Below, piece by piece: positions 1 to 64,000 of a stretch of DNA of 64,000 bases; positions within the stretch are counted from its first letter, which is position 1, and each line of letters opens with the position of its first letter. Below the pieces are notes generated by a model. That model was not told the DNA's origin. It did not search any database and worked only from the letters and a program-made list of their open reading frames with translations. The stretch comes from Mucilaginibacter sp. PAMC 26640 (GTDB taxonomy: Bacteria > Bacteroidota > Bacteroidia > Sphingobacteriales > Sphingobacteriaceae). The position numbers were made by a program, and so were the translations under genes. The stretch covers positions 3,720,001 through 3,784,000 of the forward strand of contig CP014773.1 in NCBI GenBank assembly GCA_001596135.1, read 5' to 3'.

Positions 1-295
1 ATTCCCGATAGAAACCCCTGCGCAACGTTTCAGCCTGCGATCTGCAAAAGATTTTGCTGAGCAACTCTCAGTACATGTAAACCATCTTAATCGTGCCATC
101 CGGCAAACTACCGGCAAAACCACTACCGATCATATTATGGAACGCCTGGCTACAGAGGCCCGGGCTCTTCTCCGCCACACCAACTGGAACATTGCTGAAA
201 TAAGCTACAGTCTTGGCTTTGAAGAACCCGCACATTTCAATAACTTTTTCAAAAAACAAACCAATACGACGCCATCCGCTTTCAGGGTTGTTTGA
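1..295 (+). CDS. AraC family transcriptional regulator, C-terminal part (5' end outside window)
   Basis: This is the last 97 codons of an AraC/XylS-type DNA-binding regulator, read from base 2 to the TGA at 293-295. The visible part is the double helix-turn-helix domain. The first HTH includes the stretch AKDFAEQLSVHVNHLNRAIR. The second ends in the family signature region, with IAEISYSLGFEEPAHFNNFF followed by KKQTNTTPSAFR. The sensor domain lies upstream of the window, so the ligand is unknown. It lies 81 bp upstream of two tandem short-chain dehydrogenase genes on the same strand. AraC regulators often sit beside SDR genes that they control, so it may regulate them. That link is inference. 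Confidence 0.9.
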   Translation, partial: FPIETPAQRFSLRSAKDFAEQLSVHVNHLNRAIRQTTGKTTTDHIMERLATEARALLRHTNWNIAEISYSLGFEEPAHFNNFFKKQTNTTPSAFRVV

Positions 296-376
296 ATTTT
301 GCAATAATTGGTTTGAATGCTGCAAACGGTAGCGGCTGCCTGTCCGTACTTTTGATCTATCAACAAAATCAAATTT

Positions 377-1219
377 ATGAACAACAGCAAGACATGGTTT
401 ATCACAGGTGCCTCCAAAGGTTTTGGCTTAAGCCTGGTTAAACAGCTATTACAAGCCGGGCACAACGTGGCAGCCACGTCCCGCAATTTGAATGAGCTTA
501 TAGAAGCGGTGGGCCGCCCAATCTCTGGAAACTTTTTACCGCTGCAGGTTGAACTTGGCAATGAAGACAGCGTAGGTTGTGCCATCCATCAAACAAAAGC
601 CGCTTTTAAGCAAATTGATGTGGTGATCAACAATGCAGGCTATGGCATTGGCGGTAGCATTGAAGAATTAACCGACCGAGAAACTCGCGACAGCTTTGAA
701 GTGAACGTTTTTGGCACACTAAACGTTATCCGCATGGTGATGCCTTATCTGCGCCAGCAACAGTCGGGGCATATCATCAACATTTCGTCCATTGCGGGTA
801 TCACCGGGAACGCCGGCTGGGCAGTCTACGCCGCTACCAAGTTTTCGGTTATTGGCCTCTCGGAGGTACTGGCACAGGACGTGGCCGAATTTGGTGTAAA
901 AGTAACGGTAGTAGCACCGGGTGCATTCCGTACCAGTTTCCTTAAACCAGATTCCCTCGCAATAGCCAGGCACCAGATACAGGACTATAGCCTTGTCCGC
1001 AATATCCACAACAAGTATCTGCAAATGGATGGCAAGCAAACCGGGGACCCGGAAAAGGCAGCAGCGGCCATTATTGAGGTAGCACAATCGGCACACCCGC
1101 CGCTCTACCTATTATTGGGAGAAGACGCCTTCGACCGCGCGATGGGTAAACTCGATAAACTGGAAAAAGAATTCATGCTCAACGAGGAGTTATCAAAATC
1201 TATGGCCTATCATGGCTAA
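377..1219 (+). CDS. Short-chain dehydrogenase/reductase (SDR), first of a tandem pair
   Basis: A 280-residue NAD(P)-dependent oxidoreductase of the classical SDR family, expected to be cytosolic. The Rossmann cofactor motif TGASKGFG is at residues 10-17, the NNAG motif near residue 87, and the catalytic YxxxK motif is Y151-A-A-T-K155 with the supporting serine in NISSIAG. The length is usual for an SDR. The substrate cannot be told from sequence. The next gene encodes a close paralogue on the same strand, and the upstream gene is an AraC-type regulator. The ATG at 377 gives MNNSKTWFITG, which matches the start of the paralogue and supports this start. Confidence 0.93.
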   Translation: MNNSKTWFITGASKGFGLSLVKQLLQAGHNVAATSRNLNELIEAVGRPISGNFLPLQVELGNEDSVGCAIHQTKAAFKQIDVVINNAGYGIGGSIEELTDRETRDSFEVNVFGTLNVIRMVMPYLRQQQSGHIINISSIAGITGNAGWAVYAATKFSVIGLSEVLAQDVAEFGVKVTVVAPGAFRTSFLKPDSLAIARHQIQDYSLVRNIHNKYLQMDGKQTGDPEKAAAAIIEVAQSAHPPLYLLLGEDAFDRAMGKLDKLEKEFMLNEELSKSMAYHG

Positions 1220-1250
1220 TCAATTAATTACCTTACAAACAAAACACAAA

Positions 1251-2099
1251 ATGAATAATCAAAAAACATGGTTCGTAACCGGCGCTTCCAAAGGTTTAGG
1301 CTTGACCCTGGTGAAACAATTACTAGATAAAGGTTACAAGGTGGCGGCAACAAGTCGCACCATCAACGATTTGAATAGTGCAGTGGGAGAGCACGGGGAT
1401 TTTTTACCGCTTGCAGTGGACATAAAAACAGAGGCTAGTGTACAGGAAGCCATCAATCAAACCCTTAAACGATTCGGCAAGATAGACGTTGTGGTAAACA
1501 ATGCGGGCTATGGCCTTACCGGCAGCCTTGAAGAACTAACCGACGAGGAAGCACGCGAGAATTTTAATGTAAATGTGTTCGGTTCCTTAAACGTGATTAG
1601 AGCAGTTATGCCGCATTTGCGCGCACAGCACTCGGGACATATCTTTAACGTTTCCTCTATAGGCGGTTTCACGGGTAATTTCCCAGGCTTTGGCATTTAT
1701 TGCGCCACCAAATTTGCGGTGCAAGGTTTTACAGAATCGCTTGCCGCCGAAGCGAAAGCGTTTAATATTAAGGCTACCGTGGTGTCGCCGGGATATTTCC
1801 GCACAAACTTCCTCCATCCTGATTCATTAAGCACACCAAAGAACGAAATTCAAGAATACAAAGATGTGCGTGCCGTACAAGCTGCTCACCAAAACGAAAT
1901 CAATGGCAACCAGGCCGGTGATCCCGAAAAAGCCGCCGCGGTGATCATCGCTGTGGCAGAATCGGCTGGTGCTCCTTTGCATCTGTTCCTTGGCGAGGAT
2001 GCGTATCACCTGGCCTACCAAAAAATGGAATCGGTTAAAAACGATCTGGAAAGCTGGAAAGAAATAACTACTGCTACAGGTTTTGTAGCAGTAGCATAA
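1251..2099 (+). CDS. Short-chain dehydrogenase/reductase (SDR), second of a tandem pair
   Basis: A 282-residue SDR clearly paralogous to the preceding gene, sharing the start MNN.KTWF.TGASKG.GL, the NNAGYG motif and the C-terminal HPDSL/DPEKAAA region. The catalytic motif is Y150-C-A-T-K154. An upstream in-frame ATG at 1212 would overlap the previous gene by 8 bp and add 13 residues with no SDR match. I chose the ATG at 1251 because it aligns with the start of the paralogue. The pair most likely arose by local duplication, and a shared transcript is likely. A hairpin with a T-rich tail follows the stop. Confidence 0.93.
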   Translation: MNNQKTWFVTGASKGLGLTLVKQLLDKGYKVAATSRTINDLNSAVGEHGDFLPLAVDIKTEASVQEAINQTLKRFGKIDVVVNNAGYGLTGSLEELTDEEARENFNVNVFGSLNVIRAVMPHLRAQHSGHIFNVSSIGGFTGNFPGFGIYCATKFAVQGFTESLAAEAKAFNIKATVVSPGYFRTNFLHPDSLSTPKNEIQEYKDVRAVQAAHQNEINGNQAGDPEKAAAVIIAVAESAGAPLHLFLGEDAYHLAYQKMESVKNDLESWKEITTATGFVAVA

Positions 2100-2122
2100 T
2101 TCGCAATAATATGATTATGCAG

Positions 2123-2155
2123 AGCGGCTTAATACACAGCCGCTTTTGCTTTTAA
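2123..2155 (+). terminator. Rho-independent terminator after the SDR pair
   Basis: Arms AGCGGCT (2123-2129) and AGCCGCT (2138-2144) with an 8-base loop, followed by TTTTGCTTTT. It lies 24 bp after the second SDR stop and ends just before the convergent PepSY gene. Confidence 0.65.
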
Positions 2156-2170
2156 AAGAAAGCCCAAAGG

Positions 2171-3415
2171 TTAATGAGCTAATACGATCTTGTCAACGGG
2201 TAATGGTCGTCTCTTTCTCACCTTTTTATCTTTCTTTTTGATCCTGTCCAGCCACATCATTACACCCGTTACCGGGAAGATCAGTGATAACAAACAAACT
2301 ATAAAGCTCAGGATCTTGGTTGGGAGCCCAAATACTGACCCGGTATGCACTGGCTTTACCAGGGCTCTTACCCGTTGACCAAAGCTTTTGCTTTGATAAC
2401 TCGATACGCCCAATTGTTTTCCACTATACTGATCGATGTAATAGGTATCTCCTGTATTTTCTGCCGAACCTCTTGGCTGAATATTAATGGTATATATCCC
2501 GGCGGAATCACCCGGTACACGAAGAGTGAAATACGCCGCGGTTTTAAGTGGAACTGCTACAGCCTGCAGCGCCTGGTCGGATGGAAGCGATCGCAACCCT
2601 GCAGCATATTTAGATTTTGGGGGTTCCAAATCTTTAGAGGGCTCAGATGCTGTAATAGCATACAAAGCTTTGTTGGCCCAATCGAAAGACATGATTAAGC
2701 CGGTTAGTACAATAACGATTAAAAATACCGAGGTGTAAAACCCGAATACGATATGCAGATCATGGGTAAGGCGTTTAGTGCTGCCACCCCATTTGATCTT
2801 CATTCGCTGACGCATGATATTGAGTGTTTTAGGCCACCACAAAATCACCCCGGTGATCAATATAAATAAAAAAATAACAGTAGAAATGCCTACTATTTTG
2901 TTGCCAAAACTGTCTTTACCAGCCAATAAAAAGCGATGCAGCATTTCTACTGTATTTAAAAACGATTTGCGCTTATTGAATTGCCCCAGCACATCGCCTG
3001 TATACGGATTTACATAAATGGTTAAAGATGGTTTCTTGCCTTGTCCAGGCTTTTTGCTTTTATCATTGTCCTTTGCTTTAAGCTGTTTAGCAGTTTCCTT
3101 ACCGTCGTTGCTGCTCTTACCTTTTTGGCCTTTATTGTCGGGCAACGTTATATTGATCTCAACAGCTCTCTCTGGTTCATTATAAACCATTATCGAGCTC
3201 AGTTTGGCCTTAGGGGATTGCTTTAAAGCGTTTTGCGCGAGCGCAGACAGCGGTAAGCGTTCACCCTTTGCTTCCACGAAATATCGTTGCGGGTACAATA
3301 AATGGTTAATCTCTTTCTCAAAAACCAAAATTGTTCCGGTGAGGCACGAGCAAAAAATAACCAAACCTGCGGCAAGGCTCAGGTACAAATGGATATTACG
3401 GAAAAATATTTTCAT
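2171..3415 (-). CDS. PepSY-associated transmembrane helix protein
   Basis: An inner-membrane PepSY_TM protein of about 414 residues. Hydrophobic segments follow the N-terminal region IHLYLSLAAGLVIFCSC, and occur near the middle (VIFLFILITGVILWW; FLIVIVLTGLIM) and close to the C-terminus (LSFIVCLLSLIFPVTGVMMWL). A lysine-rich periplasmic stretch lies around residues 110-135. Members next to siderophore receptors are thought to help reduce or release iron. The TonB receptor gene lies directly upstream on the same strand, so co-transcription is likely. The start is uncertain: ATG at 3415 gives MKIFFRNIHLYLSL, which fits the family. ATG at 3442 and GTG at 3451 are in-frame alternatives. Confidence 0.88.
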   Translation of the reverse strand: MKIFFRNIHLYLSLAAGLVIFCSCLTGTILVFEKEINHLLYPQRYFVEAKGERLPLSALAQNALKQSPKAKLSSIMVYNEPERAVEINITLPDNKGQKGKSSNDGKETAKQLKAKDNDKSKKPGQGKKPSLTIYVNPYTGDVLGQFNKRKSFLNTVEMLHRFLLAGKDSFGNKIVGISTVIFLFILITGVILWWPKTLNIMRQRMKIKWGGSTKRLTHDLHIVFGFYTSVFLIVIVLTGLIMSFDWANKALYAITASEPSKDLEPPKSKYAAGLRSLPSDQALQAVAVPLKTAAYFTLRVPGDSAGIYTINIQPRGSAENTGDTYYIDQYSGKQLGVSSYQSKSFGQRVRALVKPVHTGSVFGLPTKILSFIVCLLSLIFPVTGVMMWLDRIKKKDKKVRKRRPLPVDKIVLAH

Positions 3416-3481
3416 GCGGCTGGTTTGAAAAAGCCGGGACATGCAGCGCACGCCCCGGTTTGTATTGTTTATTAGTATATT

Positions 3482-5989
3482 TTAAAATTTATAGCTCAAT
3501 GTAGTTAAAAACTGTCGCGGTGCAATTGGGTTAATGCTATAATTTTCGTGCACATTCCAATTAAGAACATCACCTATGTTTGATATTTTACCGATGATGG
3601 AGATTTTCTTATACGTATAGCCAATAGAGGCATCTACTGTAGTAAATTTTGGAACATAAACGAGTCTTGATCCGGTTTGTGATTGGCCCACAGTATTCAA
3701 GAAGCCAGAAATACGGTTACCCAGGTAAAATACCGAAACACCGGCTCTGAAACCTTTCAGGCTGCCATCTAAAAAGTTGTAAAATGCGCTGGCGTTGGCG
3801 GTATGTTTGGGTACGTTGAGTAGCGGCTGGCCAGCTATAACACTGCCCGTAACAGTTGATGTTTTGGTATAACGTGCATTAGTATAACTGTAACCGGCTA
3901 ACAGATCAAGGCCCCTTACCGGGTGCCCGGCAATATCTAATTCTACTCCGTCGCTTTTGGTCTCGCCGCTGAGCACTTTAATATTGGTGTTGGTGTTTGG
4001 TGTTACCCCATCTGCCTGGAAAGGAGCCGTTTGCGCCAGGTTGTTGTTTAAAATTCGGTAGGCGGTTACATTGACAGATAAATTACCGTTCAAGAAGTCA
4101 TTCTTCACACCGACTTCATACTGCCCGATGATCGACGGATCTACAGGGTTGTTGTTGATATCAACACCTGTATTAACTACGAAGGAGTTGGAGTAACTGG
4201 CAAATAGTGCAGTATTTTCTTGTGGTTTGTACACCAACCCAAACCGGGGTGAAAACGCTTTATCTGTCTTACTTTTTGAGGACGCAACTGCACCGTAACT
4301 TGAAAGTGAATTAACAGTTGTTGGCGCAATGTACTGATAAGACCAGCGGATGCCCGCCAATACCTTTACTTTTTCGGATAGGCTGATGAGGTCATTGAAA
4401 TATGCCCCGAAACGATCAGTGTTGGTAACAATGTCATAAAACGGATTCATGGATGGCATATCAGTACGGGCGGTATACTTGCCTAGGTCGAAAATATTTA
4501 TTTTATCATACGTGGAGCTTTTAGTTGTTCCATCGGCATCCAGATAGCTGGATACACCGCCTGATGCAACAACTTGATTTGCGCCGTTCACCGTATTGAT
4601 ATTAGCAACGTATGTATAGTTGTCGTTCTTGTATTTATCAGCATCCATACCTGCTAATATATTATGTTTAAGAGGGCCTGTATTAAACTGGCCGGTTATG
4701 TTGATCTGGCCAGTAATATAGTCCTCGATAGTTTTAGTACGGTTTAACGGGCGCGACCAATCGCCGCTGGCATCAGGTTGTACGCGTTCTGTTGTTTGAT
4801 ACTGCCTGTCGAAGTATTGGTAGGAAACCCCGCCATTTATTTGCCACAAACTGTTTAGCTGATGATTTACGGTTACGGTAGCCGTAGACTGCTTTGTTTT
4901 ACCGGTAGACCACCGCGGACTAAGGTATCGGTTACGGGGAACGTTAGCAATGATGTTATTCACCTGGCCAGTGCCGAAATCGGGAGTGAAGTCATAATCC
5001 AGGTGGTCGCCTTCAACAATGATGGTTGTTTTATCGGTTGCTTTGTATAGGAGCGAAGGGTTGACATAAATCCGTTCGTTCTTGACCACATCCCGGAAAC
5101 TTTTTGAATTTTCGTATGTACCATTTAACCGGTAAGCTAGTTTTGAACTTATTGGTCCGTAAATGTCTACAGTGGGTTTAAAAAGTTCATAACTGCCATA
5201 GGTCATAGAAACCTGGCCGCCTTGTTCAAATTTCGGCTTTTTAGTAATCATATTAAGAACTCCGCCAGGCGCAACATTACCATATAGCAAAGCCGCACTG
5301 CCCTTTAAAATTTCAACCCGCTCTAATGAGCTGATCTCTGGCATTGCCCCGGAATTTACTCTGAAGCCATTTTTGAACATGTTGGTACTGGAGAAGTTAT
5401 AGCCCCGCGCAGCAAAGGTTTCCTGTGTGTTGCCACGTGCGCTGTATAAGTAAACGCCGTTAACGTTTTTAATTACATCGCTTAAACGCAAAGCTTGCTG
5501 TTGATCCAAAACGTCGCGGCCAATAACAGATACGCTTTGCGGGAGATCAATAGGGGCAACGGCCATTTTACCAATGCTGAGGTTTTTGCGGTTGATGGTT
5601 TTGGTAGATGAAACAGTTACTTCATTCAAACTATTGGCATCGTCTGCTAAGGTAAAGTTTGCGGTTGTAATATGGTTAGCGGTTACGGTAACACTTTGCT
5701 CATCAGATTTTGCTCCCGTAAATGAAATTTTAAGGATGTAGTTACCGGGTTTAATGTTGTTAAACAAGTACGAACCATCATCTATGGTCATGGTTGTTTT
5801 ATTAACGCCCTTTAGCGTCACGGTTACAAATGATGCAGCTTTACCGTCTGCCGTTTTAACAAAACCGGTTATTTTACCATTGTTACCTTCGTCGTCATCG
5901 GCCTTCACTGTGAGGCTATACAGAGAGCAAGTAAGAATTAGTAAAAAAATACTTAATCGTTTTAGATAGGGATGTAGGATTATTTTCAT
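3482..5989 (-). CDS. TonB-dependent siderophore receptor with carboxypeptidase-like N-terminal domain
   Basis: An 835-residue outer-membrane receptor that imports a ligand using TonB energy. In order: a signal peptide ending around SLTVKA (residue 30); a CarboxypepD-regulatory-like beta domain at about 35-115, common in Bacteroidota receptors; a plug domain with motifs such as SVSVIGRDVL, RVEILKGSAALLYG and PGGVLNMITKKP; and a 22-strand barrel ending in LTTLSYKF with a terminal aromatic residue. The plug and barrel resemble FhuE/FpvA-type ferric siderophore receptors rather than SusC. The downstream PepSY gene and the palindromic promoter fit iron-regulated uptake. The exact siderophore is not visible. 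Confidence 0.94.
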   Translation of the reverse strand: MKIILHPYLKRLSIFLLILTCSLYSLTVKADDDEGNNGKITGFVKTADGKAASFVTVTLKGVNKTTMTIDDGSYLFNNIKPGNYILKISFTGAKSDEQSVTVTANHITTANFTLADDANSLNEVTVSSTKTINRKNLSIGKMAVAPIDLPQSVSVIGRDVLDQQQALRLSDVIKNVNGVYLYSARGNTQETFAARGYNFSSTNMFKNGFRVNSGAMPEISSLERVEILKGSAALLYGNVAPGGVLNMITKKPKFEQGGQVSMTYGSYELFKPTVDIYGPISSKLAYRLNGTYENSKSFRDVVKNERIYVNPSLLYKATDKTTIIVEGDHLDYDFTPDFGTGQVNNIIANVPRNRYLSPRWSTGKTKQSTATVTVNHQLNSLWQINGGVSYQYFDRQYQTTERVQPDASGDWSRPLNRTKTIEDYITGQINITGQFNTGPLKHNILAGMDADKYKNDNYTYVANINTVNGANQVVASGGVSSYLDADGTTKSSTYDKINIFDLGKYTARTDMPSMNPFYDIVTNTDRFGAYFNDLISLSEKVKVLAGIRWSYQYIAPTTVNSLSSYGAVASSKSKTDKAFSPRFGLVYKPQENTALFASYSNSFVVNTGVDINNNPVDPSIIGQYEVGVKNDFLNGNLSVNVTAYRILNNNLAQTAPFQADGVTPNTNTNIKVLSGETKSDGVELDIAGHPVRGLDLLAGYSYTNARYTKTSTVTGSVIAGQPLLNVPKHTANASAFYNFLDGSLKGFRAGVSVFYLGNRISGFLNTVGQSQTGSRLVYVPKFTTVDASIGYTYKKISIIGKISNIGDVLNWNVHENYSINPIAPRQFLTTLSYKF

Positions 5990-6018
5990 TAGTTATTTAT
6001 ATTAAGTCTAATTAAGCG

Positions 6019-6049
6019 CAAAAATAGCCTTACAAAGTTAAATTGCAAA
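6019..6049 (-). promoter_or_regulatory. Bacteroidota-type promoter of the TonB receptor
   Basis: Read on the minus strand, the -33 element TTTG (6049-6046) and the -7 element TATTTTTG (6026-6019, fits TAnnTTTG) are separated by exactly 19 bases, the usual spacing for the Bacteroidota primary sigma factor. Transcription would start about 20-25 bases upstream of the ATG at 5989. Confidence 0.7.
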
Positions 6050-6051
6050 CT

Positions 6052-6074
6052 TTATTTAGAATAATTTTAAATAA
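6052..6074. promoter_or_regulatory. Candidate operator: 23-bp near-perfect palindrome (possibly Fur)
   Basis: Arms TTATTTAGAAT and ATTTTAAATAA flank one central base, with a single mismatch out of 11 pairs. The palindrome ends 2 bp upstream of the -33 box of the TonB receptor promoter. The place and the AT-rich symmetry suit an iron-responsive repressor such as Fur, but the sequence is not the classical E. coli Fur box, so the assignment is inference. Confidence 0.5.
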
Positions 6075-6165
6075 GCTATTTAGGGTATACGTCTCCTGTA
6101 AAAAAAAGCGCCTATAGGCAATTTTTACAGTTTAGGGCCTAATAATTGTTGGGGAATTATTTAAG

Positions 6166-8148
6166 ATGAGCACATTCCCGAGCAACTTTAGTCCGGAACA
6201 GTTACTGGACATACTAATGCAATCCAAAACGGCCACTGCCATACACAGTACCGATGAAATGATAATTGAAATGGCCAATGATAGTATGATCGCTATCTGG
6301 GGGAAGGATAGAAGTATAATCGGTAAACCAATTGAAGATGCTTTACCCGAATTAAAAGGACAGCCATTCCTAAAAATGTTGCAGAGCGTGCTGCATACGG
6401 GACAAACAATATCCGGCAGTGATACCATGGCGGAACTAGTTGTAGCAGGTGAGTTACGTCAATTTTACTTCGATTTTGAATACAAAGCAATAAAAGACGA
6501 TCGTGGAATGGTCATGTGTGTATTGCACACCGCCCTTGATGTAACCGAACGGTACCTCAGCCGTTTGCGCGAAAAAGAATTGAATTCTGAGCTTAAAGCA
6601 ATTAACGAGGAACTGGCAGCAGCGAATGAAGAGCTGGTTTCTACAAATGACGAATTGGGAGAATACCAACATACGCTATTGCAGCTTAATGATAATTTGG
6701 CTGCAAGCGAAACCGAATTGCAATTTGCAATTGATGCTGCCAGTTTGGGCACATGGGATCTTGATCCGGCAACCTATCGCTTTTCGGGGAATGAGCGCTT
6801 AAAATCATGGTTCGGCCTGAAGGCAGACCAGGAAATAGAACTTAGTAAAGCAACTGATATTATCGCAGAAAGCGACAGAGAAAGAATAATAGAAGCGATT
6901 AGCTATGCTATGAACCCAGCGTCGCGCGGTGTGTACGACGTAGAGTTTACGATAATTAATCCACAAACCGGGCTTCCGCGCATTGTGAAAGCGAAAGGGA
7001 GGGCTCTTTTTGATCCAGACGGAAAACCTGTCCGTTTCAGTGGCACCTTACAGGATATAACCGAAGAAAGAAAGGCGCAGGAAGAGTTGAATGAAACCAA
7101 CCAGCGCCTCAACATTGCGCTTGATGCAGGTAAGTTGGGATCGTACGATATTGAACTGGATAGCGGCCATATTATTTGCACCGATCAGTTTAAACTTAAT
7201 TACGGCCAGCCAATTAATAAGCCCTTTAATTTTACAGGGCTGATGCAAGCGGTTAATCCGGATTATAGATCGTATCTGCAACAGCAGTTAGAAATTGCTA
7301 TTGCAAATCATAGCATATACAATGCAGAGTATCAGATAACATGGCCAGATGGTTCTTTGCACTGGGTTAGTGCATCGGGTACGCCGCGTTATGATGAAAA
7401 TGCAAATGCCATTAGAATGGTAGGTGTAACCTACGACATTACCGAACGAAGGCAATTGGAGCAGCGTAAAGATGACTTTATCAGCATTGCCAGTCATGAA
7501 CTAAAGACACCTGTTACGAGTTTGAAAGCCTCTTTGCAATTGCTGGATAGAATGAAGGAAAACCCAACGGCTCCAATTTTTACCAGGCTCATTGAGCAAA
7601 GTAACCGAAGCATGGAAAAGATCACCAGCCTTATTGAAGATCTGTTGAACGTTAGCCGAATGAACGAAGGGCAGTTGCAATTGAATCGCTCTGTATTTAA
7701 CGTGGGTGATCTGTTAAAGTCTTGTTGCGATCATGTACGGGTTACCGGTAAACATGAACTCGTTTTTCATGGCGACCCGAATACCATGGTCTATGCGGAT
7801 GAGCACCGGATAGACCAGGTTGTAGTCAACCTGGTTAATAATGCGGTAAAATATGCGCCAAACTCGCGGGAAATCTATTTTCATGTATCTACAGAAGGCA
7901 AGATGGCGAAGATATCGGTAACAGATGGTGGCCCTGGCATTTCTCCGGAGAAATTGAGCCAGTTGTTCAATCGCTACTATCAGGCCAACTCACAGGGTTT
8001 CCAAAATAGCGGGCTGGGATTAGGACTTTACATCAGTTCGGAAATTGTTAACAGGCACGGCGGCCAAATTGGTGTGGAAAGCGAATTAGGTAAAGGGAGC
8101 ACTTTTTGGTTCACTATTCCTTTACAACCGAATGCTAACTTAAAGTAA
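6166..8148 (+). CDS. PAS-domain sensor histidine kinase
   Basis: A 660-residue kinase with no clear membrane segment, so probably cytosolic. Order: a first PAS/PAC domain (about 10-130, ending VTERYLSRLREKE); a coiled coil rich in E, N and L (about 130-185); two further PAS/PAC domains (about 180-305, ending DITEERKAQEE, and 310-430, ending DITERRQLEQ). Then come the HisKA domain with the phosphoacceptor H444 in SHELKTP, and the ATPase domain with N box NLVNNAVKYAP, G1 DGGPGIS and G2 GLGLGLY. No receiver domain is attached and no response regulator lies beside it. It is divergent from the TonB receptor and followed by a second kinase. The input signal is unknown. Confidence 0.93.
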   Translation: MSTFPSNFSPEQLLDILMQSKTATAIHSTDEMIIEMANDSMIAIWGKDRSIIGKPIEDALPELKGQPFLKMLQSVLHTGQTISGSDTMAELVVAGELRQFYFDFEYKAIKDDRGMVMCVLHTALDVTERYLSRLREKELNSELKAINEELAAANEELVSTNDELGEYQHTLLQLNDNLAASETELQFAIDAASLGTWDLDPATYRFSGNERLKSWFGLKADQEIELSKATDIIAESDRERIIEAISYAMNPASRGVYDVEFTIINPQTGLPRIVKAKGRALFDPDGKPVRFSGTLQDITEERKAQEELNETNQRLNIALDAGKLGSYDIELDSGHIICTDQFKLNYGQPINKPFNFTGLMQAVNPDYRSYLQQQLEIAIANHSIYNAEYQITWPDGSLHWVSASGTPRYDENANAIRMVGVTYDITERRQLEQRKDDFISIASHELKTPVTSLKASLQLLDRMKENPTAPIFTRLIEQSNRSMEKITSLIEDLLNVSRMNEGQLQLNRSVFNVGDLLKSCCDHVRVTGKHELVFHGDPNTMVYADEHRIDQVVVNLVNNAVKYAPNSREIYFHVSTEGKMAKISVTDGGPGISPEKLSQLFNRYYQANSQGFQNSGLGLGLYISSEIVNRHGGQIGVESELGKGSTFWFTIPLQPNANLK

Positions 8149-8224
8149 AATAATTCAACTGGTTGTTGTGAATTATAGAAACTATAGTAACAACTATTAT
8201 CTTTGCACAAACTATTGATAACCA

Positions 8225-9475
8225 TTGGCTAATTCGTATCCAATCCTTAATAATGAAGAAGACCGTTTAGAGGCACTGACATCTTACAATTTGTTGGACA
8301 CGCTGCCCGAGGATGATTTTGAAGAACTGACCGCATTAGCATCAGAAATATGCCAAACTCCTGTGGCATTGATCAGTCTCATTGATGACAAAAGACAATG
8401 GTTTAAATCTATTGTAGGGTTTGACGCCGCTGAGACAGCTAAAGAGCATGCATTTTGCGCCCACACCATCGCCCATGATAACGATATTATGGTGGTTCCG
8501 GATGCCCGGGAAGATCTTAGGTTTGCAGATAACCCGCTGGTAACCGGTAATCCAAATATTGTTTTTTATGCTGGGGTACCACTGGTTAACCAGGATGGCT
8601 TTGCTTTAGGGTCCTTGTGCGTGATCGATAAGACACCCAAAGAATTGTCTCAAAGACAAATTAAGTCTTTAAAAGTGTTGGGTAAGCAAGTACTTGCTCA
8701 GATGGAACTAAGGAGGAAAGTGGAGACACTGGAAAAGGCTAATCAGGACCTTCTAGAAACCAATGCTTTTATTCAGAAGTTTGCCAGCACAGCTGCACAT
8801 GATATTAAGAACCCCTTGAGTAGTATACTACTTACATCGCAGGCACTGCAGATGCGTTTAAGGAAATTAAACGATGATCAAAGCCGGAATCTGGCAGAGA
8901 TCAATATTACAGCAGCAAGAAAACTGCTTGGTTTGGTGGACGATATGCTGGAATACTCGTCAGCACCTGCCAGTTTGCTGAACAATCAGAAATCGTTGCA
9001 AATGAATGCCCTGTTAAAAGGAGTTGTGGCGCTGATTGATGTGCCTCAAGGTATTACTATTAATCTTCCAAAAGTAGATCATTCCATCACCTGCTCCGCT
9101 ATTGCGCTGGAGCAAATTTTCTTAAACCTGTTAACCAATGCCATCCGTTACAACGACAAAGCCGAAGGACTTATCAGTATCATGTTTAGGGAGGAGGGAG
9201 AACGCTATCATTTTAAGGTTTCGGATAACGGCATAGGTATTGAAGAAAAAAACCTCGAAAGAATTTTCCATAAAGAAGTTACCTTAAATGAAACTGATCG
9301 TTTTAACAGTAAGGGCACAGGCATTGGTTTATACACGGTTAAAGCGCTGATAGAAAAATTACTTGGCAAAATCTCAGTATCTTCCAGGGTTGGATCCGGC
9401 ACCACTTTTGAATTTTCTATCCGTAAGAATGTAGAAGTTGATGAAGCCGATATTGCCAAAATAAAAACTGTTTAA
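8225..9475 (+). CDS. GAF-domain sensor histidine kinase (TTG start)
   Basis: A 416-residue cytosolic kinase. A GAF domain occupies about residues 15-165 (IDDKRQWFKSIVG and FYAGVPLVNQDGFALGSLCV are typical). A short coiled coil leads to HisKA with H192 in AAHDIKNPLSS. The ATPase domain has the N box NLLTNAIRYND, G1 DNGIGI and G2 GTGIGLYT. The start is TTG at 8225: the frame has no ATG before the GAF domain begins, and the N-terminus reads as a normal GAF lead-in. Its 3' end overlaps the convergent hydrolase gene by 4 bp. It follows another kinase and may share its regulon, but no partner regulator is adjacent. Confidence 0.9.
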   Translation: MANSYPILNNEEDRLEALTSYNLLDTLPEDDFEELTALASEICQTPVALISLIDDKRQWFKSIVGFDAAETAKEHAFCAHTIAHDNDIMVVPDAREDLRFADNPLVTGNPNIVFYAGVPLVNQDGFALGSLCVIDKTPKELSQRQIKSLKVLGKQVLAQMELRRKVETLEKANQDLLETNAFIQKFASTAAHDIKNPLSSILLTSQALQMRLRKLNDDQSRNLAEINITAARKLLGLVDDMLEYSSAPASLLNNQKSLQMNALLKGVVALIDVPQGITINLPKVDHSITCSAIALEQIFLNLLTNAIRYNDKAEGLISIMFREEGERYHFKVSDNGIGIEEKNLERIFHKEVTLNETDRFNSKGTGIGLYTVKALIEKLLGKISVSSRVGSGTTFEFSIRKNVEVDEADIAKIKTV

Positions 9476-10347
9476 ATTTCTGTTAATACTTTTTCCAGCT
9501 GCTTATTAAACTCATCCGGTGCTTCGATCATTGGGAAGTGCCCGGTGCCGCGCACAGTATAAAGTTTAAAAGGGATGTTGTTTTTTATCAATCCGGTGGT
9601 GTCTGTAGGCTGGTAATCACTGTTGATCATAAATAATTTTTTCTTCAATTTCATGAGGTTGGGCGCTTCGTTATAAATGCCTTGTTCCTGCGATGCAACT
9701 GCAACTATTGTATCGGCATGCGCCACATCATTTAATATCCGCATTTTAATCGGCTCGCTTGTGGTTTTAGAAAAAAGGTCATGCTTAAACCAAGACAATA
9801 CCACTTTTTTAAAATCTCTTTTCATCATAGCAATAGCACCTGCAAATTCTTGTTTATCCTTATCCGTAAATTTGCCTCCCACGCCTTTAAAATTATCCAC
9901 TCCTACAATACCGATTACTTTATCAGGTTCATTAAGCGCCGCTTGTAATACTATGCTTCCTGCCATTGAATGACCTACCAAAACTACTTTTTTTAATTTG
10001 AGCTGATCCATTACTGCGTTTACATCACTTGCAAAAGCCTGTGTATCCCAGTTGCTTCGGTTTTTGCCCGATTTGCCAAAGCCGCCCAGATCAAGTGCTA
10101 CTACCCGGTATTTTTTCCCAAAATGGGATACCTGCTGATCCCAGTACGTTTTGTTAATGCACCATCCGTGCGCAAAAAGTAAGGTAGTATCGCCGTCGCC
10201 GGTATCGGTATAATCGATATGAAGATTATGATTTCGAACATCTATATTAGCCTTAGCAAAATTGACATGCCTTGATGGTCTCGTATGTAAGCATGCGACT
10301 TGCAGCAACACAACGAATGATAAAAGTAATAGGCGAAATGATTTCAT
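9472..10347 (-). CDS. Alpha/beta hydrolase, predicted lipoprotein
   Basis: A 291-residue alpha/beta-fold hydrolase. The N-terminus is a hydrophobic signal ending LLQVAC, a lipobox, so it is probably anchored in the outer membrane or periplasm. The oxyanion region is LLFAHGWC, the nucleophile is S127 in GHSMAGS, and the catalytic histidine is likely in GTGHFPMIEAP near the end. An aspartate in INSDYQPTD could complete the triad. The sequence resembles haloperoxidase or esterase-like members, but the substrate is not predictable. It is transcribed alone, convergent with the GAF kinase and overlapping it by 4 bp. Confidence 0.9.
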   Translation of the reverse strand: MKSFRLLLLSFVVLLQVACLHTRPSRHVNFAKANIDVRNHNLHIDYTDTGDGDTTLLFAHGWCINKTYWDQQVSHFGKKYRVVALDLGGFGKSGKNRSNWDTQAFASDVNAVMDQLKLKKVVLVGHSMAGSIVLQAALNEPDKVIGIVGVDNFKGVGGKFTDKDKQEFAGAIAMMKRDFKKVVLSWFKHDLFSKTTSEPIKMRILNDVAHADTIVAVASQEQGIYNEAPNLMKLKKKLFMINSDYQPTDTTGLIKNNIPFKLYTVRGTGHFPMIEAPDEFNKQLEKVLTEI

Positions 10348-10387
10348 TATGTAAGGTTTATGACCGCAATTTAAACAATTGCTTTGA

Positions 10388-10702
10388 TCAAGCCATCACC
10401 CTATATTTCATTTAACTTTATTTAACATTTTCGAAATTAGAAACAGGTTAACAGAACGTGTATGGCAAAAAAACATTACAATTTCGGTTGAAACATCAAC
10501 CGTTGATTCCATTGCGGCGTACGTCCTCGCAGACGGGTTTGGGGCATTTATCAGTAAGTCGTTATATATCCATCTTGGGCCACAATTCGACCAGGTTTTT
10601 GGCGATACATATAGTAAACTAGTTAAAGGGTTATGTATTTTAATAATTGATTGTCTGACACTTTACCGGCTTTACCGAAAGAAAATATTTATAAAGATTT
10701 AG
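10388..10702 (+). pseudogene. Decayed C-terminal fragment, probably of a DUF5009/NagX-like acyltransferase
   Basis: Between the hydrolase and the AlkB-like gene a 104-codon stretch is open from 10388 to the TAG at 10700-10702 but has no ATG, GTG or TTG in frame. From about 10505 it reads DSIAAYVLADGFGAF, then KSLYIHLG, YSKLVKGLCILIIDCL, and ends YRLYRKKIFIKI. From memory, this resembles the end of the membrane acyltransferases related to heparan-alpha-glucosaminide N-acetyltransferase, which commonly finish with a last membrane helix and YRKKIFIKV. I read it as the remnant of such a gene whose 5' part was deleted. The family call comes from a short match and is tentative. Apart from this, the 425-bp gap holds nothing I recognise. 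Confidence 0.5.
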
Positions 10703-10772
10703 GTTGATTATCTTATAAAGGTTGATAGTTGAAGTGACAATACTTTAACTCCTGCAACGTTAATATGGCCTG

Positions 10773-11381
10773 ATGGAACAATTGAGTTTTTTTAACGGGG
10801 GATTGCAAAGCCCAAAGCTGCCGGTGGAGCTAATGGAGTACAAACCTGAATTTTTTAGCGCCGGAGAGGTTGCGGAATTAACACCGAAATTAAAGAGTAC
10901 GATCCGATGGACCCAGGAAACGATACAAATGTATGGCAAGCTTTTAAATACACCCAGGCTTACCGCATGGTATGGTGATAATAGTAAAACATATGCATTC
11001 TCCGGGAAAAAGTATGACCCTCATCCCTGGACACCGGAGTTATTGCTTATCAAAGCGCGGGTTGATGCCGCCTGCGGAATAACGTTTAACAGCGTTCTGC
11101 TCAATTTATACCGTAATGGTAATGACTCGGTAGCCTGGCATGCCGATGATGAGCCTGAGCTCGGCAAAAACCCTATGATTGCTTCAGTAAGTTTTGGGCA
11201 GGTACGCCGTTTTGATGTCAGACACAAAAGCGACCATACCTTGAAATATTCAGTAGACTTGGAAAACGGTTCACTGCTCATTATGCGCGGCGATCTGCAG
11301 CATCAGTGGGAGCACCAGGTGCCAAAATCTGCAAAAGCTTTGAGAGAACGGATCAATTTAACTTTTAGGGTCATCAACTAA
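10773..11381 (+). CDS. AlkB-like 2-oxoglutarate/Fe(II) dioxygenase
   Basis: A 202-residue member of the AlkB family, which repairs alkylated bases in DNA or RNA by oxidative demethylation. The iron ligands are visible: H123 and D125 in the HxD motif WHADDE, and H181 in WEHQVPK. The 2-oxoglutarate/substrate motif RxNxTxR is present near the C-terminus as RINLTFR. Upstream, SVSFGQVRRFDVRHK is the typical core strand. Length and layout match the ALKBH2/3-like bacterial group, which usually stands alone. It is monocistronic here, between a relic and a convergent LytR-type regulator. No ada-like gene is adjacent. Confidence 0.93.
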   Translation: MEQLSFFNGGLQSPKLPVELMEYKPEFFSAGEVAELTPKLKSTIRWTQETIQMYGKLLNTPRLTAWYGDNSKTYAFSGKKYDPHPWTPELLLIKARVDAACGITFNSVLLNLYRNGNDSVAWHADDEPELGKNPMIASVSFGQVRRFDVRHKSDHTLKYSVDLENGSLLIMRGDLQHQWEHQVPKSAKALRERINLTFRVIN

Positions 11382-11443
11382 TAGTTGTGATCCGATCTCG
11401 TATTAATTAGCCTGCTAGGATGTTTGAAAATTCAGCAATCGGG

Positions 11444-12142
11444 TTATTGTAAATTCAATCTCAGAAAAACCTTATCCCGGTAGGATTGACCGATTGGCAG
11501 ATCTTTGTTTGCCACCCTTAGGATATTCCCCTCAGCAAATTGGATGTGTGCTGTGTTCACCAATGTGCTACGGTGGATACGGAGGAATTTATTACTCGGC
11601 AGTAATTGTTCCAGTTTGGTGAAGGTCATGTAAGTGACATGAGTTTGCATTGTCGTGTGCACTTTCAGGTAGTCACCGTAGCCCTCCACGTAGGTAATCT
11701 CCGGCTGATTTACTTTTACCAGCCGCCTGTCTATTTTCAGGAAAAGGTAGTTTGCTTCATCAATGGGTAACGGGGCATTAGCCTCGGCTATTTTTTTTGG
11801 GGCAACCTTCTGAATCGCTTTAATAAAGCGTTCAAAAGTGATAGGTTTCAATAGATAGTCTACAGCTTCCAATTCGAAGGCATCAACCGCATAATCGGTA
11901 TAAGCCGTTGTAAAGATCACTCTTGGCGCATTTTTTAACGAGCGCAGGAAGTTGATGCCGGTTATGCCCGGCATCTGAATATCTAGAAACATCACATCAA
12001 CTTTTTGCTCATGCAAAATAACAAATGCCTCTACTGCGCTTTGGCAAATCCCCACGCAAATAAATCCAGGCATTTGGTTTACGTAGCCTTCCAGCAGTTG
12101 CCTTGCTAAGGGTTCGTCGTCAACAATGATACAGTTGATCAT
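11444..12142 (-). CDS. LytTR-family response regulator
   Basis: A 232-residue LytR/AlgR-type regulator. The receiver domain (about 1-120) carries the acidic pair D8-D9, the phosphorylation site D54 in FLDIQMPG and a lysine in YLLKP. The C-terminal LytTR DNA-binding domain (about 130-230) has the typical YVEGYGDYLKVHT and FLRIHRSTLVN blocks. It is the downstream gene of a two-gene operon with the LytS-like kinase: the kinase stop codon ends at 12144 and this gene starts at 12142, so translation is probably coupled. Targets are unknown. Confidence 0.95.
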   Translation of the reverse strand: MINCIIVDDEPLARQLLEGYVNQMPGFICVGICQSAVEAFVILHEQKVDVMFLDIQMPGITGINFLRSLKNAPRVIFTTAYTDYAVDAFELEAVDYLLKPITFERFIKAIQKVAPKKIAEANAPLPIDEANYLFLKIDRRLVKVNQPEITYVEGYGDYLKVHTTMQTHVTYMTFTKLEQLLPSNKFLRIHRSTLVNTAHIQFAEGNILRVANKDLPIGQSYRDKVFLRLNLQ

Positions 12143-12143
12143 C

Positions 12144-13208
12144 TTATTTCAAATGGATAGTAAGTGTTACCGTAAAAATTTTGTCGGCTTCATGAAGCGT
12201 AAGCTGGTACCTGCCAGGATAAAGCAACTCCAGTCGCTTACGCACATTCCGGATGCCGATTCCGCCAGCCGGCTGATGGTCTGCCTCCGCCACAGGGTTG
12301 GCCGTTTGGAAGATCAATTCATCCTCATCCATAGCCAACACCAACTTTACCCACTTTTCCGCAAGGTTCTTTTGCAATGAGTGTTTAAAACTGTTCTCGA
12401 TCAAGGGAAGAAACAACAAAGGCTCGATCTCAACGCTCCCGATATCGCCCTGAATTAAAAACTCAATAGCGTCCGGATTATCATGCCGTACATTTTCGAG
12501 CTGGATATAACTACGGATAAAACTGATCTCCTGCTGCAAACGTACCTTATCCTGCTGGGCATTGTAAAGTACATAACGCATAATACTGCTTAGATCGGCA
12601 ATCATACCAGGCGTTTTTGGCGAACCCTGCATACTTAAAGCGTATAGATTATTGAGGGTGTTAAAAAAGAAATGGGGCTGCACCTGTGATTTGAGATGAT
12701 TAAGTTCCAGTTTAAGCTTTTCTGTTTCAGAGGTGAAAAGGATGTGTTGGTTTCTAAAAAGTAGCCTGATGACATAAATGGAGGTAGCTGCTGCCAACAC
12801 GAGTGTGGTGTAACCAAGTGTTTGGTGGAAATATCCATGCTTGAAATCGCCGGGATAACCCGATTTGAGATTGTATTTGTAACCTTCGGGGATAAAGGGT
12901 AAAGCGATAGTAATTAATGCGGTTGCACGATTCCAGAGTTCGTAAACTCCCAGGTAAGCAGGAAACAAAATCATAAAAAGCCAGTTGCGGCCTTTACCAA
13001 TGGTGAGTGGGAGATAAAGGCGGTAAAAAAGAACAACTACAGGCAGGCCTATAATATTTAAAAATACCAGGCTAAGCGTAAAGCTTAAATCGCTCCAGAT
13101 CTGGCTGCCCACTGCATAAGGGGAAATAATACCTACGAACAACAAATAGGACATTTCGGCCACAAGGCTTTTTTGTTTGTAATTGAGCGATGCAAAGGAA
13201 AAACGCAT
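12144..13208 (-). CDS. LytS-like sensor histidine kinase (His_kinase family)
   Basis: A 354-residue membrane kinase, the partner of the LytTR regulator encoded directly downstream. The N-terminal 150 residues contain four hydrophobic segments, followed by a short coiled region. The His_kinase domain has the phosphoacceptor H179 in QVQPHFFFNTLNNLY, the ATPase N box LPLIENSFKHS and a G box GGIGIRNVRKRL. This arrangement is usual for the 7TM-less LytS/YehU-type kinases of Bacteroidota, where the membrane part is short and the signal is unknown. The gene pair is flanked by convergent alkB-like and divergent S41 peptidase genes. Confidence 0.94.
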   Translation of the reverse strand: MRFSFASLNYKQKSLVAEMSYLLFVGIISPYAVGSQIWSDLSFTLSLVFLNIIGLPVVVLFYRLYLPLTIGKGRNWLFMILFPAYLGVYELWNRATALITIALPFIPEGYKYNLKSGYPGDFKHGYFHQTLGYTTLVLAAATSIYVIRLLFRNQHILFTSETEKLKLELNHLKSQVQPHFFFNTLNNLYALSMQGSPKTPGMIADLSSIMRYVLYNAQQDKVRLQQEISFIRSYIQLENVRHDNPDAIEFLIQGDIGSVEIEPLLFLPLIENSFKHSLQKNLAEKWVKLVLAMDEDELIFQTANPVAEADHQPAGGIGIRNVRKRLELLYPGRYQLTLHEADKIFTVTLTIHLK

Positions 13209-13362
13209 GGGTAAAGGTAGACTTGCTGATGGGAAGATAGCAGTTTTTTCGACGAATCACTGGTTTAACACGGTGAATTTTTTGCAAACACATTGAACGA
13301 ATAAATAGCGCACTTAATCTAATACTTTTTCAAAGCAGACGGGGGAACCGCAAATTTGAGGC

Positions 13363-15033
13363 ATGAAAAAATACGTCGCCTTTATCATTATCATAATCAT
13401 TTGCCGGGGCAAATCGCAAGCACAAAATCAACTCCAAATAAATAACCTGGCCACCTTCACAAAAGTTTGGGGCTTTTTAAAATACTATCATCCAGAGGTG
13501 CAAAAGGGCAGGCTAGACTGGGATTTGGAGTATGTAAAGACAGTATTAACTATTAAGAAAATTGATCAGAAAAAAACATTTAATAGCGTTATAATCAACT
13601 GTTATCTATCATTACCTAAAGCAAAGATTAGTAATCAATATACCCAATTAAAGAGCGATTCTATTTTGCAGATATTTAATGAGCAGGATTTTGTGGATAT
13701 GAATATACCTGCCTCTCTAAAGAAAAATCTGGAGGAATTATATCAGCATCACCTACCAGATTCCAGCAAATATGTCGACAATATTTACAACGGTTACAAG
13801 CTTGATTATGTGTACCACAAAGAAGAGCCATACGCTGCCCCAGCCTTCCCGGATGAGGGGCACCGGTTGCTTGCGCTTGCCCGGTGGTGGAACATCATTA
13901 CCTATTTTTACCCCCATAAAGCAAAGGCAGCGCCTGATTGGGATGCAACTTTAACCGAGTTTATTCCACAGATGATTGCCGCCGCAAATGCCAACGAATA
14001 CAGGGAAACTTTCCTGCGCCTCATTAATAAATTAAAAGACAGTCATACATGGTTTAAACAAAAAGAATGGAATGCGGCCCACGGCGATTTTATGAATGTT
14101 CCTTTCGATGTCTATTATGCGGGAGGTAAATTTGTGATCGGTTACAGCAAATACGATTCGCTGATGAAAGCAAATGATCTGAAGATCGGCGACGTAATTG
14201 TAGCTGTAAAAGGATTGCCGATAGCCTACAGGCTTAAGCAAGTTGCCAACTATACCACGGGTAGTAACAACGCTTCTTATTACCGTGATTTAGGCAGAAA
14301 TATTTTCAGACTTGATTCAAACACTAATCTGCAAATAACAATAAGCAGAAATGGAAGACTTCAGAAAAAAAACATAAAGCTTTATACTTACGGCCAGCTT
14401 TATCAATATCGCCTTAAACATCTGCCCCAAATTGCGCAAAAATTGGGCAATGGTATCTGGTATGTCCGGTTTTGCGAGATCGGGAATACAACGGCACTGA
14501 AAAAGATGTTCAATGACATTAAAGATGCCAAAACGGTGATTTGGGAGATGCGCGATTATCCCAGTTTTCAGATTACCGAGGCCATGTGGCCCGGCCTGAT
14601 CGCCAAACGCGTGTTTGCTAGCGCGGATTATAATGCTGTGCTGGAATTCCCGGGAACCTTTAAAAAGGCATCAGGGCAGATTCCTTCCGCGCCGGACACG
14701 CTTGGTTTACCATTATTTAATGGCAAACTGATCGTTTTGGTGAACGAACAAACTCAGAGCCTTGCCGAAAGTGTGGCCATGGAATTACGCAGCCGGCCCA
14801 ATACCGTTATTGTAGGGCGGCAAACCGCTGGCGCAACTGGTAATATGCTTTTTACAGATTTTCCAGGTGGCATAGAAGCTTCATATACAGCGGTTAAAGT
14901 CGTGGGAGCTAATGCGAGTTTTGAACAGGGAAGAGGTGTGAAGATTGATCAGAAGATTAAATTAACACCGGCAAATATTGCTTCGACATCGGATTATCTT
15001 CTTTCACAAGCTTATCAAATGGCCTTAAAATAA
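13363..15033 (+). CDS. S41 family peptidase
   Basis: A 556-residue secreted or periplasmic serine peptidase of the C-terminal-processing (S41) family. A signal peptide ends near GKSQAQ (residue 20). The next 200 residues form an alpha-helical region with two TKVWGFLKYYHP / LARWWNIITYFYPH repeats, typical of the Bacteroidota subgroup. A PDZ-like segment follows (about 250-330, GDVIVAVKGLP). The protease core contains LVNEQTQSLAESVAMEL, with the presumed catalytic serine, and VGRQTAGATGN. The usual lysine of the Ser-Lys dyad is not evident at the standard place, as is common in tricorn-like members. It is alone on its transcript. Its substrate is unknown. Confidence 0.9.
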   Translation: MKKYVAFIIIIIICRGKSQAQNQLQINNLATFTKVWGFLKYYHPEVQKGRLDWDLEYVKTVLTIKKIDQKKTFNSVIINCYLSLPKAKISNQYTQLKSDSILQIFNEQDFVDMNIPASLKKNLEELYQHHLPDSSKYVDNIYNGYKLDYVYHKEEPYAAPAFPDEGHRLLALARWWNIITYFYPHKAKAAPDWDATLTEFIPQMIAAANANEYRETFLRLINKLKDSHTWFKQKEWNAAHGDFMNVPFDVYYAGGKFVIGYSKYDSLMKANDLKIGDVIVAVKGLPIAYRLKQVANYTTGSNNASYYRDLGRNIFRLDSNTNLQITISRNGRLQKKNIKLYTYGQLYQYRLKHLPQIAQKLGNGIWYVRFCEIGNTTALKKMFNDIKDAKTVIWEMRDYPSFQITEAMWPGLIAKRVFASADYNAVLEFPGTFKKASGQIPSAPDTLGLPLFNGKLIVLVNEQTQSLAESVAMELRSRPNTVIVGRQTAGATGNMLFTDFPGGIEASYTAVKVVGANASFEQGRGVKIDQKIKLTPANIASTSDYLLSQAYQMALK

Positions 15034-15106
15034 AAAAGGATTGTACCAGCTAATATTTTAATTTTGAGCCGAAGCCCCTTTTTATAAATATAACCAATCC
15101 AATCGT

Positions 15107-15580
15107 ATGAAAGCCATCTCTTTATGCATCATTTGTCTTAGTTTCTCTATAGTTACTCTGGCGCAGTCTGCCATTAGGCCAGCCGAAGCCGGTGTAAACT
15201 ATGGCAAAGTGCTTACAGCCGATCATGCTTTGACCACCGAAGCCTTACAAAATACATTAAGTACCGATTCCGCTTACCTGGGGAAGGTTACGGGTATTGT
15301 GGTAGAGGTTTGTAAAAAGAAAGGCTGTTTTATGAAATTGGCTCAGGGCGACGGAAAAACCATAATGGTTCAATTTACCGATTACGCCTATTTTATGCCG
15401 CAGAACATCGTTGGTAAAACGGTAGTGGTAGACGGCCTTGCTAAAGTGAAGGAAACATCTATAGAGCGACTAGTGCACTACGCCAAAGATGCGGGTAAGA
15501 GTCAGGCCGAAATTGCGGAGATCACAGCACCTAAAAAGGATATCTTTATTATGGCTGATGGGGTCCTGGTAGTAAAATAA
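15107..15580 (+). CDS. DUF4920 domain-containing exported protein
   Basis: A 157-residue protein with a signal peptide ending near TLAQ (residue 20) and a single DUF4920 domain, an OB-fold-like module found in Bacteroidota. The conserved core is VVEVCKKKGCFMKL, with two cysteines five residues apart that could bind metal or form a disulfide, followed by VQFTDYAYFMPQNIVGKTVVVDG. The function of the family is not established. It lies 73 bp after the S41 peptidase on the same strand and may be co-transcribed. A weak hairpin follows. Confidence 0.85.
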   Translation: MKAISLCIICLSFSIVTLAQSAIRPAEAGVNYGKVLTADHALTTEALQNTLSTDSAYLGKVTGIVVEVCKKKGCFMKLAQGDGKTIMVQFTDYAYFMPQNIVGKTVVVDGLAKVKETSIERLVHYAKDAGKSQAEIAEITAPKKDIFIMADGVLVVK

Positions 15581-15604
15581 GTAGATAAGCCGTAAATCGA
15601 CATT

Positions 15605-15634
15605 GCCTGCTTAACAGGTGCAGGCTGTTATTTT
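15605..15634 (+). terminator. Possible weak terminator after the DUF4920 gene
   Basis: Arms GCCTGC (15605-15610) and GCAGGC (15620-15625) with a 9-base loop, followed by TGTTATTTT. The stem is short and the T tract is interrupted. Confidence 0.35.
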
Positions 15635-15728
15635 GCTGCTTTTGCGTTCTTTCTGTTTACGTTTTCGTTAAAATATTTGTGCGATTCGGCAGATTAACCC
15701 TATAATTACAAATTCCCGGAAAATTACC

Positions 15729-17138
15729 ATGAAGACCTTTCTTAACGAGGATTTTTTACTGCAAAGCAATACGGCTAAACAACTATACCATGACTATGCG
15801 GCTCCTATGCCCATTATAGATTACCATTGCCACCTGCCCCCAGGCGATATAGCTAATGACATTAATTTTGATAATCTGACTGCTATCTGGCTCCACGGCG
15901 ACCATTACAAATGGAGAGCAATGCGCACCAATGGGGTAGATGAAAGTTTTATCACAGGTGGCCGTTCAGACAGAGAGAAATTTGAGCAATGGGCAGCCAC
16001 GGTTCCTTACACGCTTCGTAATCCGCTATATCACTGGACGCATCTTGAACTACAGCGTTACTTTAATATTGATTCCCGCCTGATGCCTTCTACAGCGGAT
16101 GATATTTACGCTGACTGTACAGCAAAACTGCAAACACCGCAATACAGGGTTCGCAGCCTGATCACTAAAATGAACGTAGAAGTTATCTGCACCACTGATG
16201 ACCCCATTGACCATTTAGAATATCATAAAAAGATCAGGAACGATAATTTTGAGACCAAGGTATTCCCTGCTTTTCGGCCTGATAAGGCCATGAACAGCGA
16301 TAATATCCCCGCATTTAATACTTATATCAACCAACTGGAAAAAGTGGCGGATATGGATATCGGTAATTTTTATACTTATATCTCAGCTTTAAAAAAGCGC
16401 CATAACTATTTCGCTATCAATGGTTGTACGGTTTCAGATCATGGGATTGATCAGATGTATGCGGAGGACTGTACAGAAAAAGAAGCTGGAGAAATCTTCG
16501 GCAAGATAAGAGGTAACCAACCCATTAGTAATAGCGAAAACGTTAAGTTTAAATCTTTTATGTTGCACCAGTTTGCCATTTGGGATTATGAGAAAGGCTG
16601 GGTTCAGCAATATCATATCGGTGCGATCCGCAACAATAGTACACGCGGTTTCCGTCAGTCGGGAGCCGATACCGGGCGCGACTCCATCGGGGATTTTCAC
16701 CAGGGGAAGAGTCTTTCCCGGTTTTTAGATAAGCTGGATGCCGATGATAAACTCGCCAAAACCATTATATACAATATAAATCCGGCGGATAATGAACTGA
16801 TGGCTACTATGGCCGGCAATTTTAACGATGGATCCATCGCCGGCAAAATTCAGTGGGGATCGGCCTGGTGGTTTCTCGATCAGAAAGATGGGATGACAAA
16901 GCAACTGAATGCCCTTTCTAACATGGGCCTGATCAGCCGCATGGTAGGAATGCTGACAGATTCCAGAAGCTTTTTGTCATTTCCCCGGCACGAATATTTC
17001 AGGAGGATCCTGTGCAACCTTTTTGCGGAAGATATTGAAAACGGTGAACTGCCGAATGATATCCAGTGGACTGGCAAGATTATCCGCGATATTTGTTATT
17101 TTAACGCTAAGAATTATTTTGATTTTGATAAAAAATAG
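15729..17138 (+). CDS. uxaC: Glucuronate (uronate) isomerase
   Basis: A 469-residue cytosolic enzyme that interconverts D-glucuronate and D-fructuronate, or D-galacturonate and D-tagaturonate, the first step of hexuronate breakdown. The sequence matches the UxaC family throughout: the N-terminal MPIIDYHCHLPP carries the HxH metal ligands, and WRAMRTNGVDE, CTTDDPIDHLEYH, AFRPDKA and GMLTDSRSFLSFPRHEYFRR are conserved blocks. Length is normal for the family. KDPG aldolase follows 32 bp downstream, so the two form an operon covering the first and last steps of the pathway. The reductase and dehydratase steps are not in this window. Confidence 0.97.
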   Translation: MKTFLNEDFLLQSNTAKQLYHDYAAPMPIIDYHCHLPPGDIANDINFDNLTAIWLHGDHYKWRAMRTNGVDESFITGGRSDREKFEQWAATVPYTLRNPLYHWTHLELQRYFNIDSRLMPSTADDIYADCTAKLQTPQYRVRSLITKMNVEVICTTDDPIDHLEYHKKIRNDNFETKVFPAFRPDKAMNSDNIPAFNTYINQLEKVADMDIGNFYTYISALKKRHNYFAINGCTVSDHGIDQMYAEDCTEKEAGEIFGKIRGNQPISNSENVKFKSFMLHQFAIWDYEKGWVQQYHIGAIRNNSTRGFRQSGADTGRDSIGDFHQGKSLSRFLDKLDADDKLAKTIIYNINPADNELMATMAGNFNDGSIAGKIQWGSAWWFLDQKDGMTKQLNALSNMGLISRMVGMLTDSRSFLSFPRHEYFRRILCNLFAEDIENGELPNDIQWTGKIIRDICYFNAKNYFDFDKK

Positions 17139-17170
17139 CGTGTCGCAGCGCTGAATAAATACAACAACGC

Positions 17171-17830
17171 ATGGCCAATAAAGAAGCCGTTTTAGACGCA
17201 ATTATATCACAAGGTATATTACCTCTGTTTTTCTATGAAGATGCAGTGGTGAGCCTTGAAGTGCTCCGTACGCTATACAAAGCGGGTGTAAGAGTGCTGG
17301 AGTATACCAATAGGGGCAAAGAAGCCTTACATAACTTTCAGATCCTTAAAAAGGCGGCAAAAGCAGAGATGCCTGATCTGTACCTGGGCATAGGTACGAT
17401 AAAATCTGGGCAGGAAGCCGAAGTGTTTGTTGATGCCGGAGCGGATTTTTTAGTATCGCCTATTTTAAATAATGAGGTAGCAATGGTTGCAGATGGTTAT
17501 AAGCTGTTATGGATCCCCGGATGTATGACCCCAACAGAAATCTATATTGCCCAGCAGTATAAAGCATTGCTTATTAAGCTTTTCCCCGCCAATATTTTAG
17601 GTCCTGCTTTTGTAGCTTCTATCAGAGACTTGTTCCCCGGACAGTTGTTTGTGCCGACAGGCGGAGTAGAAATTGAAAAAGGTAATATTTCAGCCTGGTT
17701 CCGCTCGGGCGTATGCGCGGTGGGTATGGGTAGCAAACTCATTAGTAAGCAGGTGCTTGATGAACGTTTGTATGATCAACTTCACGCAGATACAATCAAG
17801 GCATTGGAACTGGTACAGCTGAGTAAATAG
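17171..17830 (+). CDS. eda: 2-keto-3-deoxy-6-phosphogluconate (KDPG) aldolase
   Basis: A 219-residue class I aldolase that cleaves KDPG to pyruvate and glyceraldehyde-3-phosphate, the last step of hexuronate and Entner-Doudoroff catabolism. It may also act on 4-hydroxy-2-oxoglutarate. The Schiff-base lysine is K136 in LIKLFPA. The catalytic glutamate is in VLEYTNRG, and the phosphate-binding VPTGGVE and GMGSKL segments are present. It follows uxaC by 32 bp on the same strand and is very likely in the same transcript. Confidence 0.96.
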
Positions 17831-17841
17831 TATCTTTGTTT

Positions 17842-18069
17842 ATGGAGCAAAAGCCGAAAGATCCCCTACAGGGCAAAACACTCGAAGCGATATTGAACGC
17901 ATTGGTAGCGCATTTGGGCTGGGCGGAAATGGGTTATCGGATCCGCATAAATTGCTTCCTGGACGATCCCAGCATTAGCTCCAGCCTCAAGTTTTTGCGT
18001 AAAACACCCTGGGCCCGCAAAAAGGTGGAAGATCTTTACATCAAGTACCACGATAAGTTTTCTGATTAG
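17842..18069 (+). CDS. VF530 family small DNA-binding protein
   Basis: A 75-residue protein of the VF530 (DUF2132) family. It opens with [16 protein letters not shown] and ends with [17 protein letters not shown], both conserved in the family. VF530 proteins adopt a helical fold and are proposed to bind DNA, but their role is not established. The ATG at 17842 is preferred over an in-frame TTG at 17836 because it begins right at the family start. It lies 11 bp after the aldolase, so read-through from uxaC is possible. A TATCTTTG sequence (17831-17838), like a Bacteroidota -7 box, sits 3 bp before the ATG. Confidence 0.87.
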
Positions 18070-18239
18070 CGCTTTAGGGGGTTGCACCTTTTGTTACGTT
18101 CTTAATGATGTTCAGCAACAACATTGTCCGCGTTATTAGTGTATCCAACAACAACCTTTATAACAGGTAAACGGTTGTATAGTTCGATTACTAATTCGCT
18201 TGAAATTACTAAATCAGCAAAAGCGACAATGAATTTAAT

Positions 18240-19553
18240 TTAGGAGTGTTTACGCTTGTTATTCATTTTTGCTTTAGTTCCCGAACTGTAATTGTAGGTT
18301 TTTGAATTTTCCGGCTTTTTTTCATGGAAAGCTTCGCCCGGCACATATTTGTTTGGATCAACTTTAGCCGGTTGTTTTACCTTTTCGCTCTCTTTCTGCT
18401 TGCGGTCCTTTTCTATGACCAGGTCATCCGGCAGTTCGGCGTTTTGCATTTTTTGCCCTGTTGCCTGCTCTATTTTGCGCACCTGGTCCAGTTCAATGTC
18501 GGTAGCAAAAGTAATCGCCAGGGTCTCTTCTTCCGTTTCTGCATCGTTATTTACGATGTGACTGATAAAAACTTCCCTGTCCTGCGGAAGGTCGAAGTGG
18601 ATAATGAAAGGGATACCTCTCAAATCGATAGCTTCAATGCTTTCATTGGCAACAATAAGCACCCGTAGCTGCTCATCGGCTTTAAATTGCTCAATATCCT
18701 TTACCTGGTTAAATTCAAAAAACGTGGGACTAAGTACCGCTATCGCTTTCCGCAAACGGTTCTCCAAGCTTTTGTAAAGCTTTTCAGCCGTTAGTTTAGT
18801 ATTTGCAAACACAACAGTTTTAGTAAACAGCTCTTCATCGTACATAAACAAATTCAGCAGATTTACCTTGGTGCCAAAATTTGGTACGTGATAAAGCATT
18901 TGCGGGTGGGTAGCTACTTTTTCTTCCGGCAACTCATCTACTTCTATCAAAGCAGGGTTTACCATAAAGGGAGCAATCATCTTTCCTAACTTGTCATGCA
19001 TTACCTCGCTAAATACAACGTGCTGGCCCTTGTCAATGCTGTTAGCTAGTTCAACCACGGGTAGTTGCAGGCCTTGTTTAACGATGAGGTGCGCGTCATC
19101 GATCACCAAAAAGTTAACCTTATTCAAGTTAAGACCCAGTTTTAGATAAATAGCACGTGCGCGGTCTGGGGTGGCTACTACAATGTCGGCACCGTCCGCC
19201 AGTTCATCCATTTGCTGGTCGGCTGGTGTCCCGTTGTGCAGGCTAACTATGCGGATGGAGCTGTTGCGGTTGAAGCGTTCAAACTGGGTAACGATCTCAA
19301 GCACCCGTTCCTGGTCTGGAGCAAGAATCAGTGCACGCGGTACGCCATCGGCTTTGTGATTAAAGCGGTTTAGAGTGCCCAGTACAAAAGCAGTGGTTTT
19401 ACCAGCACCTTCGGGGCCTACACCAATCACATCCTGGCCGCCGGTGATCCGGGTAAGGGTTTTCAGCTGAATTTCTTTTGGAATTTCAAACCCGGCTTCG
19501 GTTACCGCTTTTACCAGTTGCTTATTTAGCTTAAATTTTTCTGACCACACCAT
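18240..19553 (-). CDS. DEAD-box-like RNA helicase with degenerate motifs
   Basis: A 437-residue two-RecA-domain protein of the DEAD-box superfamily. The Q-motif region (FEIPKEIQLKTL) and Walker A GPEGAGKT (46-53) are intact, and TPDRAR is present as motif Ib. However, motif II reads D152-D-A-H155 instead of DEAD, motif III reads SEV (182-184) instead of SAT, and the HRxGRxGR arginine-finger motif VI is replaced by SHIVNND near residue 330. A basic tail (about 370-437) is rich in K, N and P. These losses suggest it binds RNA and perhaps ATP but may not unwind. It is transcribed away from the sugar transporter. Confidence 0.85.
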   Translation of the reverse strand: MVWSEKFKLNKQLVKAVTEAGFEIPKEIQLKTLTRITGGQDVIGVGPEGAGKTTAFVLGTLNRFNHKADGVPRALILAPDQERVLEIVTQFERFNRNSSIRIVSLHNGTPADQQMDELADGADIVVATPDRARAIYLKLGLNLNKVNFLVIDDAHLIVKQGLQLPVVELANSIDKGQHVVFSEVMHDKLGKMIAPFMVNPALIEVDELPEEKVATHPQMLYHVPNFGTKVNLLNLFMYDEELFTKTVVFANTKLTAEKLYKSLENRLRKAIAVLSPTFFEFNQVKDIEQFKADEQLRVLIVANESIEAIDLRGIPFIIHFDLPQDREVFISHIVNNDAETEEETLAITFATDIELDQVRKIEQATGQKMQNAELPDDLVIEKDRKQKESEKVKQPAKVDPNKYVPGEAFHEKKPENSKTYNYSSGTKAKMNNKRKHS

Positions 19554-19597
19554 TACTCAATTTTTAAGGGTGCAAAGATAAGGAAAGCATCTTGCTT

Positions 19598-19801
19598 TTA
19601 CTGTAAGGGTGGTAAAGCTTTAAGTGAGTGTGGAATACGAGGCCTTACCCTTTCAATGTTTAAAACTGCATATGCCAGTAATTTAAATGCGAAATGCTGA
19701 GGTTGAAACCTCTGATCTGCAACCCGGCAAAATCGTTTGGAAAGGAATTCGAAAGTAAAGCTGCGACCCTCGGCAGACTCGTTTACGGGCAATTCATACA
19801 T
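19598..19801 (-). CDS. Hypothetical small protein
   Basis: An open frame of 67 codons lying 44 bp upstream of the helicase-like gene on the same strand, in an otherwise empty 375-bp gap. The product starts MYELPVNESAEGRSF and is moderately basic. I recognise no domain and see no signal peptide or membrane segment. The reading frame may be real or may be chance, and codon use does not decide it. The rest of the gap contains a short palindrome at 19846-19860. Confidence 0.3.
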   Translation of the reverse strand: MYELPVNESAEGRSFTFEFLSKRFCRVADQRFQPQHFAFKLLAYAVLNIERVRPRIPHSLKALPPLQ

Positions 19802-19845
19802 TTCTATGATGGTTTACTAAAGATTTTTATTGGGATACGTCCTGT

Positions 19846-19860
19846 CAAAGCTATGCTTTG
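19846..19860. repeat. Short perfect palindrome upstream of the sugar transporter
   Basis: CAAAGC-TAT-GCTTTG, 6-bp perfect arms around 3 bases, located 69 bp upstream of the FHS transporter start. It could be an operator or chance. Confidence 0.3.
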
Positions 19861-19928
19861 CCGTTAAAGGATGGTTGAATGTTAATTAAATAACTATATT
19901 CAGCCCTCGAATTTATCAGTACAAACTA

Positions 19929-21206
19929 ATGTCTAAAAACAACACTTTTGCAGCGGTAGCGCTTATTACTTCCTTATTTTTTCTTTGGGGATTTGCGCTG
20001 AACCTCAATCCGATACTTATTCCGCACTTAAAAAAGGCCTGCCAGCTAAGCGATTTTCAGTCGTCGCTGATCGATTCGGCCTCCTATATCGCTTACTTCG
20101 TGTTCCCGATACCTGCGGCATTGTTTATGAAAAAATATGGCTACAAAGGCGGTATAGTACTTGGCTTGCTGTTGTTTTCGGTAGGGGCGTTGTTATTTTA
20201 TCCAGCAGCGGCGGTTCGCAACTATACGTTTTTCCTGGGCGCGCTTTTTATCGTTTTTTCGGGAATGGCCTTCTTAGAAACTGCTGCAAACCCCTTGATA
20301 ACCGTTTTGGGCGATCCGGCCAAGGCTACGCAACGTATTAATTTCGCGCAGTCTTTTAACGGACTGGCAGCAACCGTAGGTCCACTTATCGGGGGCACCT
20401 TTATTCTTTCTGGAAAAACCTTAACAGAGGCAGAAGAGAAAGGCATGTCTGCTGCGCAATTGAATGAATATTTGAACAAAGAGGCATCATCGGTACAAAT
20501 TCCTTTCGTAGTTATAAGCATCGTAGTGTTTTTGGTAGCAGTAATGGTTTGGCGTACGGCGTTCCCGGTTATTAACGAAGAAAGCGAGATTGATACCGAA
20601 CAAGTACCGCTAAGTAGCCGAATTGCCGAATTGTTGAGAAACAAACAATTAATGACCGGCGTATTAGCAGAATTCTTTTATGTTGGCGGCCAGGCATGTG
20701 TAAGCAGTTTCTTTATCCGCTTTAGCGATAAGGTTGCTCAGATCCCGGAGAAAGCAGCGTCAACTATTTATTTGCCGCTAGCATTTTTCGGCTTTATGAT
20801 GGGCCGGTTCATCGGCACATTTTTAATGCGTTATTTTAACCCGGTAAAGTTGCTGGTTACATATGCAATCATCAATATCATCCTGATTATAGCTGCGGTG
20901 AATCTCTCAGGCATGCCTGCTGTTTATACCCTGATGGCTGTTTGGTTCTTCATGTCCATCATGTTCCCAACCATATTTTCCCTAAGTATCAGGGATCTGA
21001 CTCCAAAAACTAAAAAGCTAGGATCTTCGCTGGTAATCATGGGCATTGTGGGCGGTGCAATTTTACCTCCGATAATGGGCAAGGTATCAGATTTGTCCAA
21101 TATCCACACAGCCTACCTTGTTCCCGGTATTAGTTTTGCAGCTATCCTATGGTTCGCACTCAAAAATCTTAAGGCTAAACCTGTTGAGGTAGTTGGAGGG
21201 CACTAA
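19929..21206 (+). CDS. FHS-family sugar MFS transporter (FucP-like)
   Basis: A 425-residue inner-membrane permease of the major facilitator superfamily, with about 12 hydrophobic segments. The opening ALITSLFFLWGFALNLNPIL, the SLIDSASYIAYF block and GMAFLETAANPLITVLG are hallmarks of the fucose:H+ symporter (FHS) family, which imports fucose, glucose, galactose or related sugars in Bacteroidota. The substrate cannot be fixed from sequence. It lies 2 kb from the uxaC-eda operon on the same strand, so a hexuronate or other sugar acid is a possibility, but the helicase-like gene intervenes on the other strand. A strong hairpin follows the stop. Confidence 0.93.
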   Translation: MSKNNTFAAVALITSLFFLWGFALNLNPILIPHLKKACQLSDFQSSLIDSASYIAYFVFPIPAALFMKKYGYKGGIVLGLLLFSVGALLFYPAAAVRNYTFFLGALFIVFSGMAFLETAANPLITVLGDPAKATQRINFAQSFNGLAATVGPLIGGTFILSGKTLTEAEEKGMSAAQLNEYLNKEASSVQIPFVVISIVVFLVAVMVWRTAFPVINEESEIDTEQVPLSSRIAELLRNKQLMTGVLAEFFYVGGQACVSSFFIRFSDKVAQIPEKAASTIYLPLAFFGFMMGRFIGTFLMRYFNPVKLLVTYAIINIILIIAAVNLSGMPAVYTLMAVWFFMSIMFPTIFSLSIRDLTPKTKKLGSSLVIMGIVGGAILPPIMGKVSDLSNIHTAYLVPGISFAAILWFALKNLKAKPVEVVGGH

Positions 21207-21224
21207 AAAATGACTAAATTATAG

Positions 21225-21272
21225 ATTACAACTCCGCATGCTGAAGGTAAATTCAGTATGCGGAGTTGTAAT
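21225..21272. terminator. Bidirectional terminator between the transporter and the arylesterase
   Basis: Arms of 21 bases (21225-21245 and 21252-21272) pair with a single G-T wobble around a 6-base loop. It lies between two convergent genes, 18 bp after one stop and 13 bp from the other, and should stop transcription from both sides. Confidence 0.8.
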
Positions 21273-21285
21273 TAGTACTATTTAC

Positions 21286-21966
21286 CTACAACAATCCTTT
21301 CAACACCTCCCAAACGTTATTACCTACAATTTTGGCACCTTCGGCAGTAGGGTGGATACCGTCGCCCTGGTTCAGTTTGCGAATACCGGCAACATTCTGC
21401 AGTAGAAATGGTACCAGTGTCATTTTATTTTTAGCAGCCAGCTTAGGAAACAAATTTTTAAAATCAGCTGCATAAGCTGCACCCATATTTGGTGGCACCA
21501 TCATGCCGGCCATCACTAATTTTGCGTTGGGGTATTTGGCTTTTACTTTATCAATGATCCCTTGCAGATTTTTTTCGGTTGATGCAACGGGCAATCCGCG
21601 AAGACCGTCGTTCGCGCCCAGTTCCAGTACGAAAATATCTACTGGTTGTTTCAACAGCCAGTCTACCCGGCCCAGGCCACCTGCGGAGGTTTCGCCGCTT
21701 AGTCCACCGTTTACAATGCTGTAAGGCAGTTTTGCCGAATCTATTTTGGCCTCCACTACTCCCGGGAAAGATTCGCTGACATCATCCAGTCCGTAGCCTG
21801 CCGTTAAGCTGTCACCAAAAAATAAAATGGTTTTCTTCGTTTTGGCTGAAGAACTTGTTGTTTTGGTAGTGGTTGTATCGGAAGCTGTTGATTTACTGCC
21901 GCCGCTGCATGCAGCAAGAGATACGGTAAAGATAAAGGCGAAAGCTATTTTGAAATTGTGTTTCAT
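21286..21966 (-). CDS. SGNH-family arylesterase/lysophospholipase (TesA-like), lipoprotein
   Basis: About 226 residues. A signal peptide with lipobox LAAC (C20) is followed by a serine/threonine-rich linker. The GDSL-type esterase domain starts with the nucleophile motif FFGDSLTAGYG. The oxyanion residues are in GGLSGETSAGG and ELGANDGLRG, and the catalytic D-x-x-H is DGIHPTAEG near the end. It closely resembles TesA/multifunctional acyl-CoA thioesterase I. The ATG at 21966 is preferred over 21972, as both lie just before the signal. It is the third gene after an ABC ATPase and an FtsX-type permease, mirroring the E. coli ybbA-ybbP-tesA neighbourhood. Confidence 0.93.
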   Translation of the reverse strand: MKHNFKIAFAFIFTVSLAACSGGSKSTASDTTTTKTTSSSAKTKKTILFFGDSLTAGYGLDDVSESFPGVVEAKIDSAKLPYSIVNGGLSGETSAGGLGRVDWLLKQPVDIFVLELGANDGLRGLPVASTEKNLQGIIDKVKAKYPNAKLVMAGMMVPPNMGAAYAADFKNLFPKLAAKNKMTLVPFLLQNVAGIRKLNQGDGIHPTAEGAKIVGNNVWEVLKGLL

Positions 21967-21972
21967 TGTCAA

Positions 21973-24525
21973 TTATGCGTTAGATCTTAATACTTCTAAT
22001 GGTGGTTTGTTTAAAATTCCACGGCTATTCAGCAGGCCTATAACAACAGTGAGTAATGTAATGATGCCAAAAATAGCAGCTACAGGTCCCCAGTTAATAT
22101 TGTAAGCAATCTCGAAACGATACTTAGCCAGCAACCAGCTGGATGCTATAGCGATAACAATACCTGTAAGCGCAGATAAAGCGCCAAGGAATAAGTATTC
22201 TAATGCGGTAATAGCAAAGATTTGTTTGCGACTTGCGCCCAGGGTTCGCAACAAAACGCTTTCACGGATGCGCTGGTACTTACTGATGCGTACAGATGAG
22301 ATCAATACGATGATACCCGTAATGATGCTGAAACCACTCATAAACTTGATCACGTAACCTATTTTATCCAGCAATTCATCCAACACCGTCAGGATCAATC
22401 CTAAATCGATAATTGATACGTTAGGGAATGCCCGCACAACCGCCAATTGATAATTTGCGGCCGCTTTTTGCGAAGGTACGTGAGTGAGTAACACGCTTGA
22501 TTGCGGCGCATCTTCCAGCACACCTTTGGGGAAGATCACCTGGAAGTTTGTTTGAATCTTGCTCCAGTTTACTTTGCGTATACTGCTTACGTATGCTGGC
22601 ATCACCACTCCCTGCACGTTAAAAATCAATTTATCGCCAACTTTTACATTAACCCGTTTTGCAAAACGCTCCTCTGCCGAAACGGGGATATCTTTACCGG
22701 GTTCTGCTTTGCCAATAAACTTGCCCTCGGTAATTTGCTCTGAATTAGTCAGGGAGTCCCGGTAGGTTACCCGGTATTCATAGGCAAAAGCTTTTGGCGA
22801 GATATGCAGCGTGGTGTCTTTTTTAGCATCGTTTGCAGTTTTACCATTTACCTTTTGCAGCCGCATGGTTACTATGGGTACTTGCGATATCACGGGCAGG
22901 CCCTGTTTACGGGTAAGGTCTGCCACACCTTTTTCCTGGCTGTTCTGGATGTCGAACAAGATCATGTTACTTTGGTTCCCACTAGCCGAAAGCGAAACCT
23001 GGCTAATCAGCAACTGCTGGATCATAAAGAGCGTAACAATAAAGGCGGTGCTTAAACCGATGGAAACCGTTAGGATGATCGTTTGATTATTTGGCCTGTA
23101 CAAATTGGCAAAACCCTGCCGCACGAAATAACTCCATGAGCTCATGACCAATAAACGGGTAAAACGGATAAGCAGCCAGGCAGTCGCCGTGAGAATGAGA
23201 AACGCGATCAGGATCCCAATCGTGAAAATGATGGCGCCCAGCCAATCCTCCAATTGCAGGTAGGCAAACGAAGCAATAAAGATTAGCACCAGAAAATAAA
23301 CTAACCAGCGAAAAGGATCACGACTGGTGGATGTATCCTCGAAAGAAAGGCGCAATGTATTGAGCGGAGATATGTTACGGATGTTAATCAGCGGTAGCAG
23401 CGCAAACAATACCGAGATGATAACACCTAACAAGATCCCCTGCAAAATAGCCATCCAGGATATACTTACCGATATGGTGAAAGGCAAAAAATCTTTCAGC
23501 ACCAATGGCAGCAAATGTTGAATGGAGGTACCCAAAATTGCCCCTGCAATGGAACCAATGAGGCCGATGCCGGTAATCTGAATGAGGTAAATCAAAAATG
23601 CTTCGGATGCTTTAACGCCCATACAGCGCATAATGGCAATAGAGGCAATTTTTTCGCGGATGTAGATATTGATGGCACTGGCTACACCAACGCAACCCAA
23701 TAGCAGTGCAATAAAACCAACCAGCGATAAAAACCTTGTCAGATCCCCGAAGGACCTGCCAGTATTTTCTTTCCGGTTTTCTACGGTATCGTACCCGAAA
23801 TCAGCCTTATCAATAGCGGGTTCTATCTTTTTTACCAGTTTTTCTACATTTACCGATGGATTAAATTTGTAGTAATAGTTGTAATTGATGCGGCTGCCGG
23901 TACCAATCAGTCCCGTACCATCCAGGTATTTAAAGGGGATATATACAATAGGCGCAATGCCCGCAGCAATGCCGGTTTGCCCCGGTGCTTTGTTTAGTAT
24001 TCCGGCAATCAAAAAAGTGGTTTTACCAATTTTGATAGAATCGTTTACGCTGGCATTAAACTGCAGCATCAGCGTTTTATCTACCAAAGCGTACTTGCCA
24101 GTTTTAAAAGAATTGCCAGCAATTGTTGGCGTAGTTTCTAATGTGCCATAATATGGAAATGAGCCATCCAGTGCCTTCACCTGCACCAGGCGGGTTCCTT
24201 TTGTGCGGGGAAAATAGACCATAGATGCAAAACTGCGCTCCTGTGAGCGGTCACCTCCTAAGGAATCCAGTAACTTTTGCAGCTTTGCATCAGGTTGTTT
24301 ATTTCCGTTGATGCTTAAGTCGGCACCTATTAACGTAGCCGCCTGGCTGTTTATATCGTTCTGGATGTTGTATCTGAACGAGTAGATGGCAACCAAAGCC
24401 GCTATCCCGAACACGATTGAAGAGATAAAAAGCAGCAACCGGCTCCGGTTGCGGCGGCTATCCCGTATGGCCATTTTAACCAGCCAGCCGAAGTTTATTT
24501 TGCGGTTATAATTAATGTTATCCAT
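21973..24525 (-). CDS. ABC transporter permease, FtsX family (YbbP-like)
   Basis: An 850-residue inner-membrane protein. One transmembrane segment near residues 30-50 is followed by a large periplasmic region. A first FtsX domain lies at about 260-390, a further set of helices at 400-500, a second periplasmic region at 510-710, and the second FtsX domain at about 720-845 (VLLRTLGASRKQIFAITALEY). This is the layout of YbbP and the LolC/E-like permeases, which move lipophilic substrates or act mechanically. The ATPase gene ends 9 bp upstream and the TesA-like gene begins within 7 bp downstream, so the three genes form a compact operon. Confidence 0.93.
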   Translation of the reverse strand: MDNINYNRKINFGWLVKMAIRDSRRNRSRLLLFISSIVFGIAALVAIYSFRYNIQNDINSQAATLIGADLSINGNKQPDAKLQKLLDSLGGDRSQERSFASMVYFPRTKGTRLVQVKALDGSFPYYGTLETTPTIAGNSFKTGKYALVDKTLMLQFNASVNDSIKIGKTTFLIAGILNKAPGQTGIAAGIAPIVYIPFKYLDGTGLIGTGSRINYNYYYKFNPSVNVEKLVKKIEPAIDKADFGYDTVENRKENTGRSFGDLTRFLSLVGFIALLLGCVGVASAINIYIREKIASIAIMRCMGVKASEAFLIYLIQITGIGLIGSIAGAILGTSIQHLLPLVLKDFLPFTISVSISWMAILQGILLGVIISVLFALLPLINIRNISPLNTLRLSFEDTSTSRDPFRWLVYFLVLIFIASFAYLQLEDWLGAIIFTIGILIAFLILTATAWLLIRFTRLLVMSSWSYFVRQGFANLYRPNNQTIILTVSIGLSTAFIVTLFMIQQLLISQVSLSASGNQSNMILFDIQNSQEKGVADLTRKQGLPVISQVPIVTMRLQKVNGKTANDAKKDTTLHISPKAFAYEYRVTYRDSLTNSEQITEGKFIGKAEPGKDIPVSAEERFAKRVNVKVGDKLIFNVQGVVMPAYVSSIRKVNWSKIQTNFQVIFPKGVLEDAPQSSVLLTHVPSQKAAANYQLAVVRAFPNVSIIDLGLILTVLDELLDKIGYVIKFMSGFSIITGIIVLISSVRISKYQRIRESVLLRTLGASRKQIFAITALEYLFLGALSALTGIVIAIASSWLLAKYRFEIAYNINWGPVAAIFGIITLLTVVIGLLNSRGILNKPPLEVLRSNA

Positions 24526-24534
24526 TGTCGCCGC

Positions 24535-25224
24535 TTAAATTTTAGCTGTTTTTTCATCAGACACCAGCTTGCCGCCTTTGATCTTCAGAATTCGGTGCGT
24601 TTTAGCAGCCAACTCCAAATCATGTGTAACCAGTACAAGCGTGGTGCCTGCTTCTGTATTAAGATCGAAAATAAGCTTCACCACTTTTTCGCTGGTTTCC
24701 GCGTCGAGATTACCGGTTGGCTCATCGGCGAATAATATTTTAGGCGAGTTGGAGAAAGCTCTTGCCAGCGATACCCGCTGCTGCTCGCCACCCGATAGCT
24801 GGGCAGGGTAGTGGTGCCCCCGCTCTGCAAGGCCCACTTTATCGAGCAGGTCAAGCGATCGCGCCCTAATATTCTTTTCGCCGCGCAGTTCCAAAGGCAC
24901 CATTACATTTTCCAAAGCGGTAAGTGTTGGGAGCAGCTGAAAATTCTGGAAGATAAAACCAACGTATTGGTTACGCACCTGGGCTCGCTTGTCTTCACTT
25001 AGCCCGTTAAAGTCAACTCCATTTAATTTTACAATACCTGATGAGGCGCTATCCAGCCCAGCGCACAAACCAAGCAAAGTTGTTTTGCCGCTTCCGGAAG
25101 GGCCAACTATCGCGTTGGTTGAGCCGGCATCGATACTGAAGTTGATATTATCTAAAACGGTGAGGGTTCTGCCTGCGCTTTTATAAGTTTTGCTGAGGTT
25201 AGCAATATCTAAGATAGTTTCCAA
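24535..25224 (-). CDS. ABC transporter ATP-binding protein (YbbA/LolD-like)
   Basis: A 229-residue ATPase that would power the adjacent FtsX-type permease. Walker A GPSGSGKTT is at residues 41-49. The Q loop lies in FIFQNFQLLPTLTALENV, the signature motif is LSGGEQQRVSLARAF, Walker B and the catalytic glutamate are ILFADEPTGNLD, and the switch histidine is in LVTHD. These match the MacB/LolD/YbbA group. It is the first gene of the ATPase-permease-esterase operon. The promoter should lie in the 155-bp gap shared with the divergent Nudix-type regulator, where operator-like sequences occur. Confidence 0.96.
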   Translation of the reverse strand: METILDIANLSKTYKSAGRTLTVLDNINFSIDAGSTNAIVGPSGSGKTTLLGLCAGLDSASSGIVKLNGVDFNGLSEDKRAQVRNQYVGFIFQNFQLLPTLTALENVMVPLELRGEKNIRARSLDLLDKVGLAERGHHYPAQLSGGEQQRVSLARAFSNSPKILFADEPTGNLDAETSEKVVKLIFDLNTEAGTTLVLVTHDLELAAKTHRILKIKGGKLVSDEKTAKI

Positions 25225-25250
25225 TGTTTATGTATATTTTGCTGAACTAA

Positions 25251-25363
25251 TAGTGTAAATATCAAAGTATTATTACGAAGCCGGTGTGTTAAAAAGTTTT
25301 TTACAAAAGCATTACATTGTGGTATAGTTTTTAAAATGCTGATATTATTTTTACACTTGTAAA
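25251..25363. promoter_or_regulatory. Operator-like repeats in the divergent region before the Nudix regulator
   Basis: A palindrome TTTACA-CT-TGTAAA (25350-25363, perfect 6-2-6) lies 15 bp before the regulator ATG. It is part of a longer segment, 25340-25357, reading as an inverted, slightly expanded copy of AGTGTAAATATCA at 25252-25264. The two copies about 90 bp apart suggest autoregulation by the adjacent factor and possible control of the ABC operon. This is inference from position and symmetry. Confidence 0.4.
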
Positions 25364-25378
25364 TAAACTGTGCGCATA

Positions 25379-26083
25379 ATGGGCGAATACTCCGGAGAAA
25401 GTAGGATTTTAGTTGCTGTAGATTGTATCATCTTTGGGTTTGATGGTGCAAAAGTTAAATTGTTACTGGTAAAACGGAGTTTAGAGCCCGAAAAAGGGAT
25501 GTGGAGTTTGATGGGCGGCTTTATTCATCCAACGGAGAGTCCTGATAACGCAGCTACCCGTGTGCTTGAAGAGCGTACCGGTTTAAAAAACGTTTACATG
25601 GATCAGTATATGGTTTTTGGCAATCCTAACCGTGATCCTGTAGAACGTACGCTCTCGGTATCGTATTTTGCACTGATAGATATCCATGAATATGAAGAAC
25701 AGATAACCGGCGACTATAGCCCTGAATGGTTTTTGCTGGATGAAATGCCTCCGCTAATTTTCGACCATACGGATATGGTTAAACTGGCTTTGAAACAATT
25801 GCGCTATAAAGCAGCACTTCACCCTATATTATTCCAGCTGCTGCCAGATAAATTTACTATTCCCCAGTTACAGGCACTTTATGAGGGGGTGTATCAAACT
25901 GAATTTGACGACCGCAACTTTAGCCGTAAACTTCTTTCAACAGGCTTATTGGTGAAACTGTCTGAAAAGGATAAACAGTCATCAAAGAAAGGCGCGTTCT
26001 ACTACAGGCTTGATCAATCTCACTACGAGGAAAATTTTGAGAAGTTTTTAAACCTGGTGCCTAACCCCGATAAGTTTTTTTAA
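25379..26083 (+). CDS. Nudix-derived transcriptional regulator (NrtR/AraR-like)
   Basis: A 234-residue protein with an N-terminal Nudix domain (about 8-150) and a C-terminal winged-helix domain (about 155-225). The Nudix box at 47-69 keeps G47, E53, R61, L63, E65, G68 and L69, but the metal-binding glutamates are altered: V62 and R66 stand where the REUxEExGU pattern requires E. It is therefore probably not a hydrolase but a ligand-sensing regulator, as with NrtR and the Bacteroides arabinose regulator AraR. The effector is unknown. ATG at 25379 is preferred over an in-frame GTG at 25370. A palindrome just upstream suggests autoregulation. Confidence 0.9.
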   Translation: MGEYSGESRILVAVDCIIFGFDGAKVKLLLVKRSLEPEKGMWSLMGGFIHPTESPDNAATRVLEERTGLKNVYMDQYMVFGNPNRDPVERTLSVSYFALIDIHEYEEQITGDYSPEWFLLDEMPPLIFDHTDMVKLALKQLRYKAALHPILFQLLPDKFTIPQLQALYEGVYQTEFDDRNFSRKLLSTGLLVKLSEKDKQSSKKGAFYYRLDQSHYEENFEKFLNLVPNPDKFF

Positions 26084-26183
26084 CCTGCTGATTGATTTGA
26101 TGTTTATGAACAATACTGTGTATTTTTAAGGTCCGTTTGTGCGTTGTTAGCACTTTTTATAAACCAAAAAGCTAATCTATATA

Positions 26184-29100
26184 TTGAATTGGGTGAAAGC
26201 GATAGGTACTGTTGTATCAATTCTTATAGTGTTTGGTGGGTTTACCGTATACGGCCAATCTAACCAGGGTAAAGAGTTCTGGACCGGCTACATGTCGCAC
26301 GTTGAGAGTACCGGTAAAAGCCAGATGAGCCTTTATATTACCGGCGGTGTAAATACCACAGGCAAAGTGGAAATTGCCGATGGATCCTATGCTATTCCTT
26401 TTACGATAAAAGCCAACCAGGTAACTACAGTAGAAATTCCCCGCAGCGCCTTTATGAAAAATCAGGGGCAGTTTCTAAAAGGGATACATATAACGTCGCA
26501 AAAAAACATTGCAGTGTACGCGCATATTTACGCCAGCAGTGTATCAGGCGCAACACTGCTCTTACCGGTAACCTCGTTGGGGAAGAGTTATTATTCCATT
26601 AATTATACCCAGGCATCAAATTCCGATTCGGATACATCACGAACCTATTCTTCTTTTATGGTAGTTGCAACTGAGGATAATACCACGGTTGAAATAATTC
26701 CCTCGGCAGATCTGTTAAATGGTATACCTGCCGGTGCTACCATTACGCTAAATCTGCGGAAAGGGGAGGTTTACCAGGGGCTATCCCTGATTGATTTAAC
26801 CAATACTGTGATCCGCGCGAAGAGCACCACTGCTGGTGAATGTAAACGGATTGCGGTTTTCTCCGGAAGTACAAAAATTGGCATTGGGTGCCGGCAAGCA
26901 GGCTTTACATCAGATAATTTATTTCAGCAGGTGTATCCTACGGCTTCATGGGGCAAAAACTATATCACCGTCCCGCTGAAGAGCCGGGGATATGATATCA
27001 TCAGGATAATTTGTAGTGCCGATAACACCAATGTTAAAGTTAACGGACTAAATACCTTTCAACCCGTACGGGGACTCTTTGATTTTACATTTTCCTCGCG
27101 TGAAACTAATGTTATATCTGCAGACAAACCTATCCAGGTTGTGCAATATGCAGTATCACAGGGACAGACACTTGGTAATTGCACCAATAACAGTTTTGAT
27201 GTAGGCGATCCCGAAATGATCTATTTAACGCCTACTGAGCAAACGCTTGATCATGTAACGCTTTATTCTACCCCCAACTATGATATCATTAACAATTATA
27301 TCAATATAGTTATAAAGACATCGCAGACAGCAACTTTTGTTCTAGATGGCAAGCCATATACCAATTTTACACCTGTTAGCGCCGACCCTTCTTTCTCTTA
27401 TGCTCAAATTAATGTAAGCCAGGGTACGCATAATATAAGCGCTGCTGATGGCTTTAATGCAATTGCTTATGGATTTGGCAATGCAGAATCTTACGGTTAT
27501 GCTGCGGGCGCCAACCTTAAAAATCTTAATCAGTTTATTGATCTTCAAAATAATAACAACACCCAAGCATTGGCAACTATAAACGGCTGCCGCGATGTTG
27601 AATATAAACTGCACTTAACTTTGCCTTACCCAACAACCAATATTAAATGGAATCTAAACGATGGCACGCCGGACTATGTGGATGCTAACCCCCAGGTGGC
27701 CTATACTACGGTACAAACTGATGGTAAGGTGCTATATAATTACAACTATTATAAATCCCTTAAATTTATTCCGGGCGACTACAGTATTACGGCAACCGTT
27801 CTGAATCCTAATAGCGATGTTTGCGGTGTCACAACAGATATTGATTTCGACTTCAATATTGCAGATTATCCTGAACCCAAATTTACTTTTGAAGGAAACT
27901 GCCCGGGAGATACGACCTATTTTAATGACGTTAGCGATGCAAAAGGTGACGAGGTAAAAACCTGGTTATGGGATTTTGGCGACGGGCAAACAAGTTCATT
28001 GCAAAATCCGAAACATATCTTCGCCGATAAAGGCACTTACAATGTTATTTTAACCGCTACTAATTTAAATGGCTGTTCGTCAATTTCCCCTCCTCTAAAA
28101 GTACTTATTTCTGATAGACCGATAGCGGCATTTGATATCAGCAGTCCCAATTGTGTTGGCGGGGATGTTTTATTTACCGACAGGTCAACTTCAGCAACCA
28201 GCAAAATTGTAAAATGGGTTTGGGACTTTGGGGATAAAACGACAGAAACACATGCAGACAATAAACCCTTCACTCATTTATACAAAAATACGGGCAGGGA
28301 TACCGTAAGGCTTACGTTATGGGATGATAAAGGATGCAGCAGCGCGGCCTACTTTAAAATATTAAATATTACACCACTACCTCAGGTTGATTTTACCCTG
28401 CCAGATGCATGTGTAAATGATTTAGTAGAGTTCACCGACAAAAGTATTATTGCCGACGGTAGCGAGGCTGATTTTACCTACAGATGGAATTTTGGTGACG
28501 ATATGGCAAATAGTATTCACCCGAATACAGGCATCGGAAAAACAACAAACCATCAGTATGCCCACTTTGGCGTCTATACGGTTACGCTTACCGTTACCTC
28601 TGCTGCCGGGTGTTCATCTACAAGATCGCAGCAATTCACCGTAAATGGTGCGCAACCTGCTGCTAAATTTACAACCCAGGATAAGGACAAACTTTGCAGT
28701 AGTAACCCGGTAACATTTAAGGAGGCGTCAACAGTAAATTTTGGCCGTATTACTAAATTTGTTTGGTACTATGATTATGATGGCGACCGGGCGGATGTAG
28801 CAACTTTCGATAAAGATGTGCTGCCGGCAAACCGAATCTACCTGCACAGCTATCCAGTGTTTAACGCACCTGCTACCAAAACCTACAAAGTGCATATGGA
28901 AGCCTATTCCGGTGAAAGCTGTGTTGACATAGCTGAAGACGTAATTACGATAAATGCCAACCCTGTAGTAAATTTGCCCCAAGTAGGGCGGGTTTGCCAG
29001 GATGCCAAACCATTTTTGGTTATACCAGAAACAAATGGTTTTATTGGCACCGGTGTTTTTACAGGTAGTGGTATTTCCCCTGCAGGCTTGTTTACCCCCG

Positions 29101-29696
29101 CAAGTGCAGGTACCGGAGTGGTGACGATTACTTATTTATTTACTGGCCAAAATGGTTGCGACTATACCACTAGCACAAGTATTACTGTTAACCCTGTGCC
29201 AACTGTTGATGCTGGCGGAAATACAGGTTTGCTTGAAGGTGGAATTGTTAAGCTGCCTGCTAACGCGAAGGGGAAGAGTCTTTCCTACAAGTGGACCCCT
29301 GCCACCGGGCTGGATCATGATGACGTCTTAAAGCCGATATGTTCTGCCACCGACGACATAACTTATAAGCTGACTGTTACTAGCGAAGACGGCTGTACAG
29401 CAGCGGATGAAATATCTGTTAAAGTCCTGAAAAAATTAACGATAATAAATACCTTTACACCTAACGGCGATGGCGTTAACGATACCTGGACCATAAAATA
29501 CTTAGAAACTTATCCGGGAAATAAAGTCAACATATACAACAGATATGGAGAAAAGGTATATTCGTCTGTTGGATATGGCAATCCGTGGGACGGAACTTAT
29601 AAAGGCTCTAATTTACCGGTAGGTACATATTATTATATTATAGATCCGGGGAACGGCGTAAAAGTGGTTTCAGGAAGCGTCACGATTATCAGATGA
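26184..29696 (+). CDS. Large PKD-domain surface protein secreted by type IX secretion (IgGFc-binding-like N-terminus)
   Basis: A 1170-residue exported protein. A signal peptide ends near GFTVYGQ. Residues about 30-420 resemble the IgGFc-binding domain region of Bacteroidota adhesins (AVYAHIYASSVSGATLLLPV). Three PKD-type domains follow at about 570-880, each with a W.W.FGD core. The C-terminus (about 1085-1170) is a CHU_C-type sorting domain with NTFTPNGDGVNDTW, IYNRYGEKVY and LPVGTYYYII, which directs type B type IX secretion and surface attachment. The start is TTG at 26184, with GTG at 26193 as an alternative. The stop overlaps the porP-like start by 4 bp, a typical cargo-partner arrangement. 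Adhesion is likely but not proven. Confidence 0.9.
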   Translation: MNWVKAIGTVVSILIVFGGFTVYGQSNQGKEFWTGYMSHVESTGKSQMSLYITGGVNTTGKVEIADGSYAIPFTIKANQVTTVEIPRSAFMKNQGQFLKGIHITSQKNIAVYAHIYASSVSGATLLLPVTSLGKSYYSINYTQASNSDSDTSRTYSSFMVVATEDNTTVEIIPSADLLNGIPAGATITLNLRKGEVYQGLSLIDLTNTVIRAKSTTAGECKRIAVFSGSTKIGIGCRQAGFTSDNLFQQVYPTASWGKNYITVPLKSRGYDIIRIICSADNTNVKVNGLNTFQPVRGLFDFTFSSRETNVISADKPIQVVQYAVSQGQTLGNCTNNSFDVGDPEMIYLTPTEQTLDHVTLYSTPNYDIINNYINIVIKTSQTATFVLDGKPYTNFTPVSADPSFSYAQINVSQGTHNISAADGFNAIAYGFGNAESYGYAAGANLKNLNQFIDLQNNNNTQALATINGCRDVEYKLHLTLPYPTTNIKWNLNDGTPDYVDANPQVAYTTVQTDGKVLYNYNYYKSLKFIPGDYSITATVLNPNSDVCGVTTDIDFDFNIADYPEPKFTFEGNCPGDTTYFNDVSDAKGDEVKTWLWDFGDGQTSSLQNPKHIFADKGTYNVILTATNLNGCSSISPPLKVLISDRPIAAFDISSPNCVGGDVLFTDRSTSATSKIVKWVWDFGDKTTETHADNKPFTHLYKNTGRDTVRLTLWDDKGCSSAAYFKILNITPLPQVDFTLPDACVNDLVEFTDKSIIADGSEADFTYRWNFGDDMANSIHPNTGIGKTTNHQYAHFGVYTVTLTVTSAAGCSSTRSQQFTVNGAQPAAKFTTQDKDKLCSSNPVTFKEASTVNFGRITKFVWYYDYDGDRADVATFDKDVLPANRIYLHSYPVFNAPATKTYKVHMEAYSGESCVDIAEDVITINANPVVNLPQVGRVCQDAKPFLVIPETNGFIGTGVFTGSGISPAGLFTPASAGTGVVTITYLFTGQNGCDYTTSTSITVNPVPTVDAGGNTGLLEGGIVKLPANAKGKSLSYKWTPATGLDHDDVLKPICSATDDITYKLTVTSEDGCTAADEISVKVLKKLTIINTFTPNGDGVNDTWTIKYLETYPGNKVNIYNRYGEKVYSSVGYGNPWDGTYKGSNLPVGTYYYIIDPGNGVKVVSGSVTIIR

Positions 29697-30709
29697 AGAA
29701 AAATTTACCCTTATCACTGCTTTTATTCCTTTTAACGCAAATGGCGCTTGCACAGCAGCGTCCACAATATTCACAATACGTATTCAATAATTTCCTTTTA
29801 AACCCTGCTGTAAGCGGTATTGAAAACTACACTGATGCCAAGCTGGGTTACCGCAGCCAGTGGACAGGTTTACAAGGTGCGCCTGTAACCAGTTACTTCA
29901 GTATTAACGCCCCGTTGGGAGATAACTTTGTACAGGGAGATGCCACCTCGTTCCCTGCTGCCGGCGGCGAGAATCCGTCCAGTAGGCTGTATACACAGTA
30001 TTACCGTGCTGCCGAACCGCATCACGGTATCGGTTTTATGGTAGTATCTGATAAGGCGGGGCCAATAAGCCAAACTAATCTGAATGCAACTTATGCTTAT
30101 CACCTTGGTATTACTGATAAACTTAATTTGTCGGTTGGTGTATCTGCCGGTGTTAATAATCTTTCTATCAATCGTGATCTGATCACGGTAGTTGATCAGG
30201 ATGACAGAGTTATTAATAATCTGCAAGCAAGCCAGTGGAAACCGGATGTCGGGGTTGGTATCTGGGCCTATTCCTCAACCTACTATTTTGGTATTTCGGC
30301 GCAGCAAATATTGTCGCAAAATTTATACGTATCATCAGGAACAACTGCCTTACAAAGTAAAACAGTTCCCCATTTTTTTGCCACCGGTGGGTTTAAAATA
30401 TTCCTGTCTGATGATGTTACTCTGCTGCCTTCAGCATTGCTAAAATTTATTGATCCAGCGCCCATTAGCTTTGATATCAATATGAAGATGTCATTTCGCG
30501 ACAGATTCTGGTTCGGAGGCTCTTATCGCCGTGGCGATTCTTATGCAGTATTGATGGGCTTTAATTTAAGTTCGGTAATCAATGTAGGTTACTCGTATGA
30601 TATTACCACATCCGCGCTTCGTACCGTTAGTAACGGATCACACGAATTGGTGTTGGGGATACTGCTCAATAACCGATATAACTTAAAAAGTCCGCAACAC
30701 GGCTTTTAA
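29693..30709 (+). CDS. PorP/SprF family type IX secretion system membrane protein
   Basis: A 338-residue outer-membrane protein. A signal peptide ends at MALAQQ, and RPQYSQYVFNNFLLNPAVSGIE is the family start. The remainder alternates polar and aromatic residues as in a beta barrel, ending in a strand LVLGILLNNRYNL. PorP/SprF proteins are needed for surface delivery of type B cargo. The ATG overlaps the last codon and stop of the preceding PKD protein (ATGA), so translation is coupled and the two probably work as a pair. Confidence 0.95.
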   Translation: MKKNLPLSLLLFLLTQMALAQQRPQYSQYVFNNFLLNPAVSGIENYTDAKLGYRSQWTGLQGAPVTSYFSINAPLGDNFVQGDATSFPAAGGENPSSRLYTQYYRAAEPHHGIGFMVVSDKAGPISQTNLNATYAYHLGITDKLNLSVGVSAGVNNLSINRDLITVVDQDDRVINNLQASQWKPDVGVGIWAYSSTYYFGISAQQILSQNLYVSSGTTALQSKTVPHFFATGGFKIFLSDDVTLLPSALLKFIDPAPISFDINMKMSFRDRFWFGGSYRRGDSYAVLMGFNLSSVINVGYSYDITTSALRTVSNGSHELVLGILLNNRYNLKSPQHGF

Positions 30710-30763
30710 TAAGGGTCTCAGTTTCAAAAGGGGAAACCGGTCGGTAAGAATTTAGCAAATAGG

Positions 30764-30815
30764 TAGTCAATAATAAAGCCCTTCGATAGCTATCAAAGGG
30801 CTTTATTATTGACTA
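30764..30815. terminator. Strong bidirectional terminator between porP-like and rpoN
   Basis: Two 26-base arms (30764-30789 and 30790-30815) meet at the centre without a separate loop and pair with only one mismatch, so the top of the stem must open as the loop. It separates two convergent genes and is AT-rich at both ends, as a two-way terminator should be. Confidence 0.8.
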
Positions 30816-30847
30816 TATTTTTCTGCTAAGGGCGGAGAGACTGTTTT

Positions 30848-32323
30848 CTACAACTCTTTCCTCAACCGGGCTACCGGTATATTCATTTGTTCGCGGTATT
30901 TAGCTACAGTTCGCCGGGCTATATTATAACCTGCATCTTTTAATATGTCGGTTAATTTTTCGTCAGCCAGCGGATGGCGTTTATCTTCCTGGCCAATATG
31001 CTCTTCTAAAATCTTTTTAACTTCTTTATTTGATACCTCTTCGCCACTTTCCGTTTGAATAGCTTCGCTAAAGAATGATTTTAGTAAAAACGTACCATGC
31101 TCCGTTTGCACATATTTAGAGTTGGCCACGCGCGATACGGTGGAGATATCCATGCCGATACGGTCAGCAATATCTTTCAGGATCATAGGTTTCAGATTTT
31201 TATCATCGCCTGTTAAAAAGAAATCGTACTGATACTGCATAATAGCATTCATCGTTTTCAGCAGGGTTTGCTGGCGCTGTTTGATAGCATCGATAAACCA
31301 CTTTGCCGAATCGAGCTTTTGTTTTACAAACTGTACGGCCTCTTTTAACTTTTTATCTTTTTGTGCAGCCTTATCATAGTGCTGAAACATTTCCTGATAG
31401 GACCGGCTCACTTTGAGTTCCGGCGCATTTTTGGAGTTTAGGGTTAGGATCAGCATACCATCGTTATTGGTGATATGAAAATCCGGTATTACCTGCATTT
31501 GTTTGGTGCTCACCTCATTGCTATCGCCTGGTTTTGGGTTTAGCTTCAATATTTCGTTTACTACTCCACGCAGCTCCAAAGAGTTCATGTTGAGCGAACG
31601 CTCCAGCTTATCATAATGCTTGCGGGTAAACTCATCCAGGTAATCCTCAACCACCATTATCGCTTTTTTGATAATAGGATCGGCGGGGTCTTTCTTTCGG
31701 AGTTGTATTAGAAGGCATTCCTGCAGGCTTCGGGCACCAACGCCGGCAGGGTCAAAGCTTTGGATAACTTTAAGCATATCCTCTACTTCTTCATCCTCGG
31801 CCATTACGTTTTGCGAAAAAGCAAGGTCGTCGGTGATGTTCATAATAGGCCTGCGCAGGTAACCGTCGTCATCCAGGCTGCCTATAATTTGCTGGCCAAT
31901 TTTAAAGTCTTTGTCAGAAAGCGGCAACAGATCCAGTTGGGCCTGCAAGCTTTCGAAGAATGAGCTTTGCACAGCGATAGGGATTTCTTTGCGTTCATCT
32001 TCATCATCACCATTTTGGTCATAGCGCGATCCATAATCGTTCACGTTATCTTCCTGCAGGTAATCATCTATATTGAACTCATCCATTTCTCCCTTTTCTT
32101 CATCACCGTTGTAGGTGTCTTCGTCAGGGTCGCGGTCCGGATATTGTTCTTCAGGTTCGTTTATATTGGTTAAGCTGATGTCTTCAAGGGCCGGATTTTC
32201 TTCCAGTTCTTCTTTTATCCGGGTATCAAGCGATACCGTAGGCACCTGCAAAAGTTTTATAAACTGTATTTGCTGGGGAGAAAGTTTTTGTAAGAGTTTT
32301 TGTTGAAGGTTCTGTTTAAGCAT
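30848..32323 (-). CDS. rpoN: RNA polymerase sigma-54 factor
   Basis: A 491-residue sigma factor that recognises -24/-12 promoters and needs AAA+ activators. The glutamine- and leucine-rich region I is at the N-terminus (KLSPQQIQFIKLLQVPT). An acidic region II follows (about 60-120, many D and E). Then come the core-binding domain, the HTH region (ADRIGMDISTVSRVANSKY) and the RpoN box ARRTVAKYRE at 469-478. Length is normal. No activator gene lies beside it in the window. Confidence 0.97.
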   Translation of the reverse strand: MLKQNLQQKLLQKLSPQQIQFIKLLQVPTVSLDTRIKEELEENPALEDISLTNINEPEEQYPDRDPDEDTYNGDEEKGEMDEFNIDDYLQEDNVNDYGSRYDQNGDDEDERKEIPIAVQSSFFESLQAQLDLLPLSDKDFKIGQQIIGSLDDDGYLRRPIMNITDDLAFSQNVMAEDEEVEDMLKVIQSFDPAGVGARSLQECLLIQLRKKDPADPIIKKAIMVVEDYLDEFTRKHYDKLERSLNMNSLELRGVVNEILKLNPKPGDSNEVSTKQMQVIPDFHITNNDGMLILTLNSKNAPELKVSRSYQEMFQHYDKAAQKDKKLKEAVQFVKQKLDSAKWFIDAIKQRQQTLLKTMNAIMQYQYDFFLTGDDKNLKPMILKDIADRIGMDISTVSRVANSKYVQTEHGTFLLKSFFSEAIQTESGEEVSNKEVKKILEEHIGQEDKRHPLADEKLTDILKDAGYNIARRTVAKYREQMNIPVARLRKEL

Positions 32324-32441
32324 AATTTAAGACAAGGGCAAAAGTACATCAATTCCCTTAACTAATAAAATAAGATATAGAGCAGTATGATTGTGTAAAT
32401 GTTTTTTGCAATATTTTGTTTGGGAGGCTTGTGAAATATTA

Positions 32442-32472
32442 ATAACTTTAAAATATAAATATTTAAAGTTAT
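32442..32472 (+). promoter_or_regulatory. AT-rich hairpin overlapping the mscL start codon
   Basis: Perfect 11-bp arms ATAACTTTAAA (32442-32452) and TTTAAAGTTAT (32462-32472) surround a 9-base loop. The right arm includes the first two bases of the ATG at 32471. In mRNA this would pair the start region. In DNA it could be an operator. Confidence 0.5.
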
Positions 32473-32860
32473 GGGATTTGTAAAGGAATTTAAAGAATTT
32501 GCCGTAAAAGGTAATGTATTGGACTTGGCTGTAGCAGTGGTAATAGGTGCTGCGTTTGGAAAAATTGTGAGTTCGCTTGTGGAAGATATTATTACACCTG
32601 CTATTTTAACACCCGCTTTAAAAGCAGCTCATTTATCTAATCTGAGCCAGTTAGTTATACCCGGCACCGCTATTAAATATGGTAATTTTCTATCACAAAT
32701 CATTTCTTTCATCATTGTTGCCTTGTCACTGTTTTCAATTATCACAGCGGTAAACAAATTTAAAAAGGCAGAGGCTATTGCGCCAACTATTGTACCTGCG
32801 CCAACAAAACAAGAACTATTGCTGACAGAGATCCGCGATATTTTGTCAGAAAAAAAATAG
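32471..32860 (+). CDS. mscL: Large-conductance mechanosensitive channel
   Basis: A 129-residue inner-membrane channel that opens under membrane tension to release solutes during osmotic downshock. The N-terminus MGFVKEFKEFAVKGNVLDLA continues into TM1 (AVAVVIGAAFGKIVSSLVED), then a periplasmic loop, TM2 (FLSQIISFIIVALSLFSII) and a short charged cytoplasmic helix at the end. Length is normal. Its start codon lies in the stem of a perfect inverted repeat. The MmcQ/YjbR gene follows 14 bp later on the same strand. Confidence 0.97.
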   Translation: MGFVKEFKEFAVKGNVLDLAVAVVIGAAFGKIVSSLVEDIITPAILTPALKAAHLSNLSQLVIPGTAIKYGNFLSQIISFIIVALSLFSIITAVNKFKKAEAIAPTIVPAPTKQELLLTEIRDILSEKK

Positions 32861-32874
32861 ATCGAAAATAATCA

Positions 32875-33216
32875 ATGATCGATACCGAGACTGTCCGACG
32901 GCTTGCTTTGGCTTTACCCGAAGCAACGGAAGCCTCGCATTTCAACAATCGGTCATTTAAGGTTAACAAGAAAATTTTCGCCACGCTAAATGCAATAGAA
33001 AAACGGGCAACCGTTAAGCTCTCAGCTATCGATCAGGATATCTTTTGCACATTTGATAAGGCTGTTGTTTACCCTGTGCCCAACAAATGGGGTAAACAGG
33101 GGTGGATGCACATCAATTTGCAAGCCGTTAATGATGATATGTTTATTGATATATTGAAAACGGCTTATAAAACGGTTGCTCCAATAAAACTGGGTGGCTT
33201 GGTGAGTTTTGAATAA
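32875..33216 (+). CDS. MmcQ/YjbR family protein
   Basis: A 113-residue single-domain protein of the MmcQ/YjbR family, a small alpha/beta fold related to CyaY-like DNA-binding domains. The family pattern is clear: TVRRLALALPEATEASHF, FKVNKKIFATLN, KWGKQGWMHINL and a C-terminal helix. It often occurs alone with no known role. It follows mscL by 14 bp and is probably on the same transcript. Confidence 0.9.
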   Translation: MIDTETVRRLALALPEATEASHFNNRSFKVNKKIFATLNAIEKRATVKLSAIDQDIFCTFDKAVVYPVPNKWGKQGWMHINLQAVNDDMFIDILKTAYKTVAPIKLGGLVSFE

Positions 33217-33264
33217 ATGAGCGGACTTTATTTTATGGTAGCTTCGTTTGTCGATCGTGCTTCC

Positions 33265-34134
33265 CTAAAAAGTTTTTGGCAATTGCGGGTCAGTTAAAAT
33301 AATATAATCTCCAAATTTCGCAAACTTAGCCCAATCCGGCTTCCCAAAGGTTTCGTCTGCGTAAGCCTGGATGTTGATGATTCTGACGGCTGGGGCATAC
33401 TTCTTTAATTGTGCAATGGTTCCCAGTTTTTCTTCGCTGTGGAAGCCGCCATTTACCTGAAAGATTTTGAAATTCTGATGTGCTCTGTAAAACTTAGCGA
33501 TGAAATAGCCCATGGTCGCGTCCCAAAGGTTTTGCGACTGATACATCTTCATTTCGCTGTGACCGCCCATAATTGCGCTAAATTTTTCGTAGTAGGCACC
33601 AGTAGCCGTATCGATAGGCAAGGGGGGCAACCAGCTTTTAGCGGTGGCATCCAGCTTTTGCAGTTCTGCCAGGCCAAATCGCGTGGTCATATTTGTATAA
33701 CGGGTAGGGGCGTTGGCTGCTATAACCGGTAAATGATTTTCTTTAGCCATTTCTACCATAGGGCGGTAATCTTTGTAATTTTGCCATGCACGACCCTCCG
33801 TGATCAAATTCTTTTCGCGGATGAAACCAGCAAGGTATTCATTCAAAACAGTTTGGCAATCCGTTTGGAACATTTCCATCGATAAAGCTGTTTTTGCCGG
33901 ATATTTCTCTGCCAATTTTTTAAAAAGCACATGCTCGAGGTAATGTCCGGTGCTATCATTATGTTCCTCGCCAAAGAAAAGCACATCTGCTTTGTCCATA
34001 TCGTTTATAATATCATCGAGAGTTACTTGCGCTCGTTTAACGGTGCTGTAGATTTTGTAATGTGGAGCCATAATATCCTGACTGGCCGCAAATAAGGGGA
34101 GGGCAAAAAGTATTAAAAAGGCTGTGAATTTCAT
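33265..34134 (-). CDS. ChaN family exported protein
   Basis: About 289 residues with a signal peptide ending near FAASQD and no lipobox cysteine. The ChaN domain covers most of the protein, with conserved VLFFGEEHNDSTGH, SMEMFQTD, ANAPTRYTN and FQVNGGFHSEEK. ChaN proteins are haem- or iron-associated periplasmic lipoproteins in other bacteria, and the glutamate/histidine motif fits metal or haem contact. The ATG at 34134 begins the signal peptide and is preferred over 34179. It is divergent from rpmH. Confidence 0.87.
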   Translation of the reverse strand: MKFTAFLILFALPLFAASQDIMAPHYKIYSTVKRAQVTLDDIINDMDKADVLFFGEEHNDSTGHYLEHVLFKKLAEKYPAKTALSMEMFQTDCQTVLNEYLAGFIREKNLITEGRAWQNYKDYRPMVEMAKENHLPVIAANAPTRYTNMTTRFGLAELQKLDATAKSWLPPLPIDTATGAYYEKFSAIMGGHSEMKMYQSQNLWDATMGYFIAKFYRAHQNFKIFQVNGGFHSEEKLGTIAQLKKYAPAVRIINIQAYADETFGKPDWAKFAKFGDYIILTDPQLPKTF

Positions 34135-34194
34135 AGTCGGTATATATATGTTAATATGTTGATAAATACACGTTATCAAATTACCACATTAGTA

Positions 34195-34225
34195 TTTGAA
34201 AAAACTAAAAAAAAGGCTACATTTG
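34195..34225 (+). promoter_or_regulatory. Bacteroidota-type promoter of rpmH
   Basis: The -33 element TTTG (34195-34198) and the -7 element TACATTTG (34218-34225) are separated by exactly 19 bases of A-rich sequence. The start of transcription would be near 34232, giving a leader of about 45 bases before rpmH. This is one of the two best-matching promoters in the window. Confidence 0.78.
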
Positions 34226-34277
34226 CACTCTTGTTTTTAAAAGCGACAGATTAGAATAATTAGTATAAAATATAGCC

Positions 34278-34436
34278 ATGAAAAGAACGTTTCAGCCCTC
34301 ACAAAGGAAAAGAAGAAATAAGCACGGTTTCCGTGAGCGCATGTCAACTGCTAACGGCAGAAGGATATTAGCAGCAAGAAGAGCCAAAGGCCGCAAAAGA
34401 TTAACAGTATCTGACGAGCGTAGCCACAAAGCTTAA
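34278..34436 (+). CDS. rpmH: 50S ribosomal protein bL34
   Basis: A 52-residue, strongly basic ribosomal protein. It begins [19 protein letters not shown], continues [21 protein letters not shown] and ends [11 protein letters not shown], which is the bL34 pattern with a short C-terminal extension. It heads the conserved rpmH-rnpA-yidD cluster. A well-formed promoter lies 53 bp upstream of the ATG. Confidence 0.97.
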
Positions 34437-34508
34437 TTCTCTGGTTGTTTCTCCTTATAAAGGGGCTGAGCCGGTTAATAGCTTAATTTAGGTTCGGCAC
34501 TAACAACT

Positions 34509-34892
34509 ATGCATACTTTTAAAAAAGAAGAACGGTTATGTAACAAAAGGCTTATTGACGGTCTTTTTCATAAGGGTTCTTCTTTTTTATGTTATCCCTT
34601 CAGAGCCTCCTGGCTCGCTGCAGATGCCGCGCAGGTATTTCCGGTACAAATATTGTTTTCGGTTGCTAAAAAACGGTACAAGCGTGCTGTGGAACGTAAC
34701 CTGATCAAACGCCGTATGAGGGATGCCTACAGGCTAAACAAACAATCTCTTTTATATAGTTCAATACTTGCTGCTGATAAAAAAATAATTTTATCGGTTG
34801 GTTATATTGGTAAAGAAATTGCCGATTTTGAAATGATGGAAAAAAAGATGCGGAAATTATTAATACAGCTTGAAGGGCAGGTGTTGAAATGA
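34509..34892 (+). CDS. rnpA: Ribonuclease P protein component
   Basis: A 127-residue basic protein that binds the RNase P RNA and helps process the 5' end of tRNA precursors. The conserved RNR-type motif [18 protein letters not shown] lies at about residues 58-76, and the N-terminus [17 protein letters not shown] is typical. Gene order rpmH-rnpA-yidD is conserved across bacteria. The stop overlaps the yidD start by 4 bp. Confidence 0.97.
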
Positions 34893-35131
34893 AATTATTG
34901 TGGGATTCTTTTAAAAGTGTGGTTGGCTGGATCTTCCTGATACTGATAAAGGGATACCAATATTTTATTTCACCTATAACCGGAGCATCATGCAGATATA
35001 CGCCAACTTGTTCGCAATACGGGGCAGAAGCTATCAAAAGGCACGGTCCCTTTAAAGGTGGCTGGTTAACTTTAAAGCGCATTGCGAGTTGCAATCCTTG
35101 GGGCGGACATGGGCATGACCCGGTGCCGTAA
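34889..35131 (+). CDS. yidD: Membrane protein insertion efficiency factor YidD
   Basis: An 80-residue protein with a hydrophobic N-terminal helix ([18 protein letters not shown]) and the conserved cysteine motifs [19 protein letters not shown] and [13 protein letters not shown]. YidD assists insertion of membrane proteins by YidC at the inner membrane. It is translationally coupled to rnpA through an ATGA overlap and ends the rpmH transcript unit. Confidence 0.97.
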
Positions 35132-35165
35132 CTTGCGTGGTTAGATGTAAATTGATATAGATTCA

Positions 35166-35183
35166 CAAAGAAGAACTTCTTTG
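35166..35183. repeat. Perfect inverted repeat after yidD
   Basis: CAAAGAAG-AA-CTTCTTTG, 8-bp perfect arms with a 2-base centre, 34 bp after the yidD stop. It lacks a T tract, so a terminator role is weak. A regulatory role for tsaB is also possible. Confidence 0.35.
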
Positions 35184-35271
35184 CATTGATGAAATAATGG
35201 CTAGCCCAACACACATTCCTATTTTTCAGTCGTTATTAATCACACATAACGCAACACTGATTGCTGACTAA

Positions 35272-35961
35272 ATGAGTTACCTACTGCAAATCGAAACTGC
35301 AACAACATCCTGTTCAGTTGCACTGTCGCAAAACGGCAACGTATTGGCCTTTAAAGAAATAAATGCCCGTAACATCCACGCCGAAGTAATAACTGTGTAT
35401 ATCCAGGGATTAATAACAGAGGCTGGTTTAAATTACGCTGATATTGACGCGGTAGCAGTTAGTTGCGGCCCGGGATCCTACACCGGATTAAGGATTGGCG
35501 TATCAACCGCTAAAGGCTTATGCTTTGCCTTAAATAAGCCTTTGATTTCGGTGGATACATTAGCTGCTATGGCAAGTGGTATTGCTAAAAAAAGAAATAT
35601 ATCGCCAGGGACGCTTTTATGCCCGATGATAGATGCACGGCGGATGGAAGTTTTTACCGCTGTATTTGACACAGCAGGGGACATAATCAAACCTACTGCC
35701 GCAGAAATAATAGACGAAAATAGTTTTGCTGATCTGCTGTCAAAAAATGCCATTTTGTTTTTTGGGGACGGAGCTGAAAAATGCAAAGTTGCGTTGCGTC
35801 ATAACCAAAATGCCTGCTTTCAAGAAGACTTCATAAACTCAGCGGTGGATATGACTAACATTTCCACTGATAAATTCAATAATGCTGAATTTGTAGATGT
35901 TGCCTATTTTGAGCCTTTTTATCTAAAAGATTTTATTGCCGGCAAAAAAGCAGGTTCCTAG
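35272..35961 (+). CDS. tsaB: tRNA threonylcarbamoyladenosine biosynthesis protein TsaB
   Basis: A 229-residue protein of the ASKHA fold that works with TsaD and TsaE to make t6A at position 37 of ANN-decoding tRNAs. Conserved blocks include ILQ/LLQIETATTSCSVAL at the start, AVSCGPGSYTGLRIGVSTAKGL and PMIDARRMEVFTAVFD. Length is normal. It is monocistronic, and its 3' end overlaps the convergent DUF5723 gene by 4 bp. Confidence 0.95.
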   Translation: MSYLLQIETATTSCSVALSQNGNVLAFKEINARNIHAEVITVYIQGLITEAGLNYADIDAVAVSCGPGSYTGLRIGVSTAKGLCFALNKPLISVDTLAAMASGIAKKRNISPGTLLCPMIDARRMEVFTAVFDTAGDIIKPTAAEIIDENSFADLLSKNAILFFGDGAEKCKVALRHNQNACFQEDFINSAVDMTNISTDKFNNAEFVDVAYFEPFYLKDFIAGKKAGS

Positions 35962-37400
35962 TAGCCCTCGTTTCTCCTGAAGATCTTCAAGTATAAACGT
36001 TTTAGAAATCCCGGATTATTCTCGTTAGGGATAGAACTGGCGTTTAACGGGTGCTCAATCAAGTGGCCAAATTTAAAGGCCGCACCTAAAAATAAACTGG
36101 CACCTGTGTAAGATGATTTGTCATTTATCTGCGAGCTACTGCCCGTTGATGCAAAGGCCAAACTGGTTGTTTGGAATAACTTTTCGCTTCCAACAAAAAA
36201 CTCAACATTGGGAGTTTTAAACATAAACTGACCGCCTACACTTAAAGTTTTGTAGTTGTTATAGGAAGTTGTTAATGTTAACGTGTAGTTGTTGTAGGAT
36301 ACCGGGTTGACTAAAGCTGCGGCAAGTCCTTTAAAAAAAAGTTCTTTAGATACGATCAACGTAGGAGAATATTTTAATTGATTATCGTAGTCCAGCCAAA
36401 AAACTTTGTTGGCGCTTATTTCAAATTTGCTATTAGTAGGTGTAACAAATGAACCTGTTGTAACATTATTTTTAGTTATTGATTTTGCTGCATTGTAAAT
36501 ATTCTTTTCCCGGGCTGCGCTTGAAAATTGTTTGATGGTGTCACTTCTGTCGAAATTATAGGTGTATGATCGTGAACTCCAGTGAATAAACCCTAAGTCC
36601 TTCAAGTTAAATTGCAGGTTAAAATTGTCATTTGTGCGGACAGTAGACCCGATGCTGATGGCAGCTCCCGGGTTCCTGAGATTTGGGATATAATCATGTG
36701 TAGTGAAGCCACCGGGAATATAATTTAATAAATATTTGCCACGCATGCTTAAAACCGCTAAATCATTTGGCCGGTCGATATCTATATGTGATTCTCTAAT
36801 ATCTACATTTTGGTACCTTATTCCCATTAGCAAGCTTAATTTGGCACCAAGTGCAAACCGTTTGTTTATTTTTTCGCGATAGGTAAAACTCAGTTGGTGG
36901 TACGCTTGGTAAGTTCCGCTATTGTTGAAGATGTTATCATAATGATTTTGCGGTAATGCGGAAGGGCCATTAAAAATTGCCACAGATTCATCAGTAAAGA
37001 TTCCCCGCATTTCAAACCGGGTTTGCGCAGAAATGCCTATTTCTGCGTCGCCGGCCAAATTTGTGTAGGCCTTAAACATGAACAAGTAATAATTAATGTC
37101 GGTATTTGTCTGATTGGTAAAGTTTCCGTTACCGATTCTCAAATTATTTTTAACATAATTCCCATTAAAAGCTCTGCTCTTAAGTGGTACCTGAGCATTG
37201 CCGCTTAAATTAAAATTCAAGTAGAAGTTGGGTAGAAAAAAGTTAGATGCATACTGGCGGCTGGAGTCGGGGATGAAGCTACGCTGGGCGTTGTTTTCAA
37301 ATGAATCATACAAAGTACCGGTATTGTACTGTGAAAATTGTTGGCCGAAGGATTGTATCGTGAAAGTAAGAAAGAAAAATGCCAATAAAATTTTCGTCAT
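35958..37400 (-). CDS. DUF5723 family predicted outer-membrane protein
   Basis: A 480-residue protein with a signal peptide ending near TIQSFGQ, followed by alternating polar and aromatic residues typical of a beta barrel (for example NFFLPNFYLNFNLSGN, YTLTLTTSYNNYKTLSVGGQF and GASLFLGAAFKFGH). It fits the DUF5723 family of Bacteroidota exported proteins, which resembles PorP-like barrels but has no known role. It is transcribed in the same direction as the next gene upstream and has no close operon partner. Confidence 0.8.
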   Translation of the reverse strand: MTKILLAFFFLTFTIQSFGQQFSQYNTGTLYDSFENNAQRSFIPDSSRQYASNFFLPNFYLNFNLSGNAQVPLKSRAFNGNYVKNNLRIGNGNFTNQTNTDINYYLFMFKAYTNLAGDAEIGISAQTRFEMRGIFTDESVAIFNGPSALPQNHYDNIFNNSGTYQAYHQLSFTYREKINKRFALGAKLSLLMGIRYQNVDIRESHIDIDRPNDLAVLSMRGKYLLNYIPGGFTTHDYIPNLRNPGAAISIGSTVRTNDNFNLQFNLKDLGFIHWSSRSYTYNFDRSDTIKQFSSAAREKNIYNAAKSITKNNVTTGSFVTPTNSKFEISANKVFWLDYDNQLKYSPTLIVSKELFFKGLAAALVNPVSYNNYTLTLTTSYNNYKTLSVGGQFMFKTPNVEFFVGSEKLFQTTSLAFASTGSSSQINDKSSYTGASLFLGAAFKFGHLIEHPLNASSIPNENNPGFLKRLYLKIFRRNEGY

Positions 37401-37517
37401 ATCTCGCAGTGTCGTTTGCCGTTGATTATCGTATCTAATTATGGAATGCTATCCGACTGAGAAATAATCAAAGCCCAATTATAGGCCTTCTACGTATAAT
37501 GAGTGTAAGGGTTATAA

Positions 37518-39128
37518 TTATTTTTGGATTTTGACAGTGTCGGCATTTTTGATAATTTCTGCCGGATTACGGAGCATGCAAAAATTAGTGTAGTAGTTTT
37601 TATCGGCGGCCGTAAGTTGGTAGGATGCTGCGTAAAAGTTTTTGATCGATAGTTTATCGTTATCGTATAGGTCAAAAAACTCATTTTTCAGGTCGTTCTT
37701 CAGAATTGACTGCGAATTTTTAAAGTGGATAAAAAATGCAAGATTACTTCGCTCAGCAAGTAAATTATCAAAACGAACATACTGTTCCGTTTTGTTCAAA
37801 AACTTGCGGTTTATGTAACTATCGTAGTAGCTATCCAATTCCTTTCCGCTATTGGCAAATACCAGGTAATTATCCACGATACGGAAGTATGGCCTGCGAA
37901 AAATATTGAAAGCATCGCCAAGTAAAAAATAGGGCAATTTATTATAGTTCAGCTGCCCTTCGTCCTCGTTAACCATGGTACTTATACTACCCATTAATGG
38001 CCGCATTTTTGATCCGTCCTTAAGCATTATCAGTCCAAATTTTTCCCGGTACCGGGTAGTGATTACGGCAAATTCGGTGCCCAGCAATTTGGTGAATTCC
38101 GCACGGATATCCAGTCCTGTTTCACCTTTTATTTTATTGAATAATGTATCGCGCTCAACCTTTAGCCCAGCCTTATCATGAAATTTACCCAAGTCGTTAG
38201 AGAATTTAACAGGGTCAGAAACCGCCATACTCATAGAATAAGCGATCGTTGAGGGGGATATTTCTTTAAGGTGATTTTCTACAGGAGCTTGCCGGGCAAA
38301 TAGGTTCAGGTAGCTGGCGGGCTTATCGCTTTGTACGTTGGTGTAGCCGTTAAACATTAGCGCATCGGTTTTGTAATTCAAGTTTAAAGCTGCCAAAGCG
38401 TTTAGTAAGCGGAAACTTTTAAACAGATCGTTGTTCTTGTTCCTGAACAATTGATTGAATAGGGGCTCAAGCTGGCTGTAATTGATATAAAGATTGGCCA
38501 GGGAATTGGAGTTCTGCTGATCGGGCAATTGTAGAAACGATTGCTTGTCTTTATCGTATTTGTACCGGGCCGCCTTCGTCACCAAATCTTTTGAAAAGCT
38601 CGCCGAATAAATGCTGCCTTCGGTATTGATAATAAAGAAGCGTTTTTTTAAAGCAGGAAAGAAAATGGTATATCCCTTTTTTTCATCGATGCTGAGTGGG
38701 GTGATCAGAAAGCCTTTGTTCTTTAGTTTAGCAAGGGCGTCGAAAGCCCCTGCATCAAAATCTTTTGCCGCGGCGGCGGTCAACAATAATTCGATGGAAG
38801 TTTTTTCCAGGGGATGGAGAGAAATGAAGACGTTGCTGTTATCGAAAAAATTTTGGAGCAAAGGATGCGCAAACAATACTTTTCTAACTGTATCCAATTC
38901 AGCCATTTTACTGTCGCTAACCAAACTGCCAATCAATGAATTATCAGTAAAAATGTCATAGAAGCCCTTGTCATTGCTAATTTCAAAAACGGCGGCGGCA
39001 CTGTCGGGAATGGTGCGCATAACATTGCCAGCATGCACACCTGACAAGTTAACGCTTCTAAAATATTTTACGGTCACAAACCCGGTGGCGGCAATTAATA
39101 ATAAAGTGAGTAGTATATATCTTTTCAT
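37518..39128 (-). CDS. Membrane-anchored protein of unknown function (DUF3352-like)
   Basis: About 536 residues with a single N-terminal hydrophobic segment (YILLTLLLIAATGFVTVKYF) and a long periplasmic part with no signal cleavage site I trust. The opening of the mature region, VMRTIPDSAAAVFEI, and the repeated short beta segments recall the DUF3352 group, but I cannot confirm this. No catalytic motif is visible. The ATG at 39128 sits directly before the membrane segment and is preferred over 39146. It is divergent from the DUF423 gene. Confidence 0.75.
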   Translation of the reverse strand: MKRYILLTLLLIAATGFVTVKYFRSVNLSGVHAGNVMRTIPDSAAAVFEISNDKGFYDIFTDNSLIGSLVSDSKMAELDTVRKVLFAHPLLQNFFDNSNVFISLHPLEKTSIELLLTAAAAKDFDAGAFDALAKLKNKGFLITPLSIDEKKGYTIFFPALKKRFFIINTEGSIYSASFSKDLVTKAARYKYDKDKQSFLQLPDQQNSNSLANLYINYSQLEPLFNQLFRNKNNDLFKSFRLLNALAALNLNYKTDALMFNGYTNVQSDKPASYLNLFARQAPVENHLKEISPSTIAYSMSMAVSDPVKFSNDLGKFHDKAGLKVERDTLFNKIKGETGLDIRAEFTKLLGTEFAVITTRYREKFGLIMLKDGSKMRPLMGSISTMVNEDEGQLNYNKLPYFLLGDAFNIFRRPYFRIVDNYLVFANSGKELDSYYDSYINRKFLNKTEQYVRFDNLLAERSNLAFFIHFKNSQSILKNDLKNEFFDLYDNDKLSIKNFYAASYQLTAADKNYYTNFCMLRNPAEIIKNADTVKIQK

Positions 39129-39213
39129 TGCTGTTTGGGCCCGCAAGTTAGAATTTTACCGTACCACAATAAAGTAATACTTTCATTTGGTTAACTTAGC
39201 CTTTTATATCTGG

Positions 39214-39600
39214 ATGAACAAACAAATTATAGTTACCGCAGCCGTATTTGGTGCCTTTGCTGTTATCTGCGGCGCATTTGGGGCACATGCTTTAAGGGAG
39301 CAACTCCAGCCAAAGCAATTAGAAGTATGGCAAACAGCTGTTCAATATCAATTTTACCATGTATTTGCATTGTTATTTTTATCCACTTTTAGCCGCTTTA
39401 AAACACGCCTGGTTACCATAAGTTACTACCTGTTTACTTTGGGGATAATTTTGTTTTCGGGTTCACTTTACCTGCTTGCCTGTCGCGATCTTTTAAAAAT
39501 GCCGGGTTTAGCAGTTTTGGGTCCGGTTACCCCCATTGGCGGCTTACTTTTTATAATCGGCTGGTCAACACTGGCATTAGCTGCGGTCAGAAATAAATAA
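39214..39600 (+). CDS. DUF423 small membrane protein
   Basis: A 128-residue protein with four hydrophobic segments. The family motif GAFGAHALREQL sits after the first segment, followed by VWQTAVQYQFYHVFALLFL, and the C-terminus carries TPIGGLLFIIGW. This is the DUF423/YgdD/TMEM256 family, of unknown function. The ATG at 39214 gives MNKQIIVTAAVFGA, which fits the family start better than the in-frame TTG at 39187. priA begins 4 bp after its stop, so the two are probably co-transcribed. Confidence 0.9.
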   Translation: MNKQIIVTAAVFGAFAVICGAFGAHALREQLQPKQLEVWQTAVQYQFYHVFALLFLSTFSRFKTRLVTISYYLFTLGIILFSGSLYLLACRDLLKMPGLAVLGPVTPIGGLLFIIGWSTLALAAVRNK

Positions 39601-39604
39601 CCTA

Positions 39605-42094
39605 ATGTTAGAGTTTGCCGAAGTACAGCAGCATACCCGTAAAACGCTTTTTGTTGAAGTGATATTGCCTTTGGCAATCAGCATAAATTATACTTACCGG
39701 GTTCCGTATGAAATGAATACTGCTGTAGTTGTAGGTAAAAGGGCAGTTGTGCAGTTTGGTAAAAGCAAACTCTACACCGCTATCATAGCCTCAATTGGTG
39801 AACAAGCTCCCGAAAAATACGAGGCTAAATACATCATAGAAATATTGGATGACTCCCCGGTAATTACCGAGCATCAATTGCGCTTTTGGCACTGGATAGC
39901 CGAATATTATATGTGTAACGAAGGCGAAGTGATGAATGCAGCTTTGCCATCAGCTCTTAAACTCGCCAGCGAAACCAAGGTAATGCTGAACCGGGAGTTC
40001 GAGTATGACAAAACTAAGCTCAACGATAAGGAGTATTTAATCACCGAGGCGCTTGATATACAGCCCGAACTCACTATTAGTGATATCGTAAAGCTATTGG
40101 GGCAGAAGACGGTGATGCCAATATTGAAATCTTTATTTGAGAAGAATATTATCACTATATCTGAGGAGGTTAGCGAGCGGTACAGGCCCAGAAAGAGAAC
40201 TTATCTTACCTTGAATCCAGTTTATCAAAATTCTGATAACAGGCGAGAACTTTTTGAAATTCTGGAAAAACGCGCTCCCAAACAGGCCGATGCCTTGCTG
40301 GCTTATCTGAAACTTTCACGGCAGCAAAAAGCAGTATTAAAAAGCGAATTGATTGAAGAAAGCGGGGCAGGAGATGCCAGCATTAAATCTTTGATTGAAA
40401 AGGAGATATTTTTTGCCGAACACAAAACGGTAAGCAGACTTGGTTACGAGGAGGATGATGAATCAATAAGCAATTTTATCCTGAGTACTGCCCAGCAAAT
40501 TGCACTGGATGATGTTCGCAGCCATTTTGAAAAAAAGGATGTGGTGTTGCTGCATGGCGTTACTGCATCGGGCAAAACACAGATCTATATCCGTCTGATC
40601 GAAGAAATGATTGCTTCCGGCCGTCAAGTGCTTTACCTTCTTCCAGAGATAGCGCTAACTACCCACATCATTGAGCGGCTCCGGATTTACTTCGGCGGTA
40701 CCATCGGTGTTTACCACTCACGGTTTAATGATAACGAGCGGGTTGAAGTGTGGCAAAAGGTACTGCGTGGAGAATACAAGGTTGTACTGGGTGCCCGCTC
40801 TTCAGTTTTTCTTCCTTTTCAGGATCTTGGACTCATCATTGTAGATGAGGAGCACGAAACCTCTTACAAGCAATACGACCCCGCACCAAGATACAACGCA
40901 CGGGATGCGGCTATTTACCTTGCCAATATGCATCATGGTAAAGTTTTGCTAGGCTCGGCCACACCATCTTTTGAATCTTATTATAATGCACGTACTCATA
41001 AGTACGGTTTAACGGAACTGGTGGAACGCTTTGGAGGCGTACAGCTGCCATTAATACAGGTGGTAAGTATTTCACAGGAGATGAAGCAGAAAACCATGCA
41101 GTCGCATTTTACGGGCGTGCTGATGGCTGATATGCAGCTTGCGCTTGATCATAAGGAGCAAGTGATCCTTTTCCAAAACCGCCGGGGCTATGCACCGGTG
41201 CTGATGTGTAAGGTATGTGCATTTACCCCCAAATGTATCAATTGCGATGTGAGCCTTACTTATCACAAGCATACCACCAAACTACATTGTCATTACTGTG
41301 GTTATAAAGAAGATACCCCCTCAGTTTGCCCTGCATGTGGTTCTACCCATTTAGAATATAAGGGTTTTGGCACAGAGAAGGTAGAGGATGAATTATCGGT
41401 TTTGATGCCGGATGTCCGTCTCGCCAGGATGGATCTGGATACTACTCGGTCACGCAACGCGTTGCAAACTATCCTGAATAATCTTGAAGAAAAGAAAATA
41501 GATATACTAATTGGTACTCAAATGGTAGCCAAAGGACTGGATTTTGCAGATGTTACGGTAATTGGTATTATCAACGCAGATAGTTTATTAAAATATCCAG
41601 ACTACCGCGCAAACGAGCGGAGTTTTCAAATGCTTGCGCAGGTAAGCGGGCGCGCGGGCCGCAGGGGGAAGCAGGGCAAAGTGGTCATTCAAACCTATGA
41701 TCCAAATCACCGGGTAATTAAACAAGTAATTGAAAATAATTACGCCGACCTGTATTTTACCGAGATGGAGGAACGCAAAAGCTTTAAGTACCCACCTTTT
41801 TACCGCATTATCAGCGTTGATATCAAACACAAAAACCCTGAGATCCTGTATAATCAGGCAGAGTATTTTGCTAATGAGCTGCGCAAACATTTTGGTGATA
41901 GAGTAATCGGTCCCGAGCCTCCTCTAGTAAGCAGGGTACGCAACTACTATATCAAAACCATTATGCTGAAGTTTGAGAAAGATGCAATTTCAATTGTAAA
42001 GGCTAAGGCCTTAATGCGGGATGTGATCACCCAATTTCAAACAACTAAGCTGAGCAAAGGCAGCATAGTGCAGCCGGATGTAGATCCATACTAG
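39605..42094 (+). CDS. priA: Primosomal replication protein N' (PriA helicase)
   Basis: An 829-residue helicase that reloads the replisome at collapsed forks. The N-terminal DNA-binding domain (about 10-110) is followed by a winged region. The helicase core has Walker A GVTASGKT (about 318-325) and DEEH in VDEEHETSYKQYD (about 414). The zinc-binding insertion (about 533-580) has CxxC pairs in CKVC, CINC, CHYC and CPAC. Motifs V and VI are in IGTQMVAKGLDF and QVSGRAGRRGKQG. Length is at the upper end of the family. It follows the DUF423 gene by 4 bp. Confidence 0.97.
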   Translation: MLEFAEVQQHTRKTLFVEVILPLAISINYTYRVPYEMNTAVVVGKRAVVQFGKSKLYTAIIASIGEQAPEKYEAKYIIEILDDSPVITEHQLRFWHWIAEYYMCNEGEVMNAALPSALKLASETKVMLNREFEYDKTKLNDKEYLITEALDIQPELTISDIVKLLGQKTVMPILKSLFEKNIITISEEVSERYRPRKRTYLTLNPVYQNSDNRRELFEILEKRAPKQADALLAYLKLSRQQKAVLKSELIEESGAGDASIKSLIEKEIFFAEHKTVSRLGYEEDDESISNFILSTAQQIALDDVRSHFEKKDVVLLHGVTASGKTQIYIRLIEEMIASGRQVLYLLPEIALTTHIIERLRIYFGGTIGVYHSRFNDNERVEVWQKVLRGEYKVVLGARSSVFLPFQDLGLIIVDEEHETSYKQYDPAPRYNARDAAIYLANMHHGKVLLGSATPSFESYYNARTHKYGLTELVERFGGVQLPLIQVVSISQEMKQKTMQSHFTGVLMADMQLALDHKEQVILFQNRRGYAPVLMCKVCAFTPKCINCDVSLTYHKHTTKLHCHYCGYKEDTPSVCPACGSTHLEYKGFGTEKVEDELSVLMPDVRLARMDLDTTRSRNALQTILNNLEEKKIDILIGTQMVAKGLDFADVTVIGIINADSLLKYPDYRANERSFQMLAQVSGRAGRRGKQGKVVIQTYDPNHRVIKQVIENNYADLYFTEMEERKSFKYPPFYRIISVDIKHKNPEILYNQAEYFANELRKHFGDRVIGPEPPLVSRVRNYYIKTIMLKFEKDAISIVKAKALMRDVITQFQTTKLSKGSIVQPDVDPY

Positions 42095-42189
42095 GGGTAC
42101 ATTTTTATCTCCATCGCTATCAGCATTATAAAATCTAAGTAGGTTGGTTTCCGCTTTAAATTCCATAATCGTATTAACTTTGCTGTATA

Positions 42190-42846
42190 ATGGCATATAA
42201 GTTCGTAGATAACTATCGGGAGCAAGGCGCACGCAAAAGGCTGGTTGAGGTATTAAGGAAAAAGGGAATAGAAGACGAGGGAGTTCTTAAAGCAATAGCA
42301 AAAGTGCCCCGCCACTATTTTTTTGATGAGACTTTCTGGAACCAGGCTTATAAGGATATCGCTTTTCCGATAGGAGCCGGGCAAACTATTTCGCAGCCTT
42401 ATACGGTAGCATATCAAACGGAACTATTACACATACGCAAAGGAGATAAGGTACTTGAAATTGGAACCGGCAGCGGTTATCAAACTTGTGTGTTACTGGA
42501 AGTAGGGGCTAAGGTTTTCACCATAGAGCGCCAGGAAAAACTTTACGAGCGTACCATACAGGTACTGCCCTACATGGGCTATAAGCCCAAATTCTTTTTG
42601 GGAGACGGATCAGTAGGGATTGCTTCTGACGCACCTTATGATAAGATCATTGTAACAGCAGGCGCGCCAACCGTACCCGAATTATTACTTAAACAGCTCA
42701 ATATAGGTGGTGTCCTCGTTATCCCGGTAGGGGATGAACAATCGCAAAAAATGGTAACCGTTCTTAAAACCGGCGAACATGATTACGAGCGACATGTTTT
42801 GGATACGTTTAGATTTGTACCTTTAGTAGGTGATAGAGCCTGGTAG
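42190..42846 (+). CDS. pcm: Protein-L-isoaspartate O-methyltransferase
   Basis: A 218-residue SAM-dependent enzyme that methylates L-isoaspartyl residues in aged proteins so they can return to aspartate. The conserved entry AGQTISQPYTVAYQTELL is followed by the SAM motif VLEIGTGSGYQTCVLLE, and GDGSVG plus YDKIIVTAGAP match motifs II and III. Length is normal. A TAACTTTG sequence like a -7 box (42175-42182) ends 7 bp before the ATG, which hints at a very short leader. It follows priA by 95 bp. Confidence 0.95.
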   Translation: MAYKFVDNYREQGARKRLVEVLRKKGIEDEGVLKAIAKVPRHYFFDETFWNQAYKDIAFPIGAGQTISQPYTVAYQTELLHIRKGDKVLEIGTGSGYQTCVLLEVGAKVFTIERQEKLYERTIQVLPYMGYKPKFFLGDGSVGIASDAPYDKIIVTAGAPTVPELLLKQLNIGGVLVIPVGDEQSQKMVTVLKTGEHDYERHVLDTFRFVPLVGDRAW

Positions 42847-42913
42847 AAAAAGTTTGTGAAAATTTACCGCTGATCAGGATTTTATAGCCAGACCAACGAT
42901 AAATATCAAGCTA

Positions 42914-43324
42914 CTAAATTTCTTTACCCAATTGCTTTAGAATTCCTAACTGATCTGAACTTCCCCAACGTTCGGTCATTTTACCTTGGGTAAATTTGCT
43001 GATTTGCAATCCATGGGCTTTAATAGGTTTTCCAGTAGCTGGTATGCCCATAAATACGCCACTATGTGTACCGGTAATTTCGTAAGCAAATGATACGTTG
43101 TTTTCATCCGCTACTAGTTGTTTCACTTCCAATTTGAGATCAGGAAATGCGGTACGTAATTCTGTAAAGAAAGCAATATAACCTTGTGGTCCAGCAACCT
43201 GCCCGTCTGCAGGGTCATGGTCCACACAGTTTTCAGCTACGAGTTCTTTAAATCTTTCTAATTCTCCACTGTTTACCGCTTCACCAAATTTTTTTTGTTG
43301 TTCTATGTTGCTTTGTATACTCAT
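42914..43324 (-). CDS. SnoaL-like ester cyclase family protein
   Basis: A 136-residue protein of the SnoaL-like NTF2 fold. The core is NCVDHDPADGQVAGPQGYIAFF and DLKLEVKQLVADENNVSFAYEITGTH, typical of the group annotated as ester cyclase. Members act on polyketides in some organisms, but most in Bacteroidota have unknown substrates. There is no polyketide cluster nearby. It stands alone between pcm (convergent) and smpB. Confidence 0.87.
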   Translation of the reverse strand: MSIQSNIEQQKKFGEAVNSGELERFKELVAENCVDHDPADGQVAGPQGYIAFFTELRTAFPDLKLEVKQLVADENNVSFAYEITGTHSGVFMGIPATGKPIKAHGLQISKFTQGKMTERWGSSDQLGILKQLGKEI

Positions 43325-43473
43325 GATTATTTTATTTATCTGTAAGCAATAGTAAAGCCAAACAATAGGTGTGTGATTTTACCTACGTATATTAGAGATA
43401 AAGCATATAAATCAATTGAAGTTATGCAAATTAAAAATCTGTCTGGCTTGCGCGTAAAAAGGTTTTGTTGTCT

Positions 43474-43923
43474 TTAGCTTTTCATAGCCCTGTTCATTTC
43501 AATCTTTGTATCCCGCTCTTTCATGGTTTCGCGTTTATCGAAGGTCTTTTTACCCTGTGCAAGGCCTATTTCTAACTTAGCAAAACCGCGCTCGCTGATG
43601 AAAAGCGCAAGCGGAATGATGGTTAAGCCTTTTTCCTCACCTCGTGTCAGCAATTTCTTCAACTCTTTTTTATTGAGTAGTAAGATACGGTCACGTTTGG
43701 CTTCGTGGTTGTAAAACGAGCCAAAAGAATATTCTGAAATGTGCAAGTTGCGGATATACAGTTGGTTGCCAATAAAAGTGCAGAATGCATCGTTCACATT
43801 GGCCTTACCCTCACGGATGGATTTGATCTCTGTACCCAGCAGTTGGATGCCGGCCACGTATTTATCCAATATATGATACTCGAAGTATGCTTTCTTATTT
43901 TTAATGTAGATGTCCTGCTTCAT
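43474..43923 (-). CDS. smpB: SsrA-binding protein SmpB
   Basis: A 149-residue RNA-binding protein needed for tmRNA trans-translation of stalled ribosomes. The conserved blocks IKNKKAYFEYHILDKYVAGIQL, GTEIKSIREGKANVNDAFC and LLNKKELKKLL are present, and the basic C-terminal tail contains DKRETMKERDTKIEMNRAMK. The ATG at 43923 starts the family region. An in-frame start at 43965 would run into the upstream gene. The tmRNA gene itself is not in the window. The Nramp gene ends 20 bp upstream on the same strand. Confidence 0.96.
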   Translation of the reverse strand: MKQDIYIKNKKAYFEYHILDKYVAGIQLLGTEIKSIREGKANVNDAFCTFIGNQLYIRNLHISEYSFGSFYNHEAKRDRILLLNKKELKKLLTRGEEKGLTIIPLALFISERGFAKLEIGLAQGKKTFDKRETMKERDTKIEMNRAMKS

Positions 43924-43942
43924 TGTACTGCAAATATGCGAA

Positions 43943-45859
43943 TTAATTTGTGCCCGGTTTAACAACCAGCACCGGTACGTTAACCTTATGTCGCACGGTG
44001 TTTACTGTTGTACCAAAAATAAGGTCCTTCAGCGCTTTATGCCCGTGCGAACCCATTACTATAAAATCTATGCCAGACTTGTTTACAATTTCTGCTATAG
44101 CTACTGCCGGGGCACCGTATCCTATTTCTGCTTGGGCATGGTAATGTAAAACTTTAAGTGCTTCCACATACTTTTCAAGGTTATTAACATCGCTTTGGGT
44201 TTCGTTGTCCATCACTTGTTTGCCATAATACCGGGCGCCTGCCGTTTCTACCACATGGATTAAGGTATAATGTGCTTTTTTACCCCCTTGCATCAGAGCG
44301 TGCCGTATGCAGTCCTGGTCGTTTTTGGAAAAATCTATGGTAACTGCAATATTATTATACTGTATCGCTTCCAAATTATCTAAAGACGCCGCTATACCGT
44401 GGGGAACGTAAGCCGGCTGATCGCTGTGTTTGTAAAGCAGCGGGCGAAGAAACACATATATGAGTAAGAGCCCAATCCCAACTACTATCGGTACCACAAA
44501 AATGTAGATGTACAGGTCGGATTGTTTACTTTCTGCAAGCCAGCCATTAACCTGGTCATAAACAAGTTTAGCGTTTAGCCCAACGATGAGGATTGCGCTC
44601 GCCCATGCCAAAATTCTTACTTTTAGGCTGATTGCAAAATCGCCCATTCGCTTTTTATCGGATGTAAAATGGATAAGGGGAATCACTGCAAAACCAAGCT
44701 GTAAACTCAGCACCACCTGACTCAGAATAATTAAACCGCCTAAGGCATCTTCGCCAAGGTATAAAATGGTGAAAACTGCGGGAACTATTGCAAATACCCG
44801 GGTAAGCAGGCGCCGCAACCAGGGTTCTATCCGCAGGTTGATGTGGCCCTCCATAATGATCTGCCCGGCAAGCGTGCCTGTAATCGTAGAACTTTGACCC
44901 GAAGCGATGAGTGCTACGGCGAACAAAACCGGCGCTATTTTTCCGAATATATGTTCCAGTAACTTGTATGCATCCTGAATCTCTGCAACCTCAAAGTAAC
45001 CATTTTTGTAAAATGCTGTCGCCGCAAGTATCAGTATGGCGGCATTTACAAAAAAAGCCAGGTTAAGGGCTATAACCGTATCAAAAAGGTTAAACTTTAT
45101 CGCCGATTTGAATCCTTCTTTTGTGCGGCTTATCTTACGCGTTTGCACCAGCGAAGAGTGCAAATAAAGATTGTGCGGCATAACGGTAGCACCAATTATG
45201 CCTATAGCGATATACAACATTTGCTGGCTTACCTTATCGTTTTTAAAAAGATTATTTGGTATAAAGCCTTTGGCAATGTCTACAACATCCGGGCCTACAA
45301 TAAACATTTCTACCAGGAACGATACCCCGATTATGAAGATCATAGAGATAATAAACCCCTCCAGCTTGCGCATTCCCTTATTCATCAGCCACAGCATCAG
45401 CACCGTATCTGTGATGGTTAACGATACCCCCCAAATGAGCGGCAGGTTAAACAGCAGTTTTAATCCGATGGCCATCCCGATGATTTCGGCGAGGTCACAG
45501 GCTATAATGGCTATTTGTGCCAATATGTAAAGCCAGAAGTTTACAAATTTGGGGTAGGCGTTCTTAGATGCCTGCGCCAGATCCAATCCGCGTACAATCC
45601 CAAGCCGCGCGGCAAGCGACTGCAAGAGTAATGCTATTAAATTTGATGCAAACAGCACCCAGATAAGTTTATAGCCAAAGGCACTTCCACCAGCCAGATC
45701 GGTAGCCCAGTTGCCTGGATCCATGTAACCAACACTGACAAGGTAAGCAGGCCCTAAAAAAGCCATCAGCTTGCGCCAGCCTTTTAGGCTCTCCGGGTTT
45801 ACCGAGCCGTGTACATTCCCTAAAGAGTGGCTATCATCATGTGTATCAGTTTTGCTCAT
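43943..45859 (-). CDS. mntH: Nramp-type Mn2+/Fe2+ transporter fused to a universal stress protein domain
   Basis: A 638-residue fusion. Residues about 30-475 form an Nramp divalent metal:H+ symporter with the metal-binding motifs D47-P-G-N50 in TM1 and M227-P-H-N in TM6, both intact, so it should carry Mn2+ or Fe2+ inward. Residues about 490-636 form a UspA domain ending in GSHGHKALKDLIFGTT, which matches the ATP-binding G-2x-G-9x-G(S/T) pattern. The metal-dependent repressor gene lies upstream with a 4-bp overlap. The Usp part may sense nucleotide or stress state on the cytoplasmic side. Confidence 0.95.
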   Translation of the reverse strand: MSKTDTHDDSHSLGNVHGSVNPESLKGWRKLMAFLGPAYLVSVGYMDPGNWATDLAGGSAFGYKLIWVLFASNLIALLLQSLAARLGIVRGLDLAQASKNAYPKFVNFWLYILAQIAIIACDLAEIIGMAIGLKLLFNLPLIWGVSLTITDTVLMLWLMNKGMRKLEGFIISMIFIIGVSFLVEMFIVGPDVVDIAKGFIPNNLFKNDKVSQQMLYIAIGIIGATVMPHNLYLHSSLVQTRKISRTKEGFKSAIKFNLFDTVIALNLAFFVNAAILILAATAFYKNGYFEVAEIQDAYKLLEHIFGKIAPVLFAVALIASGQSSTITGTLAGQIIMEGHINLRIEPWLRRLLTRVFAIVPAVFTILYLGEDALGGLIILSQVVLSLQLGFAVIPLIHFTSDKKRMGDFAISLKVRILAWASAILIVGLNAKLVYDQVNGWLAESKQSDLYIYIFVVPIVVGIGLLLIYVFLRPLLYKHSDQPAYVPHGIAASLDNLEAIQYNNIAVTIDFSKNDQDCIRHALMQGGKKAHYTLIHVVETAGARYYGKQVMDNETQSDVNNLEKYVEALKVLHYHAQAEIGYGAPAVAIAEIVNKSGIDFIVMGSHGHKALKDLIFGTTVNTVRHKVNVPVLVVKPGTN

Positions 45860-46506
45860 ATTGCAATCAGTAAATTGTTAGCCACCTCACGGCTTATTTG
45901 CAGGTCTTTATTCTCCATTTCCAGCACTACCGTATTATCATACAAAATGATCTCTTTAACCCTGATCTGCTTTCCAATGGTTAATTGTTGTTTTTCCAGG
46001 TACTGCAGAAAAATAGCAGAATGATCGCGCACTCCGGAAATTACACCCCCGGCATTAACAGAAATTGCAGAAATTGGTTTAAGATCATTTATTTTAAAGT
46101 TGCCGTTACAGTCGGGTATAGGGTCGCCATGTGGGTCACGTTTTGGGAAACCCATAAACTCATCCAGCCGGTCTATCAGTATATTGGATGATATGTGTTC
46201 CATTTCTTCGGCCATCTCGTGTACCTCGTCCCATTTAAAATTGAGCTTCTCTACCAAAAAGTATTCCCAGAGCCGGTGTTTCCGGATAATGTTCAGCGCA
46301 ACCTTTTTGCCTGCGGCAGTAAGACTTACGCCCTGGTATCTGGTATAATTGATTAACTCTTTGTCAGACAACTTGCGCAGCATATCAGTTACTGAAGATG
46401 CTTTAGTTTCCAGCGAAGCTGCAATTTGATTGGTGCTTACGCTTTCCGCAGCAGCAGCTAATTTGAAGATCGCTTTTAAGTAATTCTCCTCGGCTAATGT
46501 ATTCAT
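45856..46506 (-). CDS. mntR: DtxR/MntR-family metal-dependent repressor
   Basis: A 216-residue regulator. The N-terminal winged HTH (about 1-65) has NYLKAIFKL and NQIAASLETKASSVTDMLRKL. The dimerisation and metal-binding domain follows (about 65-130; HRLWEYFLVEKLNFKWDEVHEMAEEMEHI) with the usual E/H ligands. After the DPHGDPIPD linker the C-terminus (about 140-215) forms an FeoA/SH3-like domain. It is the first gene of an operon with the Nramp-Usp transporter (4-bp overlap). A perfect palindrome of the DtxR/MntR type overlaps its own promoter, so autoregulation and metal-dependent repression of the transporter are expected. Confidence 0.94.
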   Translation of the reverse strand: MNTLAEENYLKAIFKLAAAAESVSTNQIAASLETKASSVTDMLRKLSDKELINYTRYQGVSLTAAGKKVALNIIRKHRLWEYFLVEKLNFKWDEVHEMAEEMEHISSNILIDRLDEFMGFPKRDPHGDPIPDCNGNFKINDLKPISAISVNAGGVISGVRDHSAIFLQYLEKQQLTIGKQIRVKEIILYDNTVVLEMENKDLQISREVANNLLIAI

Positions 46507-46511
46507 TTAGT

Positions 46512-46543
46512 CAAATATAATAATAAATTTAGACTTGTCTAAA
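46512..46543 (-). promoter_or_regulatory. mntR-mntH promoter with overlapping MntR/DtxR operator
   Basis: On the minus strand the -7 element TATATTTG (46519-46512) lies 20 bases from a -33-like TTTA (46543-46540). The perfect palindrome TTTAGAC-TT-GTCTAAA (46528-46543) covers the -33 element and half of the spacer, so a bound repressor would block polymerase. The -7 box ends 5 bp before the mntR ATG, which suggests a leaderless or nearly leaderless mRNA. Confidence 0.72.
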
Positions 46544-46597
46544 AATACAATCCCTTAGCCGATTTGTTTTGCTGATTGATATTTGTGTGGAATTATA

Positions 46598-46627
46598 TTT
46601 GGCGTAATGCAGATTATTTTATATTTG
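46598..46627 (+). promoter_or_regulatory. Putative promoter of the Lrp-type regulator
   Basis: TTTG (46598-46601) and TATATTTG (46620-46627) are separated by 18 bases, one short of the preferred 19-21. The -7 box ends 8 bp before the ATG at 46636. Confidence 0.5.
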
Positions 46628-46635
46628 CATGTACC

Positions 46636-47106
46636 ATGGCAGCTGAATTAGACAAGATAGATCTCCAAATACTCAAGATATTACAAGAAAATGGCCGCAT
46701 AACCAATCTGCAGCTATCTACCGAAATAGGCCTTTCACCGGCGCCTACCTTGGAGCGTGTGCGTAAGCTGGAGAATGCAGAGTATATAAAAAGCTATCAT
46801 GCATTGGTGGATGAGGAAAAGCTCGGGCTTGGCATAAAAACCTTTATCCAGATTTCGCTTGATTTTCACCAGAAGAACACCATTCAGACTTTTTTAGATG
46901 AGATCCAGTCGATAAAAGAAGTCACCGAATGTCACCACGTAACAGGTCAGTGCGATTTCCTGTTGAAAGTTTACGTACGCGACATTAAATCTTATGAACG
47001 CCTGATCATGGAAAAAATAAGCCGCATCACGGTGGTGAAGACCTTTCAAACCATGATGATTATGAGTACCAGCAAAAAGGAACCGATAGTACCGCTGGAG
47101 TATTAA
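46636..47106 (+). CDS. Lrp/AsnC family transcriptional regulator
   Basis: A 156-residue feast/famine regulator. The N-terminal HTH (about 5-60) includes DKIDLQILKILQENGRITNLQL and EIGLSPAPTLERVRKLE. The C-terminal RAM/AsnC ligand-binding domain (about 70-150) has TECHHVTGQCDFLLKVYVRD. Members respond to amino acids and act on amino-acid genes. Its targets are not in evidence here. The ATG at 46636 is preferred over 46576 because the extra N-terminal residues are not part of the family, and a promoter-like sequence lies inside that extension. Confidence 0.93.
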   Translation: MAAELDKIDLQILKILQENGRITNLQLSTEIGLSPAPTLERVRKLENAEYIKSYHALVDEEKLGLGIKTFIQISLDFHQKNTIQTFLDEIQSIKEVTECHHVTGQCDFLLKVYVRDIKSYERLIMEKISRITVVKTFQTMMIMSTSKKEPIVPLEY

Positions 47107-47109
47107 GTT

Positions 47110-47216
47110 AGGCATGCAGATGTGCTAACTGCAGATGTACAGATTAGCGCACGTGCAATTCTGCTACAGCATCTTTTTTCATCTGCATATTAGCTCATTT
47201 GAAATTTGCACATTTA
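47110..47216. repeat. Intergenic repeat-rich segment (GCAGATG/CATCTGC words)
   Basis: The gap between the Lrp gene and ung holds GCAGATGTGCTAA (47116-47128), GCAGATGTACAGATTAGC (47131-47148) and an inverted CATCTGCATATTAGC (47180-47194), followed by TTTGCACATTTAT. The repeated words look like a degenerate palindromic intergenic element rather than coding sequence. Confidence 0.45.
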
Positions 47217-47897
47217 TTATATCTGCCAATTAATCGGCTCCTTACCATTTTTTACCAAGAAATCATTTGTCTTCGAAAATGGTTTTGACCCAAAAAATCC
47301 GCCATGACTTACCGCCAAAGGAGAGGGGTGCGTGGATTTAATGATAAGATGATTATTATTCGGGTTAATCAACACGCTTTTTGATTGTGCGTAGGCTCCC
47401 CACAAAATAAATACGATTCCATTTTTAGCATCCGATAAGGTTTTAATTGCTGCATCTGTAAATTTCTCCCAACCCTTTTTCTGATGTGATCCGGCGGTGG
47501 CTGCTCTTACAGTTAAAGTTGCGTTCAACATCAACACGCCTTGCTCAGCCCATTTAGTTAACTCACCCGTGGAAGGAATTTTAAAGCCTTGTATATCGGT
47601 GGCTAGTTCTTTATAGATATTTTTTAACGACGGCGGCGGCGTAATGCCATCCCGAACTGAAAAAGACAAACCGTGTGCCTGGTTGGGGCCGTGGTAAGGG
47701 TCCTGGCCCAAAATAACCACTTTTACATTATCTATTGGGGTAATGTTGAATGCAGCAAATATTTCCTTACTTTTTGGGTAAGTAATATGCCCTGCTTCTT
47801 TCTCCTGCAACAGGAATTTCTTCAATTCCGCCATATAAGGTTTTGTTAACTCTTCACCAATTACCTGATGCCATCCGGCTTCTAATTCTCCTGCCAT
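47217..47897 (-). CDS. ung: Uracil-DNA glycosylase (family 1)
   Basis: A 226-residue base-excision repair enzyme that removes uracil from DNA. The catalytic water-activating motif GQDPYHGPNQAHGLSF has its aspartate at D66. The leucine-loop region HPSPLAVSHGGFFGSKPFSKTN contains the conserved histidine, and MLNATLTVRAATAGSH is also typical. Length is normal. It is divergent from the next gene, with 72 bp between starts. Confidence 0.97.
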   Translation of the reverse strand: MAGELEAGWHQVIGEELTKPYMAELKKFLLQEKEAGHITYPKSKEIFAAFNITPIDNVKVVILGQDPYHGPNQAHGLSFSVRDGITPPPSLKNIYKELATDIQGFKIPSTGELTKWAEQGVLMLNATLTVRAATAGSHQKKGWEKFTDAAIKTLSDAKNGIVFILWGAYAQSKSVLINPNNNHLIIKSTHPSPLAVSHGGFFGSKPFSKTNDFLVKNGKEPINWQI

Positions 47898-47969
47898 AAA
47901 TATTAAATACAGATGTTTTATTTAGCTACAAATAACGATATTTGCACTTTGAATATACTAATACAAATT

Positions 47970-48527
47970 ATGTCGAATATAGTTAGGTTAATTATCGCAT
48001 GTGTAACAATGGGTGGCGCTGTGGCCCTTTGTGTGTTTGGTTTTTGGGGCTGGGGGATACCTTTATTTTTAATTGGCGCTTTAATACTACTGACATACTT
48101 TTTTAATGAAAATATGCTTGTAGCGCAGTATTACCTGCGTAAAGAAAAGTCGGACGAGTCTGAAAAATGGTTGTTAAAAATCACTGATTACGAGAAACAG
48201 TTATACAAAGGCCAGCATGGATATTATAACCTGTTAGTAGGTTTGATTGAATCCCGTAAGGCACCATTGAAATCTGAAAAGTATTTTAAGAAAGCACTTA
48301 GCCTTGGTATGGGGATGAGCCACAACACGGCGTTAGCCAAGTTGAGCCTCGCCGGTATTTGCATGGCAAAACGTGATAAGCGTAATGCAGAGATTTATTT
48401 AAAAGAAGCTGCTAAAGACGACAAAAATAAATTACTTGCCGATCAGATCAAAATGATGAAAGGCCAAATGTCACAGATGGACAAGCAGCAGGTAGTACGC
48501 GGAGGTTTCCGCCAGCAACGTTTTTAA
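47970..48527 (+). CDS. Membrane protein with TPR-like cytoplasmic region, unknown function
   Basis: About 185 residues. Two hydrophobic segments (LIIACVTMGGAVALCVFGFWGW and IPLFLIGALILLTYFF) occupy residues 5-45. They are followed by helical repeats with the TPR-like pattern A..YYLRKEKSDESEKWLLKI and SEKYFKKALSLG. The C-terminus is basic and glutamine-rich. I do not recognise a named family. ATG at 47970 begins directly before the first membrane segment, and an upstream in-frame ATG at 47913 is less likely. It may be a small scaffold. Confidence 0.75.
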   Translation: MSNIVRLIIACVTMGGAVALCVFGFWGWGIPLFLIGALILLTYFFNENMLVAQYYLRKEKSDESEKWLLKITDYEKQLYKGQHGYYNLLVGLIESRKAPLKSEKYFKKALSLGMGMSHNTALAKLSLAGICMAKRDKRNAEIYLKEAAKDDKNKLLADQIKMMKGQMSQMDKQQVVRGGFRQQRF

Positions 48528-48545
48528 TAGCAATTAAATGAGCTG

Positions 48546-48761
48546 TTATTTTTCATCCAGCGAGCTGTAATAATCGGGCTCTGAGGAATGATTTTGGTTG
48601 GCAGAAATATACCTGTCAACCACATTAAATGAAGTCTCTTCCGATGGTTTAGAAATCTCTACCATCTTTAATAAATTGCGAATAAACGAAAGATCAAAAT
48701 TGCTTCTGTTCAGCTTGATCAGGTATTCGTTTTCTGTTATTTCTAATATTGAGTTAGTCAT
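48546..48761 (-). CDS. Small hypothetical protein
   Basis: A 71-residue acidic protein opening MTNSILEITENEYLIKLNRS. It has a predicted beta hairpin followed by a helix (FDLSFIRNLLKMVEI) and a polar tail. The opening pattern resembles small Bacteroidota proteins found beside toxin-like PIN or RelE genes, but no toxin gene is adjacent here. It is convergent with the TPR-like gene, 18 bp from its stop. No function can be given. After its start, about 295 bp (48762-49056) contain no gene or repeat that I can identify. Confidence 0.6.
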   Translation of the reverse strand: MTNSILEITENEYLIKLNRSNFDLSFIRNLLKMVEISKPSEETSFNVVDRYISANQNHSSEPDYYSSLDEK

Positions 48762-49056
48762 GTTTTTCGTATTTGTGTGTTTGAGATAAAGTTAACTAGG
48801 ATGTTTAAGAAGAAAGTTTTGTTTGTTTTATGCTTTTGTTAAGAAATTGTGAATAATGGACAAATATTTCTCAGAATTTAGATTTTTTGCATCAAAATTG
48901 GTCAAGGCGCTTTAATTCTGATCAATTTATCACGGTCGTAGTAGTTATATCATAGGCAGAAGATACAGGTAAAAATCTCCCTCGACTTATCATGATCTGT
49001 TAAATCATCCAGTTTGCCAACGGCTTAACTAAGAGTTATCTCCATGTTTGCCAATC

Positions 49057-49581
49057 CTAGTTAAATATCAATCCAGGAACGCCCACTCCAATAGCTACAC
49101 CGTAAGCAAGATCTGCCCAAAAGAATCGTAGTATATTAAAGATATATACTAACCCCACCAGCGGGAACGACACAATAGCTAGTACATTTTTGTCCTTAAC
49201 CTTTATTTTAGCTTGCTCGAAGATGTTCTTAGCATCTTGTGTGGATGGTACGGCATGCATCCCAATGGAAACCCCCAGCCACATTAAAAAGTAAGATAAG
49301 GGATGGGCTAATCCAAAGAATGTGATGGGCATATAAGCAGGGATACAAATCAGCAGGCATAATATGGTGTTTACAAAAAATGGCCCCATACTGATTAGAA
49401 ATGTGCTGTAAAAATTACTTGTATTTTCATGAATAACGTAACCTGCCGGGTTCCCTATCCGGATATAGCAAACTTCAAAAACAGCCACCTTGCGCAGCCT
49501 GCAAAAAAACAAATGTGCAAACTCATGGACTATGACGCCAGGAAATGTCAGAATAGTTATTAAAAAGCCCGGGATAAACAT
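49057..49581 (-). CDS. Membrane metalloprotease-like protein with HExxH motif
   Basis: A 174-residue integral membrane protein. The zinc-binding motif H19-E-F-A-H23 sits in the first hydrophobic segment (LTFPGVIVHEFAHLFFC). Further membrane segments lie at about 60-80, 85-110 and 130-160. D116 in PSTQDAKNI could be the third zinc ligand, as in site-2-protease-like and DUF3267-type proteins. It is much shorter than canonical S2P enzymes and has no PDZ domain. It lies 5 bp after the zinc-ribbon/TPR gene on the same strand, so the two are almost certainly co-transcribed. Its substrate is unknown. Confidence 0.75.
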   Translation of the reverse strand: MFIPGFLITILTFPGVIVHEFAHLFFCRLRKVAVFEVCYIRIGNPAGYVIHENTSNFYSTFLISMGPFFVNTILCLLICIPAYMPITFFGLAHPLSYFLMWLGVSIGMHAVPSTQDAKNIFEQAKIKVKDKNVLAIVSFPLVGLVYIFNILRFFWADLAYGVAIGVGVPGLIFN

Positions 49582-49586
49582 GTTTG

Positions 49587-50495
49587 TTATTTTGAGGTGT
49601 AGCCGTTTGGAAATTTTTTGTCGAACTGGTCTTTGCTGATAATTTGCCTGCTATCGAGCCTGTACAGAATGCGGCTCGAATAATTTTTAGCTTCGGTACT
49701 TGTATCATCAATCGCGCGGGACCTTTTTAAGTTGTAGAGTGATAATTTCTTTAATGAATCGGTGCCTTTTTGTGCATACAGGCAGGCGTATGCAGACGCT
49801 ACCCCACCCCACGAGCCCGCAAGTGTTGTATCAGCCTTTAAAAAATCTTTTGAAGAGTTCAAAAAGGCCTGGTAGTCGGCTCTGTCAAATTCCGCCCCAA
49901 TTTGTGCCTGTAATTTTAATTCTCTCAGGTGATAATCGGCTGGGAGTGAATCGCTGCACAGATTTAGTTCGACTAAACCTAGTGCTGATTTGTCTTTTGA
50001 CAGGTAGCTAATGCCTTTGTAAAAATGTGCCATATCGGCCAGTATAGTAACTTCGGGTACATTTTCACTTGCATCCTTCATAGTAGTGGCAGCTACCTCC
50101 ATTTTACCTTCAGAAAATGTTTTATTAGCAGAATTTAATTCTTGATAAGCCGCGAAAAAGCGCCAGTTCCAAAAGATAGAAAACACAACGAGCGCCAGGA
50201 CACCAGCAAAAAAAGCCTTTACCCACAATGGGAAAATTTGTTTGTTAAGATCCGTTTTGCATGCGGTACAAATATGGAATGAGCCAAGTTTTTCCAACTT
50301 ATTATCAGCAAATTCCTTTTTACATAAAGCGCAGGTGGGTATGGGAGGTTCAGCTTCTTGAGCTCCTTTTACGTGGATTTCCCCGTAGGTAAGTAACTGC
50401 TCTGAGCAAGACCTACAATAATCTTGTTGGCTAATTTGAACGGTTTGTTCCTGGGGATGCCCGGTATTACAACCGAAGCATGTAATGAGATCCAT
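49587..50495 (-). CDS. Double zinc-ribbon, single-pass membrane protein with TPR-like tail
   Basis: A 302-residue protein I cannot assign to a named family. Two zinc-ribbon modules lie at the N-terminus: C6-x2-C9 with C27-x2-C30, and C55-x2-C58 with C76-x2-C79. A transmembrane segment (about 90-111, WVKAFFAGVLALVVFSIFW) follows. The rest (about 115-295) is helical and resembles TPR repeats (FYKGISYLSKDKSALGLVELN). The ribbons would face the cytoplasm and the helices the periplasm, or the reverse. The next gene, 5 bp downstream, encodes the HExxH membrane protein, so a two-component membrane unit is likely. Confidence 0.75.
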   Translation of the reverse strand: MDLITCFGCNTGHPQEQTVQISQQDYCRSCSEQLLTYGEIHVKGAQEAEPPIPTCALCKKEFADNKLEKLGSFHICTACKTDLNKQIFPLWVKAFFAGVLALVVFSIFWNWRFFAAYQELNSANKTFSEGKMEVAATTMKDASENVPEVTILADMAHFYKGISYLSKDKSALGLVELNLCSDSLPADYHLRELKLQAQIGAEFDRADYQAFLNSSKDFLKADTTLAGSWGGVASAYACLYAQKGTDSLKKLSLYNLKRSRAIDDTSTEAKNYSSRILYRLDSRQIISKDQFDKKFPNGYTSK

Positions 50496-50626
50496 AGTTT
50501 AATCGTGATAAGGTTACTCACATATTTTACCTAAATATTAGGTTCATATGCTAAATGTAAATATATCAAAATTTAACAACAAAAAACACTGACTATGGAA
50601 AAGAAATATTTATTACCATTTATCAA

Positions 50627-50660
50627 AAAACGAGGTGCCAAAAATATAGCACCTCGTTTT
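50627..50660. terminator. Terminator downstream of lysS
   Basis: Perfect 12-base arms AAAACGAGGTGC (50627-50638) and GCACCTCGTTTT (50649-50660) with a 10-base loop. For lysS, read on the minus strand, the hairpin is followed by TTTTTTGATAAA. It begins 38 bp after the lysS stop. Confidence 0.85.
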
Positions 50661-50697
50661 ATTAATTAGTTAAAGGTTAATTGTTCCAATAATTCCT

Positions 50698-52419
50698 CTA
50701 TTCAAACCATCTCATTACGTCTTCTTTATTAGGCATGGTAATATCCAATTTTAACTTTTTCCGCATTCCGCCCAAGTCATTATAGACTTTGTTTGGACTT
50801 GCGGTCTTCAATTCCTCAACGGTATTGAAGCCCATTTTACTTAACACAGGCACCCACTCGGCCGGGACACCTATGTTGATGAAATCCTCTTCCGTAGCAA
50901 CCTTAGCTTTTTTCTCAGGGCGCATTTGCGGGAAAAATAACACTTCCTGTATGGTGCTTTGGTTTGTCATTAACATCACCAAACGATCGATACCTATTCC
51001 GAGGCCGGACGTAGGAGGCATACCGTATTCCAAAGCGCGTAAAAAGTCGTCGTCCATTGCCATGGCTTCGTCATCGCCACGGCCCGCCAATACCAATTGC
51101 TCTTCTAAACGCTCCCGCTGATCTATTGGATCGTTCAATTCCGAGTAGGCGTTAGCGATCTCTTTACCATTAACAAATAACTCAAAACGTTCTACCAGTC
51201 CATCTTTTGTACGATGCTTTTTTGCCAGCGGTGTCATCTCGATAGGGTAGTCGGTAATGTAGGTAGGCTGAATAAGTTTAGCTTCAACTTTCGCGCTAAA
51301 AATCTCGTCGATAAGCTTTCCTTTACCCATCGTGGCGTTTGTTTCAATACCCAGATCTGTACAAACCTGCAGCAGACCGGTTTCGTCCATTTCAGACACG
51401 TTGATGCCGGTATATTTCAATATCGAATCATACATGCTGAGTTTCTCGTATGGCCCGGCAAAGTTAATTTCGTTTTGCCCAACCTGTACAACCGGAATGC
51501 CATGCACAGCTTTGGCAACAGTTTCTAAACATTCCTCCACCATGTCCATCATCCATATGTAGTCCTTGTAGGCTACGTAGATTTCCATTGCGGTAAATTC
51601 CGGGTTGTGGGTTCGGTCCATGCCCTCGTTACGGAACATTTTGCCAAATTCATATACACCATCAAACCCTGCTACGATCAATCTTTTCAAGTAAAGTTCG
51701 TTTGCTATACGCAGAAACAACGGCATATCAAGTGTGTTGTGATGCGTCGCAAAGGGACGAGCCGCTGCACCACCATGAATCTGCTGCAAAATTGGGGTCT
51801 CCACTTCCATCCAGCCTTTTGTATTAAAGTAACTACGCATAGCGCTAATCACTTTAGAGCGGTTGATGAAGATGTTTTTATATTCCGGGTTAACGGTTAA
51901 ATCCACATACCGCTGTCGGTAACGCATCTCCGGATCGGTGAAACCATCATGTATGGTACCATCTTCTTCACGTTTCACCACCGGCAGTGGTTTCAAAGAT
52001 TTAGAAAGAATATTCAGTTCCTGTACGTGAATAGATACCTCGCCGGTTTGCGTTAAAAATACGTAGCCTTTTACACCAACGTAATCGCCGATATCAAGCA
52101 GTTTTTTAAATACGGTATTGTACAAGGTTTTATCTTCGTCGGGGCAAAGGTCGTCACGTTTCAAATAGATCTGAACGCGTCCTGTCGAATCCTGTATCTC
52201 GGCAAACGATGCGCTGCCCATAATGCGGCGGGTCATGATGCGGCCAGCTATGGTAACCTGTTTATATTTATCCGGGGTAGCTTCAAAATTGTCATTAATG
52301 TCCTGGGCCCAGGCAGTCACTTCGTAAGCTTCAGCAGGGTAGGGATCGATGCCCAGTTCGCGAAGCTTTTGCAGCGATTCGCGGCGTATAATTTCCTGTT
52401 CGGATAGCGCAATACTCAT
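50698..52419 (-). CDS. lysS: Lysyl-tRNA synthetase, class II
   Basis: A 573-residue enzyme that charges tRNA-Lys. The OB-fold anticodon-binding domain (about 55-150, VTIAGRIMTRRIMGSASFAEI) is followed by the class II core. Motif 1 is near FINRSKVISAMRSYFNTKGW, motif 2 is KMFRNEGMDRTHNPEFT and motif 3 is GLGIGIDRLVMLMT. The C-terminus carries about 70 extra residues with a helix-hairpin-like stretch (VPVLSKMGFNTVEELK), a known extension in Bacteroidota. It is transcribed alone with a strong terminator. Confidence 0.97.
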   Translation of the reverse strand: MSIALSEQEIIRRESLQKLRELGIDPYPAEAYEVTAWAQDINDNFEATPDKYKQVTIAGRIMTRRIMGSASFAEIQDSTGRVQIYLKRDDLCPDEDKTLYNTVFKKLLDIGDYVGVKGYVFLTQTGEVSIHVQELNILSKSLKPLPVVKREEDGTIHDGFTDPEMRYRQRYVDLTVNPEYKNIFINRSKVISAMRSYFNTKGWMEVETPILQQIHGGAAARPFATHHNTLDMPLFLRIANELYLKRLIVAGFDGVYEFGKMFRNEGMDRTHNPEFTAMEIYVAYKDYIWMMDMVEECLETVAKAVHGIPVVQVGQNEINFAGPYEKLSMYDSILKYTGINVSEMDETGLLQVCTDLGIETNATMGKGKLIDEIFSAKVEAKLIQPTYITDYPIEMTPLAKKHRTKDGLVERFELFVNGKEIANAYSELNDPIDQRERLEEQLVLAGRGDDEAMAMDDDFLRALEYGMPPTSGLGIGIDRLVMLMTNQSTIQEVLFFPQMRPEKKAKVATEEDFINIGVPAEWVPVLSKMGFNTVEELKTASPNKVYNDLGGMRKKLKLDITMPNKEDVMRWFE

Positions 52420-52534
52420 AGTAAAAACGTTGTATTTTGAGGCTGCAAAAATAGTTTTTTTTAGTGACAGTTGGCGTATGGTAACTTACAATAGGCAATG
52501 CTTAAATTTTATTACCATTTTATACCTTTACGGA

Positions 52535-53218
52535 ATGAACGTAAAAGTTATCGCTTTTGATGCCGATGATACACTTTGGGTGAACGAACCTTATTTTAGG
52601 CAAACAGAAGAAAAATATTGTGAGCTTTTAGCCGAATATGCTTCACGCCACGAGCTGGAGCGAGAATTAATGAAGAAAGAGATTGAAAATCTGCCGTTAT
52701 ACGGCTATGGTATAAAAGGCTTTACGCTATCCATGATTGAGGCCGCAATGAAAATAACCGGCAACAATATCAGTATGCATGTGGTAGGCCAATTGATAGA
52801 TCTGGGCAAGCAAATGCTTAACCAGCCGATAGAATTGCTTGATGGGGTGGAACAGGTACTGGAATCTCTAAAAGGTAAATACCGGCTGGTTGTTGCCACC
52901 AAAGGCGATCTGCTGGATCAGGAACGCAAGCTACGTAAATCATCCCTTAACGGTTATTTTCATCATATTGAGATCATGAGCGAAAAAGATGATGCCAATT
53001 ATCTAAAATTGATCAAGCACCTCGATATCAGGCCCGAAGAATTGCTAATGGTTGGCAACTCTTTAAAAAGCGACGTGCTGCCGGTTTTAAATATTGGCGG
53101 ATTTGCCGTACATGTGCCGTACCATATTACCTGGGCGCACGAGCAGATTGAAGGCAGTGTTGATAATGATCGTTTTAGAAGCGTGGATAACATTGCTGAA
53201 ATCTTGAATTTTTTATAG
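52535..53218 (+). CDS. HAD-family hydrolase
   Basis: A 227-residue phosphatase-like enzyme of the haloacid dehalogenase superfamily. Motif I is FDADDTLW, with nucleophile D9 and acid/base D11. A helical cap lies at about 15-95, motif II is VVATKG, and motif III/IV is in LMVGNSLKSDVLP with the acidic residues for Mg2+. The subgroup is similar to YjjG/putative hydrolases, and the substrate is unknown. ATG at 52535 is chosen because it begins just before motif I. Longer in-frame starts would overlap lysS on the other strand. The CAT-like gene follows by 1 bp. Confidence 0.92.
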   Translation: MNVKVIAFDADDTLWVNEPYFRQTEEKYCELLAEYASRHELERELMKKEIENLPLYGYGIKGFTLSMIEAAMKITGNNISMHVVGQLIDLGKQMLNQPIELLDGVEQVLESLKGKYRLVVATKGDLLDQERKLRKSSLNGYFHHIEIMSEKDDANYLKLIKHLDIRPEELLMVGNSLKSDVLPVLNIGGFAVHVPYHITWAHEQIEGSVDNDRFRSVDNIAEILNFL

Positions 53219-53219
53219 A

Positions 53220-53843
53220 ATGAGAACCAAAGTAGACCTGGCCACCTGGCCACGAAAAGAACATTTTACTTTTTTTAATAGTTTTGACGAACCCTATTTC
53301 AGCGTTAACGCAGATGTGGATTGTACCATAGCTTACCAACGTGCAAAGGAGCAAAATGTGTCCTTTTACCTGTATTATCTTTATTGTGCCATTACAGCTA
53401 TCAACGCTATTGATAGTTTTAGATATCGTGTAATCGACGGAGAAGTATTTATTTATGATCAAATAAACGTTACTCATATTGTGCTCAGGCCTAACGATAC
53501 CTTTGGCTTTGGCTTTGTGGAATTTAAGCCAACGCTGGCAGAGTTTATAGCCGATGCGCAAAAGGAAACCGACCGTATATTAAGCACTTCAGGGCTTGAT
53601 TTGAGTATTCCCGGGGATAATATAATTCACTTTTCGGCCATGCCCGGCATCAAATTTACCGGCTTAACACATGCCCGCAGTTTTTCCTACAAAGACAGTT
53701 CTACTAAAATTTCGGTTGGAAAAGTTACAGAGGTTGATGGCAGACGGATGATGCCCGTATCGATAGCCGTACATCACGGACTGACTGATGGCGTTCATGT
53801 AGGGCGCCTTATAAATCTTTTTCAGGAGATTTTAGATCGGTAA
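53220..53843 (+). CDS. Chloramphenicol acetyltransferase-like protein (CatA family)
   Basis: A 207-residue member of the type A chloramphenicol acetyltransferase family. The hallmark HHxxxDG is present as H185-H-G-L-T-D190-G in SIAVHHGLTDGVHVGRL. The N-terminus WPRKEHFTFFNSFDEPYFSV also fits. True resistance enzymes are close in length, but chromosomal homologues in Bacteroidota often act on other acceptors, so resistance should not be assumed. It lies 1 bp after the HAD gene on the same strand and is presumably co-transcribed. Confidence 0.9.
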   Translation: MRTKVDLATWPRKEHFTFFNSFDEPYFSVNADVDCTIAYQRAKEQNVSFYLYYLYCAITAINAIDSFRYRVIDGEVFIYDQINVTHIVLRPNDTFGFGFVEFKPTLAEFIADAQKETDRILSTSGLDLSIPGDNIIHFSAMPGIKFTGLTHARSFSYKDSSTKISVGKVTEVDGRRMMPVSIAVHHGLTDGVHVGRLINLFQEILDR

Positions 53844-53981
53844 TTGCTGCTGGCTAAAGTTTGTTTTAAAGCGCTTTTAACTTGTAGAGATTGGGCTTAA
53901 TTTCCATTCAAATTTTTGCCAGGGGCAACTCAGCGGCGATATAATTCGTATAGCAACTAATTGTGAGCATATGGTTTATTA

Positions 53982-53993
53982 AATGATAATCAT
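53982..53993. promoter_or_regulatory. Fur-box-core-like sequence before the Kelch gene
   Basis: AATGATAATCAT equals the central 12 bases of the classical 19-bp Fur consensus, but the flanks do not continue the match. It lies 26 bp before the ATG at 54020. Confidence 0.3.
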
Positions 53994-54019
53994 ATATTTA
54001 CATTCCTCGCATACCAATT

Positions 54020-55033
54020 ATGATCTTCAAGAAATTAAGTATTTTGCTGCTTGCCTGCGTAATGCTATGCTCCTGCAAAAAGGAAAAGCCTTTTGTACCC
54101 AATTATGCAAATGGCTTACCTGGTTTATGGAAACAATTGGCGGATTTTCCCGGAAATGGCAGGGTTCGTGCGTCCGGGTTTACTATCGGCAGCAAATGCT
54201 ATTTGTTGGGAGGTAATGCTGGCTCGGGCTTTAACGTGGTGCCGTTATATGATTTTTGGGAATACGATCCGATAAATGATAAATGGACGCAAAAAGCCGA
54301 TTACCCCGGCCAGGGTGCTGAATATGTAAGAGGATTTAGTATAAACGGCAAAGGCTATTTTGGTACAGGGTATGGACAAAGGCAATACCGGGCAGATGAA
54401 TCAGGGCAAAACAATGATTTTTGGGAATACGATCCTGCAACAGACAAGTGGACCAAAAAAGCAAATTTTGCCGGAGTTGCTCGCGAAAATGTCGTGGCAT
54501 TCGAAATAAATGGTGTGGGCTATCTCGGCCTCGGCACCAATAATAATTACGATGCCAATTATAAAGACTTTTGGAAGTATGATGTGAATGCAGACAAATG
54601 GACACGAATTGCAGATTACCCCGGCAACGGAAGTTTTGGTTCCGCAGCTTTCTCGATAAATGGAAAAGCTTATGTAGGCTTGGGCGGTGCGGCACCTGAT
54701 CTTGTTAAGCAGGATTTTTGGGAATATGATCCCGCACTAAATAAATGGACTGCTAAAGCCAATTTTACAGGTAGCGCGAGAGTATTTACCGGGCAATTTG
54801 TAATCGGTAGTGATGGTTATATCGGCCTTGGTACAACAGAAACACAATCTGCTGATGATTGGTATAAATATGATTCACTTAAAGATAGTTGGATAAAGAT
54901 CACCACATTTGGTGGGAGTGCGCGTTACGATGTGGTTAATTTTGCTATCGACGGAGTCGGTTACATCGGAACAGGTAATCCCGGCCTGCAAAAGGATTTC
55001 TGGAAATACACGCCAACGAAAAAGCCGAATTGA
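54020..55033 (+). CDS. Kelch-repeat lipoprotein
   Basis: A 337-residue lipoprotein. The signal ends in the lipobox LCSC (C19) followed by KKEK. The mature part has about six Kelch/galactose-oxidase-like repeats of around 48 residues, each with a [DN]FW.YDP..DKWT core and a GxGYxGxG strand, forming a beta propeller at the cell surface or periplasm. No oxidase active site (Cys-Tyr) is evident, so a binding role is more likely. The stop codon lies inside the left arm of a terminator hairpin. Confidence 0.9.
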   Translation: MIFKKLSILLLACVMLCSCKKEKPFVPNYANGLPGLWKQLADFPGNGRVRASGFTIGSKCYLLGGNAGSGFNVVPLYDFWEYDPINDKWTQKADYPGQGAEYVRGFSINGKGYFGTGYGQRQYRADESGQNNDFWEYDPATDKWTKKANFAGVARENVVAFEINGVGYLGLGTNNNYDANYKDFWKYDVNADKWTRIADYPGNGSFGSAAFSINGKAYVGLGGAAPDLVKQDFWEYDPALNKWTAKANFTGSARVFTGQFVIGSDGYIGLGTTETQSADDWYKYDSLKDSWIKITTFGGSARYDVVNFAIDGVGYIGTGNPGLQKDFWKYTPTKKPN

Positions 55034-55053
55034 ACTTGTCAATTCGGCTTTTT
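55019..55053. terminator. Terminator shared by the Kelch gene and the acyl-CoA synthetase gene
   Basis: Perfect 15-base arms (55019-55033 and 55039-55053) surround the loop ACTTG. A T tract follows on each strand, so it can serve both convergent genes. Confidence 0.85.
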
Positions 55054-55071
55054 TAAAACATTATCAATAAC

Positions 55072-56985
55072 TTAATCTGCCTCCGCTTCCTGCAAGTACA
55101 AGTCATCTATAGCCTCGGCATATTTCTTTTCGATAACTTTGCGTTTGGCTTTTAGGGTGGGGGTTATTTCTCCGGCTTCCATGCTGAATGGATTTCGTTT
55201 CAGTTTGAAGTTTTTGATCCGTTCGAATTTCGCGAGTTCATTTGAATATTTACGAATGTCCTGATTAACCCAATCGATGATCTCCTGATCATCAATGAAC
55301 ACGCCGGGCTTTTCAAAGTAATCGCTACCCAGTTTAAAGGTTTCCTGCAATAACTCGTGTGCAGGTACTAATATGGCGGTAATGTATTCGCGCTTATCAC
55401 CAATTAAAAATACCTGCTCAATTTTGGGGCTTTTTAAATAGGTGTTCTCTACCGGCGTAGGGTAAACATTTTTACCATAGGCATTTACCAGCATATTTTT
55501 TAGCCTGTCGGTAATTTGCAGGTTGCCCCTGTAAAATCTGCCGATATCTCCGGTGTGGAACCATCCTTCGCTATCTATCACGGCGGCTGTTTCTTCCGGC
55601 TTGCGCCAGTATCCTTTCATTACGCAATGCCCGCGCACAATAATCTCTCCCTCGTCAGAAGTATAGTCAGGGTTAAAATTATCATGATTTTGAATGGTGT
55701 AGATCTTCCTGGTATCTACATTCTGAATGGCTACTTCAATACCCGGAATGATACGCCCAACAGTACCGATGATAATGCGGTGATCTTCGGTTACTGCCAT
55801 AACCGGCGATGTTTCTGTAAGGCCAAAGCCTTCCAATACCATTATCCCTATGTTGCCGAAAAATTCTCCTATATTCTTTGGCAATGCGCCACCACCCGAT
55901 ACCAGAAGCTTTAACCTGCCCCCGGTTTTTTCTTTAACTTTACTAAAAACCAATTTATCGGCTAATTTATGTTCTGCCGCTAAAATCAGTCCGGGTTTTT
56001 TACCGGCCTCATGGGTAAGTCGCACCCGTTCCCCAATCTTCATGGCCCAGGTAAAGATCTTAGTTTTCATACCGCCGGCAGATAGACCGTTTTTCATAGC
56101 CTTATCATGGATCCTTTCAAGCAGGCGGGGTACACAACACAATACGGTAGGCTTCACTTCCATCATGTTTTTGGCCAGTAATTCCAGGTTTTGGGCAAAG
56201 GCAATGGTACACCCTTTGTTCATACAGATGTAGTAGGTTGCTGTCCGCTCAAAAACATGCGACAGCGGCAGGAAGGACAAGAATAAATCGCTGCTTTCTA
56301 TTATTGGGATTTGGGTGAGGCTCCATTTAACGTTGCTGGTAAGGTTGCTGTGCGTAAGCATTACCCCCTTTGGGGTACCGGTAGTGCCCGATGTGTAGAT
56401 AAGGCATGATAAGTCTGAAGGCAGAATAGCCTCTCTGGCAATATTTATCGCCTGGGCGTACTTTTCAACACAACCCAAGCCTTCAGCAATTACTTTTTTA
56501 AATCCTACCACACCGGCGTTTAGGTTTAACTTATCACTGAATTTTTCGAAATCCTCAAAAGCTGGGATGATGCGGATTAGAGATGTACAATCGTTGGCGA
56601 TCTTTAAAACCTTTCGAAAAAGAAATGGGTTACCGCACAAAATAGTTCGCGCTTCAGAATCGTTAAGGATGTATTCAACTTCGGCTTCGGAAAGCGTAGG
56701 ATAAATAGACGTGTTCACCGCCCCGATTTGCTGAAGAGCCTGATCATAGTATATGTAATCCGGACCGTTTTCCATGATCAGGGCTAGTCTGTCGCCCTTT
56801 TGAATACCAATGTCTAAGAACCACGCGGAAATCGCATCAATTTTTTCAATCGCTTCCCGATAGGAAATATCCACCCAGGTATCCTGTACTTTATGTTTAA
56901 GAAAAGTGTAGGTATCGGGGTGTATGTTCGCAACAATATTACGGATGAGTCCGGGAATGGTTGTTTGCTCAGCAACAATGTTCAT
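55072..56985 (-). CDS. AMP-forming long-chain acyl-CoA synthetase (FadD15-like)
   Basis: A 637-residue adenylate-forming enzyme that activates fatty acids as acyl-CoA. The AMP-binding P-loop motif is YTSGTTGTPKGVMLTHSNL. LEGFGLTETSPV and GWFHTGDIGRF are core motifs A5 and A7-like, and ITDRLKNMLVNAYGKNVYP is the hinge region A8. The C-terminal subdomain ends in LKAKRKVIEKKYAEAIDDLY. It belongs to the bacterial FadD15/long-chain group with a bubblegum-like C-terminus. It is monocistronic. Confidence 0.95.
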   Translation of the reverse strand: MNIVAEQTTIPGLIRNIVANIHPDTYTFLKHKVQDTWVDISYREAIEKIDAISAWFLDIGIQKGDRLALIMENGPDYIYYDQALQQIGAVNTSIYPTLSEAEVEYILNDSEARTILCGNPFLFRKVLKIANDCTSLIRIIPAFEDFEKFSDKLNLNAGVVGFKKVIAEGLGCVEKYAQAINIAREAILPSDLSCLIYTSGTTGTPKGVMLTHSNLTSNVKWSLTQIPIIESSDLFLSFLPLSHVFERTATYYICMNKGCTIAFAQNLELLAKNMMEVKPTVLCCVPRLLERIHDKAMKNGLSAGGMKTKIFTWAMKIGERVRLTHEAGKKPGLILAAEHKLADKLVFSKVKEKTGGRLKLLVSGGGALPKNIGEFFGNIGIMVLEGFGLTETSPVMAVTEDHRIIIGTVGRIIPGIEVAIQNVDTRKIYTIQNHDNFNPDYTSDEGEIIVRGHCVMKGYWRKPEETAAVIDSEGWFHTGDIGRFYRGNLQITDRLKNMLVNAYGKNVYPTPVENTYLKSPKIEQVFLIGDKREYITAILVPAHELLQETFKLGSDYFEKPGVFIDDQEIIDWVNQDIRKYSNELAKFERIKNFKLKRNPFSMEAGEITPTLKAKRKVIEKKYAEAIDDLYLQEAEAD

Positions 56986-57148
56986 GAAGATTAAATCAGG
57001 TTTATATTATAACAAATCTATGTTAAATTTAACAATAAAACCAATATCCTTATCATAGCTTGATATCGCAGTTGGACGAATAGGCACTTCTTTTTGTCAT
57101 GGTAAATAAAGGCTTATATTTAACTAGCTTAACTAAATAAATAAACCT

Positions 57149-57211
57149 ATGAAGCAACTTATAGTATTGTTATTATTCACGATTAAAGGTTTGGCTGACA
57201 TTGTATTGTGA
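57149..57211 (+). other. Very short signal-peptide-like frame in an otherwise empty gap
   Basis: The 465-bp gap between the acyl-CoA synthetase and iscA holds no complete gene. An ATG at 57149 opens a 20-codon frame, MKQLIVLLLFTIKGLADIVL, that looks like the start of an exported protein but stops at TGA 57209-57211. Upstream, TTTG and TATATTTA at about 57092 and 57114 form a weak promoter-like pair. All frames downstream contain stops. It may be the stub of a decayed gene or chance. Confidence 0.25.
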
Positions 57212-57379
57212 TTGATGACACAAGATAAAACTCATTTTGGAAAAGTGTAAGAAGATATCATACCAGACCCGCAAACTGGGGAAGAGGGTTAGACTGATAT
57301 AGCATAAACTATTGCCAATCTATTTTTGAATTATCGACAGGTCATTCATATAAGATGGATGGAACGGATGCTTAATCCA

Positions 57380-57408
57380 AAAAAAAAGGCCCCGAAAACG
57401 GAGCCTTT
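57380..57408 (-). terminator. Terminator of the isc genes
   Basis: Arms AAAGGCCCCG (57385-57394) and CGGAGCCTTT (57399-57408) with one mismatch and a 4-base loop. On the minus strand it is followed by a run of T residues, as expected for the end of the iscS-iscU-iscA transcript, 43 bp after the iscA stop. Confidence 0.85.
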
Positions 57409-57450
57409 AAAACCTCTAAAACCCCTCATTAAGAAAGGTTGTCGATGTAA

Positions 57451-57777
57451 TTATACTGAGAAACTTTCGCCGCAGCCGCATGTACGGGTCGCGTTGGGGT
57501 TATGAAAGTTAAAACCTTTACCATTTAATCCATCACTGAAATCAAGCTCGGTACCGGCAAGATAAAGGAAAGATTTCATATCGAGTGCGAAACGTACGCC
57601 GCGATCCTCGAAAAACTGGTCACCTTTTTTTTCCTCGTTATCAAAATCGAGATTGTATGACAACCCCGAGCAGCCGCCACCCTGTACAGATACACGCAGA
57701 AAATAGGAGGCATCAAGCCCGCCATCCTGCATGAGGTTGTCAATTTTAGCTTTCGCTTTATCAGTTACAGTTACCAT
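57451..57777 (-). CDS. iscA: Iron-sulfur cluster assembly protein, IscA/HesB type
   Basis: A 108-residue A-type carrier that receives Fe-S clusters from the scaffold and passes them on. The three cluster-binding cysteines are C36 in GGCSGLSY and C100 and C102 in TCGCGESFSV. Length is normal. It is third in iscS-iscU-iscA order, 91 bp after iscU, with an inverted-repeat element in between. It could be an ErpA or SufA type, as the families overlap. Confidence 0.94.
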   Translation of the reverse strand: MVTVTDKAKAKIDNLMQDGGLDASYFLRVSVQGGGCSGLSYNLDFDNEEKKGDQFFEDRGVRFALDMKSFLYLAGTELDFSDGLNGKGFNFHNPNATRTCGCGESFSV

Positions 57778-57793
57778 ATTAGTATCAAGTAAT

Positions 57794-57864
57794 TAGTATC
57801 AAGTATCAAGATAACATTTTGAGTTAGCGCAATTTCGAAACTAACTACTTGATACTTGCTACTA
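57794..57864. repeat. Imperfect inverted repeat between iscU and iscA
   Basis: Arms of 17 bases (57794-57810 and 57848-57864) pair with one mismatch around a 37-base loop. The arm contains the tandem word AGTATCAAGTATCAAG, and a further partial copy TAGTATCAAGTA lies at 57780-57791. It looks like a mobile-type palindromic intergenic element inserted in the operon. Confidence 0.6.
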
Positions 57865-57868
57865 CAAA

Positions 57869-58282
57869 TTAGTGATGTGATTTTTCCAGTACGATTGGCT
57901 CCATGCCATTCTTAACACGAAAATCGTTAATGGCTGCCTTAATTGCATCTTCTGCTAATACAGAACAGTGAATTTTCACCGGCGGAAGAGCAAGTTCTTC
58001 TACGATATCCATATTGTCAATCTTCATGGCATCATCCACGCTTTTACCTTTAAGCCACTCGGTAGCCAAAGATGAAGAAGCAATAGCAGAACCACAGCCG
58101 AAAGTTTTAAATTTTGCATCAGTGATAATGTTGTTATCATCCACCTGGATTTGCAGGCGCATAACGTCGCCGCACTCAGGTGCACCTACCAGGCCAGTAC
58201 CAACTTTGTGGCTGCTTTTGTCTAACGTGCCCACATTGCGGGGGTTAGTATAATGATCAATTACTTTATCTGAATAAGCCAT
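57869..58282 (-). CDS. iscU: Fe-S cluster scaffold protein IscU
   Basis: A 137-residue scaffold on which Fe-S clusters are built with sulfur from IscS. The three ligand cysteines are C37 (APECGDV), C63 (FGCGSAIASSS) and C106 (KIHCSVLAEDAI), all conserved. The LPPVKIHC motif is the HscA-binding site, so IscU type is preferred over SufU, although no hscA or hscB lies in the window. It follows iscS by about 106 bp. Confidence 0.95.
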   Translation of the reverse strand: MAYSDKVIDHYTNPRNVGTLDKSSHKVGTGLVGAPECGDVMRLQIQVDDNNIITDAKFKTFGCGSAIASSSLATEWLKGKSVDDAMKIDNMDIVEELALPPVKIHCSVLAEDAIKAAINDFRVKNGMEPIVLEKSHH

Positions 58283-58388
58283 AGCTCTGTTTGTTTAGCC
58301 CTCTAACTCCCCAAACGGGAACAGAAGTTGTTTATTTTTTTATTCTTTAATTAATTTATTCCGGCTCCACATTTAGTGCACCGGTAGC

Positions 58389-59600
58389 TTAGTGTTCCGC
58401 CCACTCTATCGAGTCAAGGTCGATACCTTCTTTAAACATTTCCCAAAGCGGTGACAGTTCGCGCAGGTGTGTAACCGCTTTTTTGGTTACTTCAACTGCG
58501 TAATCAACCTCCTCCTCGGTAGTAAAACGGCCTAAACCAAAACGAATAGATGAATGCGCCAGATCGTCTGACAAGCCTAAACTCTTCAGTACGTAAGATG
58601 GTTCTAATGATGCGGATGTACAGGCTGAACCAGATGATACAGCCAGATCTTTCATTGCCATCATTAAACCTTCACCTTCAACATATTTGAAAGAGATATT
58701 TGCTACGTGTGGCAAGCGATGTTGCACGTTACCGTTAACATAGCTTTCCTCCAGCACGGTCAATGCAACTTCTAATTTATTTCGTAAACCTGAAAGGCGC
58801 TTTGCTTCAGATTCCATTTCTGCACCCGCTAATTCGCAAGCTTTACCCAAGCCAACGATACCCGGAACATTTAATGTTCCAGAACGCATGCCACGTTCGT
58901 GTCCGCCACCGTCCATTTGAGCGGTAACCTTCACACGTGGTCCTTTACGACGAACGTATAATGCACCAACACCTTTAGGACCATACATCTTATGAGCCGA
59001 TAAAGCCAGCAAATCTATACCGTCTGCAATTACATCCACCGGGATCTTTCCAACTGCCTGTACAGCATCTGTCATAAACAAAGCGCCATATTTATGGGCA
59101 ATATCTGCAATCGCTTTAACCGGCTGAATAACGCCGATCTCATTGTTTGCATACATGATGGATACCAGGATAGTTTGATCTGTCATGGCTGCTTCAAGCA
59201 CTTCCAGGTCAACCAAACCATCTTCTTTTACCGGAAGATAAGTTACCCTTCCACCCAGTTTCTCAACGTGTTTGCAAGCATCTAAAACCGCTTTATGCTC
59301 TGTAACCGCCGTAATAATGTGGTTGCCTTTTTCTTTATACATTTCAAAAACGCCCTTAATAGCCAGATTGTCCGACTCGGTAGCGCCCGAAGTGAAAATG
59401 ATTTCTTTTTCTGTAGCGCCGATTAACTTGGCCACTTGTTCGCGTGCATAATCAACACCTTCCTCCGCTACCCAGCCAAATGGGTGGTTACGGCTTGCGG
59501 CGTTACCAAACTTTTCGTTAAAATAAGGCAGCATAGCTTCCAGCACCCTGGGATCCATAGGTGTGGTGGCGTTGTTATCTAAATAAATTGGGATGTTCAT
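58389..59600 (-). CDS. iscS: Cysteine desulfurase IscS
   Basis: A 403-residue PLP enzyme that takes sulfur from cysteine for Fe-S clusters and thio-modification. The PLP lysine is in [19 protein letters not shown], the catalytic loop cysteine is in [15 protein letters not shown], and the N-terminus [13 protein letters not shown] is family-typical. It heads iscS-iscU-iscA. No iscR precedes it, and no fdx or hscBA follow. The -7-like TATATTTG (59626-59619 on the minus strand) is a possible promoter element. Confidence 0.97.
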
Positions 59601-59700
59601 GGTTAAATATTAACAACACAAATATACGCAAAGTTTTACTTTAATGCTTTCTTGTGCCTGTAAATTGCTGCTGCATGCTATTTATTTACAATATTTGGAC

Positions 59701-60138
59701 ATGAACAAGATAGAGCATATTGGCATAGCCGTTAAGGACCTCAAAGTAGCTGCGAATATCTATCAGTTATTGCTCAATACAACGGTTTATAAAACCGAAG
59801 ATGTGCCATCAGAAGGTGTGAAAACGGCTTTTTTACAAATTGGGCCCAACAAGATCGAGCTGCTGGAATCCTCTAACGCTGAAAGCCCCATAGCGAAATT
59901 CATCGAGAAAAAAGGGGAGGGTATACATCATATTGCATTTGATGTTAAGGATATAGCGGCTGAAATGGCGCGATTAAGAGCAGAAGGATTTGTCCTTTTA
60001 AATGAGCAGCCACAATTAGGGGCGGATAACAAACTGGTGTGTTTTGTGCATCCCAAAACCGCCAATGGTGTGTTGATAGAACTGTGTCAGGAGGTTGGCG
60101 ATCAAATTCCTCATTGGGAAGCAGAAACTCTACTATAA
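59701..60138 (+). CDS. mce: Methylmalonyl-CoA epimerase
   Basis: A 145-residue glyoxalase-fold enzyme that converts (S)- and (R)-methylmalonyl-CoA in propionate metabolism. KIEHIGIAVKDLKVAANIYQ and GIHHIAFDVKDIAAEM carry the metal-binding histidines, and VLIELCQE holds the last glutamate. Length is typical. The ATG at 59701 starts the family region. The in-frame upstream ATG at 59644 adds 19 unlikely residues and overlaps the iscS upstream region. It is divergent from iscS. Confidence 0.95.
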   Translation: MNKIEHIGIAVKDLKVAANIYQLLLNTTVYKTEDVPSEGVKTAFLQIGPNKIELLESSNAESPIAKFIEKKGEGIHHIAFDVKDIAAEMARLRAEGFVLLNEQPQLGADNKLVCFVHPKTANGVLIELCQEVGDQIPHWEAETLL

Positions 60139-60287
60139 GTGATGGCAGCATTGATTGCACATACCCATATCACTCTTGGCGTCATCGCTAAATTTATCTT
60201 GAAATCGAATTATTTAGTACGCTTAGATTAAAGAAATAAATTTTCAGTAAGTAGTAGTCCCAGTTAGAGTCTTAAAGGTAACAAAAA

Positions 60288-60350
60288 TAAAAAATCAACG
60301 TATAATTAAATAGTCATGCAAAGCTGATAAAAAATCGACTTCTAATTAAA
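60288..60350. repeat. Two 23-bp direct repeats upstream of the beta-helix gene
   Basis: Copies at 60288-60310 and 60328-60350, 40 bp apart, agree at 20 of 23 positions and share TAAAAAATC at one end and TAATTAAA at the other. They lie 32 bp and 72 bp before the ATG at 60382, where paired binding sites for a regulator could be. The remaining part of the 243-bp gap holds nothing else that I recognise. Confidence 0.45.
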
Positions 60351-60381
60351 CGCATTTTGCAGGCAGCTTTGAATTTAAACT

Positions 60382-61761
60382 ATGAAAAATAAACTTTACC
60401 TGATGAAGTGCCTTGCTGGTGTTTTGATATTGGCATCACTTGCCATGTGCAAAAAGAATGTTAATAAAGCTGAAGTAGCACCAGGTTTAAACTCAACCAC
60501 AAATAAGCTCGTAACGATAGCTGCCGAACCAACTGCCAATTGTAGTTATACTGTTCAGACGTCCCAGTGGTTTGTAGACGGGACTGGTATAGCACCTGGA
60601 TCCGTTATTTGTATTCCCGCAGGTAATCGCGGGGCATTACTGCTTAAGAATTTTAAAGGTACTGCTGATAATCCGATCATCATAATCAATAAAGGTGGTG
60701 TGGTAAGGTTTTCTACTACAACTACTGCTTCATACGGTTTTAAAACACAAAATTGCCAGTACTTTAAAATAGTTGGAACCGGTGTATCATCTATAAAATA
60801 TGGCTTCGTTATCAGCGGGGGAAATATTAGCATGACAATGGACGATCTAAGCTCGGATTTTGAAATCTCCAACGTGGAGGTAAAAAATAGCGGCTTTGCT
60901 GGCATTATGGCTAAAACTGACCCGTCCTGCGATATAGCTACACAGCGCGGGCATTTTACGATGCGCAATATTAAAATGCATGACAATTATGTTCATAAAA
61001 CAGGCGGAGAGGGGTTTTATGTAGGAAATTCATTTTATGCCGATGGTAGCTCCATTTCCTGCGGTAAGGTTTTGCCTCATGATGTAGTTAATGTAAATAT
61101 CTACAACAATATTGTTGATTCTACAGGTTGTGAGGGAATTCAGGTGGGTAGTGCAATCTCCGGCGCGGAGATCCATAATAACATCGTCACTTCTCCGGGT
61201 TTAAGCCCCTTTGCCAGCGGTCAAAATAATGGCATCCAGATAGGCGAGGGAACCGGGGGGAAATGCTTCGCTAATCTTATAAAAAATGCTCCTGGTAATG
61301 GTATTATTGTGCTGGGCCTTGGCGATAACCTTGTTTACGCTAACATAATTATAAATGCTGGCGCTTACGGTATTTTTGCAGATTCGAGGTACACCCCAGG
61401 TCCGCATTTTGAGTTTATTAACAACACTATCATTGCGCCGGCTTTAGATGGGATAAAACTAAATTCTGAAAGCATCCCGATGAATACCGTTATCAATAAT
61501 CTTTTTGTGATCCAGGGGGCGGGTACAGCAATAAACAGGATGAGTACAAGTGTTAGGCTTACTGCTTCAAATAACTATGTGGTTAAAGATGTTAATGCCT
61601 GTAAATTCAAGAATTTTACAGCAGATGATTTCCATCTTACTGATTATTCACCAATGATTGGTAAAGGAATGATTGTATTATCTTATGGCGTTGGATTTGA
61701 CTATTACGGTACACCAAGACCCAACCCTAACGCTGTTGACGTTGGGGCGACAGAATTTTAA
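60382..61761 (+). CDS. Right-handed parallel beta-helix protein, probable lipoprotein
   Basis: A 459-residue exported protein. The N-terminal hydrophobic segment ends in LAMCKK, an atypical lipobox. The middle (about 110-420) has short N-rich beta-helix coils such as VNIYNNIVDSTGCEGIQVG, AEIHNNIVTSPG and FEFINNTIIAPALDGIKLN. These are typical of pectate-lyase-like folds and of the right-handed beta-helix domain. The end YGTPRPNPNAVDVGATEF is common in secreted members. No catalytic residues of a lyase can be recognised, so the substrate is unknown. A polysaccharide is likely. Confidence 0.85.
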   Translation: MKNKLYLMKCLAGVLILASLAMCKKNVNKAEVAPGLNSTTNKLVTIAAEPTANCSYTVQTSQWFVDGTGIAPGSVICIPAGNRGALLLKNFKGTADNPIIIINKGGVVRFSTTTTASYGFKTQNCQYFKIVGTGVSSIKYGFVISGGNISMTMDDLSSDFEISNVEVKNSGFAGIMAKTDPSCDIATQRGHFTMRNIKMHDNYVHKTGGEGFYVGNSFYADGSSISCGKVLPHDVVNVNIYNNIVDSTGCEGIQVGSAISGAEIHNNIVTSPGLSPFASGQNNGIQIGEGTGGKCFANLIKNAPGNGIIVLGLGDNLVYANIIINAGAYGIFADSRYTPGPHFEFINNTIIAPALDGIKLNSESIPMNTVINNLFVIQGAGTAINRMSTSVRLTASNNYVVKDVNACKFKNFTADDFHLTDYSPMIGKGMIVLSYGVGFDYYGTPRPNPNAVDVGATEF

Positions 61762-61974
61762 TGGTGATTGGATTAATTTAATTTAAGGTGACTGAAACCG
61801 ATAATTTCCTCGTTAGATAGTACTAGCTGCAGAGAAACTAGTTAGGCCGACAGATATAGTTTTGACAATCCGGGCTGGTTGGTTGAAGAATTGCCGCGCC
61901 CTTTAAATAAAAGGTGTAAATTGGAGTTCCGTGTGGAAGGGAAAAAAAATGTATCATTACCATTTTGAAATTAG

Positions 61975-63078
61975 ATGGTAAAAGAGATAAGATCTTTAAC
62001 AGGGGTGAGGGGTTTAGCCGCTTTGTTTGTAGCGGTATTCCATTTTTATAAATTCGCCATTTTAACGCCGGAAGCAAATGGAAGTATATTCTACACGAAC
62101 AGCTATCTTTCTTCTTTCCTTGGGCACGGATACTTGTCTGTTGATTTATTTTTCATTTTAAGTGCTTTTGTGATGACGCTGTCGTCGAGAAGGCTTTTTG
62201 AAAATGGATTTACAAAATCCAACTACGCACTCTTTATGAAAAAACGTTGGATAAGAATTTATCCGTCGTATTTTATTGTTTTGTTATACGGCTACCTTGT
62301 GCAGCACCACGGGGGGCGGACTCCCAATTTTATAGTGAGTTTAACTTTATTGAATATTTTATTTGGAGTGTCCTTTATGATTCCCCATTTATGGTCTTTA
62401 ACTGCCGAATGGATAACCTATCTGCTTTATCCATTGCTATTAAAGCTGTGCCGCAACGCCCGGAATGTTAACTGGAACTACATTTTAATCTTTATAGGAA
62501 TTTTGTTTTTGTACATCGTTGCATTGTACCGATGGAAATATATCGATCCGCCTTTTATGCTGGAGATCTATCAGGGATACCCATGTTTGTTAAAATGTTT
62601 TGCCGACTATTTATTAGGGATAGCAGCTTTTGGCTTATATGACCAAGATAAGCTTAATTTTTTGAGCTCACCAAAATATAGCGTAGGGGTGGTAGTATTA
62701 ATTTTGGTATCACTGCTTTTTGCAAAGCTTGATTTACTTACCATACTACTATTCGTCTTTTTAATAATTGCGATCGTTAGGCGTAATGTTGTCAGCATTT
62801 TTTTAGGATCGAAAATTATCTATTTTTTTGGCGAGATTTCTTACCCGCTTTATCTGATCAATTTTATGGTTTATTTAAAACTGAGAGATATGAATGTTTT
62901 GCTGGGTCCGTATATTTCAGATAACTACAGACTTTATATCTTGTTTGCTATTTTCATGTTCTTATCTATTTTTATAGCATACTTATTTCATATCTTAATA
63001 GAGAAACCACTTTTAAATTTCTTTAACAAACGTTTAAAAAGCAATAGCTTTCCGTTTAATTTTCAGACCACATACTGA
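61975..63078 (+). CDS. Acyltransferase 3 family membrane protein (OafA/YrhL-like)
   Basis: A 367-residue integral membrane acyltransferase with about 10 hydrophobic segments. The N-terminal active-site region is RGLAALFVAVFHFYKF, with the conserved histidine, and GYLSVDLFFILSAFVM is the second hallmark. Such proteins acetylate or otherwise acylate surface polysaccharides, LPS or peptidoglycan at the membrane. The specific substrate is unknown. It lies 213 bp after the beta-helix gene on the same strand. That gap shows no gene. Confidence 0.93.
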   Translation: MVKEIRSLTGVRGLAALFVAVFHFYKFAILTPEANGSIFYTNSYLSSFLGHGYLSVDLFFILSAFVMTLSSRRLFENGFTKSNYALFMKKRWIRIYPSYFIVLLYGYLVQHHGGRTPNFIVSLTLLNILFGVSFMIPHLWSLTAEWITYLLYPLLLKLCRNARNVNWNYILIFIGILFLYIVALYRWKYIDPPFMLEIYQGYPCLLKCFADYLLGIAAFGLYDQDKLNFLSSPKYSVGVVVLILVSLLFAKLDLLTILLFVFLIIAIVRRNVVSIFLGSKIIYFFGEISYPLYLINFMVYLKLRDMNVLLGPYISDNYRLYILFAIFMFLSIFIAYLFHILIEKPLLNFFNKRLKSNSFPFNFQTTY

Positions 63079-63214
63079 GATGTATTTTTGGAGTAGTAAT
63101 TGGTGTTTAGATATCCTTGAGATCGCGTAAAGTCAGCTGCAAAGGTTATTTTAAATATTTAATGGTTTAAAACATATTCTTTTTAACACCCCTTTTACTT
63201 TTGAAAGTTTTTCT

Positions 63215-63222
63215 TATATTTG
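63215..63222 (+). promoter_or_regulatory. -7 promoter element of the bL31 gene
   Basis: TATATTTG matches TAnnTTTG and ends 29 bp before the ATG. A TTTG at the expected -33 distance is not present, so only this element is called. Confidence 0.45.
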
Positions 63223-63251
63223 CACCTCTTTTATAAGAAGTATTAATAACA

Positions 63252-63500
63252 ATGAAAAAAGATCTGCATCCATCAAACTATAGGTTAGTAGTATTCAAAG
63301 ATATGTCTAACGACTATTCTTTTATGACCAAATCATGCATCGATAGCCGCGAAACCGTTAAATGGGAAGATGGCAACGAATATCCGCTGATTAAATTAGA
63401 AATCTCACACACTTCACATCCGTTCTATACAGGTAAAATGAAGTTAGTTGATACTGCCGGACGTATCGATAAGTTCCGCAGCCGTTACAACAAAAAATAA
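63252..63500 (+). CDS. rpmE2: 50S ribosomal protein bL31, type B
   Basis: An 82-residue ribosomal protein. It begins [17 protein letters not shown] and ends with FRSRYNKK. The type B (zinc-free) form lacks the CxxC pairs of the zinc form, as here. The conserved [20 protein letters not shown] block confirms the family. The second copy or the zinc form is not in the window. A strong terminator follows. Confidence 0.97.
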
Positions 63501-63524
63501 GTGTTTTTTCGATAAAATATTTAC

Positions 63525-63560
63525 AAGTCCCCCGTATACCGGGGGACTTTTTTTATTTTT
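63525..63560 (+). terminator. Rho-independent terminator after bL31
   Basis: Arms AAGTCCCCCG (63525-63534) and CGGGGGACTT (63540-63549) with a 5-base loop, followed by TTTTTATTTTT. It lies only 6 bp before the next ATG. Confidence 0.9.
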
Positions 63561-63565
63561 GGCCC

Positions 63566-64000
63566 ATGGCAATCATTCTTTTCGACGATAACGCCCGCAA
63601 CTCGCTCCTTCCTTTAACGTATACCCGCCCGGTTGCCGATCTGAGGATTGGTATCTTAACGATTGCGGAAAAGTGGAGCAAATATCTTTCCCTGGATCAT
63701 TCCTTTTTGACAGAAAAATATCTACAGGGAAAGTTCCCCACCCGGATACAGGATAATAATATCTTTATCAATGGTTCAATTTGCCCCGATGAATCTTTAG
63801 TGGTTACAATAGCTAATCTGGCTAATGGTCAGGCGCTGAAATTTAATGATACACTTGTGGCGGTTAAGCTTACAGCTATTCACGCTCAGAGCTTCGATCC
63901 GTTGGCCAACTACGCCAATGAAATTGCTTATGCGGGCGAGCCAGTAATTATTACGTTGCCCGAACATTTGTTTAAGAGAAACGATATTGAGCTTCGAAAG
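63566..64000 (+). CDS. GlmU-like sugar nucleotidyltransferase, N-terminal part (3' end outside window)
   Basis: The first 145 codons of a gene that runs past the window edge. The product begins MAIILFDDNARNSLLPLTYTRPVADLRIGILTIAEKW, and the part TYTRPVADLRIGI is typical of the Bacteroidota protein annotated as GlmU family or putative sugar nucleotidyltransferase. NGSICPDESLV and the YANEIAYAGEPV stretch follow. Its full form has a left-handed beta-helix domain, not seen here. The reaction and substrate are not established. It begins just after the bL31 terminator. Confidence 0.85.
   Translation, partial: MAIILFDDNARNSLLPLTYTRPVADLRIGILTIAEKWSKYLSLDHSFLTEKYLQGKFPTRIQDNNIFINGSICPDESLVVTIANLANGQALKFNDTLVAVKLTAIHAQSFDPLANYANEIAYAGEPVIITLPEHLFKRNDIELRK

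Follow-up and report, generated by a model that had tools for sequence, protein, structure and literature searches.

A small site-2-type protease gene and its ribbon–helix–TPR neighbor: a widely conserved pair that may encode a two-subunit membrane protease

Two adjacent genes of Mucilaginibacter sp. PAMC 26640 may encode a single membrane complex, in which a minimal site-2-type zinc protease is joined to a dedicated non-catalytic partner that recruits or gates its substrate; we put the probability of this reading at about one half. The genes lie in the window, the 64,000-nucleotide stretch analyzed here (contig CP014773.1, positions 3,720,001 to 3,784,000), whose own numbering is used throughout unless another locus is named. 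Rather more tentatively, the pair would represent a widespread and previously undescribed two-subunit intramembrane protease, with a minimal site-2 core and a ribbon/one-helix/TPR subunit that both supplies the rest of the substrate gate and chooses the clients. It would have stayed together in at least 12 phyla and evolved into a single-ribbon and a double-ribbon version. What would be new is the broadly conserved partner architecture for an S2P-type protease, itself a known type.

As the original prediction had it, the two genes are 5 bp apart on one strand (Table 1), the partner first and the protease second, downstream, on the minus strand. Upstream on the same strand is a class II tRNA synthetase gene (identified by Pfam), presumably lysS. 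Because a strong hairpin separates this gene from the pair, the latter is probably its own transcription unit. The hairpin went unreported in the terminator pattern scan, and no RNA features were found at the locus at gathering thresholds. Elsewhere in the window, an ORF at 47967–48527 (+) without a Pfam match has a hydrophobic N-terminus followed, by eye, by TPR-like helices, and is retained near the pair in Mucilaginibacter sp. OK268 (locus L010); another, at 53220–53843 (+), belongs to the chloramphenicol acetyltransferase family (PF00302, E = 3.3e-27).

Table 1. Coordinates of the gene pair, its predicted features and its surroundings in the window, with the basis for each assignment.
Feature	Coordinates	Strand	Basis
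Protease ORF, DUF3267-like small S2P-like membrane metalloprotease, 174 aa	49057..49581	-	ORF
Putative distal Pro/Asp motif, HAVPSTQD (109–116)	49234..49257	-	Alignment
S2P-type GPxxxN motif, GPFFVN (66–71)	49369..49386	-	Aligned to GGxxxN of RseP-type proteases
GYVIH (47–51) with invariant H51, on the second strand past the HExxH helix	49429..49443	-	Strand in both models; aligned to GGYVK, RseP-type
Predicted catalytic zinc motif, HEFAH (H19–H23)	49513..49527	-	HExxH in 80/80 loci (best 80 of 139 relatives)
Intergenic spacer, 5 bp	49582..49586	.	
Partner ORF, double zinc ribbon + one membrane helix + TPR-like helices, 302 aa	49587..50495	-	ORF, alignment A4 (75 partners)
TPR-like helical domain, limits by analogy with modeled relative L021	49611..50162	-	L021 model matches TPR structures
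Single membrane helix, from about the PLWVK motif, near residues 90–108	50172..50228	-	Hydropathy
Ribbon 2 (Cys 55, 58, 76, 79)	50259..50333	-	Invariant in 75/75 aligned partners
Ribbon 1 (Cys 6, 9, 27, 30), double-ribbon clade only	50406..50480	-	Cys in 27–29/30 clade-1 rows vs. 0/42 clade-2 rows
Strong hairpin, probable terminator, between tRNA-synthetase gene and pair	50626..50660	.	Minus-strand fold: -23.7 kcal/mol, z -7.97

The pair is widely conserved, patchy in its distribution, and not a feature of the Sphingobacteriaceae. Single-protein queries against 60 genomes, the window's own included, found the protease in five and the partner in four; on inspection, the fifth (L004) has a diverged partner adjacent to the protease. 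An alignment search of 149 Mucilaginibacter genomes placed the protease in 16 and the ribbon–helix core in the same 16, adjacent in every case and always on the same contig and strand, the core ending approximately 492–495 bp (4 genomes) or 743–760 bp (12 genomes) upstream of the protease. For the family Sphingobacteriaceae, whose sample overlaps with that of the genus, strong protease and strong partner matches occurred in the same 18 of 341 genomes, all adjacent. These family counts are of strong matches: from the 19 protease and 21 partner matches listed, 18 each were kept, and those dropped (one and three) are a 30-residue fragment and matches interrupted by stops. In the phylum sample the protease was listed in 23 and the partner in 10 of 395 genomes, with strong matches to both only in the window's genome (G000) and G004; the others were partial matches or weak ones (E no better than 1.8e-11 for the protease and 6e-5 for the partner), as with a 35-residue protease match in G101. 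Damaged copies also occur: a stop lies inside the G700 protease match, and the partner core of G533 sits in a 124-aa frame.

We then scanned one genome per species for 84,980 species and took the best 80 of 139 relatives, among which the pair spans 12 phyla, many of them by way of metagenome-assembled genomes. Contig ends cut three loci (L022, L033, L074), which left 77 of these 80 with enough upstream sequence. A ribbon-bearing ORF (at least two CxxC/CxxxC motifs) lies directly upstream of the protease in 75 of the 77; the two exceptions are L046, where the ribbon is in another frame, and L059, where the adjacent ORF is the TPR part only and ribbonless. The gap between the genes in these 77 loci has a median of 10 nt and is at most 30 nt in 72, with overlap in 17; the other five gaps measure 66–269 nt. 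Adjacency in related genomes, which the proposed functional pairing called for, is thus seen at the level of the genus, the family and the phyla. Across the Sphingobacteriaceae sample, strong matches to the two genes are always paired, few of the genomes carry them, and the pair reaches far beyond the family.

A more distant protease relative is encoded on a haloarchaeal plasmid (L124 3929–4540, “metalloprotease family protein”; 31% identity). It keeps HExxH, GYVxH and HAFPSxxD and has no annotated ribbon or TPR neighbor, which argues that the enzyme type does not always need this partner and that the partnership is particular to this clade and not shared by all its kin. An origin in a mobile element or phage was rejected, as no relatives were found in viral contigs or phages and plasmids yielded this haloarchaeal one. 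A role in anti-phage defense was also set aside, with PADLOC matches to neither of the two window proteins at E ≤ 0.1.

A tree of 79 proteases divides into two groups, each with support of 100/100, comprising 31 rows (including the window) and 48 rows. Partners of the first group mostly have two ribbons and those of the second have one; exceptions in the first are L025 (one ribbon), L031 (truncated) and L010 (degenerate first ribbon). In L010 (4089–4994), the closest relative, ribbon 1 has lost two of its four Cys columns and ribbon 2 is intact. Both versions are present within Mucilaginibacter. Protease and partner distances are correlated (r = 0.81 over 72 pairs; 0.69 and 0.73 within the clades), and none of 2000 permutations reached a value as high; as shared ancestry alone would give such a correlation, it shows co-inheritance, not contact. 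Of the alignments used, A3 holds 78 of the 80 loci plus the window (without L022 and L077), A4 holds 74 plus the window (without L022, L033, L046, L059, L074 and L077), and A6 holds 72 of A4's 75 rows.

The downstream gene had been described as encoding a 174-residue membrane protein with HEFAH and a candidate third ligand, D116. The protein has several hydrophobic segments, and D116 is the invariant distal Asp. Conservation of the HExxH histidines, a test set beforehand, is complete (80 of 80 loci): H19, E20, H23 and D116 are identical in all 81 aligned proteases (best 80 of 139 relatives plus the window). Other residues invariant in the 81 include C27, H51, G66, P67, N71, S105, P112 and S113 and, toward the C-terminus, P140, W155, D157, Y160 and P169; H109 is found in 77, with N or Q in the other 4. 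Conservation inside the scan patterns TFPG[VI]IVH and FFW[LA]DLAY, that of H19, W155, D157 and Y160 included, partly reflects how the relatives were picked, and H23, H51, G66, P67, N71, P112, S113 and D116 lie outside them.

Judged from the alignments and from two joint models described below (L021 and L045), the order of HExxH, GYV strand, GPxxxN and a distal Pro plus Asp is that of site-2 proteases. HExxH lies in a helix in both models, with two strands after it, and a distal Asp with a nearby Pro is named as a site-2 protease hallmark in the main text of PMC13252029. In an hhalign comparison with 12 RseP-type proteins the HExxH, GYV and GxxxN blocks aligned in the same order (E = 8.4e-4, probability 24%). 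Unlike those M50 proteases, the window protein has 174 rather than about 440 residues, with no room for PDZ domains, and its distal motif is of the form HAxPSxxD instead of NxLPIPxLDGG. The window protease scores 19.7 bits against PF11667 (DUF3267; cut-off 27.1, E = 0.0011). Of five partnered relatives scored individually, L045 and L029 also miss the cut-off, whereas L051 (36.9 bits), L061 (28.3) and L087 (27.6) pass it; we therefore call the window protein DUF3267-like and, on sequence grounds, of site-2 type, rather than a filed family member. DUF3267 matches 73 of 79 proteases from the best 80 of 139 relatives at E ≤ 0.01 (best 3.7e-10), and when a very thin profile was compared against three canonical DUF3267 proteins of Bacteroidota, the result was non-significant (E = 0.15, probability 0.4%). 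PF02163 (Peptidase_M50) also falls below its cut-off (12.3 vs. 27.2 bits, E = 0.11), and by sequence the top match in the PDB is aq_1964, a zinc metalloprotease of Aquifex (E = 0.36). The suspected tie to site-2 proteases and DUF3267 is therefore supported by the motifs and by the relatives over the cut-off, but not by the window protease's own score. The motifs suggest that the protein would be proteolytically active. The window's genome also contains a second M50-like protein beside the RseP-type one (G000:C2:4349667–4350239; 22.5 bits, under the Pfam cut-off).

The partner has the two CxxC..CxxC ribbons and single predicted membrane segment originally ascribed to it. The four cysteines of ribbon 2 are its only invariant residues among 75 aligned partners, and hydropathy gives one membrane segment in 73 of these and none above threshold in 2. 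The last ribbon Cys stands only about 10 residues ahead of the membrane segment, and a conserved PxW motif lies between the two. Positive-inside counts of K and R favor the N side in 34 partners, are equal in 21, and are lower on that side in 20. TPR-like helices, also ascribed to the partner, find support in its relatives: TPR_19 matches 44 of 75 partners (best 1.4e-16), and the modeled L021 and L045 proteins have what is, by structural comparison, a TPR fold. In VIA-align, for which Z under approximately 13 can be non-specific for helical repeats, the TPR region of L021 matched 6px0 best (Z 11.3, rmsd 3.0 Å, 119 aligned) and that of L045 matched 8qoy best (Z 12.0, 1.1 Å, 68 aligned), and also 3q47_B (Z 11.6, 1.3 Å, 65 aligned). 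The window partner itself, however, has no Pfam TPR match.

Among the matches listed, Pfam and NCBIfam return only generic TPR or weak matches for the partner, and NCBIfam gives nothing beyond such matches for either protein. PF18912 (DZR_2) scores below its cut-off on the window partner (12.6 vs. 27 bits, E = 0.13), and PsbJ and the other weak Pfam matches were rejected as chance matches. The NCBIfam LapB model matches 3 of the 75 partners, in our reading via shared TPRs. The upstream ORF is only 157–191 aa long in six loci (L045, L049, L060, L068, L077 and L088, of which L077 looks frame-broken). As the model of the short L045 partner retains a ribbon, the helix and a short TPR-like region, these look like the core of the partner.

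For joint modeling we used AlphaFold2 on relatives whose two genes share one frame, read through one stop codon. The L021 pair (double ribbon, 503 aa), in which residues 303–331 form a disordered linker, was modeled with pLDDT 92.0 and pTM 0.80, and the L045 pair (single ribbon, short partner, 338 aa) with pLDDT 89.6 and pTM 0.84. Both pTM values exceed the ceilings estimated by formula, with assumed PAE values, for parts left unplaced relative to each other (0.56–0.67 for L021, 0.47–0.58 for L045), so a physical complex of protease and partner is likely on this measure and contact is supported in both clades. The model alignments contained 85 rows (A5, for L021) and 46 rows (A7, for L045); in A5, the C-terminal ends of 22 partner-only rows were misplaced onto protease columns. 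TPR chains took up the Foldseek and VIA-align lists for the fused models and have no bearing on the protease fold; site-2 proteases do not appear in these lists, which should not be read as a sign that the fold is missing. LapB was among the Foldseek matches of the L021 fused model.

Within such a complex, the partner would be a fixed, non-catalytic subunit. Because eight cysteines favor the reducing side, the ribbons would fold at the cytoplasmic face, beside the active site. The single helix may pack on the small protease core in place of the extra gating helices that larger site-2 proteases have, by analogy with TmcE, and the TPR domain may hold a client protein, so that the partner recruits or gates the substrate. 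A close precedent is described in a 2026 preprint, according to whose main text the DUF3267 protein TmcP resembles mjS2P and is a site-2 protease needing an escort, TmcE (PMC13252029). Cleavage was abolished when the catalytic His and distal Asp of TmcP were mutated together, and TmcE, a two-helix escort required for cleavage, was modeled where gating helices would be (PMC13252029). TmcP/TmcE and the present pair alike have a short protease of the S2P clan, belonging to PF11667 or close to it, together with a membrane partner of its own that is non-catalytic and, in the case of TmcP, required for cleavage. In contrast to TmcE, nearly all partners here have one hydrophobic segment instead of two membrane helices, and the terms “zinc ribbon” and “TPR” are absent from the main text of that preprint. 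Its authors suggest, from TmcE, that other DUF3267 proteases with four helices may be subject to analogous regulation (PMC13252029).

The best functional analog of the partner is LapB. This protein (also YciM) has one membrane helix, TPRs and a rubredoxin module; its helix is needed to bind FtsH and its cytoplasmic part recruits a client to FtsH, as described in the text of PMC13333357. In both cases a protein with a helix, TPRs and a metal-ribbon-type module stands alongside a membrane protease. The order differs, however, with ribbon(s), helix and TPR in the partner as opposed to N-terminal helix, TPRs and C-terminal rubredoxin in LapB, and the TPRs of LapB are cytoplasmic and FtsH is an AAA+ protease. 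BofA and SpoIVFA, which are inhibitors, are not known to be ribbon–TM–TPR proteins, unlike the partner. They resemble it as membrane partners of a site-2 protease: SpoIVFB is controlled by these two small proteins, one of which occupies the active-site cleft (PMC9042235). Since they can block the cleft, the partner could possibly act as an inhibitor as well.

The main rival to a fixed subunit is a partner that is itself the substrate. The ribbon domain would then be released as a regulator, and a signal would have to remove the TPR ectodomain before cleavage could proceed, after the logic of RseA or SREBP. An inside N-terminus with one membrane pass is the right shape for a site-2 substrate, and the partner would fit if its N-terminus lies inside; that four ribbon cysteines are its only invariant residues also speaks for a released domain. 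Nevertheless, cysteines so close to the membrane, together with the PxW motif, are easier to reconcile with a part docked at the membrane than with a factor to be set free. Of the families that match partners, neither the best 25 of 46 in Pfam nor the 24 in NCBIfam include a DNA-binding one, and the partner is placed as a folded subunit in both joint models, although a bound substrate could be placed in the same way. On balance we consider this rival unlikely. For regulated intramembrane proteolysis proper, suggested in the original prediction, no substrate, signal or site-1 step was found.

Another reading makes the protease a quality-control or maturation enzyme for a specific exported or membrane peptide, with the partner as peptide escort. 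The precedent is again TmcP, which removes a leader peptide and needs TmcE, from an operon that encodes a precursor, a transporter and disulfide-forming proteins (main text of PMC13252029). No such set is found among the recurring neighbors here. We clustered flanking ORFs of at least 90 aa and annotated the ten most recurrent families by representatives; no third gene is common to the loci, the top family (sigma-70 type) occurring in 9 of 81 neighborhoods and the next in 7, and small ORFs (30–89 aa, looked for up to 800 nt away) recur in 3 of 80 loci at most. A precursor could be encoded elsewhere, but we consider a quality-control or maturation enzyme of this kind improbable. Flanking genes common to several loci are shared mostly between close relatives (25 families listed). 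A fixed sigma-factor partner was considered and rejected, since the sigma-70-type genes are mostly at least 1.4 kb away and five of the nine are in related loci. In L046, L047, L050, L053 and L057, a sigma-70-type gene (Pfam-confirmed in L050) and a Pfam-less neighbor lie 1.4–3.2 kb upstream on the other strand. L004 has another membrane-like ORF, bearing HELTH, directly upstream of the pair (2–439, minus strand), divergent from it and cut by the locus end; it has no Pfam match over 2–349.

Co-transcription of two genes whose products never touch is very unlikely in light of their matching presence and absence, their matched clades and the two high-pTM joint models. Metal (zinc) sensing, also raised originally, and a supply of zinc from the ribbon protein to the protease are both hardly credible: zinc-ribbon sites do adjoin a zinc enzyme, and a gene for a FeoA-domain iron-dependent repressor (45856–46506, minus strand) lies about 2.5 kb off the pair, but the zinc in CxxC..CxxC ribbons is normally structural, and the ten annotated neighbor families, the most recurrent ones, include no metal genes.

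A literature search, with subscription papers mostly outside its reach, found no description of the pair among the papers listed. By term count, the available text of a review of site-2 proteases (PMC10202637) contains none of “zinc ribbon,” “TPR,” “DUF3267” or “Bacteroid-.” In our judgment it is largely open how substrates are selected by, and gain entry to, small site-2 proteases that have neither PDZ domains nor gating helices. The pair would be a second and much wider case after TmcP/TmcE, with a different partner architecture, and it points to a partner protein that has only generic TPR or weak matches listed in Pfam and NCBIfam. As it occurs in culturable bacteria that are not pathogens (Mucilaginibacter, Pedobacter, Chitinophaga), the idea of a two-subunit protease is directly testable.
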